The notes under the pieces are model-generated. The model did not search any database and was not told the origin of the DNA. It saw only the letters and a program-made list of their open reading frames with translations. Shown one piece after another: positions 1 to 56,050 of a stretch of DNA of 56,050 nt. The stretch spans positions 1-56,050 of the forward strand of contig JANXML010000192.1 of NCBI GenBank assembly GCA_025354645.1, in the 5' to 3' direction. Position numbers and translations under genes: made by a program. The stretch's first letter is position 1. Every line of letters begins with the position of its first letter. The stretch comes from Arcicella sp. (GTDB lineage Bacteria; Bacteroidota; Bacteroidia; Cytophagales; Spirosomataceae).

Positions 1-765
1 TGATTTGAGTTTATGGTTCGTCAAACGGTCAAGCATATCACCTACGTTTACGACTACATAATCAGGCAAAGAAGTTATTGGAATCCATTTTCCATCCGTT
101 CTTAAAACTTCCAAACCTTCGGCAGATGCTCCCATTAACAAGGTAATCAAATTAATATCTCCGTGTGCCGCTGCTCTAACAGCACCCTCTGGCAATTCTT
201 CTGGATTTGGAATTGGGAAGTAATGGATGGCTCTTAAAATCGAATTCCCATGCTTTACTTTATCTTCAAAATAATCTTCGGGGAGTTTCAAATACAAGGC
301 AATGGCTCGCAATAATTGTTTACCAGCACTTTCTAATGTACGATAAGTATGGAGCGTATCTCGCTCAAAATTAGGTATTTCACTCGGGAAAAGATTATCT
401 GGATATTCTTCCCAAATGGGGTCGCCATCGTTTAGAATGGGTTGTCCAACGTGGTAAAATTCCTTTAAATCTGCTGCTTTAAAACCTTTGGCGGTTTCTT
501 TTCCTTTACCAATATAACCTCGTTGCCCTGAAATTCCTTCAATGGCATATTTTTGTTTTACTTCATCCGAAGAAAGAAAAAATTTCTGTACGGTGTCGTA
601 TAAATCAGTGGTTTTATCGTTGGTTAAACCATGATTTTTAATGGCTACGAAGCCAATATTATTAAAAGCTGATCCTAAATCTTGTACAAATTTAGCCTTA
701 CGAGTAGCATCGCCAGCCATAAAATCTGCTAAATCAAGCGATGGAATGGTATCGAGAAGTGTCAT
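1..765 (-). CDS. Isopenicillin N synthase-like 2-oxoglutarate/Fe(II) dioxygenase (3' end outside window)
   Basis: The reading frame starts with ATG at 765 and stays open for 255 codons to the window edge, so the C-terminus is missing. The N-terminal part (IPSLDLADF, then GFVAIKNHG) is the typical DIOX_N region. Near residue 200 there is an AHGDINLITLL stretch, the His-x-Asp half of the iron-binding facial triad; it is followed by VVNVGDML and LTNHKLKS, which in this family leads into the second iron-binding His and the R-x-S that binds 2-oxoglutarate, both expected just past the edge. Such enzymes oxidise small molecules in the cytoplasm using 2-oxoglutarate and O2; the substrate cannot be read from sequence. 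A word-repeat hairpin begins about 4 bases upstream of the start codon, so the mRNA leader would be highly structured. Confidence 0.85.
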   Translation of the reverse strand, partial: MTLLDTIPSLDLADFMAGDATRKAKFVQDLGSAFNNIGFVAIKNHGLTNDKTTDLYDTVQKFFLSSDEVKQKYAIEGISGQRGYIGKGKETAKGFKAADLKEFYHVGQPILNDGDPIWEEYPDNLFPSEIPNFERDTLHTYRTLESAGKQLLRAIALYLKLPEDYFEDKVKHGNSILRAIHYFPIPNPEELPEGAVRAAAHGDINLITLLMGASAEGLEVLRTDGKWIPITSLPDYVVVNVGDMLDRLTNHKLKS

Positions 766-769
766 TTTT

Positions 770-860
770 TTTAGGTATGAGGTATGAGGTCATAGGTATG
801 AGGTGTGAAGTATTCATTGTTTAATACCTCATAATTCATACCTACTACCTCATACCTAAG
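770..860. repeat. Word-repeat hairpin, TAGGTATGAGGT type (copy 1)
   Basis: The left arm repeats TAGGTATGAGGT-like words and the right arm repeats their complement (ACCTCATACCTA), with a short loop around 813-820. It fills the entire gap between the dismutase stop (863) and the oxygenase start (765), both on the minus strand. The same words recur at 2815-2948 and 26475-26590 with different word counts, so these are not simple copies of each other. Confidence 0.85.
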
Positions 861-862
861 AT

Positions 863-1612
863 TTATTTCAAAGCATTTTCATAATTTTTACTAACTGCAT
901 CCCAGTTAACAACATTCCAGAAAGCGGCAATATAATCGGGGCGTTTGTTTTGATATTTTAGGTAATATGCGTGTTCCCAAACGTCTAAACCTAAAATTGG
1001 AGTGCCTTTTTTTTCAGCAACATCCATCAAAGGATTATCTTGATTTGGCGTTGAAGAAACCACTAATTTTTTATCTTGAACAATTAACCAAGCCCAACCA
1101 GAGCCAAAACGTGTTGTTCCTGCCTTAGCGAATTCTTCTTTAAATTTATCAAATGAACCAAAAGTTTTTGTAATGTCATCAGCCAATGTTCCTTTTGGTG
1201 TTCCTCCTCCTTTGGGAGACATCACATTCCAGAAAAAGGTATGATTCCAGTGTCCACCCGCATTATTACGCACTACTGGCGATTGTTTTCCCGCTTCTTT
1301 TAATAAATCGAACAGAGATGATTTCTCTAAGGCAGTACCAACCAATGCTTTGTTCAAATTATCAATATAAGCTTTGTGATGACGACCATGATGAATTTCC
1401 ATCGTCATTTTATCAATGTTTGGCTCTAAACTTTCAGGGGGGTAGGGCAAAGCGGGCAATGAAAATGGGGCATTTTCAAGCATAGTTTGCTCCAAAGTCA
1501 TTTTTGGCAACTTGTTATTATAGCTTCTTTTAAAAGAAAAACTAAATGAATTGAACCCGTACATCGCAAATGCGGATGCAAAAGAGGTTTGGAGAAAGTT
1601 TTTACGATTCAT
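863..1612 (-). CDS. Superoxide dismutase (Mn/Fe family), with N-terminal export-like sequence
   Basis: Converts superoxide to hydrogen peroxide and oxygen. The full family signature is present: [11 protein letters not shown] and [10 protein letters not shown] carry the two metal-binding His, and [18 protein letters not shown] carries the Asp and third His. TPNQDNPL contains the Gln position usually seen in manganese-type or cambialistic enzymes, so Mn is favoured over Fe by inference. The start is placed at 1612 ([19 protein letters not shown]) rather than 27 bases upstream because a hydrophobic, signal-like segment follows directly. The mature enzyme of about 200 residues is preceded by roughly 50 extra residues, so it may act in the periplasm, which is unusual but not rare in Bacteroidota. 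It is transcribed towards the oxygenase. Confidence 0.92.
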
Positions 1613-1674
1613 GGATTTAATCAGAGCATTTCGTTTCAACGTATTGCTCGTTTAGTTTAGGAATAATATTAGAT

Positions 1675-2037
1675 TTATTTAATCGGTTTTAATTTATTTA
1701 TATCACTGTTTATAATTTTCATCGTGTGATTTATATTTTCGTCTGGATGCACGATGGTCATTCTCATAATTTCCACCAAATTTGGTTTAACGATAATCAT
1801 ATTGTCAATGTTTTCAGTCTCAGATTTTACGTATTTATCTCCCTGAATCCCTATTTTTGATAATTCAGAAGTAAATTGAATACCTTTTTCAATTTTCTGG
1901 ATACTATTTTTTTCTTGATAGTTTTTCAAAAAATCCAACATGATGGGCGAAGTAAGTTCGTTGGGTTTTACTTCACTCTGAGCATAACCACAGAAAAATA
2001 TTCCAATAAAAATAACGGTAAAAATGGTCTTTTTCAT
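1675..2037 (-). CDS. Small exported protein of unknown function
   Basis: The 120-residue product begins MKKTIFTVIFIGIFFCGYAQ, a clear Sec signal peptide with likely cleavage after YAQ. The start at 2037 is chosen because the longer reading frame upstream runs through an intergenic hairpin and has no coding character. The mature part of about 100 residues is polar and rich in Ile, Asn and Lys, with no motif I recognise. It lies between recR and the dismutase on the same strand, but hairpins separate it from recR. Function unknown. Confidence 0.65.
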   Translation of the reverse strand: MKKTIFTVIFIGIFFCGYAQSEVKPNELTSPIMLDFLKNYQEKNSIQKIEKGIQFTSELSKIGIQGDKYVKSETENIDNMIIVKPNLVEIMRMTIVHPDENINHTMKIINSDINKLKPIK

Positions 2038-2057
2038 AAAATCGTTGGTTTTAAGTT

Positions 2058-2190
2058 GGAACGCAGATGACGCAGATGCCTTCGACAACGCAGATTTACG
2101 CAAATAAAAAAAAATACATCTCTTTACACTATAAACTAATATTTTCAAAATAAAATCTGCGTTACGAAGTATTTGCGTCATCTGCGTTCC
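2058..2190. repeat. Long word-repeat hairpin, CGCAGATGACGCAGAT type
   Basis: The left arm starts at 2058 with GGAACGCAGATGACGCAGAT and the right arm ends at 2190 with ATCTGCGTTCC. The arms match over about 45 bases with only a few differences and one or two small gaps, around an AT-rich loop of about 45 bases. Within each arm the word CGCAGAT recurs. It fills the gap between the recR stop (2197) and the start of the small exported protein (2037). Confidence 0.85.
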
Positions 2191-2196
2191 ATAGTT

Positions 2197-2814
2197 TTAC
2201 TCATAAACAATTCGACTAACAATACTTCTTCCCAACGTTATTTCGTCCGCATATTCTAAATCTCCACCTATCGGAATGCCTCGGGCAATTGTGGTGATTT
2301 TTACGCTCAAAGGTTTTAATCTTTTTGTCAGATAAAATGCCGTCGTGTCACCTTCCATGGTTGGACTTAATCCTAAAATCACCTCTTTCACTTCCGATTC
2401 CGTCCCAATGCTATCCGAAATGCGTTTCAGTAAAGAATCAATCTTTAAATCGTTGGGACCAATGCCTTCCAAAGGTGAAATAATCCCCCCCAAAACGTGA
2501 TACATTCCCCTGTATTGTGAAGTGTTTTCAATTGCCAACACATCACGGGTATCTTCCACTACACAAATAATGGATTCATCTCGTTTTGGATTGGAACAAA
2601 TCAAACACAATTCATCATCCGAAATATTGTGGCATTGACGGCAATAACGAGTTTTTGTCCGCATTGCAATCATTGCTTCCGATAATTGAATGGTTTGGCG
2701 TTCATCCCGTTTTAGTAAATGCAAAGCCATTCTCAAAGCCGTTTTCTTTCCAATTCCAGGTAGTTTTGAAATCTCCTCAACGGCATTTTCTATGAGTTTA
2801 GATGGATAGTTCAA
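2197..2814 (-). CDS. recR: Recombination mediator RecR
   Basis: 205 residues, normal family length. Helix-hairpin-helix near the N-terminus (KLPGIGKKTALRMA, residues 17-30), a C4 zinc finger with Cys58, 61, 70 and 73, then a Toprim domain beginning ICVVEDTRD. With RecO and RecF it loads RecA on gapped DNA in the cytoplasm. The start is a TTG at 2812-2814: MNYPSKLIE matches the usual RecR N-terminus, there is no in-frame ATG between it and the upstream stop, and the adjoining sequence is already the TAGGTATGAG word repeat. The repeat therefore reaches the initiation region, and the native start may have been altered by it. Confidence 0.95.
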   Translation of the reverse strand: MNYPSKLIENAVEEISKLPGIGKKTALRMALHLLKRDERQTIQLSEAMIAMRTKTRYCRQCHNISDDELCLICSNPKRDESIICVVEDTRDVLAIENTSQYRGMYHVLGGIISPLEGIGPNDLKIDSLLKRISDSIGTESEVKEVILGLSPTMEGDTTAFYLTKRLKPLSVKITTIARGIPIGGDLEYADEITLGRSIVSRIVYE

Positions 2815-2948
2815 TTTAGGTATGAGTTATGAGGTATGAGGTTGTAGGTATAAGTTATGAAGTCGTAGGTATGAGATGATGTTAAATTGCAATTTAATTA
2901 CCTCATAATTCATACCTACTACCTATTACCTACTACCTCATACCTAAA
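2815..2948. repeat. Word-repeat hairpin, TAGGTATGAGGT type (copy 2)
   Basis: The left arm (2815-2875) contains variants such as TAGGTATGAGTTATGAGG and TAGGTATAAGTTATGAAG. The right arm (2900-2948) contains the complements ACCTCATAATTCATACC and CCTACTACCTCATACC. It occupies the whole gap between clpS and recR and touches the TTG start of recR. Confidence 0.85.
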
Positions 2949-2949
2949 A

Positions 2950-3231
2950 TTAAATCACTCTTGCATCAATTCCACGACGACAAATATCATTTCTCATCGG
3001 TACGAGTTCTTCAAAAGTTCCTTTTTTAACGGAACATTTTCCTTTATAATGAATCAAAAGTGTACATTGTTCTGCTTGTTCTGGCGTGTGTCCGCATACT
3101 TCCATGAGTGAATTTATCACAAAATCAAAAGTATTTATCTCATCGTTATACACCATAAGGTCATTTTGATCAACGTCAATTACTTGGTCTAATACCTCTA
3201 CATCTTCTTCGTATTGTTCAAAAGGTCGCAT
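2950..3231 (-). CDS. clpS: ATP-dependent Clp protease adaptor ClpS
   Basis: 93 residues, typical length. The ClpS core is visible: MVYNDEINTFDFVINSL, then VCGHTPEQAEQCTLLIHYKGKC with the conserved His and the Ala/Cys-rich helix, and a C-terminal strand with Arg. ClpS binds the N-domain of ClpA/ClpC chaperones and delivers N-degron substrates to ClpP in the cytoplasm. The start at 3231 (MRPFEQYEEDVE) gives the usual acidic unstructured N-terminus. It is upstream of recR on the same strand, separated by a hairpin repeat. Confidence 0.93.
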   Translation of the reverse strand: MRPFEQYEEDVEVLDQVIDVDQNDLMVYNDEINTFDFVINSLMEVCGHTPEQAEQCTLLIHYKGKCSVKKGTFEELVPMRNDICRRGIDARVI

Positions 3232-3354
3232 CTATTTGTGTTATCTATGTTAGGTTTCTCAAATTTTCAGTAAGATAATACTGATATTTCAGAGATTGTG
3301 AAAAATATAAGTCTTTTATGATAGCAAATTTAACAAATTTTCTCAATTTTGGTA

Positions 3355-3515
3355 ATCTGTTATTGGTTATTCGTTACTGGTTATTTTTATTGGTTATTAG
3401 TACATTGATTATTAGTTTATTGGTTTTCAGTTTAAATCTGTCTGATTTACCAAAGATTATTCATCAATACTCGAATACTAATAACAATTCACCCGTGACT
3501 AATAACTAATCCTCA
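3355..3515. repeat. Word-repeat hairpin, GGTTATTAGT type
   Basis: From 3359 the words GTTATTGGTTATT, CGTTACTGGTTATT and GGTTATTAGT alternate; from 3476 the complement appears as ACTAATAAC, ACTAATAACTAATC and AATAACTAATC. An apparent 63-codon reading frame through it encodes only low-complexity sequence and is not called. The repeat ends about 20 bases before the symporter start. Confidence 0.7.
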
Positions 3516-3534
3516 AATAACTAATCCCCAAATT

Positions 3535-4980
3535 ATGACCACAACCTTAGCTTTCGGAATTTTAACCGTTTATTTTTTTATGTTAATCATCGTCGCTCAT
3601 TACACTTCTAAGGGTGCCGACACGAACACTTTTTTTACTGCCAATAAGCAATCACCCTGGTGGTTAGTTGCCATTGGTATGATTGGAACGTCGATTTCAG
3701 GCGTTACGTTCATTTCAGTTCCTGGGGCGGTTGGTGTGGATAAATTGTCTTATTACCAAATTATTTTGGGCAATTTAGTGGGTTATATCGTCATTGCTAC
3801 GGTGCTTTTGCCTTTATATTATCGCCTAAATTTGATTTCCATTTATACCTATTTAGAAAAACGCTTAGGTAAATGGTCCTACAAAACAGGTTCTGCATTT
3901 TTCCTCCTTGCTCGTACATTAGGTTCAGCCGCACGACTATTTTTAGCTGTCCAAGTGCTTCAATTAGCCATATTTGATTCATGGGGAATTCCTTTTTGGG
4001 TTTCTTCGTTAGTAACCATTTCATTGATTTGGGTTTATACGTATCGTGGAGGCGTGAAAACTATTATCGTAACCGATACACTTCAAACCTTCTTCTTATT
4101 GACTGCATTGGTTTTAACTATCGTGTTGATTGCCAATAAGTTAGACTTAGGACTTAGTGGATTAATCTCAACCATTCAAGAAAGTAAATATTCTCAAATG
4201 TTCTTTTTTGACGATTTTTCCTATAAACATCATTTCGGAAAAGACTTTATGGCGGGTATTTTTATTGCCATCGTGATGACGGGTTTAGACCAAGATTTAA
4301 TGCAAAAAAATCTTACCTGCAAAAACATCGGCGAAGCCCAAAAGAATATGTTTTGGTTTTGTTGTACGTTCGCCGTAACAACCTTGATGTTCGTCTGCTT
4401 GGGAGCATTGTTATACATATATGCCGATAAAATTGGCTTTGAAATTCCCGCAAGAACTGATTTACTTTACCCAAAATTAGCTCTGAGTGGCGAGTTTGGC
4501 ACATTGGCAGCCGTTACGTTTTTATTAGGTATCACCGCCGCCACGTATGCCAGTTCTGATTCCGCCCTAACTGCCTTAACAACAGCCTTTTGCATTGATT
4601 TTATGCACATCGAAAAATACGAAGAATCAAAAAGAGGACAAATTAAACATTACACCCACATTGGTTTTTCAGCTCTATTTTTCGTAATAATTCTGATATT
4701 TCATGCCGTTAGCAGTTCTTCAATTATTTCAACGGTATTTAACATTGCGGGTTATACCTACGGACCACTTTTAGGACTTTTTGCTTTTGGATTATTCACA
4801 AAAATGCCCATAAAAGACAAATTTGTACCTTTTGTGTGTATCATCGCTCCAATTTTGACCTATATTATTGACATCAATTCAAAAGAGTGGTTGAATGGTT
4901 ATCAGTTTGGTTTTGAAAAATTATTAGTAAACGGAGCTATTACGTTTTTAGGTTTGGTTTTGTTGGGAAAGAAGGCTTAA
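3535..4980 (+). CDS. Sodium:solute symporter (SSS family)
   Basis: 481 residues with about 13 hydrophobic membrane segments spread over the whole length. The SSS signature regions are present: WWLVAIGMIGTSISGVTFISVPG near residues 41-63, an aromatic/Arg segment RTLGSAARLFLAVQ near 126-139, GLDQDLMQKNLTCKN near 251, and an ATYASSDSALTALT segment near 338 that corresponds to the Na+-binding region of TM8. It imports a small organic solute with sodium; the substrate (sugar, proline, sialic acid or other) cannot be told from sequence. It converges on the Rpn-like gene with a shared terminator between them. Confidence 0.9.
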   Translation: MTTTLAFGILTVYFFMLIIVAHYTSKGADTNTFFTANKQSPWWLVAIGMIGTSISGVTFISVPGAVGVDKLSYYQIILGNLVGYIVIATVLLPLYYRLNLISIYTYLEKRLGKWSYKTGSAFFLLARTLGSAARLFLAVQVLQLAIFDSWGIPFWVSSLVTISLIWVYTYRGGVKTIIVTDTLQTFFLLTALVLTIVLIANKLDLGLSGLISTIQESKYSQMFFFDDFSYKHHFGKDFMAGIFIAIVMTGLDQDLMQKNLTCKNIGEAQKNMFWFCCTFAVTTLMFVCLGALLYIYADKIGFEIPARTDLLYPKLALSGEFGTLAAVTFLLGITAATYASSDSALTALTTAFCIDFMHIEKYEESKRGQIKHYTHIGFSALFFVIILIFHAVSSSSIISTVFNIAGYTYGPLLGLFAFGLFTKMPIKDKFVPFVCIIAPILTYIIDINSKEWLNGYQFGFEKLLVNGAITFLGLVLLGKKA

Positions 4981-5020
4981 AAACTAAAAAGGGGACAAAT
5001 TACTGTCCCCTTTTTAGTTT
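4981..5020. terminator. Bidirectional intrinsic terminator
   Basis: A perfect 17-bp stem pairs 4981-4997 (ending AAAAAGGGGACA) with 5004-5020 (starting TGTCCCCTTTTT) around a 6-base loop. A/T tracts at both ends make it work on both strands, serving the symporter on plus and the convergent gene on minus. Its right side overlaps the last codons (KRGQ) and stop of the minus-strand gene. Confidence 0.9.
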
Positions 5021-5830
5021 TTCAATTTCTTCTCTCAGCTTTTCAATTTCACTATTTTTTTCAACCAATTGGTCATTTAGCTCATTCATTTCTCTTCCGT
5101 AAGTTCGCTCTATCTCGTCTTCAATATTTAATCCTATCATCAACTCTTTATCTGCCACCGCCCGATTTAATCTATCAACAATTTTTTTAGCAAGCGGATT
5201 TAGATTTTCACTTACATAATTCAGCTCATGGCGGTCATTAGTGACTAAGTTTTGATTAAAAACCGAAAGCATATTTTCTAAATCTGTCTGATGCACATTG
5301 GGTAGTCTTGGAATTTGGATTGTATAACTTTCGTGATTTAACAAATCAATAAATGGCTCTCTTGGCTTTGTTTCAAGCATTTTTTGTTTAGATACATCAT
5401 AAAAGTTATTACTCACTTTTAATATTGGCGTTTCTATATTCTCTAATTTAAAACCTAAAAAATAAATAGTTACAATTTCTAAGGGTTGAAGAACTTGCTC
5501 ATTTCCAACCATAATACTATCCTCGTTTTGATAATTATCAGCTAAGTATCGCCTAAATCTCATAATGTCAGCACTCCTTTTGGTTTTCTGTAATTCAATT
5601 AATATTTTCTTTTGCTCACCATTTTTCATCTCCACAATTGCCTTAAAATCAGGACGATACACTGTCAATGGAAAACTGTTAGCCGTCGTTTTGTATATCG
5701 TTTCTTGCGGTTGAACGGAAAGATGGATAATATTTTCATTAATTATCGCAGACAACAGTCCCTTAGAAATTTCGATGTCCTCTAATAAATATTTAAAAAC
5801 TGTATCGTATATTGGATTGGCAATAATCAT
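5000..5830 (-). CDS. Rpn-family PD-(D/E)XK nuclease / putative transposase
   Basis: 276 residues. The N-terminus (NPIYDTVFKYLLED) and the nuclease core YRPDFKAIVEMKNG...KKILIELQKTK followed by RFRRYLADNY match the Rpn/PDDEXK transposase-like family; the catalytic set is the Asp of RPDFKA and the Glu and Lys of ELQKTK. The C-terminal 50 residues are a charged heptad-like coiled coil (ELNDQLVEKNSEIEKLREEI region). Family members are linked to RecA-independent recombination and phage defence. There are no transposon ends or neighbouring mobile genes here, so this is a stand-alone gene. The last codons lie inside the shared terminator. Confidence 0.85.
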   Translation of the reverse strand: MIIANPIYDTVFKYLLEDIEISKGLLSAIINENIIHLSVQPQETIYKTTANSFPLTVYRPDFKAIVEMKNGEQKKILIELQKTKRSADIMRFRRYLADNYQNEDSIMVGNEQVLQPLEIVTIYFLGFKLENIETPILKVSNNFYDVSKQKMLETKPREPFIDLLNHESYTIQIPRLPNVHQTDLENMLSVFNQNLVTNDRHELNYVSENLNPLAKKIVDRLNRAVADKELMIGLNIEDEIERTYGREMNELNDQLVEKNSEIEKLREEIEKLKRGQ

Positions 5831-5940
5831 TTTATTCTTAATTTGTTGTGGTAAAGATAGTAATTTACTTTGCTGAATAAAATAAATACATTTTCTTGCA
5901 CGGTTTTTGTCTTAAAACGATTTATACTTCCTTATTTACA

Positions 5941-7428
5941 ATGAGCATTAAACCACTTCAAATATTATTGCGTACCGCTTTGCTTTGCACTTTCTTGCCT
6001 TTATCAAGTTGTAAGGAGAATACCCCTGTGACTAAACCTGAATTTCCAGCCTTAACTTTCGAGAATCCAGATGCCAATGGTGGTGCTTGGAAAACCATAA
6101 TTATTGCTTCTCCGAAAGATTATTCCATTGATGTTCCTGTTAGTGTGGATTCAGACGAATACCAAAAAGAACTTAATCAATCAAAGGCTGTAATTTCACA
6201 ACGTACTTATGCTCAGGACGTTGCCATTAATCATTGGGCTTCGGGAGGTGTTTTGCGTTGGAATCAGATTGCTCGTGAATTAGTCGCAAAATATAATCAT
6301 CCACCCAAAGAAGGCGAAAAACCAGACCCCACAAAACCCATGGCTTCTCCCCCATTTGCGGCTCGTGCGTATGCTCTTTTGAGCGTTGCACAGTATGATG
6401 CGTTGGTGGCAACTTGGTTTTATAAATACAAATTTCGCAGATTAAGTCCTTCACATAACGGCTTAAAAAGTTCATTACCAGAATCTAATTTGCCCTCATA
6501 TCCTTCCGAAGATGCAGTCGTTGCGGCAGTTTCTTACAAGATTTTGAGTAAATTGTTCCCTGCCGAAAATGATTATTTATACAACAAAGCCCTCGAACAT
6601 GGCAATACAAGATTATGGTCGGGAGCAAACTTAAAAAGTGACATCCTTGCGGGTGGACGTTTGGGTGAACAAGTTGCAGAGAAAGTGATTGCCTATGCAA
6701 AAGGTGATAATTTTGATAACGCCAAAGATCAAGATCAAAATTGGAAAGAAAAAGCTAAGAAAATAAAAAATTCTTGGGTAAGTCAAAATGCTAAAAAACA
6801 AGCTCCATTGCTTCCTTTGATGGGTATGGTGCAAACTTGGTTTGATAAAAATGAGGTTTTAGGAAATCCACAACCTCCCGCTCCGCCTTCCTTGAAAAGC
6901 ACTGAATTTAAGCAAGATATTGACTCCGTTAAAAAAATCGGCGATACTCGAACAGAGGAACAAAAACGTATTGCAGAGTTTTGGGCAGATGGCGTTGGCA
7001 CTTTCACACCGCCAGGGCATTGGAATAAAATTGCTGAGGAACTCATTAGAAATCAGCACTTTACGGAACTAAGAACTGCAAAAATATTACAGCAATTGAA
7101 TCGTGCAGAAGAAGATGCTGCCATTGCGTGTTGGGCAACGAAGTATAAGTATTTCTTCCCAAGACCTACGCAAGTTGATAAAAATATTAAAAACTCATTA
7201 GCCGTTCCAAATTTTCCATCTTATACGTCAGGACATTCAACATTTTCAGCGGCGGCAGCTTTGGTTTTAGGACACTATTTTCCCCAAGATTCAACTCGTT
7301 TGAAAAAAATGGCAAATGAAGCGGGTATGTCCAGAATCTACGGAGGTATTCATTATTTCTGCGATAATGAAGGGGGGAAAATGTGCGGGGAAAAGATTGG
7401 AAAATTGGCAGTGGATTGGGGAAAGTGA
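5941..7428 (+). CDS. Vanadium-dependent haloperoxidase / PAP2-family lipoprotein
   Basis: 495 residues from the ATG at 5941. This start gives a lipoprotein signal (MSIKPLQ..., lipobox LSSC near residue 24); the upstream Met at 5896 would bury it. All three PAP2/haloperoxidase active-site motifs are in the C-terminal 100 residues: KYKYFFPRP (K-x6-RP), PSYTSGHSTFSAA (PSGH) and SRIYGGIHYFCD (SR-x5-H-x3-D). The protein is twice the size of simple lipid phosphatases and its N-terminal half (EYQKELNQSKAVISQRTYAQDVAINHWASG) fits bacterial vanadium haloperoxidase-like proteins. It could be a halide-oxidising enzyme or a surface acid phosphatase; motifs alone do not separate these. Confidence 0.85.
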   Translation: MSIKPLQILLRTALLCTFLPLSSCKENTPVTKPEFPALTFENPDANGGAWKTIIIASPKDYSIDVPVSVDSDEYQKELNQSKAVISQRTYAQDVAINHWASGGVLRWNQIARELVAKYNHPPKEGEKPDPTKPMASPPFAARAYALLSVAQYDALVATWFYKYKFRRLSPSHNGLKSSLPESNLPSYPSEDAVVAAVSYKILSKLFPAENDYLYNKALEHGNTRLWSGANLKSDILAGGRLGEQVAEKVIAYAKGDNFDNAKDQDQNWKEKAKKIKNSWVSQNAKKQAPLLPLMGMVQTWFDKNEVLGNPQPPAPPSLKSTEFKQDIDSVKKIGDTRTEEQKRIAEFWADGVGTFTPPGHWNKIAEELIRNQHFTELRTAKILQQLNRAEEDAAIACWATKYKYFFPRPTQVDKNIKNSLAVPNFPSYTSGHSTFSAAAALVLGHYFPQDSTRLKKMANEAGMSRIYGGIHYFCDNEGGKMCGEKIGKLAVDWGK

Positions 7429-7463
7429 TTTTTGTATTTTATTCATATTTTCTTCAAAATAAA

Positions 7464-7500
7464 TTTGCAAAACTGCCAAATGGCATATACATTTACGCCA
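7464..7500 (+). promoter_or_regulatory. Promoter with overlapping candidate operator for the toxin-antitoxin pair
   Basis: TTTG at 7464-7467, a 20-base spacer and TACATTTA at 7488-7495 match the Bacteroidota -33/-7 consensus. Around the -7 box lie TGCCA (7474), TGGCATA (7481-7487) and TACGCCA (7494-7500); the last two form an inverted repeat (6 of 7 positions) with centres on the -7 element. This arrangement fits autorepression by the antitoxin-toxin complex, which is usual for this family but inferred here. Confidence 0.55.
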
Positions 7501-7520
7501 TAATGTAAAATTTGAAAATT

Positions 7521-7922
7521 ATGAAACAAGCACTTGTCGTAAATCGCCTTAAAAATCCCTTAGATTTAATTGAACTTTCTCGTAAAGGATTAAGCCGTGC
7601 GGCTGTTGATTTAGTATCTCAAAAACTAAGTCTTTCAGACCGTGACATGGCTCGAATTTTGAACATTTCAGAACGCACTTTTCATCGTTATTCGCCTGAT
7701 ACACAATTAGATACCTCCTCAACGGAAAGGCTTTTGAAGTTAATGTTATTGTATCAACACGGTGAAGAAGTATTCTCAACGTTAGAGGATTTCAAGCCGT
7801 GGATGAAACAATCTATGCGGATATTTGGCGATAAATCAGCCCTTGATTTGTTGGATACCATCACAGGTTTTGAATTGGTGGATAATGTTTTGAGTCGGAT
7901 TGAATTTGGAACGTATTCATGA
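7521..7922 (+). CDS. Xre/MbcA/ParS-type antitoxin of a RES toxin-antitoxin pair
   Basis: 133 residues from ATG 7521 (a TTG 9 bases upstream is less likely). The N-terminal part contains a helix-turn-helix-like segment LSLSDRDMARILNISERTFHRY, and the C-terminal half (STERLLKLMLLYQHGEEVFSTLEDFKPWMKQS...) is the toxin-binding MbcA/ParS domain, with a final GFELVDNVLSRIEFGTYS tail typical of the part that blocks the RES active site. It overlaps the toxin gene by 4 bases (ATGA), so translation is probably coupled. It neutralises the toxin and probably represses its own promoter. Confidence 0.92.
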   Translation: MKQALVVNRLKNPLDLIELSRKGLSRAAVDLVSQKLSLSDRDMARILNISERTFHRYSPDTQLDTSSTERLLKLMLLYQHGEEVFSTLEDFKPWMKQSMRIFGDKSALDLLDTITGFELVDNVLSRIEFGTYS

Positions 7923-8464
7923 TAAAATTGTATCGCCTGCAATCGGCACGCTACGGATTACCCAAAGATTTTTTATCGGGCAAAGGAGCAGAACTCACAG
8001 GTGGACGATGGAACGCCGTGGGTATGCCCGTTGTCTATACCTCTCGCACAGTAGAATTGGCTTCGTTGGAGTATTTAGTACATTATTTTGAAGGATTTCC
8101 TAATAGTAAACTTCCCGAAATGTTGGTGGCTACTATTGAGATTGATAACGAAGAAATCTTAACGATTGAGCCAGAAATGTTGCCGAAAAATTGGCGAAAT
8201 AATCCTGCCCCGAGATTGTTGCAAAACGTTAGTAATCAATGGTTTAAGAGTAAGAATTTCTTAGCTCTGCAACTCCCAACTGCCGTGCATTCTCTTCAAA
8301 CAGAACTATCGTATAATGTCCTTCTGAATCCACTACACGAACGAATGAATGTGGGATTAATCACTAAAATTGAGCCTTTTTATTTTGATAATCGTTACCA
8401 AAAACCACAAATTCAAGGTAATCAGATGAATGATTTAATTGAGGATATTTTAGGGAAGATGTGA
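7919..8464 (+). CDS. RES-domain toxin (NAD-degrading family)
   Basis: 181 residues, normal for family. The RES motif residues are visible: LYRLQSARYG (Arg), GGRWNAVGMPVVYTSRTVELASLEYLVHY (Arg, Tyr and Glu region) and a C-terminal SYNVLLNPLHERM (Ser and Asn). Characterised RES toxins deplete NAD+ by hydrolysis or phosphorolysis. It starts inside the antitoxin stop codon region (ATGA), so the pair is one transcript. No truncation or frameshift is seen, so the module looks functional. Confidence 0.92.
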   Translation: MIKLYRLQSARYGLPKDFLSGKGAELTGGRWNAVGMPVVYTSRTVELASLEYLVHYFEGFPNSKLPEMLVATIEIDNEEILTIEPEMLPKNWRNNPAPRLLQNVSNQWFKSKNFLALQLPTAVHSLQTELSYNVLLNPLHERMNVGLITKIEPFYFDNRYQKPQIQGNQMNDLIEDILGKM

Positions 8465-8474
8465 GAGATACACC

Positions 8475-9242
8475 TCAAACCGCTTGCCTTTTAGACAACA
8501 TATATTCGGTTGGTGTAATATTAAACTGCTTCTGAAAATTTCGAGCAAAATTGCTTTGAGAGCTAAATCCAACCATATACGAAACCTCAAAAATACGATG
8601 TTCGCCTTGTGCCAATAATTCGGCTGCTCTTTTCAATCGAGTAATATTAATTAATTCAACGGGAGTCAATACAGAAATAGCTTTTATTTTCCGATAAAGG
8701 GTAATACGACTCATATTCATGATTTGGGCTAATTTTTCAACGTCTAATTCTGCATCTTCCAAATTTTTATTGATAGTATCATTCAAGTTTTCTAAGAATA
8801 ATTCATCCATTTTGGAATGGGCAATACACTTGATATTAACCAAAGGTGAGTTGGCAAAATATTCACGAATAATATATCTATTACTCAACAGACTAACTAT
8901 TTGTGCCTGCAGATGTTCCTTAGAAAAAGGCTTTTCAATGTAAGCATCTGCCCCTAATTGAAGCCCTTCAACCTTTGATTTCAACGAATCTTTGGCAGTG
9001 AGCAGTATTAAAGGAATATGCGAATTTTCGAAATTAGATTTCACTTTTCGGCAAAATTCAAATCCATCCATAACGGGCATCATTACGTCGCTAATGATTA
9101 ATTGAATTGATTCGGTTTCCAAGACTTTCAAGGCTTCTTGACCGTCTTGGGCTTTCAGAATGGTATAATTGTTTCTCAACATCCTTTCAAGGAAATCAAG
9201 AATTTCTTCGTTATCATCAACGAGTAAAATGGCTGGGTTCAT
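8475..9242 (-). CDS. Response regulator with AraC-type DNA-binding domain
   Basis: 255 residues. Receiver domain at 1-125 with acidic pair Asp9-Asp10, phospho-acceptor Asp52 (ISDVMMPVMDG), Thr82 and Lys104 (EKPF). AraC helix-turn-helix domain at about 155-255, including MSRITLYRKIKAIS and VSYMVGFSSQSNFARNFQKQFNITPTEY. It lies 135 bases downstream of the Reg_prop sensor kinase on the same strand. In most hybrid two-component systems of Bacteroidota these domains are fused to the kinase; here they form a separate gene, so phosphotransfer is to a free regulator. Likely targets are the nearby galactose mutarotase and GH2 genes, by position only. Confidence 0.93.
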   Translation of the reverse strand: MNPAILLVDDNEEILDFLERMLRNNYTILKAQDGQEALKVLETESIQLIISDVMMPVMDGFEFCRKVKSNFENSHIPLILLTAKDSLKSKVEGLQLGADAYIEKPFSKEHLQAQIVSLLSNRYIIREYFANSPLVNIKCIAHSKMDELFLENLNDTINKNLEDAELDVEKLAQIMNMSRITLYRKIKAISVLTPVELINITRLKRAAELLAQGEHRIFEVSYMVGFSSQSNFARNFQKQFNITPTEYMLSKRQAV

Positions 9243-9252
9243 CGTTTTTTAT

Positions 9253-9370
9253 TTTCACGCTGTGGAGCAAAGATGCTAAGGTTGTGTTTCCAGATTTTAT
9301 TATGTCTTCTTTTTAAAATTGAGATTGTAAGAAAAGCGTTTAAAGAACACGCTTTGCAACTTTGCGTGAA
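9253..9370. repeat. Imperfect word hairpin between regulator and kinase genes
   Basis: The left side has TTTCACGC followed by GAGCAAAGATGC; the right side has CGCTTTGCAACTTTGCGTGAA, so CACGC/GCGTG and GCAAAG/CTTTGC words pair. The match is weaker than at other gaps in this window. It would sit in the mRNA between the kinase and regulator coding regions and could affect their relative expression. Confidence 0.5.
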
Positions 9371-9377
9371 TTGTTGG

Positions 9378-12300
9378 TCATTTTTGTTTCAGAGGCAATG
9401 AAAGTACGAACACATTTAATCCATCATCTGTGTCTTTTACGAAAACTTTACCGTGTAAAAGTTCAGTTAAAGACTTGGTTAAAGATAAGCCAATTCCCGT
9501 GCCTTGCTGTTTTAAAGTTTCTTTTAATCGGTAGAAAGGCTCAAATATTTTCTCTCTCATTTCAGGCGGAATCGTTAATCCATCGTTCTCAAATTCAATC
9601 GTAAAAGTAGCATTATCGGAAGGTTTTAAAAGACGAACTGCTACCTCTTTGTGAGCGTATTTTATAGCATTATTGAAAAGATTACTTAAAATTTTATTTA
9701 AAGCTTCTTCATCTGTAATTGTAAAAATATCCTCTGAATCAATTTCAAGGCTATATTTCAGTATTCTACGTTTCGCCAAATCTTCAAAAGTGTGGAATTC
9801 TGCTTGCAAAATTCTCGTAATATTCACTTCGCTATAATCAAGAATAAATCCTTTGGTTTCTATTTTTCTAAAATCTAAAATTTGAGATACCAACTTGAGG
9901 AGCCTTTCAGTATTTCTTTCCATCAAAACAACATCTTCCTTAATTTGTGGCAATTCATCAACTTGTTCCAAAAGGTTCTCAACGGGTCCTTTTATCAACG
10001 TAAGGGGCGTTCGGATTTCGTGGGCAACACTCGTGAAAAAATCAATTTTAGATTCATAAATTTCTTTTTCTTTTTTATCTTCCACGATAATATGATACGT
10101 TCTGAGCAGATAATATATCAATGAAATAACAACCAAAGTATAAAAAAGGTAAGCCCAAAAAGTAGCCCACCAAGGCGGGAGAACAATAATGGTTATTTTT
10201 TTTTCATTTTTACTCCAATTTCCATTAATCGATGCTTTCAATTTAAAAACGTACTTACCCGATGAAAGGTTGGTAAAATAAACTTTCCTATTACGCTTTA
10301 ATTCAGTCCATTCTCTGTCCAAGCCTTGCATGAAATAACTATAAATTGTCACATCGGGGGAAATATAACTCAATGCCGCAAATTCAATACTAAAAGAAGA
10401 TTTATCATGGGGCAAAACAACTTCATTCGTCGTAACGATTGAGTTCTTCAAAACAGAATTTATACCATCAATTTCTTGTTGTTTATTTTGGACTATAAAA
10501 TCGGTAATGTAAAGTGGTGCATCGATTTTTTCTTTAACTAAATCGTTCGGATTGAACGTAATCATGCCCTTCACGCTTCCAAAATACATTTTACCGCTTT
10601 TGTCCACATAACCTGAATTGTAATTAAATTGGTCACCTAATAGCCCATTATCTTTTGTATAAATAATGAATTTACCAGTATCTGGATTATAATTAACCAA
10701 TCCTCTGGAAGTTGTAATCCATATTTTATGATTGGCATCCTCTAATATTTTAAAAATAAAATTGCTTGGAAGTCCATTATTTGTAGTAAAAGAGATAATC
10801 TTCTTCCTGTTCTTGCTCAATTTCCATACGCCACTGCCTTCGGTGGCAAACCATAAGCATTGTTTACTGTCTTCAAACAAAGAATTTAGTTGATTATACG
10901 AAAGTCTTTTGTCATTATCTGGATTATCTAATACTTTTCCCTTTTCGCCCGTCTTAGGGTTAAAATAAGTAGCACCATTGTGGGTTGCTATCCAAATTTT
11001 ATGTTCGTAGTCTTCCAACATTGCTGGAACAAAAATATTTGGTTCAACTTCCTTAACTAAATCAAATCCATCATTTTTTGAATCATATTTATACAATCCA
11101 TAAGAGCATCCTACGTAAATATCGCCCGATTTTGACCTAAATAAACTTACTATAAAATTACTTTTCAGCTGCTTCTTTGTTGAACCATAATTGTAATGAC
11201 GTATAATATTTCCCGTTCTTACGTCCATCACATCTAAACCATGTTCAAAAGTGCCAATCCACAATTCGTTTTCAACCGCCAGAAGTCCGTGTATATTTGA
11301 ATAGGCAATACTGTTTTTTCTACCAGTAGGAATATATTGAGAAATAATACCTGTTTTTGGGTTCAATTTATTAAGTCCAGCATCTTCCGTTCCAATCCAA
11401 ATGTTTCCAAATTTGTCTTCACAAATCTCTCTAACGGCATTTCCACTGATTGCGTTTTTTGAATTATCGGGAAAGTATTTATGAAATACTCCGTTTTTAT
11501 TCGAGTAATAATTAATACCCCCAAAGTAAGTACCAGCCCAAATTCCACCTTCATTATCCATGCAGAGCGTATAAACAGCATTATCATTCAAAGAAAATGG
11601 ATCGAGAAATTTTTTCTTTAAGTTGGTAAATTTCTTGGTAATTGTATTAAAAATAAAAATTCCAGATTCGGTGGCAAACCAATACTCACTTTTTGAGTAT
11701 TGTAGAATGTCCCTAACATGAATTGAAGATTTATCGGGATTGAGCGTTAATACATCTTTATAAAAGGAAGTTTTAATGTCAAATTCTTTTAATCCCTGAC
11801 TTGCCGTGCCAATATAAATAGTGTTATTATTGGTTACAAACATCTTAGAAATATGATTGGAAGTTGAAAAAGGAGAATGGGCAAAAACGTTGAAACTCGC
11901 AAATTGCTCCGTATTTTCATCGTATTTATGAATAAATCCATCACTTGTTGAAACCCAAATATGGTCATTGGAATCAGCACATAGAGAAGAAGCAGAAAAA
12001 TATTTTTCTTTTGGAAATTTTTTAAGCGTCTTCGTTTGAAAACTGTAACGATACAAAACATCCTTTGAAATTATCCAGAGATTATTCCGTCCGTCCATTT
12101 GAAGCCCCTTAATTTCGCCTAAGGTATCATTAAAACTTACCAGTTTTTCTTTATCGTAATTATACGTGTAAATTCCTTTCCTGCACCCAATCCATAGCAC
12201 ATCATGGCTATCGGTCATCAAATGATTTGTATAATTAATATTTAATAATTTATCGTCATTTTGAATTGGATTAAATACCTTAAAATGATAGCCATCAAAA

Positions 12301-12527
12301 CGATTCAACCCGTCCTTAGTTCCAAACCAGAGAAATCCTTTTTTATCTTGTAGACTGCAATAAACGGTATTATTAGAAAGTCCATTTTCGACTTGATAGT
12401 TTCTGAAAGAATAAGTTTGGGCAGTAATTTTGAATGTAAAAGATTGATTAAATTCCAAAAATAGGAATAGCACAACATAACGTCCCAAATTATTAATCGC
12501 CCATAGTTTACCTTTTAAAATACTCAT
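9378..12527 (-). CDS. Reg_prop-domain membrane sensor histidine kinase (HTCS sensor half)
   Basis: 1049 residues from ATG 12527 (a Met 27 bases upstream would put polar residues before the signal-like segment). Order: signal/anchor near residue 15-38; about 14 two-component propeller repeats (for example NTVYCSLQDKKGFLWFGTKDGLNRFDG) to about 690; Y_Y_Y domain about 705-775; one membrane helix about 785-805 after PPWWATFWAY; HisKA with phospho-acceptor His near 835 (SVAHEIRTPLTLIKGP); HATPase_c with N box NLFNNAIKYA and G box GTGIGLSLTKSL. The protein ends at the ATPase with no receiver, unlike the usual fused HTCS. The propellers normally bind an oligosaccharide in the periplasm. It diverges from the mutarotase/GH2 pair. 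Confidence 0.95.
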   Translation of the reverse strand: MSILKGKLWAINNLGRYVVLFLFLEFNQSFTFKITAQTYSFRNYQVENGLSNNTVYCSLQDKKGFLWFGTKDGLNRFDGYHFKVFNPIQNDDKLLNINYTNHLMTDSHDVLWIGCRKGIYTYNYDKEKLVSFNDTLGEIKGLQMDGRNNLWIISKDVLYRYSFQTKTLKKFPKEKYFSASSLCADSNDHIWVSTSDGFIHKYDENTEQFASFNVFAHSPFSTSNHISKMFVTNNNTIYIGTASQGLKEFDIKTSFYKDVLTLNPDKSSIHVRDILQYSKSEYWFATESGIFIFNTITKKFTNLKKKFLDPFSLNDNAVYTLCMDNEGGIWAGTYFGGINYYSNKNGVFHKYFPDNSKNAISGNAVREICEDKFGNIWIGTEDAGLNKLNPKTGIISQYIPTGRKNSIAYSNIHGLLAVENELWIGTFEHGLDVMDVRTGNIIRHYNYGSTKKQLKSNFIVSLFRSKSGDIYVGCSYGLYKYDSKNDGFDLVKEVEPNIFVPAMLEDYEHKIWIATHNGATYFNPKTGEKGKVLDNPDNDKRLSYNQLNSLFEDSKQCLWFATEGSGVWKLSKNRKKIISFTTNNGLPSNFIFKILEDANHKIWITTSRGLVNYNPDTGKFIIYTKDNGLLGDQFNYNSGYVDKSGKMYFGSVKGMITFNPNDLVKEKIDAPLYITDFIVQNKQQEIDGINSVLKNSIVTTNEVVLPHDKSSFSIEFAALSYISPDVTIYSYFMQGLDREWTELKRNRKVYFTNLSSGKYVFKLKASINGNWSKNEKKITIIVLPPWWATFWAYLFYTLVVISLIYYLLRTYHIIVEDKKEKEIYESKIDFFTSVAHEIRTPLTLIKGPVENLLEQVDELPQIKEDVVLMERNTERLLKLVSQILDFRKIETKGFILDYSEVNITRILQAEFHTFEDLAKRRILKYSLEIDSEDIFTITDEEALNKILSNLFNNAIKYAHKEVAVRLLKPSDNATFTIEFENDGLTIPPEMREKIFEPFYRLKETLKQQGTGIGLSLTKSLTELLHGKVFVKDTDDGLNVFVLSLPLKQK

Positions 12528-13052
12528 TTTCCTGTTTTTACTATTCCATGGCAATTTAACAATATAAAAGGTTGATGTAAATAAAATGAAACATTTTGTT
12601 GAAATAATGATACATACTGAATCAAGTACAAAAATCCATAATTTTAACTTTGTCCTATCTCTGAGAAATTACGCTAAAAAGTATCAAATAACTTCAAATT
12701 TGATTGATACTATTTACCAAAACCATCAAAAAATAAGCATTAATTTAATAAGATTGGGTGTAATACAAGAAGTCGGGGTTGAAATGAACCCCGCTTTTCT
12801 TTCAAATAAACAAGTATTAATTTAACAAAAACTTCTTATAATTAAGCAGATAAAAGTCGCATATTTAGTAATCTTTTGTAGGACTTCCATGTTAGTCGAT
12901 TCATCTAATTTGTATTAAAAATTTGGATGAATCGAAACGTATGAAATCACTAATTTTAAGCAAGAAACGTTTTAATAGGCTTTTTTATGAAAATTTTAAA
13001 GACTATATTTAGAAATAAATAAACATTAAATTACCCAAAATACCCAATCAAA
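12528..13052. other. 525-base gap holding an orphan plus-strand terminator
   Basis: The gap between the divergent kinase and galM genes should hold both promoters. A stem-loop at about 12773-12795 (GTCGGGGTT, loop GAAATG, AACCCCGC) followed by TTTTCTTTC is a plus-strand terminator, but no recognised gene ends here. A 79-codon plus-strand frame at 12586-12825 runs through the hairpin, has no Bacteroidota-like composition or motif and is not called. A short plus-strand RNA ending at the hairpin is possible. The remainder (12830-13050) shows nothing else I can name. Confidence 0.5.
12771..12803 (+). terminator. Intrinsic terminator without an assigned gene
   Basis: AGTCGGGGTT pairs with AACCCCGCTT around a 6-base loop and is followed by a T-rich tract. 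Its flanks (GTGTAATACAAGAAGTCG...) resemble the terminator after the GH2 gene (GTGTAAGAAGTCGAGGTC at 17176), suggesting a common terminator type or a duplicated 3' end. Confidence 0.65.
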
Positions 13053-14225
13053 ATGAAATATATAAAATTATTACTTGGATTGTTAACCGTTATAAGTTTA
13101 TCATTAGGCTGTTCAAAATCCGCAAAAACAGAAAATCAGAATATGGCTGATAGTAGCGAAACAACCAAATATCAACTACCCAACAAATTGGCTTTTCAAC
13201 AAACCATTGAAGGTAAAAAAACAGATTTATACGTCTTGAAAAACAGCCATGATATGCAAGTTGCCATCACAAATTATGGAGGTAGATTAGTGAGTTTATT
13301 AGTACCAGATAATGGAAAAGTAATTGATGTTTTGGTCGGTTTTGATAACGTAAAAAGCTATACAGATTCAACTGAACCCTATTTTGGTGCTTTGATTGGT
13401 CGTTATGGAAACAGAATTGCAAACGGAATATTCAAATTAGATAACAAAGAATATAAGCTATTTATCAATAACGGAAAAAACGCCCTTCATGGAGGTAAAA
13501 AGAACTTTCGGGCGGTGGTTTGGGATGCAAAACAGACCTCAGATTCAACCTTAGAATTATCTTATTTATCCAAAGATATGGAAGAAGGTTATCCTGGAAA
13601 TTTAACGGTAAAAGTGATTTACACACTCACAGATGCCAATGAATTAAGTATTGATTATGAGGCAACAACCGATAAAAAGACGGTTTTAAATCTCACCAAT
13701 CACGCATATTTTAATTTGAATGGGTATGATAAAGGTGATATTTTGAATCATGAATTAATGCTCAATGCTGACAATTACACACCCGTTGATTCAACATTAA
13801 TTCCAAAAGGAAAGAATATTTCGGTTAAAAATACGCCGTTTGATTTCACAAAATTGACACCCATTGGGTCAAGAATAAATCAAAAAGATGAACAGATAAA
13901 ATTTGGGGGTGGTTATGACCATAATTTTGTCCTGAATCCAAATCCTTCAAAAGCAATGAATTTTGCGGCAAAAGTAGTGGCTGATAAATCCAACATTGTG
14001 ATGGAAGTTTTCACACAAGAACCTGGTGTTCAGTTCTATACAGGAAATTTTATGGATTCGAGCCATACGATTAAAGGTGGTAAAAAAGATGATTTCAGAA
14101 CGGCATTTTGTTTAGAAACTCAGCATTTTCCAGATTCTCCAAATCAACCAAATTTTCCTTCAACCGTTTTGGAAGTTGGAAAGAAATACCAGACAAAAAC
14201 AATTTATAAATTTTCAGTAAAATAA
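13053..14225 (+). CDS. galM: Galactose mutarotase (aldose 1-epimerase), lipoprotein
   Basis: 390 residues with a lipoprotein signal (LLGLLTVISLSLGC, lipobox LGC near residue 20). It interconverts alpha and beta anomers of galactose or glucose. Catalytic motifs: GRYGNRIANGIFKL and GKNALHGGKKNF (sugar-binding Arg and His), LTNHAYFNL (catalytic His), YDHNFVLN and the C-terminal QTQ-like LETQHFPDSPNQPNFPS with QEPGVQFYTGNF holding the catalytic Glu region. Surface or periplasmic placement, and the GH2 gene 110 bases downstream on the same strand, suggest it processes sugars released outside the cytoplasm. A Met at the N-terminal MKYIKL gives the only start with a signal. Confidence 0.95.
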   Translation: MKYIKLLLGLLTVISLSLGCSKSAKTENQNMADSSETTKYQLPNKLAFQQTIEGKKTDLYVLKNSHDMQVAITNYGGRLVSLLVPDNGKVIDVLVGFDNVKSYTDSTEPYFGALIGRYGNRIANGIFKLDNKEYKLFINNGKNALHGGKKNFRAVVWDAKQTSDSTLELSYLSKDMEEGYPGNLTVKVIYTLTDANELSIDYEATTDKKTVLNLTNHAYFNLNGYDKGDILNHELMLNADNYTPVDSTLIPKGKNISVKNTPFDFTKLTPIGSRINQKDEQIKFGGGYDHNFVLNPNPSKAMNFAAKVVADKSNIVMEVFTQEPGVQFYTGNFMDSSHTIKGGKKDDFRTAFCLETQHFPDSPNQPNFPSTVLEVGKKYQTKTIYKFSVK

Positions 14226-14335
14226 TAATTCATATCATGTAAAGAGGCAAATATACCCACGTAAAGGTTATGTTTAATTTTCTTTGCGACCCTGAAACTT
14301 TGCATGAGTAAAACCAAATCATTAGCTAAAAAAAT

Positions 14336-17125
14336 ATGAAAAACGTAAAAAAATTTATTTTTATAAATACACTATTTCTTTTCTCAATAATTAATATTAT
14401 TGGAACATTTTCACAAACGCCTATTCCCTTGCCCGAACACCCAAGACCCGATTTTGAGCGGTCAATGTGGCAAAATTTGAATGGTGATTGGGACTTTGAA
14501 TTTGATAAAAACGATGCAGGAATCACGGAAAAATGGTTCTCGGGATCAAAGAAATTTACCAAGATTATTAACGTACCTTTTCCATGGGGTTCCCCACTTT
14601 CAGGCGTTAAAAATGACGCAGATATTGCTTGGTATTCAAAGAAAATTAACGCAAAAAATGAATGGAAAAACAAAAAAGTATTCGTCACCATTGGAGCGTC
14701 CGATTGGAAAACTACAGTTTGGTTAGACGGCAAAGAATTGGGAAGTCATCAAGGAGGATATACGCCTTTTTCGTTTGAATTAACCAATTTGAAGTTCGGA
14801 ACTGAACGAAACTTAGTAGTAAGAGTGGATGACAAACGTCGAGATTTCACACTTTATGGCAAACAAGGCTATGGAGATGCTCGTGGAATTTGGCAAACTA
14901 TTTTTTTAGATGCGAGGGGGCAACAGTATCTGGAAACGGTACATTTCACACCTGATATTGACAAAAACCAAGTGAAAATAACGGCTTATCTCACAAAGCC
15001 TGCGGAAAAAGACCTTGATTTTGAAGTAGAAATACTCGATAATTCAAAGACTACTAATCGTCAAGTTTTTCCAAAAGGCAAATCTGAATATTCGTTTGTA
15101 ATTCCCATCAACAACACTCATTTGTGGACGTTGGAAGATCCTTTTTTATATTCGGTAAAAATGAAATTAGTTGATGACGAGGTGAAATCATATTTTGGAA
15201 TGCGTAAAATTTCAACGGTTTACTTACCCAATACAAATTTTAAATATGTTGCTTTAAATAACAAACCCATTTATTTGCAACTTGCTCTCGACCAGTCCTA
15301 TCATCCAACGGGTTTTTATACGTTTCCAACGGATGAGTTCATGAAAAATGAGATTTTATTGGCTCGGAATATTGGGTTAAATGGCATTCGTACCCACATA
15401 AAAGTGGATGTTCCCCGTAAGCTATATTGGGCAGATAAATTGGGCGTTTTAGTGATGTCAGATTTGCCAAATTCTTGGGGTGAACCCGATAAAGATGCCC
15501 GACAAGAATCGGAATATACCTTGAAAGAAATGATAAAAAGGGATTATAATCACCCTGCCATTTTTTCTTGGATAACCTTTAATGAAACCTGGGGTTTGCG
15601 TTCCAAAGTGGAAATTGATGGCAAAAAACAATCAAAATATCTTCCAGAAACACAAGCATGGGTTGCCTCGGTTTATCATTTAGCAAAATCTTTGGATAAT
15701 ACTCGTTTGGTGGAAGATAATTCCATTTGTTGCGGTGCGGGACATACTGAAACTGATATTAATTCGTGGCATTCTTATCTGCCAGGAGCGGGTTGGGAGG
15801 CAGAATTAAAACAAATATCCGATAAAACTTTTGTGGGTAGTGAGTTCCATTACGAAAAGGGATACAAACAAACGGATGTTCCAAATATCAATTCAGAATG
15901 TGGAAATGTGTGGGGTTATGACGGCAGTACGGGAGACGTGGATTGGACTTGGGACTATCACCGTATGATGAATACTTTCAGAAAATACCCAAAAATTGCG
16001 GGTTGGTTATATACCGAACATCACGACGTAATTAATGAATGGAATGGATATTACCGCTTTGACCGAACTGAAAAAGATACAGGAGTTGGCGAGTTGGTGG
16101 AAGGCATGGGAATTAAGGATTTTCACTCCGATATTTACCTTTCAACGGGCAATGAAATCAGCAAAAGTGTGAAGCCGAAGGAAGAAGTTTCCATTCCTTT
16201 GATTTTATCTTCAATGACGGATAGAGAAATGGGAAATAACTTAAATTTGAAGGTAAAAATGTACGGTTATGATGCCCTCGGTCAGCAAAAAACGTGGGGA
16301 AATATGGAGAAAATACTTCCCTATCAAGCATGGATGCAGAAAGAATTAGAACCCTTGAAATTGACCATGCCCGATGAAAAATCGGTTGTTATTGTATCAT
16401 TAATTTTGGAAGATAATTCTGGTAATGTTGTACATAGAAACTTCACTACATTCATTGTGGAAGGGAAATTAGCCCCTGAAATAAAATTATTGAATGGGAA
16501 AATGGCAAAAACGTTGAGCGTTGAGGCAAAAGATTTTAGCGATGCAAAGTGGTCGAAAAAACAGTGGAATGTAATGGACGGAGCGAAAGTAAATGGAGCA
16601 GGAGCGGGATATTTTGAGTATAAAATCAAAATACCAAAAGATATAAATTTAGCAACAGTTTCAAGTGCTTCCTTTGTGGTTGAAGCCTCTGCAAAGCAAC
16701 TTTTTGCCAAGGATATGGATAAAAAACTGGCAGGAAACGAAGACTATATGTTGGGTGCAAAAGCAGAGCCAAGTCAAAACAAAAATGCGTATCCAATGAC
16801 CGATATTTCAAGATTCCCAACGGCTGTTTCAGTTAAAATAAATGAAAATTTTGCGGGAAGATATGACCTGCCAAATGACCCCGCCGACCACCGTGGAATT
16901 TTATCTTGGCATTATCAAGTTCAAAATAAAACATTGAACGAAGCAGGTTCTTATGGCTATCGTTTAAGTGTAAATATTCCTAAAAAAGCACTTGAAGAAG
17001 CCATAAAAACAGGAGAATTAATCATCAAATTGGAAGTAGATGAAGGCTCAAATGGAGGTTTGGCAATATATGGAGACAAGTTTGGGCGTTATCCAATGAA
17101 TCCTACGGTTATTTTTGTTTACTAA
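14336..17125 (+). CDS. Secreted glycoside hydrolase family 2 enzyme (beta-galactosidase/beta-glucuronidase-like)
   Basis: 929 residues with an N-terminal hydrophobic signal (KKFIFINTLFLFSIINIIGTFSQ). GH2 layout: jelly-roll sugar-binding domain (MWQNLNGDWDFEFDK, then ARGIWQTIFLDA near 185), immunoglobulin-like domain to about 290, TIM barrel from about 300 with NGIRTHIKVDVPRKLYWADKLG and SWITFNETWGLRS, where the Glu of FNETW is the acid/base; GSEFHYEKGY or INSECGNVWG is the likely nucleophile region. The C-terminal 300 residues are extra beta-rich domains. It removes terminal beta-linked sugars; the exact sugar is not determinable. It pairs with galM and with the divergent sensor. Confidence 0.9.
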   Translation: MKNVKKFIFINTLFLFSIINIIGTFSQTPIPLPEHPRPDFERSMWQNLNGDWDFEFDKNDAGITEKWFSGSKKFTKIINVPFPWGSPLSGVKNDADIAWYSKKINAKNEWKNKKVFVTIGASDWKTTVWLDGKELGSHQGGYTPFSFELTNLKFGTERNLVVRVDDKRRDFTLYGKQGYGDARGIWQTIFLDARGQQYLETVHFTPDIDKNQVKITAYLTKPAEKDLDFEVEILDNSKTTNRQVFPKGKSEYSFVIPINNTHLWTLEDPFLYSVKMKLVDDEVKSYFGMRKISTVYLPNTNFKYVALNNKPIYLQLALDQSYHPTGFYTFPTDEFMKNEILLARNIGLNGIRTHIKVDVPRKLYWADKLGVLVMSDLPNSWGEPDKDARQESEYTLKEMIKRDYNHPAIFSWITFNETWGLRSKVEIDGKKQSKYLPETQAWVASVYHLAKSLDNTRLVEDNSICCGAGHTETDINSWHSYLPGAGWEAELKQISDKTFVGSEFHYEKGYKQTDVPNINSECGNVWGYDGSTGDVDWTWDYHRMMNTFRKYPKIAGWLYTEHHDVINEWNGYYRFDRTEKDTGVGELVEGMGIKDFHSDIYLSTGNEISKSVKPKEEVSIPLILSSMTDREMGNNLNLKVKMYGYDALGQQKTWGNMEKILPYQAWMQKELEPLKLTMPDEKSVVIVSLILEDNSGNVVHRNFTTFIVEGKLAPEIKLLNGKMAKTLSVEAKDFSDAKWSKKQWNVMDGAKVNGAGAGYFEYKIKIPKDINLATVSSASFVVEASAKQLFAKDMDKKLAGNEDYMLGAKAEPSQNKNAYPMTDISRFPTAVSVKINENFAGRYDLPNDPADHRGILSWHYQVQNKTLNEAGSYGYRLSVNIPKKALEEAIKTGELIIKLEVDEGSNGGLAIYGDKFGRYPMNPTVIFVY

Positions 17126-17175
17126 GAAAATAATAATTGAAAAGTACTTTTGAAAAATAAAATGGTTAATAGTGT

Positions 17176-17216
17176 AAGAAGTCGAGGTCAATATTGACCT
17201 CGATTTTCTTTTTTAA
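17176..17216 (+). terminator. Intrinsic terminator after the GH2 gene
   Basis: GTCGAGGTCAA pairs with TTGACCTCGAT (a near-perfect palindrome around TAT) and is followed by TTTTCTTTTTT. It lies about 55 bases after the GH2 stop codon. Confidence 0.8.
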
Positions 17217-17221
17217 TTTAG

Positions 17222-17262
17222 AGCAAAGCAAAAGCCCAAACTTTGCGGTCGGGGCTTTTGTA
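17222..17262 (-). terminator. Terminator-like hairpin downstream of rlpA
   Basis: CAAAAGCCC at about 17228 pairs with GGGGCTTTTG ending near 17260. Read on minus it follows the rlpA stop (17284) by about 20 bases and ends in CTTTTGCTTTG, so it probably terminates rlpA. Confidence 0.6.
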
Positions 17263-17283
17263 ATATCAATTTCTGAAATTAAT

Positions 17284-18099
17284 TTATAAGTTATAATGCG
17301 AGCGAATAACTCCTTTATATCCGTGTTGTGATAGCCACGTTAATTTCTCTGTTGCTCCTTCTTTCGTGTAAAATTCACCAAACATCAAGCGGTAGATTTT
17401 CCCAGTATCCTTCGCTCCCACTTGCACATAAATTTCTTCTTTTTTTACGCCCATCTTTAACAATTCATCGTATAAATCCTGAACCATATTCAAACTTGAA
17501 AGGGCTGTAACTTGTACACCAAAACCTTTTGGATTTTTCTCCGCACCGACAATATCATACGTATGATTAATTGAAAATGGTTCAACGGGTGCTTTTGGCG
17601 TTGTATTCACCGTTACAGGTTTTGTGTCCTTTGATTCTTTGCTTTCTTCTTTCGACGTTACTTCACAACCTTTGTTTAAAAGATTTTCGAGGGCTTTATC
17701 AATTACTTTCTCAGGCGTTGGTTGCGACACAACCTCTAATCTTACCTTTGCTTTTCCGCTTGCCATCATGCCTAATTTTGAGGCAGCTTCTTTGGATAAA
17801 TTAATAATTTTACCCTCTTCTTCACATTTACAATAATCATTAATTCTCACCTGTACCGAAAGATTATTTTCTAAATTCGTAACTTTCAGTAAGGTATTTA
17901 ATGGATATTTTGAGTGTGAAGCCGTCAGTAATGCGTCATCGTATTTCTCTCCGAACGATGTTAATTTACCTTTGAGGTTAGCCGCATAATAGCGAGCAGT
18001 TCCCTCCTCACCGCCCTTTGTGGGGGTGCTAATTTGGTTTGCTACTAATCGAGCAGAAAACCACAAAACAACCAATGCTGATGCAATAATCTTAATCAT
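17284..18099 (-). CDS. rlpA: RlpA-like septal ring lytic transglycosylase with SPOR domain
   Basis: 271 residues: N-terminal signal (IIASALVVLWFSARLVA), RlpA double-psi beta-barrel at about 33-125 (GTARYYAANLKGKLTSFGEKYD, TASHSKYPLNTLLKVTNLEN, VRINDYC, INLSKEAASKLGMM), a Lys/Glu/Pro-rich linker, and a C-terminal SPOR-like domain at about 190-271 (GFGVQVTALSSLNMVQDLYDELL...YRLMFGEFYTKEGA). RlpA cleaves peptidoglycan strands and SPOR domains bind denuded glycan at division sites. The usual RINDRGP motif is changed to RINDYCKCEEEGK, which may affect catalysis or add a disulfide. Confidence 0.88.
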   Translation of the reverse strand: MIKIIASALVVLWFSARLVANQISTPTKGGEEGTARYYAANLKGKLTSFGEKYDDALLTASHSKYPLNTLLKVTNLENNLSVQVRINDYCKCEEEGKIINLSKEAASKLGMMASGKAKVRLEVVSQPTPEKVIDKALENLLNKGCEVTSKEESKESKDTKPVTVNTTPKAPVEPFSINHTYDIVGAEKNPKGFGVQVTALSSLNMVQDLYDELLKMGVKKEEIYVQVGAKDTGKIYRLMFGEFYTKEGATEKLTWLSQHGYKGVIRSHYNL

Positions 18100-18355
18100 G
18101 GCAATAATGGTTTAAATGTTAACTCAGGCTAAACTTTTGTTTAGTATGGAAGTTTTAGTCAATTCTTTCAAGAATTCTTCATATTATTGTGTTCAAATTC
18201 TTAAAATAATGCTTTCACTGCAAATCTAAGCACTTTTTTTAACATACAATTTAATGTATTCAATTTGCGTGCCAATTTTTATAAACGAGTAAAAACGTAT
18301 ATATAAATCATCTCAATGATTTATTTTTCGTTATATTTATTTTAACAAAAATACT

Positions 18356-20314
18356 ATGAATCCAATTCCTGCAAGCATTCAAGGACAACAAAGAGTTATT
18401 ATCGAACACGTATCTCCACAAATAGAAGCTGGGCGTTTTGCCGTCAAAGCCTTCGTGGGCGATGTTATAAAAGTGGATGCGGATATATTTTTAGATGGTC
18501 ACGATTTACTTTCTGCAAATCTGCTTTATAAGTTCTCAAAAGATAAAAATTGGACATCCGTACCCATGAATTTCACCTTGAATGATCATTATGAGGCTTA
18601 CTTTACCGTTTCTGAAAATGGATTTTATACTTATACTATCGAAGGTTGGGTAAATCATTCTGCCACTTGGGAACACGAAATGTTGATGAAAATAAAAGAT
18701 GGTCAGTACGTAAATGTTGAGCTTTTAATGGGAGCAAATATTTTGAAAAATATGTCTAAAATTGCCACAAAAGAAGATAAACCCGAATTGAAATCTTACG
18801 CAAAACTCTTCCGAGACCCAAAACATTATGAAGAAGCCGTTACCTTTTCCAGTAGCCCGCAAATGCACCATTGGATTCACCAATATCCCGATAAACAGCA
18901 CGTTACTACTCATCGAGAATTAAAAGTTTGGGTTGATAGAGAACGTGCTGCTTTTTCTTCTTGGTATTCAATGTTCCCTCGTTCTGCCTCTTCCGAGCAT
19001 AATACGCACGGCACATTCAAAGATGTTGAAGAAAATGTGTTGCCTCGTATGAAATCATTAGGTTTTGATGTGTTATACATTCCACCAATTCACCCAATTG
19101 GAAAGCAATTTCGGAAGGGCAAAAACAATTCAACCACTTATCAAGAAGGCGAACCTGGCGTGCCTTATGGCATTGGTTCTGAATTGGGAGGACACACCGC
19201 AATTCATCCAGAATTAGGGACATTTGATGATTTGAAACAATTGATAAATGCTTGTAAATCAATGGATATTGAGTTGGCGATGGATTTGGCAATTCAATGT
19301 TCGCCCGACCATCCTTGGGCAAAAGAACATCCAGAATGGTTTAAAATTCGCCCCGACGGTACTATTCAATACGCTGAAAATCCCCCAAAAAAATACCAAG
19401 ATATTTATCCAATTAATTTTGAGTCGGAGAACTGGCAAGAGCTTTGGCAAGAACTCAAACTTGTGATGATGACGTGGGCAGCTTGGGGCATACGCATCAT
19501 CCGTGTGGATAATCCTCATACAAAAGCGTTCGGATTTTGGGAATGGGTAATTGCGGAAGTGCAGGCAGAATATCCAGATATGATTTTCTTAGCGGAGGCA
19601 TTCACGAAACCAAAAGTGATGGAACAATTGGCAAAATTGGGCTACACACAGTCCTATACCTATTATACATGGAAAAACACCAAATGGGATTTTATGACCT
19701 ATATGAACGAATTGAACACCCAAGCCACGTATATGAGACCAAGTTTTTGGGCAAATACGCACGATATTTTGCCGTATAGTTTGCAAGGCGGATTGGAACC
19801 GATGTTCTTGATTCGGTATTTCATGGCGGCAACTTTATCATCTAATTACGGAATATTTGGACCTTTTTATGAATATATGATTAATGAAGCCAACCCAGGA
19901 AAAGAAGAATACAAAAATTCAGAAAAGTACGAAATAAGGCAGTGGGACTGGAATATGGAAAATAAATTAACTCATATTATCCGCATGACCAATAAGGCGA
20001 GAGTAGAAAATACGGCTTTGCAGAGAACCAATAACATTACGTTTTGTGATATTCAAAATGACAATATTTTGGCGTATTTGAAGACGGCTTGGAATGGCAA
20101 TAGAATTCTTACCATCGTAAACCTTGACCCTTACCAAACACAAGGGGGTTACGTAAGAATGCCCCTAAATTTAATCCACAAACAGCCAGACGAAGAATTT
20201 ATCGTTCATGATTTATTGACGGGAGCGAAATACTTTTGGAAAGGGGAATATAATGCCATTGAGTTGAATCCAAATTTGATGCCGATGCACTTGTTTCGGA
20301 TTGAAGATTTATAG
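18356..20314 (+). CDS. glgE: Alpha-1,4-glucan:maltose-1-phosphate maltosyltransferase GlgE (GH13_3)
   Basis: 652 residues, family length about 650-700. It transfers maltose from maltose 1-phosphate to the non-reducing end of alpha-glucan in the cytoplasm. N-terminal domain (RVIIEHVSPQIEAGRFAVKAFVGD) and the RSASSEHNTHGTFKDVEENVLPRM loop are typical. Catalytic sites: nucleophile Asp in IRVDNPHTK, acid/base Glu in MIFLAEAFTKP, and Asp in WANTHDILPY. It has its own promoter region of about 250 bases and is separated by 6 kb from the maltokinase that makes its substrate; trehalose synthase and branching enzyme are not in the window. Confidence 0.96.
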   Translation: MNPIPASIQGQQRVIIEHVSPQIEAGRFAVKAFVGDVIKVDADIFLDGHDLLSANLLYKFSKDKNWTSVPMNFTLNDHYEAYFTVSENGFYTYTIEGWVNHSATWEHEMLMKIKDGQYVNVELLMGANILKNMSKIATKEDKPELKSYAKLFRDPKHYEEAVTFSSSPQMHHWIHQYPDKQHVTTHRELKVWVDRERAAFSSWYSMFPRSASSEHNTHGTFKDVEENVLPRMKSLGFDVLYIPPIHPIGKQFRKGKNNSTTYQEGEPGVPYGIGSELGGHTAIHPELGTFDDLKQLINACKSMDIELAMDLAIQCSPDHPWAKEHPEWFKIRPDGTIQYAENPPKKYQDIYPINFESENWQELWQELKLVMMTWAAWGIRIIRVDNPHTKAFGFWEWVIAEVQAEYPDMIFLAEAFTKPKVMEQLAKLGYTQSYTYYTWKNTKWDFMTYMNELNTQATYMRPSFWANTHDILPYSLQGGLEPMFLIRYFMAATLSSNYGIFGPFYEYMINEANPGKEEYKNSEKYEIRQWDWNMENKLTHIIRMTNKARVENTALQRTNNITFCDIQNDNILAYLKTAWNGNRILTIVNLDPYQTQGGYVRMPLNLIHKQPDEEFIVHDLLTGAKYFWKGEYNAIELNPNLMPMHLFRIEDL

Positions 20315-20414
20315 TGAATGCCCAAAGACAACCCATCGTTGGTGCAATTTTAAGGTTTTCTTTCCCAAATGATTCTAATATTTAAAAACAATCATAAAAA
20401 TTTTAACAATAAAT

Positions 20415-20858
20415 ATGAAAGTAAAAACCGCACTTCTATTTTTAATCATTTCAATAATCTCTTGTAATCAACAAAAAAAACATCCAATTGAAGGCACTTG
20501 GAAACTTCTAAAGGGTACACTCATCGAAAACGGTGATACGGTGATTACTGATTATACCAAAAACATTTCTTTCATTAAGATTATCAATAGTTCTCATTTT
20601 TCATTTCTGCAACACGATTTAAAGAAAGGAAAAGATTCGACGGTAGTTTTTTCTTCAGGTGGTGGAAAATATACTATCAACGACAGTCTCTATTCTGAAA
20701 ATTTGGAATATTGCAGTGCCAGAGCGTGGGAAGGCAATAATTTTAAATTTAGTTATCTTATCCAAAATGATACGTTAGTTCAAAAAGGCATAGAAAAAAT
20801 TGAAAATCAGGGCATTAATAGAATAAATATTGAAAAATATGTCAAGATAAATAAGTAA
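20415..20858 (+). CDS. Lipocalin-like lipoprotein of unknown function
   Basis: 147 residues. The N-terminus is a lipoprotein signal (ALLFLIISIISC, Cys17 region). The mature part begins HPIEGTWKLLKGTL, the G-T-W start seen in many small lipocalin-like Bacteroidota lipoproteins, and continues as alternating beta strands. No catalytic motif. A terminator follows directly, so it is a single-gene unit after glgE, about 100 bases away. Function unknown. Confidence 0.7.
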   Translation: MKVKTALLFLIISIISCNQQKKHPIEGTWKLLKGTLIENGDTVITDYTKNISFIKIINSSHFSFLQHDLKKGKDSTVVFSSGGGKYTINDSLYSENLEYCSARAWEGNNFKFSYLIQNDTLVQKGIEKIENQGINRINIEKYVKINK

Positions 20859-20877
20859 ATGAGTTTTTTAAACACAA

Positions 20878-20915
20878 AAAAGGGTAGCTTAAATAGGTTG
20901 TTTAGCTACCCCTTT
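20878..20915 (+). terminator. Intrinsic terminator
   Basis: GGGTAGCT at 20882 pairs with AGCTACCC ending at 20911, preceded by A-rich and followed by T-rich sequence. It separates the lipoprotein gene from pyrR. Confidence 0.75.
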
Positions 20916-20976
20916 CAGTAATTTTCAAATCCTTAATTTTTCGTATTGTTTTCATTTATTAATATCTTTGTGGGCT

Positions 20977-21513
20977 ATGCAACGCAAACTCATTCTTTCA
21001 AGTCCCCTTCTGGAAATCACCATCAGCCGTCTCTGTCAGGAATTGATTGAGAATCATCAGGATTTTGCTGATTCTGTCATCATTGGTCTTCAACCAAGAG
21101 GCATCCATTTTGCCCAACGAATTCATCAAGAATTGGAGGATATTACCAACGTAAAAATTCCTTTTGGATACTTAGATGCAACTTTTTATCGGGATGATTA
21201 TCGCCGCCGTAAATTAGTGAAAGCCAACGAAACAAAAATCTCCTTTGTTATTGAAAATAAGCGAGTTATCTTGATTGATGATGTGTTGGCAACGGGTAGA
21301 ATGGTGCGTTCAGCGTTGGATGCCATGACGGCTTTTGGTCGCCCCGAGAAGGTGGAATTATGCGTTTTAGTGGATAGAATCTATAACCGAGACATCCCGA
21401 TTCATGCCGATTATGTGGGTAAAAAAGTCAATACCTTAGACACTGAAAAGGTATTAGTAGAATTGCAAGAACAAGGACACGAAATGGACAAAATTTGGTT
21501 AATTACTAATTAG
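20977..21513 (+). CDS. pyrR: PyrR: uracil phosphoribosyltransferase / pyr regulator
   Basis: 178 residues from ATG 20977. The PRPP-binding loop VILIDDVLATGRMVRSALDAM is exact for PyrR, with IIGLQPRGIHFAQRIHQEL and FYRDDYRRR, the Arg-rich segment used for RNA contacts in Gram-positive PyrR. It makes UMP from uracil and PRPP. RNA-based regulation of pyr genes by this homologue has not been shown from the sequence; the long G-rich hairpin downstream (before pyrB) is not an obvious PyrR site. It is 98 bases upstream of pyrB on the same strand, probably co-transcribed. Confidence 0.94.
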   Translation: MQRKLILSSPLLEITISRLCQELIENHQDFADSVIIGLQPRGIHFAQRIHQELEDITNVKIPFGYLDATFYRDDYRRRKLVKANETKISFVIENKRVILIDDVLATGRMVRSALDAMTAFGRPEKVELCVLVDRIYNRDIPIHADYVGKKVNTLDTEKVLVELQEQGHEMDKIWLITN

Positions 21514-21514
21514 G

Positions 21515-21602
21515 GGTTGGGGGTTAGGGGTTAGGATTTGTTACTAAAAGGCGTTATTTCTAATTTGTCTGAAAGCAAATCCCAACTCCCAACCCCCATC
21601 CC
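21515..21602. repeat. G-rich word-repeat hairpin between pyrR and pyrB
   Basis: The left arm (21515-21540) reads AGGGGTTGGGGGTTAGGGG and TTAGGATTTG; the right arm (21576-21604) reads CAAATCCCAACTCCCAACCC with CCATCCCCC. About 23 of 28 positions pair. The plus strand has four G-runs spaced by TT or TTA, so a quadruplex is also possible. It lies entirely within the pyrR-pyrB transcript. Confidence 0.85.
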
Positions 21603-21611
21603 CCAAATAAA

Positions 21612-22538
21612 ATGCAAAAACTTAGTACAAGACATTTATTGGGCATCAAAGACCTCACGCCCGACGACATTGAACTCATCATGGCAACCGCCCGTGAGTT
21701 CAAAGAAGTCATCAATCGCCCTATCAAAAAAGTACCATCTTTGCGTGATGTAACGATTGCAAATGTCTTTTTCGAGAATTCAACTCGTACTCGCTTGTCT
21801 TTTGAATTAGCCGAAAAACGCCTTTCTGCCGATACGCTAAACTTCTCAGCATCAGGCAGTTCCGTTAAAAAAGGTGAAACCCTTTTGGATACCGTCAATA
21901 ATATTTTAGCCATGAAAGTAGATATGATTGTGATGCGTCATGCCAGTCCTGGGGCACCTCATTTTCTCTCAAAACACATTAAAGCCAACATCGTGAACGC
22001 TGGTGACGGTACGCACGAACACCCAACGCAAGCACTTTTGGATTCCTTTTCAATGCGAGAAAAATTAGGGGGAGATTTAACAGGAAAAAGAATCGCTATC
22101 ATTGGTGATATTTTGCATTCGAGAGTGGCACTATCCAATATTTTAGCCCTCAAAAAACAAGGAGCGGAAGTAACACTTTGTGGACCTTCAACGCTGATTC
22201 CGAGGTATATTACTGATTTAGGCGTAAAAGTCTCACACGATGTGAAGCAAACATTGGCTTGGTGCGATGTGGCAAATGTATTGAGAATTCAGTTGGAACG
22301 TCAGCAAATCAAGTATTTTCCTTCGCTTCGTGAATATTCTTTATACTTTGGAATTAACAAAAAAATGTTGGATGATTTGAATAAAGAAATTGTGGTGATG
22401 CACCCTGGACCCATCAACCGTGGCGTTGAATTATCGTCTGACGCCGCAGATTCGCATCATTCTATCATTCTTGACCAAGTGGAAAATGGCGTTGCCGTGA
22501 GAATGGCGGTACTTTATTTATTGGCGGGACAGAATTAG
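21612..22538 (+). CDS. pyrB: Aspartate carbamoyltransferase catalytic subunit
   Basis: 308 residues. Joins carbamoyl phosphate and aspartate in the second step of pyrimidine synthesis. Signatures: FFENSTRTRLSFELAEKRL (carbamoyl phosphate site), the SSVKKGETLLDTV loop, RHASPGAPHFL, DGTHEHPTQALLDSFSM and VVMHPGPINRGVEL (aspartate site). No regulatory pyrI gene is adjacent. The mRNA continues from pyrR; a hairpin at 22541-22615 follows the stop. Confidence 0.97.
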   Translation: MQKLSTRHLLGIKDLTPDDIELIMATAREFKEVINRPIKKVPSLRDVTIANVFFENSTRTRLSFELAEKRLSADTLNFSASGSSVKKGETLLDTVNNILAMKVDMIVMRHASPGAPHFLSKHIKANIVNAGDGTHEHPTQALLDSFSMREKLGGDLTGKRIAIIGDILHSRVALSNILALKKQGAEVTLCGPSTLIPRYITDLGVKVSHDVKQTLAWCDVANVLRIQLERQQIKYFPSLREYSLYFGINKKMLDDLNKEIVVMHPGPINRGVELSSDAADSHHSIILDQVENGVAVRMAVLYLLAGQN

Positions 22539-22540
22539 CT

Positions 22541-22615
22541 TGTAAATCGAATCTTCCGATTCGAACGAAAAAAATCATTAAACCCTCGAATTAGAAGATT
22601 TGATTTACAAATCTC
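22541..22615. repeat. Near-perfect inverted repeat between convergent pyrB and DinB-like genes
   Basis: TTGTAAATCGAATCTTC plus ATTCGA (22541-22565) pairs with TCGAAT and GAAGATTTGATTTACAA (22586-22610), 23 of 26 positions, around a loop containing an A-run. It could end transcripts from both sides. Its right arm encodes the last residues and stop of the minus-strand gene. Confidence 0.85.
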
Positions 22616-23040
22616 CGATGATAATTAATCTGTCCAGTATGATACGCCAAATGTCCGTGCAAGTGAATTAAAAAGTACTCCGTAGTCATTTCATAACCCA
22701 ACACATTTTCTGGATAAATTGCCTTCATTTGGGAATCATTAAGGGTTGAAAGCACTTTTGAAACCACTTGATTTACTTCTTCAATAGATTTCAACAATAT
22801 TTCTTTCGGAATATTTTTATTCCCAAATTCAGCCTCACGATTACGTACATAACCAGTATTGCCTAAATTTCTTCCAAAATAAGAATTCAAATTACCGATT
22901 AAATGCAAAGCAATGTTACCGCCCGAATTGTTTGTCCCTTCTAAAATTTCCCAAAGTTGAGATTCCTCTTGGTATAATTCGATTTCCTTATAAAGTTTTT
23001 GAATGTCTCTTTGAAAGAGTTGAAAAAGAGATTGTTGCAT
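22591..23040 (-). CDS. DinB-like four-helix protein (DUF1572/DUF664 type)
   Basis: 149 residues from ATG 23040. Predicted all-helical; the metal-site histidines of the DinB/YfiT fold are visible: His in NIALHLIGNLN (about residue 53) and two more in HLHGHLAYHTGQINYH (about 125-140). Family members are metal-binding, often thiol-transferase related, but the role here is unknown. The C-terminal RFVNQIF and stop codon lie inside the right arm of the intergenic inverted repeat, so the end of the protein may have been re-shaped by the repeat. Confidence 0.8.
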   Translation of the reverse strand: MQQSLFQLFQRDIQKLYKEIELYQEESQLWEILEGTNNSGGNIALHLIGNLNSYFGRNLGNTGYVRNREAEFGNKNIPKEILLKSIEEVNQVVSKVLSTLNDSQMKAIYPENVLGYEMTTEYFLIHLHGHLAYHTGQINYHRRFVNQIF

Positions 23041-23056
23041 GAAATCACTGGATTTT

Positions 23057-23146
23057 AACCGCAAAGTCGCTACGACGCAAGTGGTTTTTGTGGATAAATA
23101 TTATTTATTTTACCTATTTTACATTGCGTCTCACCGTCCTTGCGGT
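23057..23146. repeat. Word-repeat hairpin, AACCGCAA type
   Basis: AACCGCAAAGTCGCTACGACGCAA at the left (23057-23080, minor mismatches) pairs with TTGCGTCTCACCGTCCTTGCGGTT at the right (23124-23147). It fills the gap between the SDR stop and the DinB-like start, both on minus. Confidence 0.75.
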
Positions 23147-23922
23147 TATTTATTCTTTGCCCATTTTCTCAGTTTACGAGCATAAAAATATTGATATGGA
23201 GATACAATTATTTCAAATAATTTCTGAAAAAAACGACTAATTTGAAATAGTTTTGAAGGATAAATATGCGTTTGATTCTTCAAAATACCATTAATCATTG
23301 CCTCAGCCACTTCTTCGGGCGTACTGGCTGGAAAAGGCACTGGAACTTCACGACCAGAAAAATCAGTTGAACGATTAAAAAAATTGGTTTTAGTAGCAAT
23401 CGGATATACCAAAGAAAGATGTCCAAGATCTTGATTTTCAAAGCGATAAGCGTCTTCAAAACGGTCGAGAGCCGCTTTTGTTGCTCCGTAAAGGGAATAA
23501 CCTGGAATTGCCAATTTTGCCATTGCTGAGGAAGTCATTAACACAAAATATTCCCGCCCAATGTTCAATGTTTTCATTTTCTGAAAGGCATAAATCGGCG
23601 AAATAACATTGACTTGAAAAATCTTTTCGATGCGTTGCCAGTCAGGTTTCTCAATCACTTCGTAGTAAGCAAAACCAGCATTAGCAATAAAAATATCAAT
23701 CGTTTTAAATTGTGTGATAGCAAACTTAAAAAGCCTATCAATTTCTGACTGTTGAGATAAATCACAAACAAAAGGAATGACTCTATCCGAAGCATTTTCA
23801 ATAACATCCAAATCAACGGCAATAATCTTAATTCCCTCAAAATCAAGCAATTGATTCAATAAAGCCTTACCAATGCCCGAAGCTGCACCCGTAAGAATGA
23901 TATTTTTATGGGCTATTTGCAT
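23146..23922 (-). CDS. Short-chain dehydrogenase/reductase
   Basis: 258 residues. Classical SDR features: nucleotide-binding GAASGIGKAL near residue 12, Asp38-type NAD preference (AVDLDV), NAG at about 82, and catalytic SSAMAK...YSLYGATKAAL (Ser, Tyr, Lys). The C-terminus is longer and basic (RFFQKLFEIIVSPYQYFYARKLRKW), a possible membrane-associating helix. Reduces or oxidises an unknown carbonyl/alcohol substrate, cytoplasmic. Upstream gene of the DinB-like gene on minus. Confidence 0.9.
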   Translation of the reverse strand: MQIAHKNIILTGAASGIGKALLNQLLDFEGIKIIAVDLDVIENASDRVIPFVCDLSQQSEIDRLFKFAITQFKTIDIFIANAGFAYYEVIEKPDWQRIEKIFQVNVISPIYAFQKMKTLNIGREYFVLMTSSAMAKLAIPGYSLYGATKAALDRFEDAYRFENQDLGHLSLVYPIATKTNFFNRSTDFSGREVPVPFPASTPEEVAEAMINGILKNQTHIYPSKLFQISRFFQKLFEIIVSPYQYFYARKLRKWAKNK

Positions 23923-24220
23923 AATAGCAATGATAAGAAGATGTTTAAATTTTATAAATATCTGAAAATGAATAACTTATGAAATAAACTGTAAGCTCTT
24001 TCCGAAATCCCGCTGTTTGAGCGAAGCGAGTTTCGGGATTTCTTGATTTTCTTTTGTTACTTTTCTTGTATCAAGACAAGAAAAGTAAAGCCATGCAAAA
24101 GGAAATTTTGTTATTTCGAGAAAAGCCAAATTAAATTTTTAAACATCTTCTAAATTGATTTAATCAGATAACAGAAAATACAATATTATTTTCCTATTTT
24201 TTCTATGTAACTTATGAAAG
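23923..24220. other. Gene-free gap with two strong hairpins
   Basis: No coding frame. GAAATCCCG (24004-24012) pairs exactly with CGGGATTTC (24034-24042), enclosing GAGCGAAGCGAG. Then TTACTTTTCTTGT (24057-24069) pairs exactly with ACAAGAAAAGTAA (24076-24088) around ATCAAG. The pair of hairpins looks like a dispersed intergenic element of this lineage rather than a terminator for a given gene. Confidence 0.7.
24004..24088. repeat. Double-hairpin intergenic element
   Basis: Two adjacent perfect inverted repeats with 9-bp and 13-bp arms and loops of 21 and 6 bases, separated by TTGATTTTCTTTTG. The second arm set consists of TTACTTTTCTTGT and its complement. I believe similar motifs are common in Bacteroidota genomes, but this cannot be verified here. 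Confidence 0.75.
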
Positions 24221-24898
24221 CTATGTGGTTACAAAGTAATCCTTTTTCACCAAAGGCACGTTAAAATTCATCTCAAAATCTTTCACTTTCATCGTGAGTA
24301 AAGGCGATGCTTTTGATAAATCTGGAAAGAAATTTTCATCTACTTTAATCGACTTTATGGATGCCAAAGTTGCCTTTCCTTTTGCGGTTGGATTGGTAAT
24401 TATCAAGTCTTTACGCAGTTTTTGAACGACGGTCAAAGGCAGAATGGAAGTAGTTAATGGAAAGGAAATAAATCCTTTTTTAATCGTGGTTTTAAAGAAT
24501 TCTTTATCCTCAATTTTAACAGAAATATCTTCCGTTCCATCCGTATTTGTTTGCCAATCAAAATCAGCGTATTGTTTCGGAATTCCCCAATTCTCAATGC
24601 CATTATACACACTATCACGACTGGAAACGTAGATTTTTGAAATTGAAAACATCTTTTTCCAATCAAATGTAAACATGCCAGGAATAAATAAAAGTTCTTT
24701 GTAAGGTCCAACGCCCGAGGTTTTATAATCAACTAACATCACCGTTCCAACGTATCCCAAAAATCTATCTCTTTGATAATCAGCCAAGAAGCCGTTTTCA
24801 TACACAAAATCCTTCGAGAATTTATAGACCATAATATAGGCATCTCCCGTAAGATTCCACGGGGATGGGACGATTTTTATGTCGGGTGTAAGTTCCAT
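24221..24898 (-). CDS. Acetoacetate decarboxylase-like (ADC family) protein
   Basis: 225 residues from ATG 24898; 13 extra upstream codons run through repeat sequence and are not counted. ADC-family features: VDYKTSGVGPYKELLFIPG and ENWGIPKQYADFDW, which matches the E-x-WG-x-PK segment carrying the Schiff-base Lys region of acetoacetate decarboxylase. Whether the second Lys of the catalytic pair is replaced by Gln (PKQ rather than PKK) is notable, and decarboxylase activity is therefore uncertain; many homologues act on other substrates. The last codons (VTT, TAG) coincide with an ACCACATAG word also found at 25887. Confidence 0.7.
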   Translation of the reverse strand: MELTPDIKIVPSPWNLTGDAYIMVYKFSKDFVYENGFLADYQRDRFLGYVGTVMLVDYKTSGVGPYKELLFIPGMFTFDWKKMFSISKIYVSSRDSVYNGIENWGIPKQYADFDWQTNTDGTEDISVKIEDKEFFKTTIKKGFISFPLTTSILPLTVVQKLRKDLIITNPTAKGKATLASIKSIKVDENFFPDLSKASPLLTMKVKDFEMNFNVPLVKKDYFVTT

Positions 24899-24953
24899 TA
24901 TTTTACTTTTTACACTTGAAAATTGTACATTTAACATTGAACATTGTAAATTA

Positions 24954-25784
24954 TTACTTCAAATACAGCCCCAAATATCCCTCCATCTCCACTTGAATTT
25001 TCTTCGCCTCCTCCCTTGCTTTCTTGGCAAAATCTTTTTCCGAAGACACATAAATAATTCCTCTCGAAGAATTTACTAAAAGCCCACACTGCGAATTCAT
25101 TCCGTATTTTGAAACCTCCTCCAAACTTCCACCCTGAACCCCCACGCCTGGCACTAACAAAAAATGATTAGGTGCCAATGTGCGTATATGAGTGAGCATA
25201 TCCGCTTTTGTTGCCCCTACTACATACATCAGTTGCTCGTCTGTTGCCCACGTTTGGGATTTACGGATAACCTCTTCAAATAATTGTTTATCATTATCAA
25301 TCCGTAAATTCTGAAAATCTTTACTTCCAGAATTAGAAGTGAGAGCCAAAAGAATTACCCATTTTTCGGGAAAATCTAAAAAAGGTGTCACTGAATCTTC
25401 ACCCATATACGGGGCAACCGTTACCGAATCAAAATCAAAACCCGAAGACTTTTTATCAAAAAATGCCCTTGCGTATAGTCCAGACGTGTTTCCAATATCT
25501 CCCCGTTTGGCATCGGCAATGGTAAAACACTCTTTTGGAATATACTCCATGGTTTTCTGCAAACTCTCCCACCCTTTTGAACCGTGTGCTTCGTAGAAAG
25601 CAATATTGGGTTTGTAAGCCACTGCAAACTGATGAGTTGTTTCAATTATTTGACGATTAAACTCAAAAACAGGGTCTTTTTCAGCAAGTAAATGCTTAGG
25701 GATTTTCTGAATATCCGTATCTAAACCTACGCAGAGATAGGATTTTTTTGTTTTAATTTGGTCAAATAGTTGAGCTTTGGTCAT
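24954..25784 (-). CDS. pyrF: Orotidine 5'-phosphate decarboxylase (type 2 family)
   Basis: 276 residues, the longer family-2 form. Converts OMP to UMP. Motifs: [25 protein letters not shown], the catalytic [10 protein letters not shown] (Asp-x-Lys-x-x-Asp), [26 protein letters not shown] and [11 protein letters not shown]. It is 55 bases upstream of the ADC-like gene on the same strand; the gap holds iterated ACATT words. A third pyrimidine gene within 5 kb of pyrR-pyrB, but in the other orientation. Confidence 0.97.
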
Positions 25785-25945
25785 TTTTCAGCTTTAAAAT
25801 ATGAGCTTTGTGCCTCAAGAAATATGAAGTCTATGTCTTGGAAATTTGCTAAATCTTCTGTTTAACACTAATTTCGTAAACAATATTAACCACATAGCTT
25901 ACAAAATCAAAAGATTTTAATCTAAAACACATTACAAATTTTACT

Positions 25946-26476
25946 ATGCAATTTCTTCCCCATCCAATCCAAGGCTTAATCGAATGTATTCCCACAAAAT
26001 TTGAAGACGAGCGTGGACTCTTCTATGAATCTTACAACCAGAAACTATTTATCGCCAATGGAATTTCCGAAGACTTTGTTCAAGACAATTATTCTTGGTC
26101 AGAAAAAGATGTTATTCGTGGATTGCATTTTCAATATGAACCCAATGCACAAGGGAAATTGGTTCGTTGTATGACGGGAAAAGTTATGGATGTGGTTGTT
26201 GATATTCGCAGAAAATCTCCAACTTTTGGACAACACGAGAAGTTCGTTCTGGACTCAACCATTGGCAATATGCTCTACGTACCAGCAGGATTTGCTCATG
26301 GATTTTTGGCTTTGAAAGAAACTATATTTGTTTATAAATGCACTAATTACTGGCATAAAGCCTCAGAATCGGGCATTCTTTACAATGACACTGACCTAAA
26401 TATTGATTGGGGCGTGGAAAATCCAATCGTTTCAGCAAAGGATTTATTATTGCCGAAGTTTTCAGAAATAAGGTGA
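25946..26476 (+). CDS. rfbC: dTDP-4-dehydrorhamnose 3,5-epimerase
   Basis: 176 residues, normal length. Cupin fold with FEDERGLFYESYNQ, NYSWSEKDVIRGLHFQ (catalytic His), KVMDVVVDIRRKSPTFGQ, MLYVPAGFAHGFLAL and YKCTNYWHKASESGILYND (catalytic Tyr region). Works in dTDP-L-rhamnose synthesis for surface polysaccharide. No rfbA, rfbB or rfbD is next to it, so it stands alone here. Its stop codon (TGA 26474-26476) directly abuts a word-repeat hairpin. Confidence 0.95.
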   Translation: MQFLPHPIQGLIECIPTKFEDERGLFYESYNQKLFIANGISEDFVQDNYSWSEKDVIRGLHFQYEPNAQGKLVRCMTGKVMDVVVDIRRKSPTFGQHEKFVLDSTIGNMLYVPAGFAHGFLALKETIFVYKCTNYWHKASESGILYNDTDLNIDWGVENPIVSAKDLLLPKFSEIR

Positions 26477-26590
26477 TAGGTATTTCTAAAGTATGAATTA
26501 TGAGGTAGTAGGTATGAGGTCTTAAAGGTATTTATTTACCTACAACCTTCTACCTCATACCTACAATCTTATACCTATGACCTCATACCT
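26475..26590. repeat. Word-repeat hairpin, TAGGTATGAGGT type (copy 3)
   Basis: The left arm contains GATAGGTATT and TATGAGGTAGTAGGTATGAG; the right arm contains CTACCTCATACCTACAATC and ATACCTATGACCTCATACC. It lies between convergent rfbC and the maltokinase gene, and its last 16 bases are coding: they specify the final residues and TAG stop of the maltokinase. Confidence 0.85.
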
Positions 26591-28170
26591 ATCCCCTTCT
26601 CAATCTCCCGAATCACGTTCACAATGCCTTTCAGCGGGATTTTCACCCAATCTGGGCGGTAACTTATTTCGTAGCCTAATTCATAAACTGCCTTTTCCAG
26701 CAAATAAATCAAGAGCAAAAAGTTGATTTCATTATTATTCTTAAACAATGGATGTGGTTTTCCGAAAGTATCCAAGTATTTTTCCATGTACGTTTGTTGA
26801 ATTAATTTATACCAACGGTCGGCAGCGGTTTGTACTCTGATGGGGTCAAATTTAGCCGTTTCGGGGTCATTAAACATTTTAGCTGAAATGGCATAATGAT
26901 AACTCCGAATCATCCCTGCTACGTCCTTTAAAGGCGAATGTTTAATCTTACGGTCGGTGATAGAACTTTCGGGTTCACCTTCAAAATCTATAATGATATA
27001 GTCATTTTTAGTGGCTAAAACCTGTCCTAAATGATAATCTCCGTGAATCCTTATTCGCTGAGAATCAATTTCTTTCGTTAAAATTTCCTTGGCAAATTCA
27101 TCAATCAATTCTTTCGATTCCATGAAATCCCATGCTAATTTTTGGGTTACAGGGTCAGTAATTTTCGTATAATTATCAATCAATAAATTATAACGTCTTT
27201 CCAATAAATCCGTTAGACGTTTATGAATAAATTGACGATAATCATCATTGAAATATTCTGGAACAAACATTTCATCGGCTTCTGGGACATACAAAGCCAA
27301 GTGCATTTCTGCAGTTCTTTGAGCTAATAATTCCACTTGGTCGAAAACTTCCTCTTTAATGCAAAAAGTCTTATCAGTAAAACAATCCACGAAAGCATTC
27401 AAATCCTTGCCTGTTTGCACCCAACTATCCGCTTCGTTTTCCACCATTCTTTGCATCATTCCGAGCGTCACATCTGGTTTTCCGTCACGTTTCCAAACAA
27501 TACTACCCGCAAAGGCAGGAATATAAGCAAAATCAGAATTCTCGGTAATAAATTCCACCATATCCACCTCTGGATTGGTTTCTTCAAATAATTTACGGTA
27601 AAGTTTGAGAAAATACTTATTGCCAAAAGTCATGGCAGAATTAGAAGAATCAACGGGCAAAACTTTTGAAGAAATGCTTCCTTTTATATCCTCGCCAGAT
27701 AATCCTTTTCCACGATTAAATTCAATATGCTCATTAGTTTTTTGTGAAACATTTTCTGCGTGAGCAACCAACGTAAAAAGAGCTTGCTGGAATCTTTCGT
27801 CATAAATAGCATCAACAACCAAACCCCGCTTCTCGTTGATATAAGCCAAAGTAAGAATACCTTTTGGGGCAATATCTTGGGTGTGAGTTGAATCAATAAA
27901 GGAAATTGGAAGGAGATAATTTTCAGTTTCACCGTCGTGATAACGTACTTCAATAATAAACAATAAAGCAATTGAGTCTTTTATCGGAATTTCCAATGAA
28001 TTTTTTATCGTGAATTTATCTTGCAAACGAGCCTTCCCCGCAAACCATCTGCACGTATTCATATAAGGCGGCAGAATGCCAATTTCAAAGTCTTTCAACA
28101 TCTCCTTATCGTGTTGAATATCTTTCCAAGCCTGTTTTGAGGTAAGCGAAGTAGTATTTTCTTGTTTCAT
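26575..28170 (-). CDS. mak: Maltokinase (maltose to maltose 1-phosphate)
   Basis: 531 residues, somewhat longer than mycobacterial Mak/Pep2. N-terminal cap ILPPYMNTCRWFAGKARLQDKF is characteristic; aminoglycoside-kinase-like C-lobe carries RIHGDYHLGQVL (catalytic Asp and Gln) and IIIDFEGEPESS (metal-binding Asp), followed by KDVAGMIRSYHYA. The product is the substrate of GlgE at 18356, so the two together build alpha-glucan from maltose, itself made from trehalose by TreS (not in window). The TreS fusion seen in many bacteria is absent. The C-terminal GMRS and stop are encoded by word-repeat sequence. Confidence 0.93.
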   Translation of the reverse strand: MKQENTTSLTSKQAWKDIQHDKEMLKDFEIGILPPYMNTCRWFAGKARLQDKFTIKNSLEIPIKDSIALLFIIEVRYHDGETENYLLPISFIDSTHTQDIAPKGILTLAYINEKRGLVVDAIYDERFQQALFTLVAHAENVSQKTNEHIEFNRGKGLSGEDIKGSISSKVLPVDSSNSAMTFGNKYFLKLYRKLFEETNPEVDMVEFITENSDFAYIPAFAGSIVWKRDGKPDVTLGMMQRMVENEADSWVQTGKDLNAFVDCFTDKTFCIKEEVFDQVELLAQRTAEMHLALYVPEADEMFVPEYFNDDYRQFIHKRLTDLLERRYNLLIDNYTKITDPVTQKLAWDFMESKELIDEFAKEILTKEIDSQRIRIHGDYHLGQVLATKNDYIIIDFEGEPESSITDRKIKHSPLKDVAGMIRSYHYAISAKMFNDPETAKFDPIRVQTAADRWYKLIQQTYMEKYLDTFGKPHPLFKNNNEINFLLLIYLLEKAVYELGYEISYRPDWVKIPLKGIVNVIREIEKGIGMRS

Positions 28171-28357
28171 ATTTTAGAGCCAAATCTTAAATGGTATTAT
28201 TCATACCTTAAATTTAAAATATATTTAGATACAAAAAAACGATTGACTGAATTAATAGAAAAAATGAAAATTAAAAAAAAATTTTGAGTCAAGTTTTTGA
28301 TAATCAAGGCATTTCGGATTTATTGTAAAAATATTTTATTTTTTTCTTTCTGTGAAC

Positions 28358-28387
28358 TTGCCGAATAAAAAAAACGCCGTACCTTTG
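28358..28387 (+). promoter_or_regulatory. Promoter of tRNA-Glu
   Basis: TTG at 28358-28360, a 19-base spacer and TACCTTTG at 28380-28387 match the Bacteroidota TTTG/TAnnTTTG consensus; the -7 box is exact. Transcription would start about 45 bases before the tRNA. Confidence 0.7.
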
Positions 28388-28439
28388 CACCACGAAAAAC
28401 GAAAAGAGATACAAAATCAAATTCCGTTCTTAGCCCAAT

Positions 28440-28511
28440 GGTCCGTTCGTCTAGGGGTTAGGACACGTCCCTTTCACGGATGAAACACGGGTTCGATTCC
28501 CGTACGGACTA
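28440..28511 (+). tRNA. tRNA-Glu (anticodon TTC)
   Basis: Cloverleaf is complete: acceptor GGTCCGT pairs with ACGGACT (one G-T pair), D arm with CTAGGGGTTAGGAC, anticodon loop CTTTCAC with TTC, T arm ACGGG TTCGATT CCCGT, discriminator A. The 3' CCA is not encoded. Confidence 0.97.
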
Positions 28512-28512
28512 C

Positions 28513-28551
28513 AAAAAAAGCCTTCAAGCAAATTGTTTGAAGGCTTTTTTT
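28513..28551 (+). terminator. Terminator of tRNA-Glu
   Basis: AAAAAGCCTTCAA pairs with TTGAAGGCTTTTTT around an 9-base loop, immediately after the tRNA; the T-tract is on plus, and an A-tract also allows use from the minus side. Confidence 0.9.
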
Positions 28552-28586
28552 ATTTTAGTTCGCAAAAAATCAAACTCGGGTTTCTT

Positions 28587-29834
28587 TTATCGTGCAACCA
28601 CATCACCATTCCGCCATTGTTCCACTGTTGGGAACCAAATTGATTGATATTCAGCGTATCGTTGCAATTCATAATGGTCATCAGCAAACTGATTTGAACG
28701 TTTAGTGAACGTGAAATTCAATTCAGAATATTGCGAGGCACGATTATAAGTCCAAACTTCTTTGTCTTTTGTTCGAGTGATTTTTGCAGGGTTACCCATA
28801 ATAATAAACACCATTCCTTTATCCGTTTTCCAGCCATCTTTATATGTGGTAAATAAACTATTTGCCTTCTCTACACGCTGATAAAAAGCTTTTATTGTCC
28901 GCTTCGCCGTCGCTTGATTGCCCTGTGTAATGTTTAACCAGTAATTATCTAAGGTTCTTTTGGGTTCTTTTGAATTATACAAATCGTTAGTTTCAGCGTT
29001 GGTACTCATATAAATTAATGGGCGAACTAATTTCTCTGGGCGAGTTACTTTCGGAAACCTTTTATCCGTAACAACCATTCCAATGCCATAAACTTCCGTT
29101 GTATCTTTCGAAAAATAGTAAAGAGCTTCACTCGACATAACTATTGGTGTATTAGAAGTTATAACGAAAGAAGAATCAACGTATAAACTCTTAGAAGCCG
29201 CTCTCGGCGTTGTTGACATTGGCGAAATTGCTGCTTCAAATTCGTATTTATACCGAAAAACTTTAAAAGTTTGCGGACGATTATCCAAACTTTTCAGTAT
29301 AACCGTATCTTCGACAGAAAAATAGTTTTTTGCCAATGGTTTGGTCCCATTTTTATCATAAAACATAAAATAATCTCCCACTTTTCCAGATTGGAATCTT
29401 AAAAGACAATCATTAGTTGTACTATTGTTTGTCTTTAAATCCTTAATCGTTATTTGAGCAACAGCAGTAAATAAATCCTTTGGCTTAGGAATATCAAACC
29501 AAACGGTGAATAGTTCATCATCACTCGATAAATTTTCAGAGTTTAAGGCAATTGTACCTGAACTTAATAATTGTTGTTTATTGGTATAATCTGGATAAAG
29601 ACTGTAACTAACAGAAAAATCCTTCATAGTTTCGTTTAAACTAACATTTCTGTTTGGATCAACGCTCAAAAAAACCCTCACCGAAGTACCATTATCCAAG
29701 AATCTGCTCTTACTAATAATTTTTTGAAGAGCCACTTTATTATCCACTGGAAGTGCTTGTTTTGTATGTGGTCCATTAACAACACAGCCCGAAAATAAGG
29801 CAAAAGAAAGGAAAGTGAATAGTATTTTTTTCAT
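28587..29834 (-). CDS. GWxTD domain lipoprotein
   Basis: 415 residues with lipoprotein signal (LSFALFSGC, Cys17). The C-terminal domain holds the GWxTD hallmark DGWKTDKGMVFIIMGNPAKI near residue 340, after a helical segment RTIKAFYQRVEKANSLF. The middle is beta-rich. GWxTD proteins are found in Bacteroidota and related phyla, anchored to the outer membrane, with no established biochemical role. Gene ends 36 bases from the tRNA terminator. Confidence 0.85.
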   Translation of the reverse strand: MKKILFTFLSFALFSGCVVNGPHTKQALPVDNKVALQKIISKSRFLDNGTSVRVFLSVDPNRNVSLNETMKDFSVSYSLYPDYTNKQQLLSSGTIALNSENLSSDDELFTVWFDIPKPKDLFTAVAQITIKDLKTNNSTTNDCLLRFQSGKVGDYFMFYDKNGTKPLAKNYFSVEDTVILKSLDNRPQTFKVFRYKYEFEAAISPMSTTPRAASKSLYVDSSFVITSNTPIVMSSEALYYFSKDTTEVYGIGMVVTDKRFPKVTRPEKLVRPLIYMSTNAETNDLYNSKEPKRTLDNYWLNITQGNQATAKRTIKAFYQRVEKANSLFTTYKDGWKTDKGMVFIIMGNPAKITRTKDKEVWTYNRASQYSELNFTFTKRSNQFADDHYELQRYAEYQSIWFPTVEQWRNGDVVAR

Positions 29835-29849
29835 TATGAATAGTTGAAT

Positions 29850-29930
29850 AATTAATAATTGGAAATTAATGATTAGTTAAAACTGCAACAGAATTTTACA
29901 TTCCATAATTCCTGAAAACTAATTACATTT
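29850..29930. repeat. AT-rich word hairpin upstream of the GWxTD gene
   Basis: GAATAATTAATAATTGGAAATTAATGATTAGTT-like words on the left (broken at several positions) face ATTCCATAATTCC and AACTAATTAC on the right. Pairing is imperfect; the call rests on its similarity in style to the other gaps. Confidence 0.35.
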
Positions 29931-30002
29931 TATAACGAACCAATTTACCAAGTATTTTTCTGATGTCAAGCAAAAGCGGTAAATTTGATGAAAAATTGGA
30001 TT

Positions 30003-30104
30003 AAAAGTCGTAGCTGGTAAAACTCGTAGGCGATAAGAAAATAAATGTTACGCTTTTACTCTACCCTTAACGACTTAATACTTAAAGACTTAAAACTTTT
30101 ACTC
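30003..30104. repeat. Word hairpin, ACTTAAAGACTTAAAACTT type
   Basis: AAAAGTCGTAGCTGGTAAAA at the left faces TTTTACTC, TTAACGACTTAATAC and TTAAAGACTTAAAACTTTT at the right. It runs up to the ATG at 30105 and includes an upstream in-frame Met that I do not use as the start. Confidence 0.55.
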
Positions 30105-30875
30105 ATGTACAAAACCACAGAAATTGCCTCCTCTGACATCGTTTCAGATAATCCTGTTCACCAGCGATTATTATTTCCATACATTGAAGTAGCCAAAATG
30201 ATTTCTGGAAACTTGCTTGAAATTGGTTGTGGAACGGGTCGTGGCGTGGCGGTTTTAGCTCCTTCGATTTCCAATTATACTGGCGTTGATAAAAATGAGC
30301 CTTTAATGACAAAATTGGCTCTGGAATACCCAAATTTTAAGTTTATTGATATGTTTTTGCCACCGTTGAAAGGCTTGGCAGATAATACTTTCGACTACAT
30401 CGTAACCTTCCAAGTGATTGAACACATTGAAGACGATAACGAATTTATCAAAGAAGCAAATAGAGTTTTGAAACCAGGTGGTAAGTTAATTCTGACGACT
30501 GTAAACCGCAAATACTCGCTTTCTCGTAATCCTTGGCACGTACGTGAATATTTGGCGAGCGAATTGAAAAAAATAATTTTACAACACTTTTCAAGCATCG
30601 AAACAAAGGGGATTCATGGAAATGCAAAGGTGATGGACTATTATGAAAAAAATAAAGGTTCAGTAGAAAAAATTACTCGTTTTGATATTTTCAACCTTCA
30701 ATATCGTTTGCCCAGATGGATGTTGCAGATACCTTATGATATAGCGAATAGAATGAGCAGAAATATTATCCAAAAATCTGATAATCAATTAGTTACAGAC
30801 ATAACTTATAAAGATTATTTTTTAAATGATGATGCAGAGGAATGTTTTGATTTCTTTTACATTGCTACGAAATAA
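30105..30875 (+). CDS. Class I SAM-dependent methyltransferase
   Basis: 256 residues from ATG 30105. Motif I LLEIGCGTGRGVAVLAP, then FDYIVTFQVIEHIEDDNEFIKEANRVLKPGGKLILTTVNRK (motifs II and III of the UbiE/Methyltransf_11 type). Cytoplasmic; the acceptor substrate is unknown. An upstream start at 30045 would add residues encoded by repeat sequence. A terminator follows the stop by about 15 bases. Confidence 0.85.
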   Translation: MYKTTEIASSDIVSDNPVHQRLLFPYIEVAKMISGNLLEIGCGTGRGVAVLAPSISNYTGVDKNEPLMTKLALEYPNFKFIDMFLPPLKGLADNTFDYIVTFQVIEHIEDDNEFIKEANRVLKPGGKLILTTVNRKYSLSRNPWHVREYLASELKKIILQHFSSIETKGIHGNAKVMDYYEKNKGSVEKITRFDIFNLQYRLPRWMLQIPYDIANRMSRNIIQKSDNQLVTDITYKDYFLNDDAEECFDFFYIATK

Positions 30876-30879
30876 GCGT

Positions 30880-30984
30880 TATCAGTTATCAAAAAAGCCG
30901 ATTCAGGAATATTAATTTCTAAATCGGCTTTTCTTTTTGATATTTCAACTGTTCACTGTTAATTGATAACTGTTTACTGAAAAA
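30880..30984. repeat. Terminator nested inside a word hairpin
   Basis: Inner stem: AAAAAAGCCGATT pairs with AATCGGCTTTT (30890-30938 with its T-tract), a good intrinsic terminator for the methyltransferase. Outer arms: TTATCAGTTATCA on the left versus TGATATTTCAACTG, TTAATTGATAACTG on the right, using CAGTTATCA-type words. It separates convergent genes. Confidence 0.7.
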
Positions 30985-31575
30985 CTACCCTCTTGGGTTC
31001 ATTTTATAAGTAATATTTACCGTTTCAGTCTTTTCATCAACGATTCCTGCATAAAAACCCGCAAAAACAAGTGAAGTTGGGATGTCTATTTCGTTAATAT
31101 TTGTAATGTCCCATTTCACTTTACGTGCGTCAATACTCATGTGCAAAACCAGCTGATTCTTATCTTTTTCGATAATGTCGAAAGAAACCTCTTCACCGTC
31201 TTCAAACTCCATAAATAACTTCGTGTTGTTGTCCTTTAAATCCCAGGTTCCTAAGTGTTTTTGTCCGCCTTCGTCTGTATAAACCACTTTTTCATCTTCC
31301 GTTATTTTAAAAGATTCCAATGAAAAATCGTGCAAATTTGCGTCAATCCCACGTTCATATAATACATTCTTCCGAGCATCTGACTGATAATTTACAACAT
31401 TTACAATCCAGTTCCTTGAAATCATCTTTACTAAACTTTCATCATCTACCTCTTGCACTACTACTGATTGATTTTTTTGAGGTGACAAATTGCTTTGTTG
31501 TTGCTTTACTTTGCACGCATAAACAATCGAGCTAAATATTAAAATAGCTACGATTAATTTAATCATTTGTTTCAT
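30985..31575 (-). CDS. Lipoprotein of unknown function
   Basis: 196 residues. Lipoprotein signal (LIVAILIFSSIVYAC, Cys21); Met4 is an alternative start. The mature part has a lipocalin-like pattern with RNWIVNVVNYQSDARKN, GTWDLKDNNTKLFMEFEDGEEVSFDIIEKDKNQLVLHMS. A Q/S-rich linker follows the Cys. No enzyme motif. Single gene, convergent with the methyltransferase. Function unknown. Confidence 0.75.
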   Translation of the reverse strand: MKQMIKLIVAILIFSSIVYACKVKQQQSNLSPQKNQSVVVQEVDDESLVKMISRNWIVNVVNYQSDARKNVLYERGIDANLHDFSLESFKITEDEKVVYTDEGGQKHLGTWDLKDNNTKLFMEFEDGEEVSFDIIEKDKNQLVLHMSIDARKVKWDITNINEIDIPTSLVFAGFYAGIVDEKTETVNITYKMNPRG

Positions 31576-32077
31576 ATATTCCTTACTTTTAGATTAGGTA
31601 AACCTCTTTTGGTTTACGTTTATAAAATAGTTAATCGACGACTTCCACAAGAAGTCTATTTAAAGAGATAAACAATTAGTAATGATGTGTGGTATTTGGA
31701 TTATTCTGTGAAATGTTTTCCTGTGATACATCAGGAATGAGAAAAGATTATTAACAAGTATCTGAATGTCAGATATTTAAGAGTGGCGGGTTGTGTAATA
31801 CTTCAAAGAACGATTTGTACATTTCCACAGACGATTCACAAAGATAATACTTTATTTTTTAATAAAACAACCGTTTGATAAAAAACAAAGATTGTACTAT
31901 TTTATGATTCATATAATTATACCAATTAATAGTATAATACAATTCCAACATAATACAGTAAGGAACAGAAAAATTTTGTAAAAAAAAGATTTCAAAATTA
32001 TCATTCAGAAACGTTTAAAAAATAAAAATAGTGCAAACACCAAGAAATCTTTACGAACTTTGCAAAAAAATCACAAT
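31576..32077. other. 500-base AT-rich gap with no recognised gene
   Basis: Lies between divergent lipoprotein and rlmB genes and so should hold both promoters. I see no hairpin of note, no tRNA and no coding frame of more than about 40 codons with coding character. Confidence 0.5.
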
Positions 32078-32893
32078 ATGTCAACAGAAAATAAAGCAGA
32101 AGGTTACAAAAAGCCAGAAGGATATAAAAAGCCATTTCAAAATAATTATTTCAATCAAGCAAAACCTGAAAGTAAAGATATTGTCTTCGGAATTCAGTCG
32201 GTTTTGGAAACGCTTCGTGCGGGAAAAGAAATTGATAAAATATTAGTACAAAGAGAATTAGGAAGTCTTGAAGTATTGGAGTTTGCTCGTATGCGTGGCG
32301 TACCTGTACAGAAAGTTCCTTCTGAGAAATTGGATAGAATTACTCGTAAAAATCATCAGGGAGTAATCGCTTTTGTATCAGCAATTAATTACGCAAAACT
32401 TGAAAATATAGTGGCAGATGTGTATGAAAAAGGGCAAGTTCCGCTCCTACTCATCCTTGACCGCATTACTGATGTACGTAATTTCGGAGCGATTGCAAGA
32501 ACGGCTGAATGTACGGGAGTTCATGCCATCGTAATTCCTACAAAAGGAGCTGCTCAAATAAATGCCGATGCCATGAAGACTTCTTCAGGAGCTTTGAATT
32601 TTCTGCCTGTTTGCCGTGAAGAAAATTTATTTATGACCATAAAATACTTGCAAAACTCTGGTATTCAAGTAGTTGCATGTTCCGAAAAATTATCAAAAAA
32701 TATTTATGACATAGATTTCACTATCCCAACTGCTGTTGTTATGGGTTCGGAAGAGGATGGAATTTCGGAAGAATTATTGAGAGTTGTAGATGAATTGGCA
32801 ACGATTCCGATGTCAGGAAGAGTGGGTTCATTAAATGTTTCCGTGGCAACAGGAGTTGTACTTTTTGAGGCTTTGCGTAAACGAATAGCATAA
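32078..32893 (+). CDS. rlmB: 23S rRNA (guanosine-2'-O-)methyltransferase RlmB (SpoU/TrmH family)
   Basis: 271 residues from ATG 32078. Substrate-binding N-domain (FGIQSVLETLRAGKEIDKILVQ) then the SPOUT knot: DRITDVRNFGAIARTAECTG (motif 1), IVIPTKGAAQINADAMKTSSGAL, VMGSEEDGIS (motif 2) and IPMSGRVGSLNVSVATGVVLFEALRKR (motif 3). Methylates the ribose of G2251 in E. coli 23S numbering. The first 35 residues are a Lys-rich tail with a repeated YKKPEG unit. Confidence 0.94.
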   Translation: MSTENKAEGYKKPEGYKKPFQNNYFNQAKPESKDIVFGIQSVLETLRAGKEIDKILVQRELGSLEVLEFARMRGVPVQKVPSEKLDRITRKNHQGVIAFVSAINYAKLENIVADVYEKGQVPLLLILDRITDVRNFGAIARTAECTGVHAIVIPTKGAAQINADAMKTSSGALNFLPVCREENLFMTIKYLQNSGIQVVACSEKLSKNIYDIDFTIPTAVVMGSEEDGISEELLRVVDELATIPMSGRVGSLNVSVATGVVLFEALRKRIA

Positions 32894-32907
32894 AAATTTA
32901 ATTTCTT

Positions 32908-32956
32908 TATTAAAATCATTAAAACTGGTATTTTGCCAATTTTAATGATTTTTTTG
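32908..32956 (+). terminator. Terminator of rlmB
   Basis: AAAATCATTAAAA..TGG pairs with CCA..TTTTAATGATTTTTTT around a 7-base loop, directly after the rlmB stop. Confidence 0.85.
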
Positions 32957-33352
32957 GTCTTTAATCAGTTAATAAATCGGTTATACCGTTCGCTAATTCA
33001 TTGCTTAAAGTGAACATCAAATTAATAAACTTATCATATATTTGTTAAATTTTTAATCAATACACGGCACTTAAAACTATTTATCTTACCATCTACTTTT
33101 TTCATTTTCCACAAAACCGCTAATTCACAAACCTGTGGCTGCACTATCTTATATTTCGATATGAAACAATACAATGGTTTGTTCCAATGTGATAGTCATT
33201 AAAATGTAAATAAATTTTAATGGGAATTTAAAGCCAACCTCAATAATTAGAAAAATATCTAATTAACATTGACGATAAAATACATAAACAATTGATATTC
33301 AATAAGTTATTAGATAAAATTATTAAAGATTGTTACCATAAATTAGTAATTT
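32957..33352. other. AT-rich gene-free stretch, possible small RNA on plus
   Basis: No coding frame. A plus-strand terminator closes it at 33353-33386, so something may be transcribed rightwards through it. A TATATTTG box near 33034 fits the -7 consensus but lacks a matching -33. I looked for RNase P, tmRNA, 6S and SRP consensus segments and did not find them. Confidence 0.4.
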
Positions 33353-33388
33353 CTAAAGCCTGATGCTGATAGTATTAGGCTTTTTTGT
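33353..33388 (+). terminator. Orphan intrinsic terminator
   Basis: AAAGCCT at 33354 pairs with AGGCTTTTTT ending near 33386 with an interior GATGCTGATAGTATT loop. It faces, tail to tail, the minus-strand terminator of the adjacent repeat module at 33412. Confidence 0.7.
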
Positions 33389-33400
33389 GGAAAATGAACA

Positions 33401-33995
33401 AAATAAAAAGAGCATCGCCATAAGCAATGCCCTTTCCCGTCTTACCTCTAAACCTATTTAACTATGAAAAATAACTGCACTATTATATATCTAAAATTAC
33501 CGCCTTTTCCCCTCTTACTTATAAAACTATCGGTCGGCGTTCCGATTAACTATGAAAAATAACTGCACTATTATATATCTAAAATTACCGCCTTTTCCCC
33601 TCTTACTTATAAAACTATCGGTCGGCGTTCCGATTAGCTATGAAAAATAACTGCACTATTACAATTTTCGTAAACTAATAAAATGCTCCATCAAATCTTA
33701 TGCCTCAACCTTGAAATCATTAGCTTAAAAAAAGTGGTGTCTCCAAAGGAAACACCCTTTCCCGTCTTACCTCTAAACCTATTTAACTATGAAAAATCTT
33801 ATTATTTTTTGTTAATTTCAACTTATTAGTTTGAAAAAAAGTGGTGTCTCCAAGGGAAACACCCTTTCCCGTCTTACCTCTAAACCTATTTAACTATGAA
33901 AAATCTTATTTGTTTAATCAAAAATTCTTTCCTCTCATTCCTCCAAATCTATCGGAAGTACCATTTAGGTCAGCATTCCGATTAACTATTAAAAA
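33401..33995 (-). repeat. Array of related promoter-terminator-like modules
   Basis: Five or six related units. On minus each reads CATAGTTAA, then a TAGGTTTA, TAGTTTTA or TAGATTTG box, then GTAAGA(C/G)GGGAAAGG. In three units (ending near 33412, 33734 and 33841) this is followed by a hairpin and T-tract: GGGCATTGC/GCGATGC, GGTGTTTCC/GGAGACACC (twice). Two units (33464-33551 and 33552-33639) are exact 88-bp tandem copies but for one base, with an added CGGAACGCCG mini-hairpin and no terminator. The two GGTGTTTCC units repeat with period 107. On plus each starts an ATGAAAAAT context. Confidence 0.85.
33464..33661 (+). repeat. 88-bp direct tandem repeat
   Basis: Units begin with ATG at 33464, 33552 and 33640 (third copy breaks after about 21 bases). 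Units 1 and 2 differ at one position (ATTAAC versus ATTAGC). Each plus-strand unit opens a 32-codon frame starting MKNNCTIIYLKLPPFP whose stop lies in ATGAAAAATAA of the next unit. Confidence 0.95.
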
Positions 33996-34530
33996 TTCAG
34001 TTTTAACCCAAATCAATCAATTCAAATATTGCTTTTTTAATTATAAAGAATAAACAATTTTTTGAGCAATTATACTTAATAATACTTCAAATATAAAACT
34101 CTTTTTTACACTATAATAACGTTAATTTTTATGAGTTTGTTTCTTGATTATTATCAATAAATAAACATAAATTAAGCGTTAAAAAGTTCCCATTGTCCGC
34201 TACTTTCCTGTTATATTCTTTTAACGTTAATGCTTTTGTAAAGTCACACATTTTAAAAAATATTTTTAAAAAGATTCTTAGAATTGTCTAAAAGCACTTT
34301 TTTATATTTAACGATGCAAAGTTCTGCAATATTATTGAATCTTGCAAATTTTTCTTGCAAATGTCTGAAAATAGTTTAACCTAAGTACCTAAGTATCAGT
34401 AGCCAAAGTGGCTATATGTGCTTTAAATGGCTTTTTATCCAAATATTATATTGCAAAGGATTAAAAAAGTTTGCAAAGATTTTGTTATTAATATCTGGAA
34501 CAACATTGTATAATTCTTAGAATAATACAA
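33996..34530. other. AT-rich gap with no recognised gene
   Basis: Continuation of the gene-free region to the pth stop. The only structure seen is a perfect TAGCCA-AAG-TGGCTA hairpin at 34400-34414. Its flanks have no T-tract. Confidence 0.5.
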
Positions 34531-35091
34531 TTATTGATTAAAGTCATTCATAGTCTTATCTAAGCCCTGTAAACAGAAACTCAATATCATTTCTGATGCT
34601 CTATCTAAGTGTTCTGGTAATTGTTCAAATTGTTCCCCTTGAAAGTTCCCTAAAACGTAATCTATCTGTCTTCCTTTTCCAAAATCATCCCCCACACCGA
34701 AGCGTAGTCTTGCATAATTAGAATCACCTAAAATTTCTTGAATATTTCGCAATCCATTGTGTCCACCGTGCGAACCTTTAGATTTCATTCTTAATTTTCC
34801 GTAAGGCAAGGCAATGTCGTCAATAACAATGAGAACATTTTCTTTCTCTATTTTCAATTCCTTCATCCAATAATTTACTGCCTTACCGCTTAGATTCATA
34901 AAAGTAGTTGGTTTAATCAAATGGATTTGTTTGCCCTTGTGTTTTATTTCTGCGTGAGAAGCGAGACGTTCCATCGAAAATTTTGTCTCAAATTCACCCG
35001 CCAATCGGTCAAGAACCATGAAACCTACATTATGACGTGTGAGCAAATATTCAGGTCCTATATTACCGAGACCTACGATTAGATACTTCAT
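34531..35091 (-). CDS. pth: Peptidyl-tRNA hydrolase
   Basis: 186 residues, typical. Cleaves peptidyl-tRNA that has dropped off ribosomes. Motifs: MKYLIVGLGNIGPEYLLTRHNVGF with catalytic His20, KPTTFMNLSGKAV (Asn of the active site), IVIDDIALPYGKLRMKSKGSHGGHNGLRNI (Asp and His) and ARLRFGVG. Starts a minus-strand unit; the divergent OmpA-family gene begins 205 bases away. Confidence 0.97.
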   Translation of the reverse strand: MKYLIVGLGNIGPEYLLTRHNVGFMVLDRLAGEFETKFSMERLASHAEIKHKGKQIHLIKPTTFMNLSGKAVNYWMKELKIEKENVLIVIDDIALPYGKLRMKSKGSHGGHNGLRNIQEILGDSNYARLRFGVGDDFGKGRQIDYVLGNFQGEQFEQLPEHLDRASEMILSFCLQGLDKTMNDFNQ

Positions 35092-35296
35092 TTAGATTGT
35101 ATTTTTTTTAGATTTTTTTTTAATTTCGTAATAATAAAACACATTCCATCAGTTTAATTATTTATTAATGCGTTTTTTGCCTTAACTGATTGATTTACAG
35201 CCTTTTTTTGTATTTTATTTAATATTCTAATTGCTTTTAATTTAAGGTTTGAGAATGGTTAAAATTGAGTAATTTTGTGTTTTACAATTTTCCCCC

Positions 35297-38200
35297 ATGA
35301 AAAAGAGTACCACTAACATAAAAATAGTTGTTTTACTTTTGTCGATTCTGTATTTTAGAGTTAATCGTGTTTTTTCACAAAATGATAAGGCACTCCCCGC
35401 TCCTATTAACACAACTAAATTTACAGAATATGCCCCTTCAGTTAGTGCTGATGGTAAAACGCTTATTTTCGAGTCTGACCGTCAAGGCGATTGGAAGTTA
35501 TTTGAATCCAGACGAAATGGAAAGATTTGGTCTGTCCCTACTGCAATCCCCAAAATTACAACTACTTTTTTTGAAAAAGCTCCTCTTGGTGGTCCTTGTT
35601 TAAGTTACGATGGTAATTTATTATTTTTTTCAGCTAATGGAAAAGATTCTGACGGACACGAAGATATTTATTACTCAATTCGTGAAAAAACTGGTTGGTC
35701 GGCTCCAATGAATTTGGGGAAACCCATAAATTCTGTTGATTATGAAGGTTATCCTTCCCTTTCTGCCGATGGAAAATATATTTATTTTGCTCGGGCGAAA
35801 TATACTTTTGGAGATAAAAAAGATGCTTTACAACGTTGCTATCGCATTATGAGATCTGAACGTGGAGAGGATGGTAAATGGCAAACAGCGATTGAATTAC
35901 CGAGTCCAGTTAATTTAATTTGTGAGAAAGCTCCAAGAATCATGCCCGATGGAAAAACGCTGATGTTTTCATCCATCAGAAAAGACGGACAAGGAAATTT
36001 TGATATTTATAAATGTGAATGGCAAGAAAATGGCTCTTGGACAGACCCTGTTGCGTTGGATTTCTTGAACTCTTCGGGTCCAGACCAATTTGTGGCGGTT
36101 CCTGCTTGTGGAGAGATGATGTATTTCGTAAAAGATGGTGATATTTATACCGCAACTGTTCCGATGGAGGCAGTTGCAACCATTCAAGGTTACGTTACAG
36201 ATTCGACAACTAACAATGCTTTACCAGCAAAAATTTTAGTTTCTGAAATAGAAAGCCCAAATAAAATTATTGCCGAATTCATGTCTGATGCTTTGGATGG
36301 ACGTTTTTCAGCGGTTTTAAAACCTAATGGAAAATATAACTTTGAGATTAGTGAATCAGGTTATTATCGCAAGAAAATTATAGTTGATTTATCCGAAAAG
36401 AAGGATTGTGAAACTTATGAACAAGATTTTAGACTGATTCCATTGGGAGGAAAAACAAAAAATAACGATGAAATTTTCAAACTTAGTTTCTTAGCAATTG
36501 ACTCACAAACCAACCTGACCGTTCCTGCCAATTTTGAAGCAAAAGAAGTTGCAACGGGACAATCTATTGCACTTCAATATAACGCAAATACACTCCAAAA
36601 TCAAGGTTCATTTCGTTTAAAGGAAGATTATTCGATTGAGGCTTCGATGAAAGGCTACAAAAATTCGAGTCTTTCATTGCGGATAGATGAGCGAAGTGAG
36701 CTATTGCCAGTAAGTATCATCAAATTAGATCCAATCTCTTCAAATTTCTTAGTAAAAGCCTATGATGGTGGGACTAATGAACTATTAAAAGATACAAAAG
36801 TAACAATTACTGAAATTGCAACCAGTCAAGTGGCGGAAGTGAAAGCCAATTCAGAAACGGGTGAATGCGGAACTAATTTATTGACGGGCAAACAATATAA
36901 AATTGTTGTGTCCTCCGAGTTTTGTGAGGATAATGAACAGATAATTACGAAAAATGAGAATTTAAAAGATTTGATTGTAAAATTAATTCCGAAGAAAATA
37001 TCAACCGTAAATTTCTCAGCTTTTAACGGCGAATCTGGCGAACCGATTGATGGAGATTTTACGGTTATTTCTGAAAAAACTGGAAAAGTTTTCAAAGAAT
37101 TAAATGTGAAAGCGAAAGGAAATTTTAGCGTAAAATTAGCCCAGAATGATAATTTAAAATTAGAAGTTGTCTCTGATGGTTTTGCGACTGCCCGTAAGCT
37201 GATTGAAATTACAGATTTGGTTTTAGGCGACCGACGTGATTATGAAGTTAAGTTGGTGATTGACCGTTATCCCTTAACTATCAAAGTTGTGGATGCAGAA
37301 ACGCAAAAACCAATTAAAGAAGCAATTGTTAAAGTTGCTGATTTAAAGACTTCAGAGGTAAAACAGGCTATAAAAAACAAAACTAATGATTTCACTGCAA
37401 ATTTAAAGCGTTCAGGTTTTTATGAATTAAATATTAAAGCGGAAGATTATGTAGAATCTAAAGAGAAAATTGATAAAGCCCCAGAAGGTGGTGTAGTCAA
37501 TTTTATGTTGTTGAAGAAGAAGCGTTTACCCGTAAATTTTGCTGTTACTGATGTTTTGACGAATAAGCCCTTGAAGGCAACTTTTAGTGTGAGATTAGAG
37601 AAAGAACAAAAATCTTTTACTTTTAAAGATGAAGTGGACGGAATGGTGAAAGTGGCAGAACGAGAAATATTTACCGTTGAAACCTCGGCTGATGGTTATA
37701 AACCTAAGCAAAGTACCTTCAATATGGCAGACTTTGCAATTGATAAAAAATATGTTTTTAACATCAGTTTGGAGAAAGCCCTTTTTGTATTGAATATAAA
37801 AGCAACGAATAAAGTAACGAATGAATCTATCACGATTGGAGAATATAAAATCACTGATTTAACGACAAAAACCAATAAAACGGATATCGTAAAATTGCCC
37901 TCGGGTGATGCAACGGTAAGTTTGACACCCGAAAATAAATATCATTTAGAAATTATTGCAGAAGGTTTTGAAAAATTTGAACAAGATATTACTAAGTTAT
38001 CTAAGAATGAGTTGCTTTGCCTTTTAACACCAAAACCACAAGAATCTGCCTTGATTTTTTCAGCGGTTGATTCAACGAGTGGGCGGGTTTTGGATGCGGT
38101 TTTTAAAGTTACTCCTTCAAAAACTTCGGTTTTGGTACAAGGAAAAACTTCTGAGATAACTCCAGAATATAAGTTACCTGTGACTGAAATGGACAATTAT

Positions 38201-39520
38201 AATTTAGAGACTTTTGTGAAGGGTTATTATATTAAAAATGAAAATGTGACTTACACGACATTGGGAAAACCGAAGAAGCACCTTGTAAATATGTCTCGAA
38301 ATTTCTCCGTTTTGAGTTTAAAGGCATACGATGCAAACGACAATAAACCCGTTAGAGAAGTATTTTTTAGTTTGATTGATGCGATGAATAATAAACCTGT
38401 GGCGGCAATGATTACGATGCCTAACGGTGAATGTAGTGCGGATTTGAAACCAGGTCGAGAATATTTGATAAAAGCAAAATTGGCTGGTTATGATGATTAT
38501 GAAAGTCGTTTTACTGCCAGTATTGATGACGTAAATAAAGTTGTTAAGATGCGTTCCCTAAGAAAATACAATCTCTTTTTGTACGCTATTGATGCTCGTA
38601 AGAAAAATAAAGTATCGGCAAATTTCAAGGTTTACGATCCAAGTAAAGAAGTGATTGCCTCTGGCAGAACGGACGCTCTTCGTGACCAAATGGCGGTGGC
38701 ATTAACGGAGAAAACCAATTATACAATTGAAATTACAGCGGCTGGATATAAACCTTATGAAGGAAAAATAATGCCTGATAGTTCAATGAAAAATACTCCG
38801 ATTGCTTCATGGTTGGTGAAAGATGATAGTAAATTCACGTTCAGGGTTTTAGATGAAAAAACTCGTAAAATTGTGGAAAAATGTACTGTAAAACTAACGG
38901 ATGTAAAATCAACTCAGGAACTAAATCTACTAAAAATTGGTGATGAATATTCAGCTGAATTAAGCCCTGTGGCAAGCTATATGCTTGAAATTGAGGCAGT
39001 TGGATACGCAAAATATGTTAGTAGAATAGAACCAAATTCAGATAGAAAACGTGATGTGCAATTATTACGCCTTAGAGAATCTATTGTAGCCAAACCCTCT
39101 ACTTTATCAGCAAGTATTGCCAATCCAAAGGAAAAATTACCAGTATCCAGTGGAAAAAGTTTTGATAAAATTGAGAAAGGAAAGGCAATTGTTTTGAACA
39201 ATGTTTACTTTGAACAAAGTAGTTTCATTATGCAAAAAGAGTCTTATCCAGAATTAGATAAGGTTGTTTCGATGTTAAAATCAAATCCTCAAACAAAAAT
39301 TGAAATTGGTGGACATACTGACAACATTGGCGACAATCGTTTGAACTTAGCACTTTCAGAAAATCGTGCAAAAGTTATTTTGAATTATATCGTGAGCAAA
39401 GGAATTGACGAAGACCGTTTGTTGTACAAAGGCTATGGCGGCACAAAACCTGTTGCTCCAAATGATTCGGAGGATAATAAAAAGAAGAACCGTAGAGTTG
39501 AAATTGTGGGAATTCAGTAA
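35297..39520 (+). CDS. Giant OmpA-family protein with PD40 propeller and about 11 regulatory-like beta repeats
   Basis: 1407 residues with signal sequence (IKIVVLLLSILYFRVNRVFSQ). Order: WD40-like PD40 repeats at about 40-290 (YAPSVSADGKTLIFESDR, EGYPSLSADGKYIYFAR, KAPRIMPDGKTLMFSS); then about 11 units of 90-100 residues with the theme (hydrophobic)-x-A-x-D-x-x-T-x-x-P (for example LTIKVVDAETQKPIKEAIV, LSLKAYDANDNKPVREVFF), resembling carboxypeptidase-regulatory domains; then OmpA at about 1295-1407 with IEIGGHTDNIGDNRLNLALS and NRAKVILNYIV, the peptidoglycan-binding site. Likely anchored between outer membrane and wall. The lay-out is like T9SS PorE but lacks its TPR, and the repeat count is unusually high. 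Confidence 0.9.
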   Translation: MKKSTTNIKIVVLLLSILYFRVNRVFSQNDKALPAPINTTKFTEYAPSVSADGKTLIFESDRQGDWKLFESRRNGKIWSVPTAIPKITTTFFEKAPLGGPCLSYDGNLLFFSANGKDSDGHEDIYYSIREKTGWSAPMNLGKPINSVDYEGYPSLSADGKYIYFARAKYTFGDKKDALQRCYRIMRSERGEDGKWQTAIELPSPVNLICEKAPRIMPDGKTLMFSSIRKDGQGNFDIYKCEWQENGSWTDPVALDFLNSSGPDQFVAVPACGEMMYFVKDGDIYTATVPMEAVATIQGYVTDSTTNNALPAKILVSEIESPNKIIAEFMSDALDGRFSAVLKPNGKYNFEISESGYYRKKIIVDLSEKKDCETYEQDFRLIPLGGKTKNNDEIFKLSFLAIDSQTNLTVPANFEAKEVATGQSIALQYNANTLQNQGSFRLKEDYSIEASMKGYKNSSLSLRIDERSELLPVSIIKLDPISSNFLVKAYDGGTNELLKDTKVTITEIATSQVAEVKANSETGECGTNLLTGKQYKIVVSSEFCEDNEQIITKNENLKDLIVKLIPKKISTVNFSAFNGESGEPIDGDFTVISEKTGKVFKELNVKAKGNFSVKLAQNDNLKLEVVSDGFATARKLIEITDLVLGDRRDYEVKLVIDRYPLTIKVVDAETQKPIKEAIVKVADLKTSEVKQAIKNKTNDFTANLKRSGFYELNIKAEDYVESKEKIDKAPEGGVVNFMLLKKKRLPVNFAVTDVLTNKPLKATFSVRLEKEQKSFTFKDEVDGMVKVAEREIFTVETSADGYKPKQSTFNMADFAIDKKYVFNISLEKALFVLNIKATNKVTNESITIGEYKITDLTTKTNKTDIVKLPSGDATVSLTPENKYHLEIIAEGFEKFEQDITKLSKNELLCLLTPKPQESALIFSAVDSTSGRVLDAVFKVTPSKTSVLVQGKTSEITPEYKLPVTEMDNYNLETFVKGYYIKNENVTYTTLGKPKKHLVNMSRNFSVLSLKAYDANDNKPVREVFFSLIDAMNNKPVAAMITMPNGECSADLKPGREYLIKAKLAGYDDYESRFTASIDDVNKVVKMRSLRKYNLFLYAIDARKKNKVSANFKVYDPSKEVIASGRTDALRDQMAVALTEKTNYTIEITAAGYKPYEGKIMPDSSMKNTPIASWLVKDDSKFTFRVLDEKTRKIVEKCTVKLTDVKSTQELNLLKIGDEYSAELSPVASYMLEIEAVGYAKYVSRIEPNSDRKRDVQLLRLRESIVAKPSTLSASIANPKEKLPVSSGKSFDKIEKGKAIVLNNVYFEQSSFIMQKESYPELDKVVSMLKSNPQTKIEIGGHTDNIGDNRLNLALSENRAKVILNYIVSKGIDEDRLLYKGYGGTKPVAPNDSEDNKKKNRRVEIVGIQ

Positions 39521-39657
39521 TTAAATACTACGAAAGCAAGAATAAAGATTTTTTTAATTTTTATCAAAATTTATTTCCAGAGATTTAATTTATCAGTATT
39601 TATACAAACAATAATCGTGCATTTGTAGCATGGAATTTAAACCTAAAATATATCAAA

Positions 39658-40416
39658 ATGAAAAAGCAACTCATTATTTTATTTTTTCTATTTATCGCTA
39701 ATTTTGTAGTTCAAGCACAATCCGATGCGAATTCACGTTTGTATGAATTGCGTACTTATTATGCTTCTGAAGGTAAGTTGCCAGACTTAATAAATCGTTT
39801 TCAGAATTATACATTGAAGTATTTTGAAACATATAATATGCGTTTGGAAGGGTTTTGGCTGCCTTTTGGAGAAAACAAAGAAAATAAATTGGTGTACCTC
39901 CTCTCCTATCCATCACGTGAAGCAAGAGACAAATCTTGGAAGGAATTTATGGCGGATAAGGGTTGGATTACAGTCATGAAAAACTCGGCTATCAATGGTG
40001 AAATAGTGGCAAAAGTTGAAAACGTTTTCTTGAAAACAACTGATTTTTCACCTAATAATATGAAATCAGTCGGAAATAGAGTTTTTGAATTACGTACTTA
40101 CAAAGCCACACCTGACCATTTGCCGAATTTAATGTCTCGATTCAGAGATCATACTGTCAAATTGTTTGAAAATAATGGTATGACAAATATAATGTACTGG
40201 AACCCAACCGATAAAGAACAAGGCTCGGAAGATATGTTGATTTATTTTTTGGCTCATAAATCAAAAGAAGATGGTTTAGCATCCTTTAAAACGTTTGGAG
40301 CAAGTCCAGAATGGCAAGCCGTTAAAAAAGCATCCGAAGAAAAAGCTGGAGGAACTTTAACGGTTACGGTTAAGTCAGAATACATGGTTCCTGCAGAATT
40401 TTCACCTCTTAAATAA
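39658..40416 (+). CDS. NIPSNAP-family secreted protein
   Basis: 252 residues with Sec signal ending VVQAQ. Two NIPSNAP/dimeric alpha-beta barrel domains: RLYELRTYYASEGKLPDLINRFQNYTLKYFETY (first) and RVFELRTYKATPDHLPNLMSRFRDHTVKLFENNGM (second), each followed by the W-x-P and SREAR/KSKED segments. Function unknown; may bind ligands. Follows the OmpA-family gene by about 140 bases on the same strand. Confidence 0.9.
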   Translation: MKKQLIILFFLFIANFVVQAQSDANSRLYELRTYYASEGKLPDLINRFQNYTLKYFETYNMRLEGFWLPFGENKENKLVYLLSYPSREARDKSWKEFMADKGWITVMKNSAINGEIVAKVENVFLKTTDFSPNNMKSVGNRVFELRTYKATPDHLPNLMSRFRDHTVKLFENNGMTNIMYWNPTDKEQGSEDMLIYFLAHKSKEDGLASFKTFGASPEWQAVKKASEEKAGGTLTVTVKSEYMVPAEFSPLK

Positions 40417-40417
40417 A

Positions 40418-40542
40418 TTTATCGGTAAATGGTAAACGGTTCACGGTGAACGGATTTGAGGGAAAATAACATCAGCTATTTTCCCTTTTTTTTATCGACA
40501 AACCCGCTTACCTTTTACCGTTCACCATTTAGCACATAAATC
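40418..40542. repeat. Word hairpin with nested terminator, GGTGAACGGTAAACGG type
   Basis: Outer left words CGGTAAATGGTAAACGGTTC and ACGGTGAACGG face CTTACCTTTTACCGTTCACC on the right. Inner stem: GGGAAAATA (40460-40468) pairs with TATTTTCCC (40477-40485), followed by eight T, a proper plus-strand terminator. It fills the gap up to the SDR ATG. Confidence 0.85.
40460..40493 (+). terminator. Terminator of the NIPSNAP gene
   Basis: 9-bp stem GGGAAAATA/TATTTTCCC with an 8-base loop and T8 tract, nested inside the word hairpin. Confidence 0.9.
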
Positions 40543-41298
40543 ATGTCAAAACTTGCTCTCATCACAGGTGCTACATCGGGCATTGGAAAGGCTACTGCCG
40601 AAGCCTTTGCAGATTTAGGAATTAATTTAATCCTTTGTGGAAGACGTTTAGACCGTCTTTACGAAATTCAGGAATCTCTTTCAGAAAAAGTTAGGGTAAA
40701 TGTTTTGGCTTTTGATGTACGGAATCGTTATGAAGTTGAAAAGGCTTTACAAACGCTTCCAGAAGAATTACAATCTATTGATATATTGGTTAATAATGCT
40801 GGTAATGCTCACGGATTAAGTCCAATTCAAGATGGAAATTCCGATGATTGGGATGCTATGATTGATGGAAATGTGAAGGGGCTATTATATGTTTCAAAAG
40901 TAATTATGCCGTGGATGATTAGCCACAAAAGAGGTCATATTGTTAATATTAGTTCGATTGCTGGCAAGTCAACATATCCAAATGGCAATGTGTATTGTGC
41001 TTCTAAAGCCGCAGTAGAGGCTATTTCCGAAGGGATGCGTTTAGATTTGAACCCTTTCGGAATTAAGGTTACAAACATTGCTCCTGGAGCCGTGGAAACC
41101 GAATTTTCCTTAATAAGATTTAAGGGAGACAATAAAAGAGCCGAAGCAGTTTATAATGGTTTTGTGCCATTGACACCTCAAGATGTGGCAGAAACGATTG
41201 CATTTGTTATAACTCGCCCCGCTCATGTGGTCTTGGCGGACATTACTTTATTTCCCTTGGCACAGGCTTCTGCAACAGTACTTCGCAGGGAGCCTTAA
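40543..41298 (+). CDS. NADP-type short-chain dehydrogenase (YdfG-like)
   Basis: 251 residues. TGxxxGIG motif in LITGATSGIGKATAEAFADLG, NADP-type Arg pair in CGRRLDRL, NNAGNAHG, catalytic NISSIAG...YCASKAAVEAI (Ser, Tyr, Lys) and the long substrate loop PGAVETEFSLIRFKGD common to the 3-hydroxy acid dehydrogenase YdfG group. It probably oxidises a small hydroxy acid in the cytoplasm. Alone between a terminator and the susC upstream region. Confidence 0.92.
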   Translation: MSKLALITGATSGIGKATAEAFADLGINLILCGRRLDRLYEIQESLSEKVRVNVLAFDVRNRYEVEKALQTLPEELQSIDILVNNAGNAHGLSPIQDGNSDDWDAMIDGNVKGLLYVSKVIMPWMISHKRGHIVNISSIAGKSTYPNGNVYCASKAAVEAISEGMRLDLNPFGIKVTNIAPGAVETEFSLIRFKGDNKRAEAVYNGFVPLTPQDVAETIAFVITRPAHVVLADITLFPLAQASATVLRREP

Positions 41299-41446
41299 GA
41301 TAATTTATACACATTTAAAAGTTCATAATCGAATTTGTGTGTATGTACATGAATTTTCATTTTTTATCAATTAAAATACTTATTTGTCACAAAATGCAAT
41401 AAAAAAACTTGCATTTAACAGTCATTTAATAGGAAAAAAGTATATA

Positions 41447-41526
41447 TTTGTTTTAATTTTCATAGTTAAATAGGTTTAGAGGTTAAACAGATAAGGGCGG
41501 GAGTTTCTCCTGTCCTTATTTTTATT
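41447..41526 (+). ncRNA. Candidate miniature transcription unit (same family as the 33.4 kb array)
   Basis: TTTG at 41447-41450, exact 20-base spacer, TAGGTTTA at 41471-41478 form a full Bacteroidota promoter. A 13-bp stem with two G-T pairs (41491-41503 with 41507-41519, loop TTT) and TTTTTATTTT form the terminator. The predicted RNA is about 40 nt, mostly the hairpin. CATAGTTAAATAGGTTTAG matches the array at 33.4 kb exactly. This is a prediction from signals only. Confidence 0.55.
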
Positions 41527-41681
41527 TTAAAGATTCCAATAATTTTACGCTTTCAATCGTATGAATTATCCCATTTAACCTCCACAATTTCCCTTCAATT
41601 TCTTCATTAAACGAATAATCTGGCTTTATTATCATTCAACACCGATAGAGTATGACAGGATTGATACCAAAATAATATTAT

Positions 41682-41715
41682 TTTGCGATTATCTATAACT
41701 GTGTTAATATTTTTG
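41682..41715 (+). promoter_or_regulatory. Candidate susC promoter
   Basis: TTTG at 41682-41685 and TATTTTTG at 41708-41715 fit the -33/-7 boxes but the 22-base spacer is at the long end. It would give a leader of about 90 bases. Confidence 0.35.
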
Positions 41716-41813
41716 TTCATTTTGAAGATAATTATATGATTCTTCCAATAACTGAACTTCAAAAATAATAACATCTTACGGAGATAAATCTCAACCCAAT
41801 TTAAATCACATTT

Positions 41814-44800
41814 ATGAAAAAAAACTTACTAATTCTTCTCAGTCTAATGCTATCTTCAACTTTTGCATGGGCTCAAAAAAATGTAACTGGAAAAGTTACT
41901 GGCGATGATGGAACACCTCTGCCAGGTGTGAATGTTCGTGTAAAAAACTCACAAGTCGGCGTTTCGACGGATGTAAAAGGTTCATATTCCATTCAAACAA
42001 ATGCCCAAGATGTACTTTTATTTAGTTCTGTTGGCTACTTAAACCAAGAAATTAAAGTTGGAAATCGTTCTGAAATTAATGTATCACTGTTATCTGGTGC
42101 GAGTTCGTTAGATGAAGTTGTGGTAATTGGTTATGGTACGCAGAAAAAGGCATCTTTAACTGGTGCAGTAGCTTCTGTAACATCAAAGGAGCTTTTGGCA
42201 TTGCCCGTTCCAAGTATCGAGAGTGCATTGCAAGGGCGTGTTTCGGGTATTCAAGTGACTAATAATGGTTCGCCTGGGGTTTCTCCCGTCGTGAGAGTAA
42301 GAGGTATTGGTTCAATTAATTATGCAGCTAACCCACTATATGTTGTGGATGGATATCCAGTTGGTAGTCTCAACGATTTTGATATGCGAGATGTGGAATC
42401 TATTGATGTGCTAAAGGATGCAAGTTCAGCTGCAATTTATGGTTCTCGTGCGGCAAATGGTGTTATTTTGATTACGACTAAAAAAGGTTCAAAGGATAAT
42501 AAAATTCACGTCAATGTTGAATCTTATTACGCCGCTCAAACGGCTTGGAAACTTTTAACCCCTTTGAATACCACGCAATACTTGCAATACGGTAAGGCTC
42601 TTTTAACAGCGGCTGGGCAGGCTTTCCCCGACCGTTGGGCAAATTTGAATGCTGAGACTTATCCTGGTTCAGGGGTTAGTTTTGCAAATACAAATACTAA
42701 TTTCCAAGACTATTTATTTCGGACAGGTGGAATGTCTCATAGCTCTGTTTCAGTATCGGGTGGGAATGAGAAATCACGTTTTTATACTTCCTTTGGTTAT
42801 TTTAAACAGGATGGTATTTACGTTGGAACTAATTATGAAAGAGGTAATTTACGTATTAATTCAGACCATAATATAGGCAAACACTTCACGATTGGGCAAA
42901 CCTTAACCATTGCCACAGCCAGCAAATTAGACGAAGGTGTTGGAGGTGGTCGTACTGCTTTGGCAAATGTCATCAAGAGTTTACCATACACACCTGTCTA
43001 TAATCCAACTGAAATTGGAGGATATTTTGGAACAACCAATGCTGATGGTTCAGACCCTGTGAATCCAATCATTCCAGCGGTATTAATTCGTAGTAACGGA
43101 AAAAATACCAGAATTATGGGTACTGTCTTTGCCGAAGTGAAATTTACTGATTTTTTGAAATATAAATTTACGGCAGGTTTAGATTATAATGCTTCTCGTT
43201 CAATCAGTCGTATGCCAATATATTCGGCTGGGCAATCTGGAAGCACTATTAACTCACTTTCAGACAATCGAGGTGAATTTGTTGGAAGATTATTTACGAA
43301 TCAAATTTCCTTAGATAAATCTTTTGGTAAAAGTAATATAAACGCCATTTTGGTTGCAGAACAACAATTTGGAGACTATGAAAATATCTTAGCTTCGGGT
43401 AATTATAACACAAATAATTTCAGTGTTGTCACATCAAATATCCTTAATCCAGCCGTTGCAGGGGGTAAAGATGAACAAACACTTTTATCATACTTGGCTC
43501 GGGTAAACTATGATTTTAATGGTCGGTATTTAATCAGTGCATCTATTCGTCGTGATGGTTCCTCTTTGTTTGCTCCTGGCAAAAAATGGGGAACATTTCC
43601 AGCAGTTTCAGTAGGCTGGAGAATTAGCGAAGAAGGTTTCATGAAAGAAATTGCTTCAATTAGTGAGTTGAAACTACGTGCCAGTTATGGATTGGTAGGT
43701 AACATTAGCGGATTGCCTAATTATGCTTGGCAGTCGGTTATTGGTGCATCCACTAACACAGTTTTTAATGGTAACTTAAACGCAGGACAATCAACAAACC
43801 AATTGGGAAATGCAGAATTAGGTTGGGAGCTAACAAAAATGAGTAATATCGGTATTGATTTAGGGATTATGAAAAATAAATTAACGCTCTCGGCTGATTA
43901 TTATATTCGTGAAACGGCTGATAATAGTTTGATCTTACAAAGAAGTTTGGCTTCGACATTGGGTTATTCAAATGCAACTATCGCAAATTTTGGAGGAATT
44001 AAAAATACGGGTCTTGATATTCAATTAGCCTATAACCATACCGAAGGGGATTTAAAATGGAAGGTAACGGGAAATTTTGGAACGGTTACCAACACGATTA
44101 CATCCTTAGAAGCACCTATTTTTGCTGGAACACACGCTGAAACGGGTGCAACCGTTACTAAAACGGAAGTGGGGATGCCAGTTCAATATCTGTATGGATA
44201 TTTGGTAGATAAAATATATCAAAATCAGGGAGAAATTGATACGGACGAAGCCAATGCCAAAGCCAAAGACAAATCTTTTACTTATCAGGGTGGTAATTCC
44301 TCTCCTGGGGACATTCGGTATAAAGATTTGAATGGCGACGGTAAAGTTGACGATGCAGACCGAACAATGATTGGCAATGTTATTCCAAATTTTACCTATG
44401 GTTTAAATATTGATGCTTCTTACAAAAATTTTGATTTGACTTTGTTTCTTCAAGGTGTGCAGGGCAACGATATTTATAATAACTTGAAAACGCAAACGCA
44501 AGGAATGGTTCGCTTGTTTGGTGCAACTACGGAAGTTTTGAACGCTTGGACTCCACAAAATACCAATACAACTATTCCAAGGGCAGTAAGCCAAGACCCT
44601 AACGGTAATGCAACTCGTCCATCAGACAGATGGGTGGAGAAAGGGTCGTATATGCGGGTGAAAAACCTGAGTATTGGTTATTCAATTCCCAAAAGTGTGT
44701 TGACTTCATTCAGTAATGGAGCAATCTCAAAAGTTCGTTTTTATGTTTCTGCTCAGAATTTATTGACAATAACTAAATATTCGGGATATGATCCTGAAAT

Positions 44801-44897
44801 TGGTTCTCGTGACAATAATCAATTGGTCTATGGAATTGATGCAGGTCAATATCCTCAACCACGTACTTTTATGGCAGGAATTCAATTAGGATTCTAA
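41814..44897 (+). CDS. SusC/RagA-family TonB-dependent outer membrane transporter
   Basis: 1027 residues. Signal ending TFAWAQ; carboxypeptidase-regulatory domain (VTGKVTGDDGTPLPGVNVRVKN); TonB box/plug SSLDEVVVIGYGTQKKASLTGAV and PLYVVDGYPVGSLNDFD...ESIDVLKDASSAAIYGSRAANGVI; 22-strand barrel to the terminal aromatic residue (GIQLGF). It takes up oligosaccharides or peptides together with SusD. It lacks the extra STN domain, so signalling by an anti-sigma factor is not expected. Followed at 70 bases by susD. Confidence 0.97.
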   Translation: MKKNLLILLSLMLSSTFAWAQKNVTGKVTGDDGTPLPGVNVRVKNSQVGVSTDVKGSYSIQTNAQDVLLFSSVGYLNQEIKVGNRSEINVSLLSGASSLDEVVVIGYGTQKKASLTGAVASVTSKELLALPVPSIESALQGRVSGIQVTNNGSPGVSPVVRVRGIGSINYAANPLYVVDGYPVGSLNDFDMRDVESIDVLKDASSAAIYGSRAANGVILITTKKGSKDNKIHVNVESYYAAQTAWKLLTPLNTTQYLQYGKALLTAAGQAFPDRWANLNAETYPGSGVSFANTNTNFQDYLFRTGGMSHSSVSVSGGNEKSRFYTSFGYFKQDGIYVGTNYERGNLRINSDHNIGKHFTIGQTLTIATASKLDEGVGGGRTALANVIKSLPYTPVYNPTEIGGYFGTTNADGSDPVNPIIPAVLIRSNGKNTRIMGTVFAEVKFTDFLKYKFTAGLDYNASRSISRMPIYSAGQSGSTINSLSDNRGEFVGRLFTNQISLDKSFGKSNINAILVAEQQFGDYENILASGNYNTNNFSVVTSNILNPAVAGGKDEQTLLSYLARVNYDFNGRYLISASIRRDGSSLFAPGKKWGTFPAVSVGWRISEEGFMKEIASISELKLRASYGLVGNISGLPNYAWQSVIGASTNTVFNGNLNAGQSTNQLGNAELGWELTKMSNIGIDLGIMKNKLTLSADYYIRETADNSLILQRSLASTLGYSNATIANFGGIKNTGLDIQLAYNHTEGDLKWKVTGNFGTVTNTITSLEAPIFAGTHAETGATVTKTEVGMPVQYLYGYLVDKIYQNQGEIDTDEANAKAKDKSFTYQGGNSSPGDIRYKDLNGDGKVDDADRTMIGNVIPNFTYGLNIDASYKNFDLTLFLQGVQGNDIYNNLKTQTQGMVRLFGATTEVLNAWTPQNTNTTIPRAVSQDPNGNATRPSDRWVEKGSYMRVKNLSIGYSIPKSVLTSFSNGAISKVRFYVSAQNLLTITKYSGYDPEIGSRDNNQLVYGIDAGQYPQPRTFMAGIQLGF

Positions 44898-44967
44898 AAT
44901 AATTTTAACGTATAATCCGTAACTCTTTCTTAAACGAATAATAATAAGAAAAGCAAAAAAAATAAAT

Positions 44968-46524
44968 ATGAAAAAAAGTTATATATTAATCGGACTAATA
45001 TCAATGGGGATTGTTTTCTCTTGCGATAAGGAATTGGAAAAAACCAATCCGAGCGTTTTTACAACGGATAGTTATTTTTCAAATACCTCAGAATTAGAAG
45101 CAGGAGTAAATGCGTGCTACTCTTTACTGACAGGAACAAATCTTTATGGTAGAGAATATTTCTTTTTGAATGACTTGCGGGGAGATGAAATGGCTTCTGG
45201 TGGTGGACAATTAGAGGCTGCCAGAGGACAAGTTTTATTCGGAACGTTGCTTCCCACAAATTCTGTAATGAATGCAGTTTGGACTGGTTGGTTTAGAATG
45301 ATTCACCGTGCAAACGTTGTAATTGATGCCCAAAATAACTTCAAAACGCTTAATGTGGCTGATGAAACTAAGAAAAAAAGAGTTGTTGCCGAGGCTAAAT
45401 TCTTACGGGGAATGGCGTATTATGAGTTAGCAACAATGTGGGGTGGTGTTCCAATTTACACAACGACTGCCACAAAGGCTTCTGACGCAAAGGCAAGAAA
45501 TACCCAAGACGAAGTAATTACTCAGGTAATTAAGGATTTGACGGAAGCACAAGTCGATTTGCCAGCCTCGTATTCTGGTGGAGATTTAGGAAGAGCCACA
45601 AAATATGCCGCTCAATTAGAATTAGCGAGAATGTTGATGTTCAAAGGAGATTATACAACGGCAAAAGCCGAATTAACGAAAATTACTACTTCGGGTCTAT
45701 TTGGACTGACAGATAATTTTTCTGATAATTTTCTTGAAGAAACTGAGTATAATAAAGAATCAATTTTTGAAGTTGGTTTTGATAATAAAATTGGCATGAA
45801 TTGGGATAATGGAGACGGTGACAATTTATCTTGGAGTGGTCCAAGAAAGTCATCTATTCGTCACCAAGAATATTCTGCTGTGGGTTGGAGAAACGTTATT
45901 CCATCTGATAAATTAATTGATGCTTTCGAACGTCCACAAAAAGGAGATGCTAAACGAGACCCTCGAATGGATTTTTCATTATACTTTAAAGGAGATGCAA
46001 TTAATGGAGGAAAAGGGAAATTAGAAATTGATTATCCAGTTCAAGGTAATACCTCAAAATTAGATAAAGTTGAACAGAAAATTAGTTGGAAAATTTATTC
46101 TGCTCTGTACAAAAACGCAGATGGTTATTACGAGTTGAACGGCATAAATATGCGTGTAATGCGTTATTCAGAGGTTTTAATCAATTTAGCAGAGTGTGAG
46201 AATGAGTTAGGTAATTCTGCAGTGGCGGTTGCTTCATTGAATCAGGTTCGTAGTCGTGGAGATATAAAAATGCCTAATTATCCAACAGCAAATTATCCAA
46301 CTTCAACGAAAGACCAAATCCTTTTGGCAATTCAGCACGAGAAAATGGTGGAATTACCAGCAGAACAAGTTCGAGCGAAAGACATTTTACGATGGAGAAA
46401 ACAAGGTAAATTAAAGACGGAGCCGCTCTCTTATTTTGTTGCTAATAAGTCTGAATTGTTGCCGATTCCTCAATTTGAAATTGATAATAATCCAAATATT
46501 AAAGGTAATAACCCTGGGTATTAA
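44968..46524 (+). CDS. SusD/RagB-family surface nutrient-binding lipoprotein
   Basis: 518 residues. Lipoprotein signal (LISMGIVFSC, Cys19). SusD N-terminal region LEKTNPSVFTTDSYFSNTSELEAGVNACYSLL, TPR-like helices (EAKFLRGMAYYELATMWGGVPI), and C-terminal MRYSEVLINLAECENELGN with NQVRSRG and EKMVELPAEQVRAKDILRW. Forms the lid of the SusC transporter. No glycosidase is next to the pair, so the ligand cannot be guessed. Confidence 0.96.
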   Translation: MKKSYILIGLISMGIVFSCDKELEKTNPSVFTTDSYFSNTSELEAGVNACYSLLTGTNLYGREYFFLNDLRGDEMASGGGQLEAARGQVLFGTLLPTNSVMNAVWTGWFRMIHRANVVIDAQNNFKTLNVADETKKKRVVAEAKFLRGMAYYELATMWGGVPIYTTTATKASDAKARNTQDEVITQVIKDLTEAQVDLPASYSGGDLGRATKYAAQLELARMLMFKGDYTTAKAELTKITTSGLFGLTDNFSDNFLEETEYNKESIFEVGFDNKIGMNWDNGDGDNLSWSGPRKSSIRHQEYSAVGWRNVIPSDKLIDAFERPQKGDAKRDPRMDFSLYFKGDAINGGKGKLEIDYPVQGNTSKLDKVEQKISWKIYSALYKNADGYYELNGINMRVMRYSEVLINLAECENELGNSAVAVASLNQVRSRGDIKMPNYPTANYPTSTKDQILLAIQHEKMVELPAEQVRAKDILRWRKQGKLKTEPLSYFVANKSELLPIPQFEIDNNPNIKGNNPGY

Positions 46525-46553
46525 TAGTTGAAAATTAGAGCAAAATTTTATCA

Positions 46554-46591
46554 AGACCTTACGGAAACTTTCTGTAAGGTCTTATTTTTAC
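46554..46591 (+). terminator. Strong terminator between susD and the CRTAC gene
   Basis: A 13-bp stem AGACCTTACGGAA / TTCTGTAAGGTCT with one G-T pair and a 3-base loop, followed by TATTTTTA. It ends only about 15 bases before the next ATG (46606), leaving no room for a separate promoter downstream. Confidence 0.88.
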
Positions 46592-46605
46592 AGAAAATAT
46601 CCATC

Positions 46606-49600
46606 ATGAAATATCTTATTCAATTTGTACTATTTTCATTAGGCTTAACCGCTTGCAATTCCAAAAAGACCTTTTTTGAGAAATTAAGTTCGTCTCATAC
46701 TAATATTACTTTCAACAATAAAATTAGTATTTCGGATTCATTAAACGTACTCAAATTCGAGTATATTTATAACGGTGCAGGAGTTGGTATAGGAGATGTG
46801 AATGGCGACGGATTGAGCGACGTTTTCTTTGCGGGAAATCAAGTGAGTTCTAAATTATATTTGAATAAGGGAAACATGAAATTTCAGGATATAACGCTTT
46901 CTGCCAACGTAGAGACACTATTGTGGTGTACGGGCGTGGCAGTGGTTGACGTAAATCAAGACGGGAAGTTGGATATTTTCGTATCAACTATCTCACCAAA
47001 AATAGAAAAATCTGCCCCAAAATTATTGTTTATTAATCAAGGAAATAATGCAGAAGGTATCCCAATTTTCAAAGAATTAGCCAAAGAAATTGGTCTGGCA
47101 GATGAATCTTACGGTACACAAGCAGCTTTTTTAGACTATGATTTAGACGGAGATTTAGACGTTTATTATCTAACAAATGCAATTGAATTTTATAATAGAA
47201 ATAATAATTTAGGGCAAAAACAGGATGGAACAGGACGTAGTGTGGATAAATTTTATCGGAATGAAGGAAATAATCTGGCAGGTTTACCTATATTTAAAGA
47301 CGTTTCAAAAGAGGCTGGAATTTTGGCAGAAGGCTGGGGATTGGGCATAATTGTGAATGATTTTAACCGTGATGGATACCCAGATGTGTATGTTGGGAAC
47401 GATTTTTTATCGAATGATTTACTCTACATTAACAATCAAAACGGCACTTTTACGAACAAAATAGATGAATATTTAAGACATCAATCCCACAATTCTATGG
47501 GTTTAGATATGGCAGATATTAACAATGACGGATTGAATGATTTAATTGTTGTTGATATGCTTCCTGATGATAACGTCCGACAAAAAACAATGTTTGGGAA
47601 TATTGAATACGATAAATTTCAGGAGAATTTAAGAAGAAAATATCAGCCTCAATATGTCAGAAATGTTTTGCAATTGAATAATGGCAATAATTCTTTTAGT
47701 GATATTGGATACATGGCGGGCATTGCGGCAACGGATTGGTCGTGGAGTCCATTGATGGCGGATTTTGATAATGATGGTTTGCGAGATATTCTCATCACGA
47801 ATGGTTACCGATTAGACGTGACGGATTTAGATTTTATTGTATATCGTGGCGATGATGAAGTTTTTGGCAACCCCAAAGATCGAGCAAAAAAAATGAAAGA
47901 AGCCTTCTCGAAATTGGAAGGAGTGAAAAAACCCAATTTTCTATACAAAAATAAAGGGAACTTAGGCTTTGAGAATGTCGCAGAACAATTTGGATTGGGC
48001 GAGAAGTCGTACACGAACGGCTCAGCCTACGCAGATTTAGATAATGATGGTGATTTGGACTTAGTGATGAACAACATTGACGATGAGGCTTTTGTGTATC
48101 GCAACACTATTAATGATAAAAAAGAAGGTAAAAGAAACCATTTTTTACGAATAAAATTAGAAGGAAACAAACCTAACTGGGAAGGTTTTGGGGCAAAAAT
48201 TAATCTGTACTATCAAGGAAAAACACAATTTTCTGAGCATGAAACTATTAGAGGTTTTAAATCTACGGTTGAAAATTTTATTCATTTTGGCTTAGGAGAA
48301 AATAGTGTAATTGATAGTATAAAAATTACATGGCAATCTGGTAATCAACAAGTTATCAAAAATATAGCAGTTGATAAATTATTAACTATTTCAGAAAACA
48401 ACTCCCTCCCTCCTCTCATTGAATTACTAAAAACGGGTAATTTCACTTTTAAAGAAGTCTCAAAAAAATACAATATTGATTTTGTTTCAGAAGAGAATGA
48501 ATATAATGATTTTTTGATTCAACATACCCTCCCACACAAGCATTCAGAGTTGGGGGCGGGCATTGCCGTGGGTGATGTAAATGGTGATGAATTGGAGGAT
48601 TTCTTTGTGGGAGGTTCAGCTCATAAAAAAGGAGCGTTTTTTTTACAAAATCAATCTAATACTTTTATCAAAAAGGAATTTATTGAAAAAAATGAAGAAG
48701 ATATGGGTGTTTTGTTAATTGATGTCGATAATGATAAAGATTTGGATTTATACTGCGTAAGTGGGAGTTCAGAATTCACGATAAATTATAGTCGTTATCA
48801 GGATAGAGTTTATAAAAATGATGGAAAAGGAAATTTTACACTTTCCGATAATATTTTACCCCAAATCAAATCAAGCGGGAGTTTGGTGAATGCTTGTGAT
48901 TTTGATAAAGATGGTGACCTTGATTTGTTCAGAGGTGGTCGGATTCGTTCAACAGAATATCCTGTCGCCCCTGAAAGTTATTTACTGGAAAACAATGCAA
49001 ATTCAAAAAAAACTAAAACTGCATTATTCAAAGATATTACTCCCGTAGAACTTAAGAATATTGGCATGGTAACGTCCGCTATTTGGACTGATTATGATAA
49101 CGATTCATGGATGGATTTAATGATTGTAGGTGAATTTATGCCCATTACTATTTTCAAGAATAACGAGGGGAAATCATTCACAATACTCGATATTCCAACA
49201 CTACAAAATACAAATGGTTGGTGGAATAGTTTGACAGGTGGAGACTTTGATAATGATGGAGATACTGATTATGTTTTAGGTAACTTAGGATTAAACTCAA
49301 AACTTAAAGCATCTGTAAATCAGCCAGTTATGGTTTGTGCAAAAGATTTCGATGATAACGGAACAGTGGATGCCTTACTGACCGCATACAACAGAAACAA
49401 AGAGTATTTAATTCATCCAAGAGGCATTCTGATTGATCAAATGATTGCCATGAGAAGGCGTTTTAAGAGCTTCAAAGAATACGGAGAAACTACTTTTTTA
49501 GAAACAATTCCTGAAGTTGACTTGAAAGGTTCTATCATGATTAAAAGTCAATTATTTGCCAGTTGTTATCTCGAAAATAAGAGAAATAATAAGTTTTTAA

Positions 49601-50013
49601 TTAGGACTTTACCAATAGAAGCACAAACTTCACCTATGTATGGTATCGTAATTAAGGATGTAAATCAAGATGGTAATTTGGACATTCTTTCTGTGGGAAA
49701 CGATTACAGCACGGAGGTGCTAACGGGTAGATATGATGCAGGAATTGGGAATTATTTATGGGGAGATGGCAAAGGAAATTTCATCAACGTGTCGGTTATG
49801 AAAAGTAATTTCTTTATAAAAGGAAATGCAAAAGCTCTTGCAGAAATTGCACTAAAAGATGGCTCGAGTATTTTATTGACAACACAAATTAACGATAAAT
49901 TATTGGCTTTCAAGCAAACTGATAAGGTTTTTGACAAAATTAATCCAAAGAGAAAAGTTGAATATTATCTTGGTTCAGGGTATTTGTCTCAGAATAGTAT
50001 AAGAAGAAAATAA
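46606..50013 (+). CDS. FG-GAP/VCBS repeat lipoprotein with ASPIC/UnbV domain (CRTAC type)
   Basis: 1135 residues from ATG 46606 (lipobox LGLTAC, Cys16); an upstream frame begins inside the terminator and is not used. Repeated calcium-binding beta-propeller blades of DxNxDGxxD type, for example GIGDVNGDGLSDVFFAG, DVNQDGKLDIFVS, DYDLDGDLDVY, in two blocks (about 40-500 and 640-1100). Between them an ASPIC/UnbV domain at about 510-600 (HFLRIKLEGNKPNWEGFGAKINLYY...IKITWQSGNQQ). Such proteins often accompany SusC/SusD in Bacteroidota; they are surface-exposed and probably bind Ca2+ and substrate. No enzymatic residues are known. Confidence 0.93.
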   Translation: MKYLIQFVLFSLGLTACNSKKTFFEKLSSSHTNITFNNKISISDSLNVLKFEYIYNGAGVGIGDVNGDGLSDVFFAGNQVSSKLYLNKGNMKFQDITLSANVETLLWCTGVAVVDVNQDGKLDIFVSTISPKIEKSAPKLLFINQGNNAEGIPIFKELAKEIGLADESYGTQAAFLDYDLDGDLDVYYLTNAIEFYNRNNNLGQKQDGTGRSVDKFYRNEGNNLAGLPIFKDVSKEAGILAEGWGLGIIVNDFNRDGYPDVYVGNDFLSNDLLYINNQNGTFTNKIDEYLRHQSHNSMGLDMADINNDGLNDLIVVDMLPDDNVRQKTMFGNIEYDKFQENLRRKYQPQYVRNVLQLNNGNNSFSDIGYMAGIAATDWSWSPLMADFDNDGLRDILITNGYRLDVTDLDFIVYRGDDEVFGNPKDRAKKMKEAFSKLEGVKKPNFLYKNKGNLGFENVAEQFGLGEKSYTNGSAYADLDNDGDLDLVMNNIDDEAFVYRNTINDKKEGKRNHFLRIKLEGNKPNWEGFGAKINLYYQGKTQFSEHETIRGFKSTVENFIHFGLGENSVIDSIKITWQSGNQQVIKNIAVDKLLTISENNSLPPLIELLKTGNFTFKEVSKKYNIDFVSEENEYNDFLIQHTLPHKHSELGAGIAVGDVNGDELEDFFVGGSAHKKGAFFLQNQSNTFIKKEFIEKNEEDMGVLLIDVDNDKDLDLYCVSGSSEFTINYSRYQDRVYKNDGKGNFTLSDNILPQIKSSGSLVNACDFDKDGDLDLFRGGRIRSTEYPVAPESYLLENNANSKKTKTALFKDITPVELKNIGMVTSAIWTDYDNDSWMDLMIVGEFMPITIFKNNEGKSFTILDIPTLQNTNGWWNSLTGGDFDNDGDTDYVLGNLGLNSKLKASVNQPVMVCAKDFDDNGTVDALLTAYNRNKEYLIHPRGILIDQMIAMRRRFKSFKEYGETTFLETIPEVDLKGSIMIKSQLFASCYLENKRNNKFLIRTLPIEAQTSPMYGIVIKDVNQDGNLDILSVGNDYSTEVLTGRYDAGIGNYLWGDGKGNFINVSVMKSNFFIKGNAKALAEIALKDGSSILLTTQINDKLLAFKQTDKVFDKINPKRKVEYYLGSGYLSQNSIRRK

Positions 50014-50221
50014 TTGATTGACATTTTTTTGATAGTAACGAATAGCTTTCTTTCGCCTTTTTATTAACGGATGGACTATCCATTCCTAACAAAAAATTAC
50101 CTATGAACTGAAAAAATACTTTGGCACGGCTTTTGACAAAGTAGTTTCAAGAGATTAGATTTCTTAGTTGCAACAAACTCAAAAATCGAAGCTCGTAAAT
50201 CAACATAATCCAACCAGTAAA

Positions 50222-51952
50222 ATGAAGAAGCCGCCAGTGATTCATCTTGCTAAGTTATTGTTTATATTCTTTCCGTTTATAACAATTGCTCAGTCTTATC
50301 CAGTGCCTGAAACCACCGAGTTTGCGGGTATTTCCATCAACATTTCTAAGGATGCAAAAGCCATCATTCAGAACGACATAAAAACCCTTTTGAGCAACAA
50401 AACCTACCTAAACGCTAAGTTAGACCGTGTTTCGCTGTACTTTCCAATCATAGAAACGATGTTGGCTGCCGAAGGAATTCCCGATGATTTTAAATATTTG
50501 TGCGTTCAAGAATCTGGACTTTTACCAGATGCCGTTTCAAAATCGAATGCCGTTGGTTTTTGGCAATTTAAGAAAGAAACAGCCCTTGATTTTGGATTAA
50601 GAATCGACGAACAAATTGACGAACGCAAAAACATTCATGCCTCAACAAGAGCCGCTTGTTTATACTTAAAACGTAATTTCCAAGTATTAAACAACTGGAT
50701 TTCTGCCTTAAATTCCTACCGCACAGGATTGAGTAATGTTTACAAATTTATTCCAAAAGAATGGTATGGTTCACAGGAAATTTCGGTGACTGCCAAGACG
50801 GATTTTTATGTACTTCGTGCCATTGCTCATAAGATAGTTTTCGAGAAGGAAGTCCCAAAATATAAACCTTCAAACATAACGTTTTTTGAATATACTTACA
50901 ATGCTGGAAAATCTATCTCTTTCATTTCCAAGGAGTTAAATGTTTCGGAAGATGATATTTGGAAGTATAATCGTTGGGTAAATATTCAGTCCGTTCCAGA
51001 AGACAAACCTTATACAATGGTGATTGCGTTATCTGAAAATGAAGTTGAACCTATGAAAGAAAAGGTTTTAACAATGAATGGGAAAGCTGATATTTTTCAA
51101 GAAGATATTGGTTTTCCTGTGCTTTCAAGAATAACGCCTAAAACCAAAAATAAAAACCTTCCAATTTTTTACGACATCAATAATAAGGCTGGAATTCAGG
51201 CACAACTTGGAGACGACGTGGAAGCAATCTGTGCAAGAGCCAATTTTGATGTAGAAGATTTCTTGAAATATAATGATTTATCGGACGGTTTAGACACAAA
51301 AATTATCTCAAATGATGTATATTATTTAGAGAAAAAGGGCAAAAAAGCACCCGTTCCGTTTCATACCGTTACAAACGCAACCGAACAAAGTTTATGGAAA
51401 ATTTCTCAAATGTATGGAATATGTTTAGCTAAATTACTGAAATACAACCGTTTAGATGCACCTCAAAGATTAGTGGATGGCAGAGTTTTGTGGTTACAAA
51501 AAGTACGACCTTCTAATAGCCCTGTTGAAGTAATTACGATTCCCAAAACCGTTATAAAAAGACCAATGGAAGTTGTTGCACAAACAACTAAAAATATTTC
51601 TCAACAAAATGAAGGTGTTAAAGTGGTGGATTTGACTTTATCGGAAGAACCAAAAGAAGTAGTTACCACAATGAAAATTAAAGAGGAAATTACAACTCAA
51701 TCTACTGAAAATGAGGAGTTTAAACCAAATTTACCAGTACAAATTCATCAAGTGAATAACTTTACACACACCGTGAAAAACGGTGAAAATTACTACAGCA
51801 TTGCTCGCCGATACAACGTTTCTGTAAATGACGTTTGGTCTTGGAACAAAATGAATAAAGATGTTAAATTAGGGATTGGTAAGAAATTATTAATAAAATT
51901 TGGACATTATTACGAATCTTCTTTTGGGGCTTTGGCTCAAGGAAATAAATAA
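50222..51952 (+). CDS. MltD-like lytic transglycosylase with LysM domain
   Basis: 576 residues from ATG 50222 (signal LAKLLFIFFPFITIAQ); the frame upstream has no coding look. SLT domain at about 90-170: DDFKYLCVQESGLLPDAVSKSNAVGFWQFKKETALDFGLRID with catalytic Glu in QESG. Two degenerate LysM-like segments at about 325-370 and 380-428, and a good LysM at about 513-563 (HTVKNGENYYSIARRYNVSVNDVWSWNKM). Cleaves peptidoglycan glycan chains in the periplasm. Paralogous along its N-terminal 430 residues to the convergent gene at 52398. Confidence 0.93.
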   Translation: MKKPPVIHLAKLLFIFFPFITIAQSYPVPETTEFAGISINISKDAKAIIQNDIKTLLSNKTYLNAKLDRVSLYFPIIETMLAAEGIPDDFKYLCVQESGLLPDAVSKSNAVGFWQFKKETALDFGLRIDEQIDERKNIHASTRAACLYLKRNFQVLNNWISALNSYRTGLSNVYKFIPKEWYGSQEISVTAKTDFYVLRAIAHKIVFEKEVPKYKPSNITFFEYTYNAGKSISFISKELNVSEDDIWKYNRWVNIQSVPEDKPYTMVIALSENEVEPMKEKVLTMNGKADIFQEDIGFPVLSRITPKTKNKNLPIFYDINNKAGIQAQLGDDVEAICARANFDVEDFLKYNDLSDGLDTKIISNDVYYLEKKGKKAPVPFHTVTNATEQSLWKISQMYGICLAKLLKYNRLDAPQRLVDGRVLWLQKVRPSNSPVEVITIPKTVIKRPMEVVAQTTKNISQQNEGVKVVDLTLSEEPKEVVTTMKIKEEITTQSTENEEFKPNLPVQIHQVNNFTHTVKNGENYYSIARRYNVSVNDVWSWNKMNKDVKLGIGKKLLIKFGHYYESSFGALAQGNK

Positions 51953-51963
51953 ATTGCTAAATT

Positions 51964-52002
51964 TTTATGGAAGCCTTTGGTTTGACCGAAGGCTTCCATA
52001 AA
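51964..52002. terminator. Long hairpin after the lytic transglycosylase gene
   Basis: 17-bp stem, TTTATGGAAGCCTTTGG paired with CCGAAGGCTTCCATAAA (one G-T), loop of 5. Begins 11 bases after the stop. There is no clear T-tract outside the stem on either strand, so termination may be weak. Confidence 0.6.
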
Positions 52003-52099
52003 TGTTTAAAATATACTTTATACTCTTTTCAACCGAAGTAAGTAAGGAGTTTTTTTTGCGGCATTCGTGAATTTTCTCAAGTCTATCAAGAACATTTAA

Positions 52100-52348
52100 T
52101 TCCAAAATTTTTTTAAAAGTAGTTTTCACAAAACGTTTGTTAAAAGTGTACAATCGTTTTATACTTCCTTGTACTATACTGATCAAACATTTTCAGAACC
52201 ACTTTTCTTGAATCAACTTTACGAAGGAGTAAATTATACGTCGAATGGTTTCTTGGGTTTAGCACAAATAATATATCACGATGCAGGTAAAAACACTAAA
52301 ATAAAAGACTATACAAAAGCCTTATATTTTGCTGTCGAAAAACGTTAA
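52100..52348 (+). pseudogene. Possible gene remnant with coding character
   Basis: Open frame with no ATG start after a stop at 52097, ending at TAA 52346-52348. The second half (LFLNQLYEGVNYTSN followed by GFLGLAQIIYHDAGKN) has protein-like composition, unlike typical intergenic frames here. It may be the 3' end of a lost gene. I do not recognise its family. Confidence 0.35.
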
Positions 52349-52397
52349 CAAAAAGAGAAGACAATAATTATTTAGGTGAATATATTATACTTTTCCC

Positions 52398-54887
52398 TCA
52401 CTTTTTAACCACCAACCGCTGCCCAACACTTACTGCAAAATTCTTAATATTATTCCATCTCACAATCTCTTCTACTGTCACGCCGTACAATTTTGAAACC
52501 CTAAAAACCGTCTCTCCCGCTTGTAGGGTATGATATTGAGTACTATTACCATTGCCATTCGAAGAAACTGTTGGGTTGCTATACGTTTTCGTTGGGGTTG
52601 GTTCTGTGTAAACTGAGGGCTTCGTAATACCTCCCATAATGACTAATTCTTGACCAATTTCAACTGTGTTTTCCGTCAAATTATTCCACTGTTTTAAATT
52701 ATCAACCGTAACATTATACAGTTTTGAAACTCTATAAATTGTTTCACCTGCTTGAATGGTATGGATGATTTTATAGTTAGGTTTAGCATCCGCAGGGGCA
52801 GGAGTGAATGGCTTACTCACGGTTGAAGGTGGTGGCGTTGGTTGATAAACCGTTGTTGAATTATTCTTTGAACCCGTTGAAGTTGGCGGTGGAGTTGGTT
52901 GATAAACTGTCGTTGAATTAGTAGTACTCGGAATTGCTACTGGCGTTGTCGTTGCGATGGCAGTTCCAACATTCTCGGAAGGAGTCGTTACAACCTCTCT
53001 AACAATCGTCGTTGTCGTGCCATTTTTATTGATAGGTGGTTGATTTTCAGCGGGGTATGTATAAATTGCCGTAACAACTTCACCTGCTTTCACGGCTCCT
53101 GTCACGGGCGAACTACTCGATTGATAAACTCGAATATTTTGTCCAATTCTTAAGGGTGTCCCAGAATATATATCATTCAAACTATACAATTCATCCACCG
53201 ACATATTATACATTCTCGAAATACTAAAATACGTTTGCTTGGGTTCAACTACATGGCTTTTTACGATTTTATTACTCGAATTTGTGGGGGTGTTCGTAAC
53301 CACTGGCGGACTATAAACCGTAGTTGAAATAGGTTTTGAAGGCTGAGTTGTGGTGGTCGTAGTTGGATAGGTAATGGTTGTGTTTGATTGACTTGATTTC
53401 GTAATAACTGGCTTAGTTGAAGCTATACCCACATTAGGGTCAGATTTTGTTTCAAAAACCGTAATTTCTGGAGTTGTATTTTGTGGAACAATCACAGGCT
53501 TTTTCACAGGTTGACCGTTGGGTTGGCGTGGCGTTGGCGTGATGATGGGCGTATCTTCCATGACGATAATTTTTTTATCATCTGGCGACTGCACATATTC
53601 AACACTTTGACCTTCTGGACGAGTTTCAATCAACCATAACAAACGTCCTTTTTGTAATCTTTGTACTTGCGTAATGCGATTTTTTGCCATCAAATCTTCC
53701 ATCTGCATTCCATACATTTGCGAGATTTTCCAGAGCGTTTCGTAGCCCAAAACCGTGTGATAAGCCACCACAGCACGACGGTCTTTCTTCTTTAAATAAT
53801 AAACCTCATTCGGAATAATCCTATCGTTTTCATCAATATCATTGAATTTCAAAAACCGTTTTAAGTTAATCCCCGCCCTTGAAGCAATGCTTTCGGGCGT
53901 GTCGCCTTGTTGAGCAAGAATCCCTTTTTTGCCGTTAATTTCGTAGAAAACGGGTTCATTATTGGTTGCTAACTCCGTCAATTTTACTAAAACAGGAAAG
54001 CCAATATCCTGATTTACAGATACTTGTTCTTCCGAAAATTTCTTTTGATTATTTTTAATTTTTAAGTCTAAATATTGCTGGTTACTTACGGGAAGATACA
54101 CAATATAATCCTTATCATCAGGCACCGACGATGACCTCAACCATGGGTTATTCACCACCACATCCGCCAAAGGCACATCCAATTCTTGGGCAATATCCAC
54201 TAAATTTTTTCCACGACTATTATTATATTCAAAAAAGTAGGTACTGTTGGCAGTATTTTTAGATTGATTATACTGTTTTTCTAAAAAATGACGATACGCC
54301 AAGAATCTCAACACGTACCAATCGGTTGAGGAATTAACCGTTATCTCATTTTTATAAGCCCAATCATTATCACTCATTCTACGAACTGCCCCCAAACCCA
54401 TTCGGTAGGAAAGCAAAGTGGACATCCAGTTTTTCAAAATTAAATTACTTCGGGATAAATAAACGGCAGCTCCTTTTGTGGCGGCGGCAATATGCTTGCG
54501 TTCGTCCACCACGCCATCCACTCGCATGCCAACTTCCTGGGCAGTCTCTCGCTTGAATTGCCAATAACCAACTGCATTTGACGTAGAGACGGCTTCTGCA
54601 TTAAAAGCACTTTCCTGAACGCACAAATATTTGAACTCATCAGGTACGCCTTCTTCCGCCAAAACCTTTTCGATGATGGGGAAATAGAGATTCATTTTGG
54701 AAACAAGTGAGCTAAGATATTTCGGATTGGCATTCAAATTATCAATTTCTCTTTCGATAATTGAACGTGCATCACCATCAATTTTCACATTTACAGAACC
54801 CACAAACATACTATTAGGGAGATTCTGAGCCGAGATTTCAGCACAGACAAATATTGCCAGCAACAACAGCGAAAGACACTTTTTCAT
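52398..54887 (-). CDS. MltD-like lytic transglycosylase with four LysM domains and Pro/Thr linkers
   Basis: 829 residues. Signal ending AEISAQ. SLT domain at about 90-165 with catalytic Glu in VQESAFNAEAVSTSNAVGYWQFKRETAQEVGMRVDG. LysM domains at about 376-420, 543-590, 706-750 and 784-828 (for example HTIQAGETIYRVSKLYNVTVDNL). The linkers between them are Pro/Thr/Ser-rich and include two copies of a STTVYQPTPPP unit near 660-690. It is the longer paralogue of the gene at 50222, in convergent orientation. Confidence 0.94.
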   Translation of the reverse strand: MKKCLSLLLLAIFVCAEISAQNLPNSMFVGSVNVKIDGDARSIIEREIDNLNANPKYLSSLVSKMNLYFPIIEKVLAEEGVPDEFKYLCVQESAFNAEAVSTSNAVGYWQFKRETAQEVGMRVDGVVDERKHIAAATKGAAVYLSRSNLILKNWMSTLLSYRMGLGAVRRMSDNDWAYKNEITVNSSTDWYVLRFLAYRHFLEKQYNQSKNTANSTYFFEYNNSRGKNLVDIAQELDVPLADVVVNNPWLRSSSVPDDKDYIVYLPVSNQQYLDLKIKNNQKKFSEEQVSVNQDIGFPVLVKLTELATNNEPVFYEINGKKGILAQQGDTPESIASRAGINLKRFLKFNDIDENDRIIPNEVYYLKKKDRRAVVAYHTVLGYETLWKISQMYGMQMEDLMAKNRITQVQRLQKGRLLWLIETRPEGQSVEYVQSPDDKKIIVMEDTPIITPTPRQPNGQPVKKPVIVPQNTTPEITVFETKSDPNVGIASTKPVITKSSQSNTTITYPTTTTTTQPSKPISTTVYSPPVVTNTPTNSSNKIVKSHVVEPKQTYFSISRMYNMSVDELYSLNDIYSGTPLRIGQNIRVYQSSSSPVTGAVKAGEVVTAIYTYPAENQPPINKNGTTTTIVREVVTTPSENVGTAIATTTPVAIPSTTNSTTVYQPTPPPTSTGSKNNSTTVYQPTPPPSTVSKPFTPAPADAKPNYKIIHTIQAGETIYRVSKLYNVTVDNLKQWNNLTENTVEIGQELVIMGGITKPSVYTEPTPTKTYSNPTVSSNGNGNSTQYHTLQAGETVFRVSKLYGVTVEEIVRWNNIKNFAVSVGQRLVVKK

Positions 54888-55207
54888 ATAATAAGGAATA
54901 TTTTATGGGCAATAGTGAGTTGATAATTTTTAAGTTGCTAAGCATTAACAACTTAAAACATAATAACTTATCAACTTTTTTGTTCTAAATCTCTGGCGGT
55001 TTTGACGTAGGGTAGTACAAAAATAAATAAAAATTTGGATAAAATTTACTGGTACGACTTTTGACAACCATCAGACTTTCAAAAGGTTAATCAATAAAAA
55101 TGCCAAGTCGTTAAAAACTATCAGATTTAACGTAATTTTGTAGTAAATATTAGGTAAAATGAGTGTACGGTAAGTGAAAGAAATTATTATAATTTGAAAT
55201 AGGAAGC
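54888..55207. other. 320-base gap between divergent genes
   Basis: Contains a word hairpin (54912-54981) and otherwise only AT-rich sequence; it must hold the promoters of the lytic transglycosylase and the DUF3109 gene. No RNA or gene seen. Confidence 0.5.
54912..54981. repeat. Word hairpin, AGTTGATAA/TTAAGTTG type
   Basis: GAGTTGATAATTTTTAAGTTG on the left faces CAACTTAAAAC and AACTTATCAACTTTTTT on the right. The T-tract makes it a possible plus-strand terminator as well. Confidence 0.6.
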
Positions 55208-55774
55208 ATGATATTAATTGAAAATACGGTCATTAGTGACGACATCATGGATAAATTTTTCGTCTGCGATTTGCTGAAATGTAAAGGTGCTTGTTGTGTG
55301 GAAGGAGATTTAGGAGCTCCTTTAAACGATGATGAATTACCAATCATGGAACAAATTTATGAGGATGTAAAACCTTACCTTTCAGAAATCGGACGACAAA
55401 CCATCGAAAAAGAAGGCGTTTATGTAAAAGATTGGGAAGGCGATTATTCAACACCCGTGATTGAGGGTCGTGAATGTGCTTATGCCATTTATGACAAGAA
55501 TAAAATGCTGAAATGTGGTATCGAGCAAGCCTATTTAGCGGGTAAAATCTCGTGGAAAAAACCGATTTCATGTCATTTATATCCCATCAGAATCACAAAG
55601 TATGACCACTACGATGCCCTCAACTACGACCGTTGGCACATTTGTTCAGATGCTTGTACCCACGGAGAAAATTTAGGCGTGGAAGTTTACAAATTTTTGA
55701 AGGAGCCTTTGATTCGGAAATATGGAGAAGCCTGGTATCAGGAATTATTGGAGGAAGTGAAGGATAGAAGCTAA
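55208..55774 (+). CDS. DUF3109 family cysteine-rich protein
   Basis: 188 residues. Cys-rich YkgJ-type metal-cluster pattern: [20 protein letters not shown] near residue 20 with four Cys, [32 protein letters not shown] and [10 protein letters not shown]. The conserved Cys probably bind zinc or an iron-sulfur cluster. Common in Bacteroidota; function not established. The start at 55208 gives the usual [13 protein letters not shown] beginning. Confidence 0.9.
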
Positions 55775-55875
55775 GTTTTATTAGATTTGAAGCTCATTCT
55801 ACATATATTTACGGCTCAAAATATTGACGAATGAGCCATAAAACAACATTTTTGAGCTTTAAATTAATTTACCAC

Positions 55876-56050
55876 ATGAAACAAGATAACAAATTTTATA
55901 TTTTAGATTATTTAAGAAATAACGCTGAGGCTTCTTCTGGTGAAGTTTATCAAGGGTTAAATTCCATAATAAGTTATGCTTCCGTGAAGCGATTACTATC
56001 TCAATTATTAGATGAAAACGCTATCATAACAATTGGAAACGGCAGAGGAA
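55876..56050 (+). CDS. Winged-helix protein, N-terminal fragment (3' end outside window)
   Basis: 58 codons visible from ATG 55876. MKQDNKFYILDYLRNNAEAS followed by SGEVYQG and SYASVKRLLSQLLDENAIITIGNGRG is a winged helix-turn-helix. This lay-out and the GNGRG wing resemble the N-terminal part of Fic-family proteins and some DeoR-type regulators in Bacteroidota, so a Fic-type enzyme is one possibility, but the defining domain is outside the window. Confidence 0.6.
   Translation, partial: MKQDNKFYILDYLRNNAEASSGEVYQGLNSIISYASVKRLLSQLLDENAIITIGNGRG

Follow-up and report, generated by a model that had tools for sequence, protein, structure and literature searches.

What are the related sequence units that stand in series between rlmB and pth of Arcicella (NCBI family Flectobacillaceae, order Cytophagales), and which strand of them matters? 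We addressed this question in a stretch of 56,050 nt from an Arcicella sp. contig, which as a whole is called the window here, and in related genomes. A first-pass annotation made from the letters alone had reported five or six related minus-strand units in a gene-free region, and this description held: six units were found, starting at plus-strand positions 33995, 33903, 33796, 33647, 33559 and 33471, three of them intact, two situated within a perfect 88-bp tandem duplication (33559 and 33647) and one more degenerate, and none of the listed ORFs between rlmB and pth has ≥80 aa. The features used below are as follows.

32060-32893, plus strand: rlmB.
33399-33471, minus strand: intact putative sRNA unit with a GGGCATTGC-type hairpin (stem 33405-33437); covariance model R1, 84.5 bits; FopS model, 23.1 bits.
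33482-33559, minus strand: degenerate unit with interrupted seed and without terminator, in the 88-bp tandem duplication.
33570-33647, minus strand: degenerate unit without terminator, second in the 88-bp tandem duplication.
33724-33796, minus strand: intact putative sRNA unit with a GGTGTTTCC-type hairpin (stem 33736-33756); R1 match; FopS model, 23.7 bits.
33831-33903, minus strand: intact putative sRNA unit with a GGTGTTTCC-type hairpin (stem 33843-33863); R1 match; FopS model, 21.8 bits.
33920-33995, minus strand: strongly degenerate unit (AATAGTTAA) at the pth-proximal end of the array.
34315-34324, minus strand: promoter-like box GAACTTTGCA, 206 nt past the pth stop, at the site of the missing gene X promoter, with its first base off TAnnTTTG (21 genomes compared).
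34531-35091, minus strand: pth, peptidyl-tRNA hydrolase, the syntenic anchor of the array (Pfam PF01195 and synteny).
41443-41450, plus strand: putative -7 box TATATTTG of the promoter-bearing ('master') copy.
41455-41527, plus strand: promoter-bearing ('master') putative sRNA copy with terminator AAGGGCGGGAG-TTT-CTCCTGTCCTT; R1, 87.2 bits.

We consider it likely that the units are a divergent FopS-like multicopy family of ∼70-nt trans-acting sRNAs, putative translational repressors, whose array copies derive from the 3′ end of a gene here called X. Every intact unit is laid out as the core TTTTCATAGTTAAATAGGTTTAGAGGTAAGACGGGAAAGG followed by a hairpin and then a T-tract, and reads as an RNA of ∼70 nt with a mostly unpaired 5′ segment (UUUUCAUAGUUAAAUAGGUUUAGAGGU) and an intrinsic terminator; the predicted length in the window is about 70-73 nt, and nt 1-28 have a predicted mean unpaired value of 0.74-0.81 in the four intact window units. 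The 5′ ∼28 nt would accordingly serve as the seed and the 3′ half as the terminator. A core of 43 nt is identical across the three intact array units, and a 25-nt core with ≤3 mismatches has 4 matches in the window compared with 0 in 100 shuffles. Scanning 32800-34700 for terminators gave 6 sites against 0.7 expected, and three of these are the hairpins of the intact units, with the GGGCATTGC-type once and the GGTGTTTCC-type twice, just as the first-pass annotation had described. In units 33559 and 33647 a short palindromic insert breaks the core behind CATAGTTAA or CATAGCTAA, and both units lack a terminator. These inserts (33529-33546 and 33617-33634) are GC-rich with a CGGAACGCCG-like core, lie inside the seed, occur also at loci L025 and L006 (degenerate units of Arcicella and of a type-B genus), and are possibly a small mobile repeat.

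The hairpins were compared in an alignment of 23 units, hand-picked by us from the loci found earlier and from the window, in which 95.0% of cells are paired, compared with 43.1-66.2% in slid controls. Two-sided changes affect 11 of 13 hairpin pairs and number 88, against a shuffled mean of 23.0 (0/500), while the 22-nt core is nearly invariant; the terminator half may be free to change its sequence, not its shape. To judge by these sequences, the units are conserved as if functional. Moreover, among 73 distinct hairpins, selected by a minimum score that does not distinguish the two strands, wobble pairs read on the unit strand comprise 80 G-U and 7 A-C. This excess of G-U marks the minus strand as the RNA strand, and T-tracts follow the hairpins on the minus strand as well. 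In this respect the first-pass annotation was right: it had proposed short terminated minus-strand RNAs whose leading part is conserved and whose hairpins, fixed in position, vary in sequence.

The same annotation had offered an opposite reading, in which the plus strand would be a graveyard of the 5′ ends that secreted-protein genes once had, since on that strand the core resembles a leader ahead of ATGAAAAAT. We regard this, or a store of such ends as cassettes, as scarcely credible, because wobble bias and T-tracts point to the minus strand and because the window's own genome has no other copy at ≤3 mismatches: the 23-nt core matches nowhere else at that threshold, and DNA, pattern and model searches of this genome gave no further copy beyond the array and 41455-41527. 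The likeness of the plus strand to a gene start would come from the RNA itself, which appears complementary to start regions. In another genome, a lone extra unit-like copy off the pth locus was seen (L151, G007:C25 near 75203), with a hairpin-like repeat adjoining it.

If the minus strand is the RNA strand, the next point is where the RNA would begin. In the master copy at 41457, TATATTTG ends 6 nt ahead of TTTTCATAG; it fits the Bacteroidota -7 box and would put the RNA start at the core, rather than providing the -33 box that had been assigned to the copy at 41447. Among 137 distinct units scanned (identical units collapsed, units with <60 nt of flank skipped), TAnnTTTG stands 4-9 nt upstream at 39 of 49 master-type units; of the remaining 10, 6 carry TATATTCG and 4 are g21 or g53 units at or near the X position. 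The box is found at 0 of 88 non-master units. Five intervals preceding master units hold 7 boxes compared with 0.5 expected, and 38 intervals between array units hold 2 compared with 2.2 expected, i.e. the chance level. A box upstream of master units and absent at the others makes the core most likely the 5′ part of an RNA, with the array units lacking a canonical promoter of their own. The expected RNA 5′ end would lie at or just before UUUUCAUAG.

These counts bear on two other explanations. First, the array might consist of promoters or of decoys for a sigma factor, the core itself having been taken in the first-pass annotation for a promoter with a conserved -7 box; the box TAGGTTTA does resemble TAnnTTTG. 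We find this very improbable: most master-type units carry TAnnTTTG ahead of the core, conservation spans the whole core, and the box turns into TAGGTTAG in type-B units and differs in FopS. Second, only the promoter-bearing copy and the promoter-adjacent unit might be functional, with the other array units being inert duplicates, which is compatible with FopS-like sRNAs as far as the functional copies are concerned. The lack of a box at all 88 such units, the absence of any box excess between array units, the perfect 88-bp duplication and the three degenerate units in the window speak for this explanation, and the missing boxes count at the same time against our preferred explanation in respect of the production of units 2 onward. 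Nevertheless, from genus to genus intact units have retained the 22-nt core and hairpins with compensatory changes, where decay would be expected of inert copies, and we hold inertness of the array units to be rather unlikely. For a family of FopS-like sRNAs, the master copy at 41455-41527 would be driven by its own Bacteroidota promoter and the array copies would be made without one; that the units are transcribed, and that array copies are released by processing, is what we infer.

The units were also examined in relatives, by searches with the core and by a covariance model. Model R1, built solely from units of the RNA family described here, gave matches in 151 of 222 family genomes at E≤0.01 and strong matches (E≤1.1e-11) in 62 of 222, covering ten genera by hand count of the table; the other 89 matched genomes (E≥1.3e-5) probably represent chance or the type-B form. 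At E≤0.01 the units are multicopy, with 4 matches in the window genome and 4-8 in seven congeneric genomes. At 24 of 25 mapped loci pth adjoins the units, the exception (L103) being a displaced promoter-bearing copy, and the usual order is pth, gene X, one or more units and the promoter-bearing unit. Gene X, a small secreted-protein gene in many genera, encodes about 150-160 aa with a signal-peptide-like start; two members tested have no Pfam family at E≤0.001. At 14 loci selected for the presence of X, the first unit starts 11-63 nt past the X stop.

Searching with a profile of X (A3) recovered the gene at the locus in 9 of 9 genomes in which its presence was known, two of which have a second, weaker match elsewhere. 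The same profile gave no match in eight genomes of Arcicella, five of Flectobacillus and two others (G016 and G017), together 15 genomes of four genera, several of these assemblies being incomplete. Both states occur in genus g21, where one of six genomes searched has X (L331, G201) and the other five have kept the unit without it (compare L106, L107 and L117). When 14 X-less gaps were read at the locus, no closed ATG ORF of >40 aa was present on that strand; the X start region can be recognised by eye in several of them, without a start codon. The promoter-like box stands 200-210 nt past the pth stop in 7 of 7 X-bearing gaps and 201-221 nt past it in 13 of 14 X-less gaps (G016 being the exception), and in Arcicella and Flectobacillus it begins with G, departing from TAnnTTTG. 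The array copies would most likely have arisen as the 3′ end of the X mRNA, downstream of the small secreted-protein gene; the unit would have been duplicated in tandem behind X; and X would have been lost in Arcicella and its relatives while the units stayed, with the promoter-like box kept at its old position. From the sequences, it is the RNA rather than the X protein that appears to have been kept, and the units seem to have persisted beyond the protein-coding gene behind which they had stood.

We then compared the units with known RNA families. At Rfam cut-offs, tRNA alone was found in the whole window. At a permissive threshold, RF04319 (FopS) had the top bit score in 33300-34100, matching the three intact units over its full length with 23.7, 23.1 and 21.8 bits; these scores are below the Rfam gathering score of 56 and correspond to E of 0.38-0.87 over 4227 families, and two unrelated Rfam families gave lower E (0.11 and 0.23) with fewer bits. 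In relatives, the FopS model reached 25.4-34.4 bits at eight places (E 0.17-9.7), which unrelated families equalled (mir-3910, 34.9 bits). In the reverse direction, R1 was run on 12 loci from the FopS search: the five above the FopS cut-off (L285-L289) were all matched in place with 17.9-23.2 bits, and six of seven sub-threshold loci were matched in place with 10.8-38.6 bits, L294 being the one that was not. Leaving aside the antisense strand of the L290 hairpin, R1 scored no higher than 14.7 bits elsewhere in the 37 kb. Of 395 Bacteroidota genomes surveyed with the FopS model, 5 had matches above the cut-off, and the Arcicella window genome had no match. Since the cut-off was tested and missed, we do not file the units under RF04319; they probably work like FopS and are probably a distant homologue, as far as sequence comparison can tell.

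FopS is described in PMC11697453 as a paralogous sRNA family of gut Bacteroides, conserved within Bacteroidaceae, with ∼65-70 nt and an unpaired 5′ seed followed by a terminator; it blocks translation at the start codons of SusC and glycosidase mRNAs, the protein RbpB binds it and counteracts this, one B. theta member is 3′UTR-derived, and a phage copy is reported. Common to FopS and the units are a 5′ seed that is single-stranded (by prediction in the units) and has UUUUUCAU-GU close to its start, much of the seed in full-length alignments, a terminator right behind the seed, a length of ∼65-70 nt (again predicted for the units) and many paralogues; the 3′UTR origin of one FopS member may also have a parallel at the X-bearing loci. 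FopS has a promoter box of the sigma-ABfr type just upstream; among the units a box stands at most master-type copies and at none of the array copies. Moreover, the units score only 21.8-34.4 bits against the cut-off of 56, differ in the middle of the seed, and form a tandem array at pth with a host gene X that may be absent. FopS pairs at start codons of glycan-use mRNAs, and the units have a complementarity to gene starts by sequence, with glycosidases and sugar oxidoreductases among the candidate targets; unlike in FopS, the SusC starts of the own genome are unmatched.

Other systems are less close in detail. GibS of Bacteroides (RF04182) has a conserved unstructured 5′ seed over start codons (PMC7366714), and RF04182 matches the window weakly, with 19.9 bits against a cut-off of 115, but GibS differs in its length of about 145 nt and its two seed regions. 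LhrC1-7 of Listeria are sibling sRNAs (PMC11697453). They belong to another phylum than the units. Several LhrC genes stand in tandem with a terminator each, and they have their own promoters and a seed unrelated to that of the units. In X-bearing genomes, where the unit lies 11-63 nt past the stop and would share the mRNA terminator, the units resemble the 3′UTR-derived sRNAs reviewed in PMC9438474; they differ in that Arcicella and others lack the coding part and the units remain. An intermediate unit was seen at L290 (G336, another family of the class), with 43.9 bits to FopS and 38.6 to R1, which suggests a wider spread of such RNAs in the phylum. Weak FopS matches at L296, L297, L299, L302, L310 and L313 seem to lie opposite gene-start-like sequence (...ATGAAAAA), and in other Bacteroidota the FopS model may be detecting sequences complementary to start regions.

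The complement of the seed is ACCUCUAAACCUAUUUAACUAUGAAAA. The seed is complementary to AUGAAAA start regions and would pair, like FopS of Bacteroides, with this motif and with ∼12-20 nt ahead of it. Allowing ≤3 mismatches, 15 genomes had 101 non-unit matches, no excess over the 161 of a reversed-pattern control. In the controls used next, ATGAAAA was retained and the bases upstream of it were shuffled. Searched at ≤2 mismatches in 16 Aquirufa-type genomes (g13) and one genome of g56, 17 in all, CCTATTTAACTATGAAAA gave 68 matches, 34 in pth-locus units and 34 outside units. Of the latter, 29 have an intact ATGAAAA and 10 are at 0-1 mismatch, compared with 10 matches (3 with ATGAAAA) and 7 (6 with ATGAAAA) for two composition-matched controls with the 11 upstream bases shuffled, none of these being at 0-1 mismatch; the reversed pattern gave 20 non-unit matches. 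Except for two, the 29 ATGAAAA matches begin an ORF of ≥90 codons or share a homologous start region with one. Five of six control ATGAAAA matches inspected (of nine) begin ORFs too, so the excess of seed matches lies in their number.

The 27 gene-start matches fall into 13 gene families and include many orthologues. A sialidase-like BNR protein (6 genomes, exact) and a NanM-like kelch protein (5) are joined, by Pfam, by 3-keto-disaccharide hydrolases, esterases, a xylose-isomerase-like protein and a GMC oxidoreductase. The remaining candidates comprise a phosphodiesterase, a DUF7133 protein and proteins whose family tells little; the carbohydrate share is given here as raw counts. Within orthologues the target site is conserved (19/19 in sialidase and kelch, 18/19 in DUF1080), which is weak evidence because the flanks are conserved too. 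Five candidate duplexes, chosen by complementarity, have predicted energies of -16.9 to -33.5 kcal/mol compared with -8.3 to -9.9 for shuffled seeds. With the type-B seed, gene starts were found for two kinds of Gfo/Idh oxidoreductase, an arabinofuranosidase, a gluconolactonase-like protein, a TonB receptor and four familyless proteins, in small numbers. In the own genome there are 7 non-unit matches at ≤3 mismatches, and of two inspected one starts a GH30 glycosidase gene and the other is at no gene start. SusC is the main target class of FopS, yet the 29 SusC starts read in this genome (30 loci, L068 having no start found) all have ≥6 mismatches in 19. SusC leaders as a source of the core were rejected on the core search and this SusC start check, and the idea that SusC genes of Cytophagales start with the motif was not borne out.

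The seed could also be something other than an antisense to gene starts. The RNAs might be made and act as a sponge or decoy, the seed being the site of an RbpB-like RRM protein or of another RNA that is titrated by the many copies. A core of 22 nt that is multicopy, near-invariant and mostly unpaired would suit such a role, and RbpB binds FopS in Bacteroides (PMC11697453). A protein site, however, need not complement start regions with the AUG in register and above two composition-matched controls, as the core does, and we judge a sponge to be improbable. For FopS-like sRNAs, repression via start-codon pairing is plausible from the complementarity: pairing would keep a set of mRNAs from being translated, among them several that serve carbohydrate breakdown or oxidation, presumably in answer to some stimulus.

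Scanning viral contigs for TTTTCATAGTTNAATAGGTT gave 22 contigs (L333-L354), and a predicted hairpin and a run of ≥4 T follow the core in all of them. In 19 of 22 the core lies 6-12 nt past a stop codon, which in 18 ends a protein of 330-331 aa and in one (L341) an HNH endonuclease behind such a gene; three of the 18 proteins and the one of L341, i.e. those tested, are metallophosphoesterase-like. Many of these contigs are close relatives and thus not independent. An alignment of 18 phage units has 98.1% of its pair cells preserved, the changes being mostly one-sided, and the seed identity among them is largely built in by the search pattern.

Our literature search, which covered few subscription papers, found no report of such RNAs in Cytophagales. 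If the units are working relatives, the FopS system would extend to environmental Cytophagales and to phages, and the locus would offer a clear example of a host gene outlived by its RNA, both states being found in genus g21. As a broader and tentative reading, which we see as possible without favouring it, FopS-type anti-start-codon RNAs would form an ancient layer of sugar control throughout the phylum Bacteroidota, the RNA would have outlived its gene repeatedly in Flectobacillaceae, and phages would rewire host sugar genes in infection by means of a seed identical to that of the host, carried at the tail of a phage mRNA.

As to the phage contigs themselves, neither DNA nor portal protein gave named relatives, and terminase alone gave matches, with <60% identity. 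Several of them carry portal, terminase or endolysin genes. In L350 the core continues with GAGGTAAGAC, as it does in host array units, and L334 shows the type-B form.
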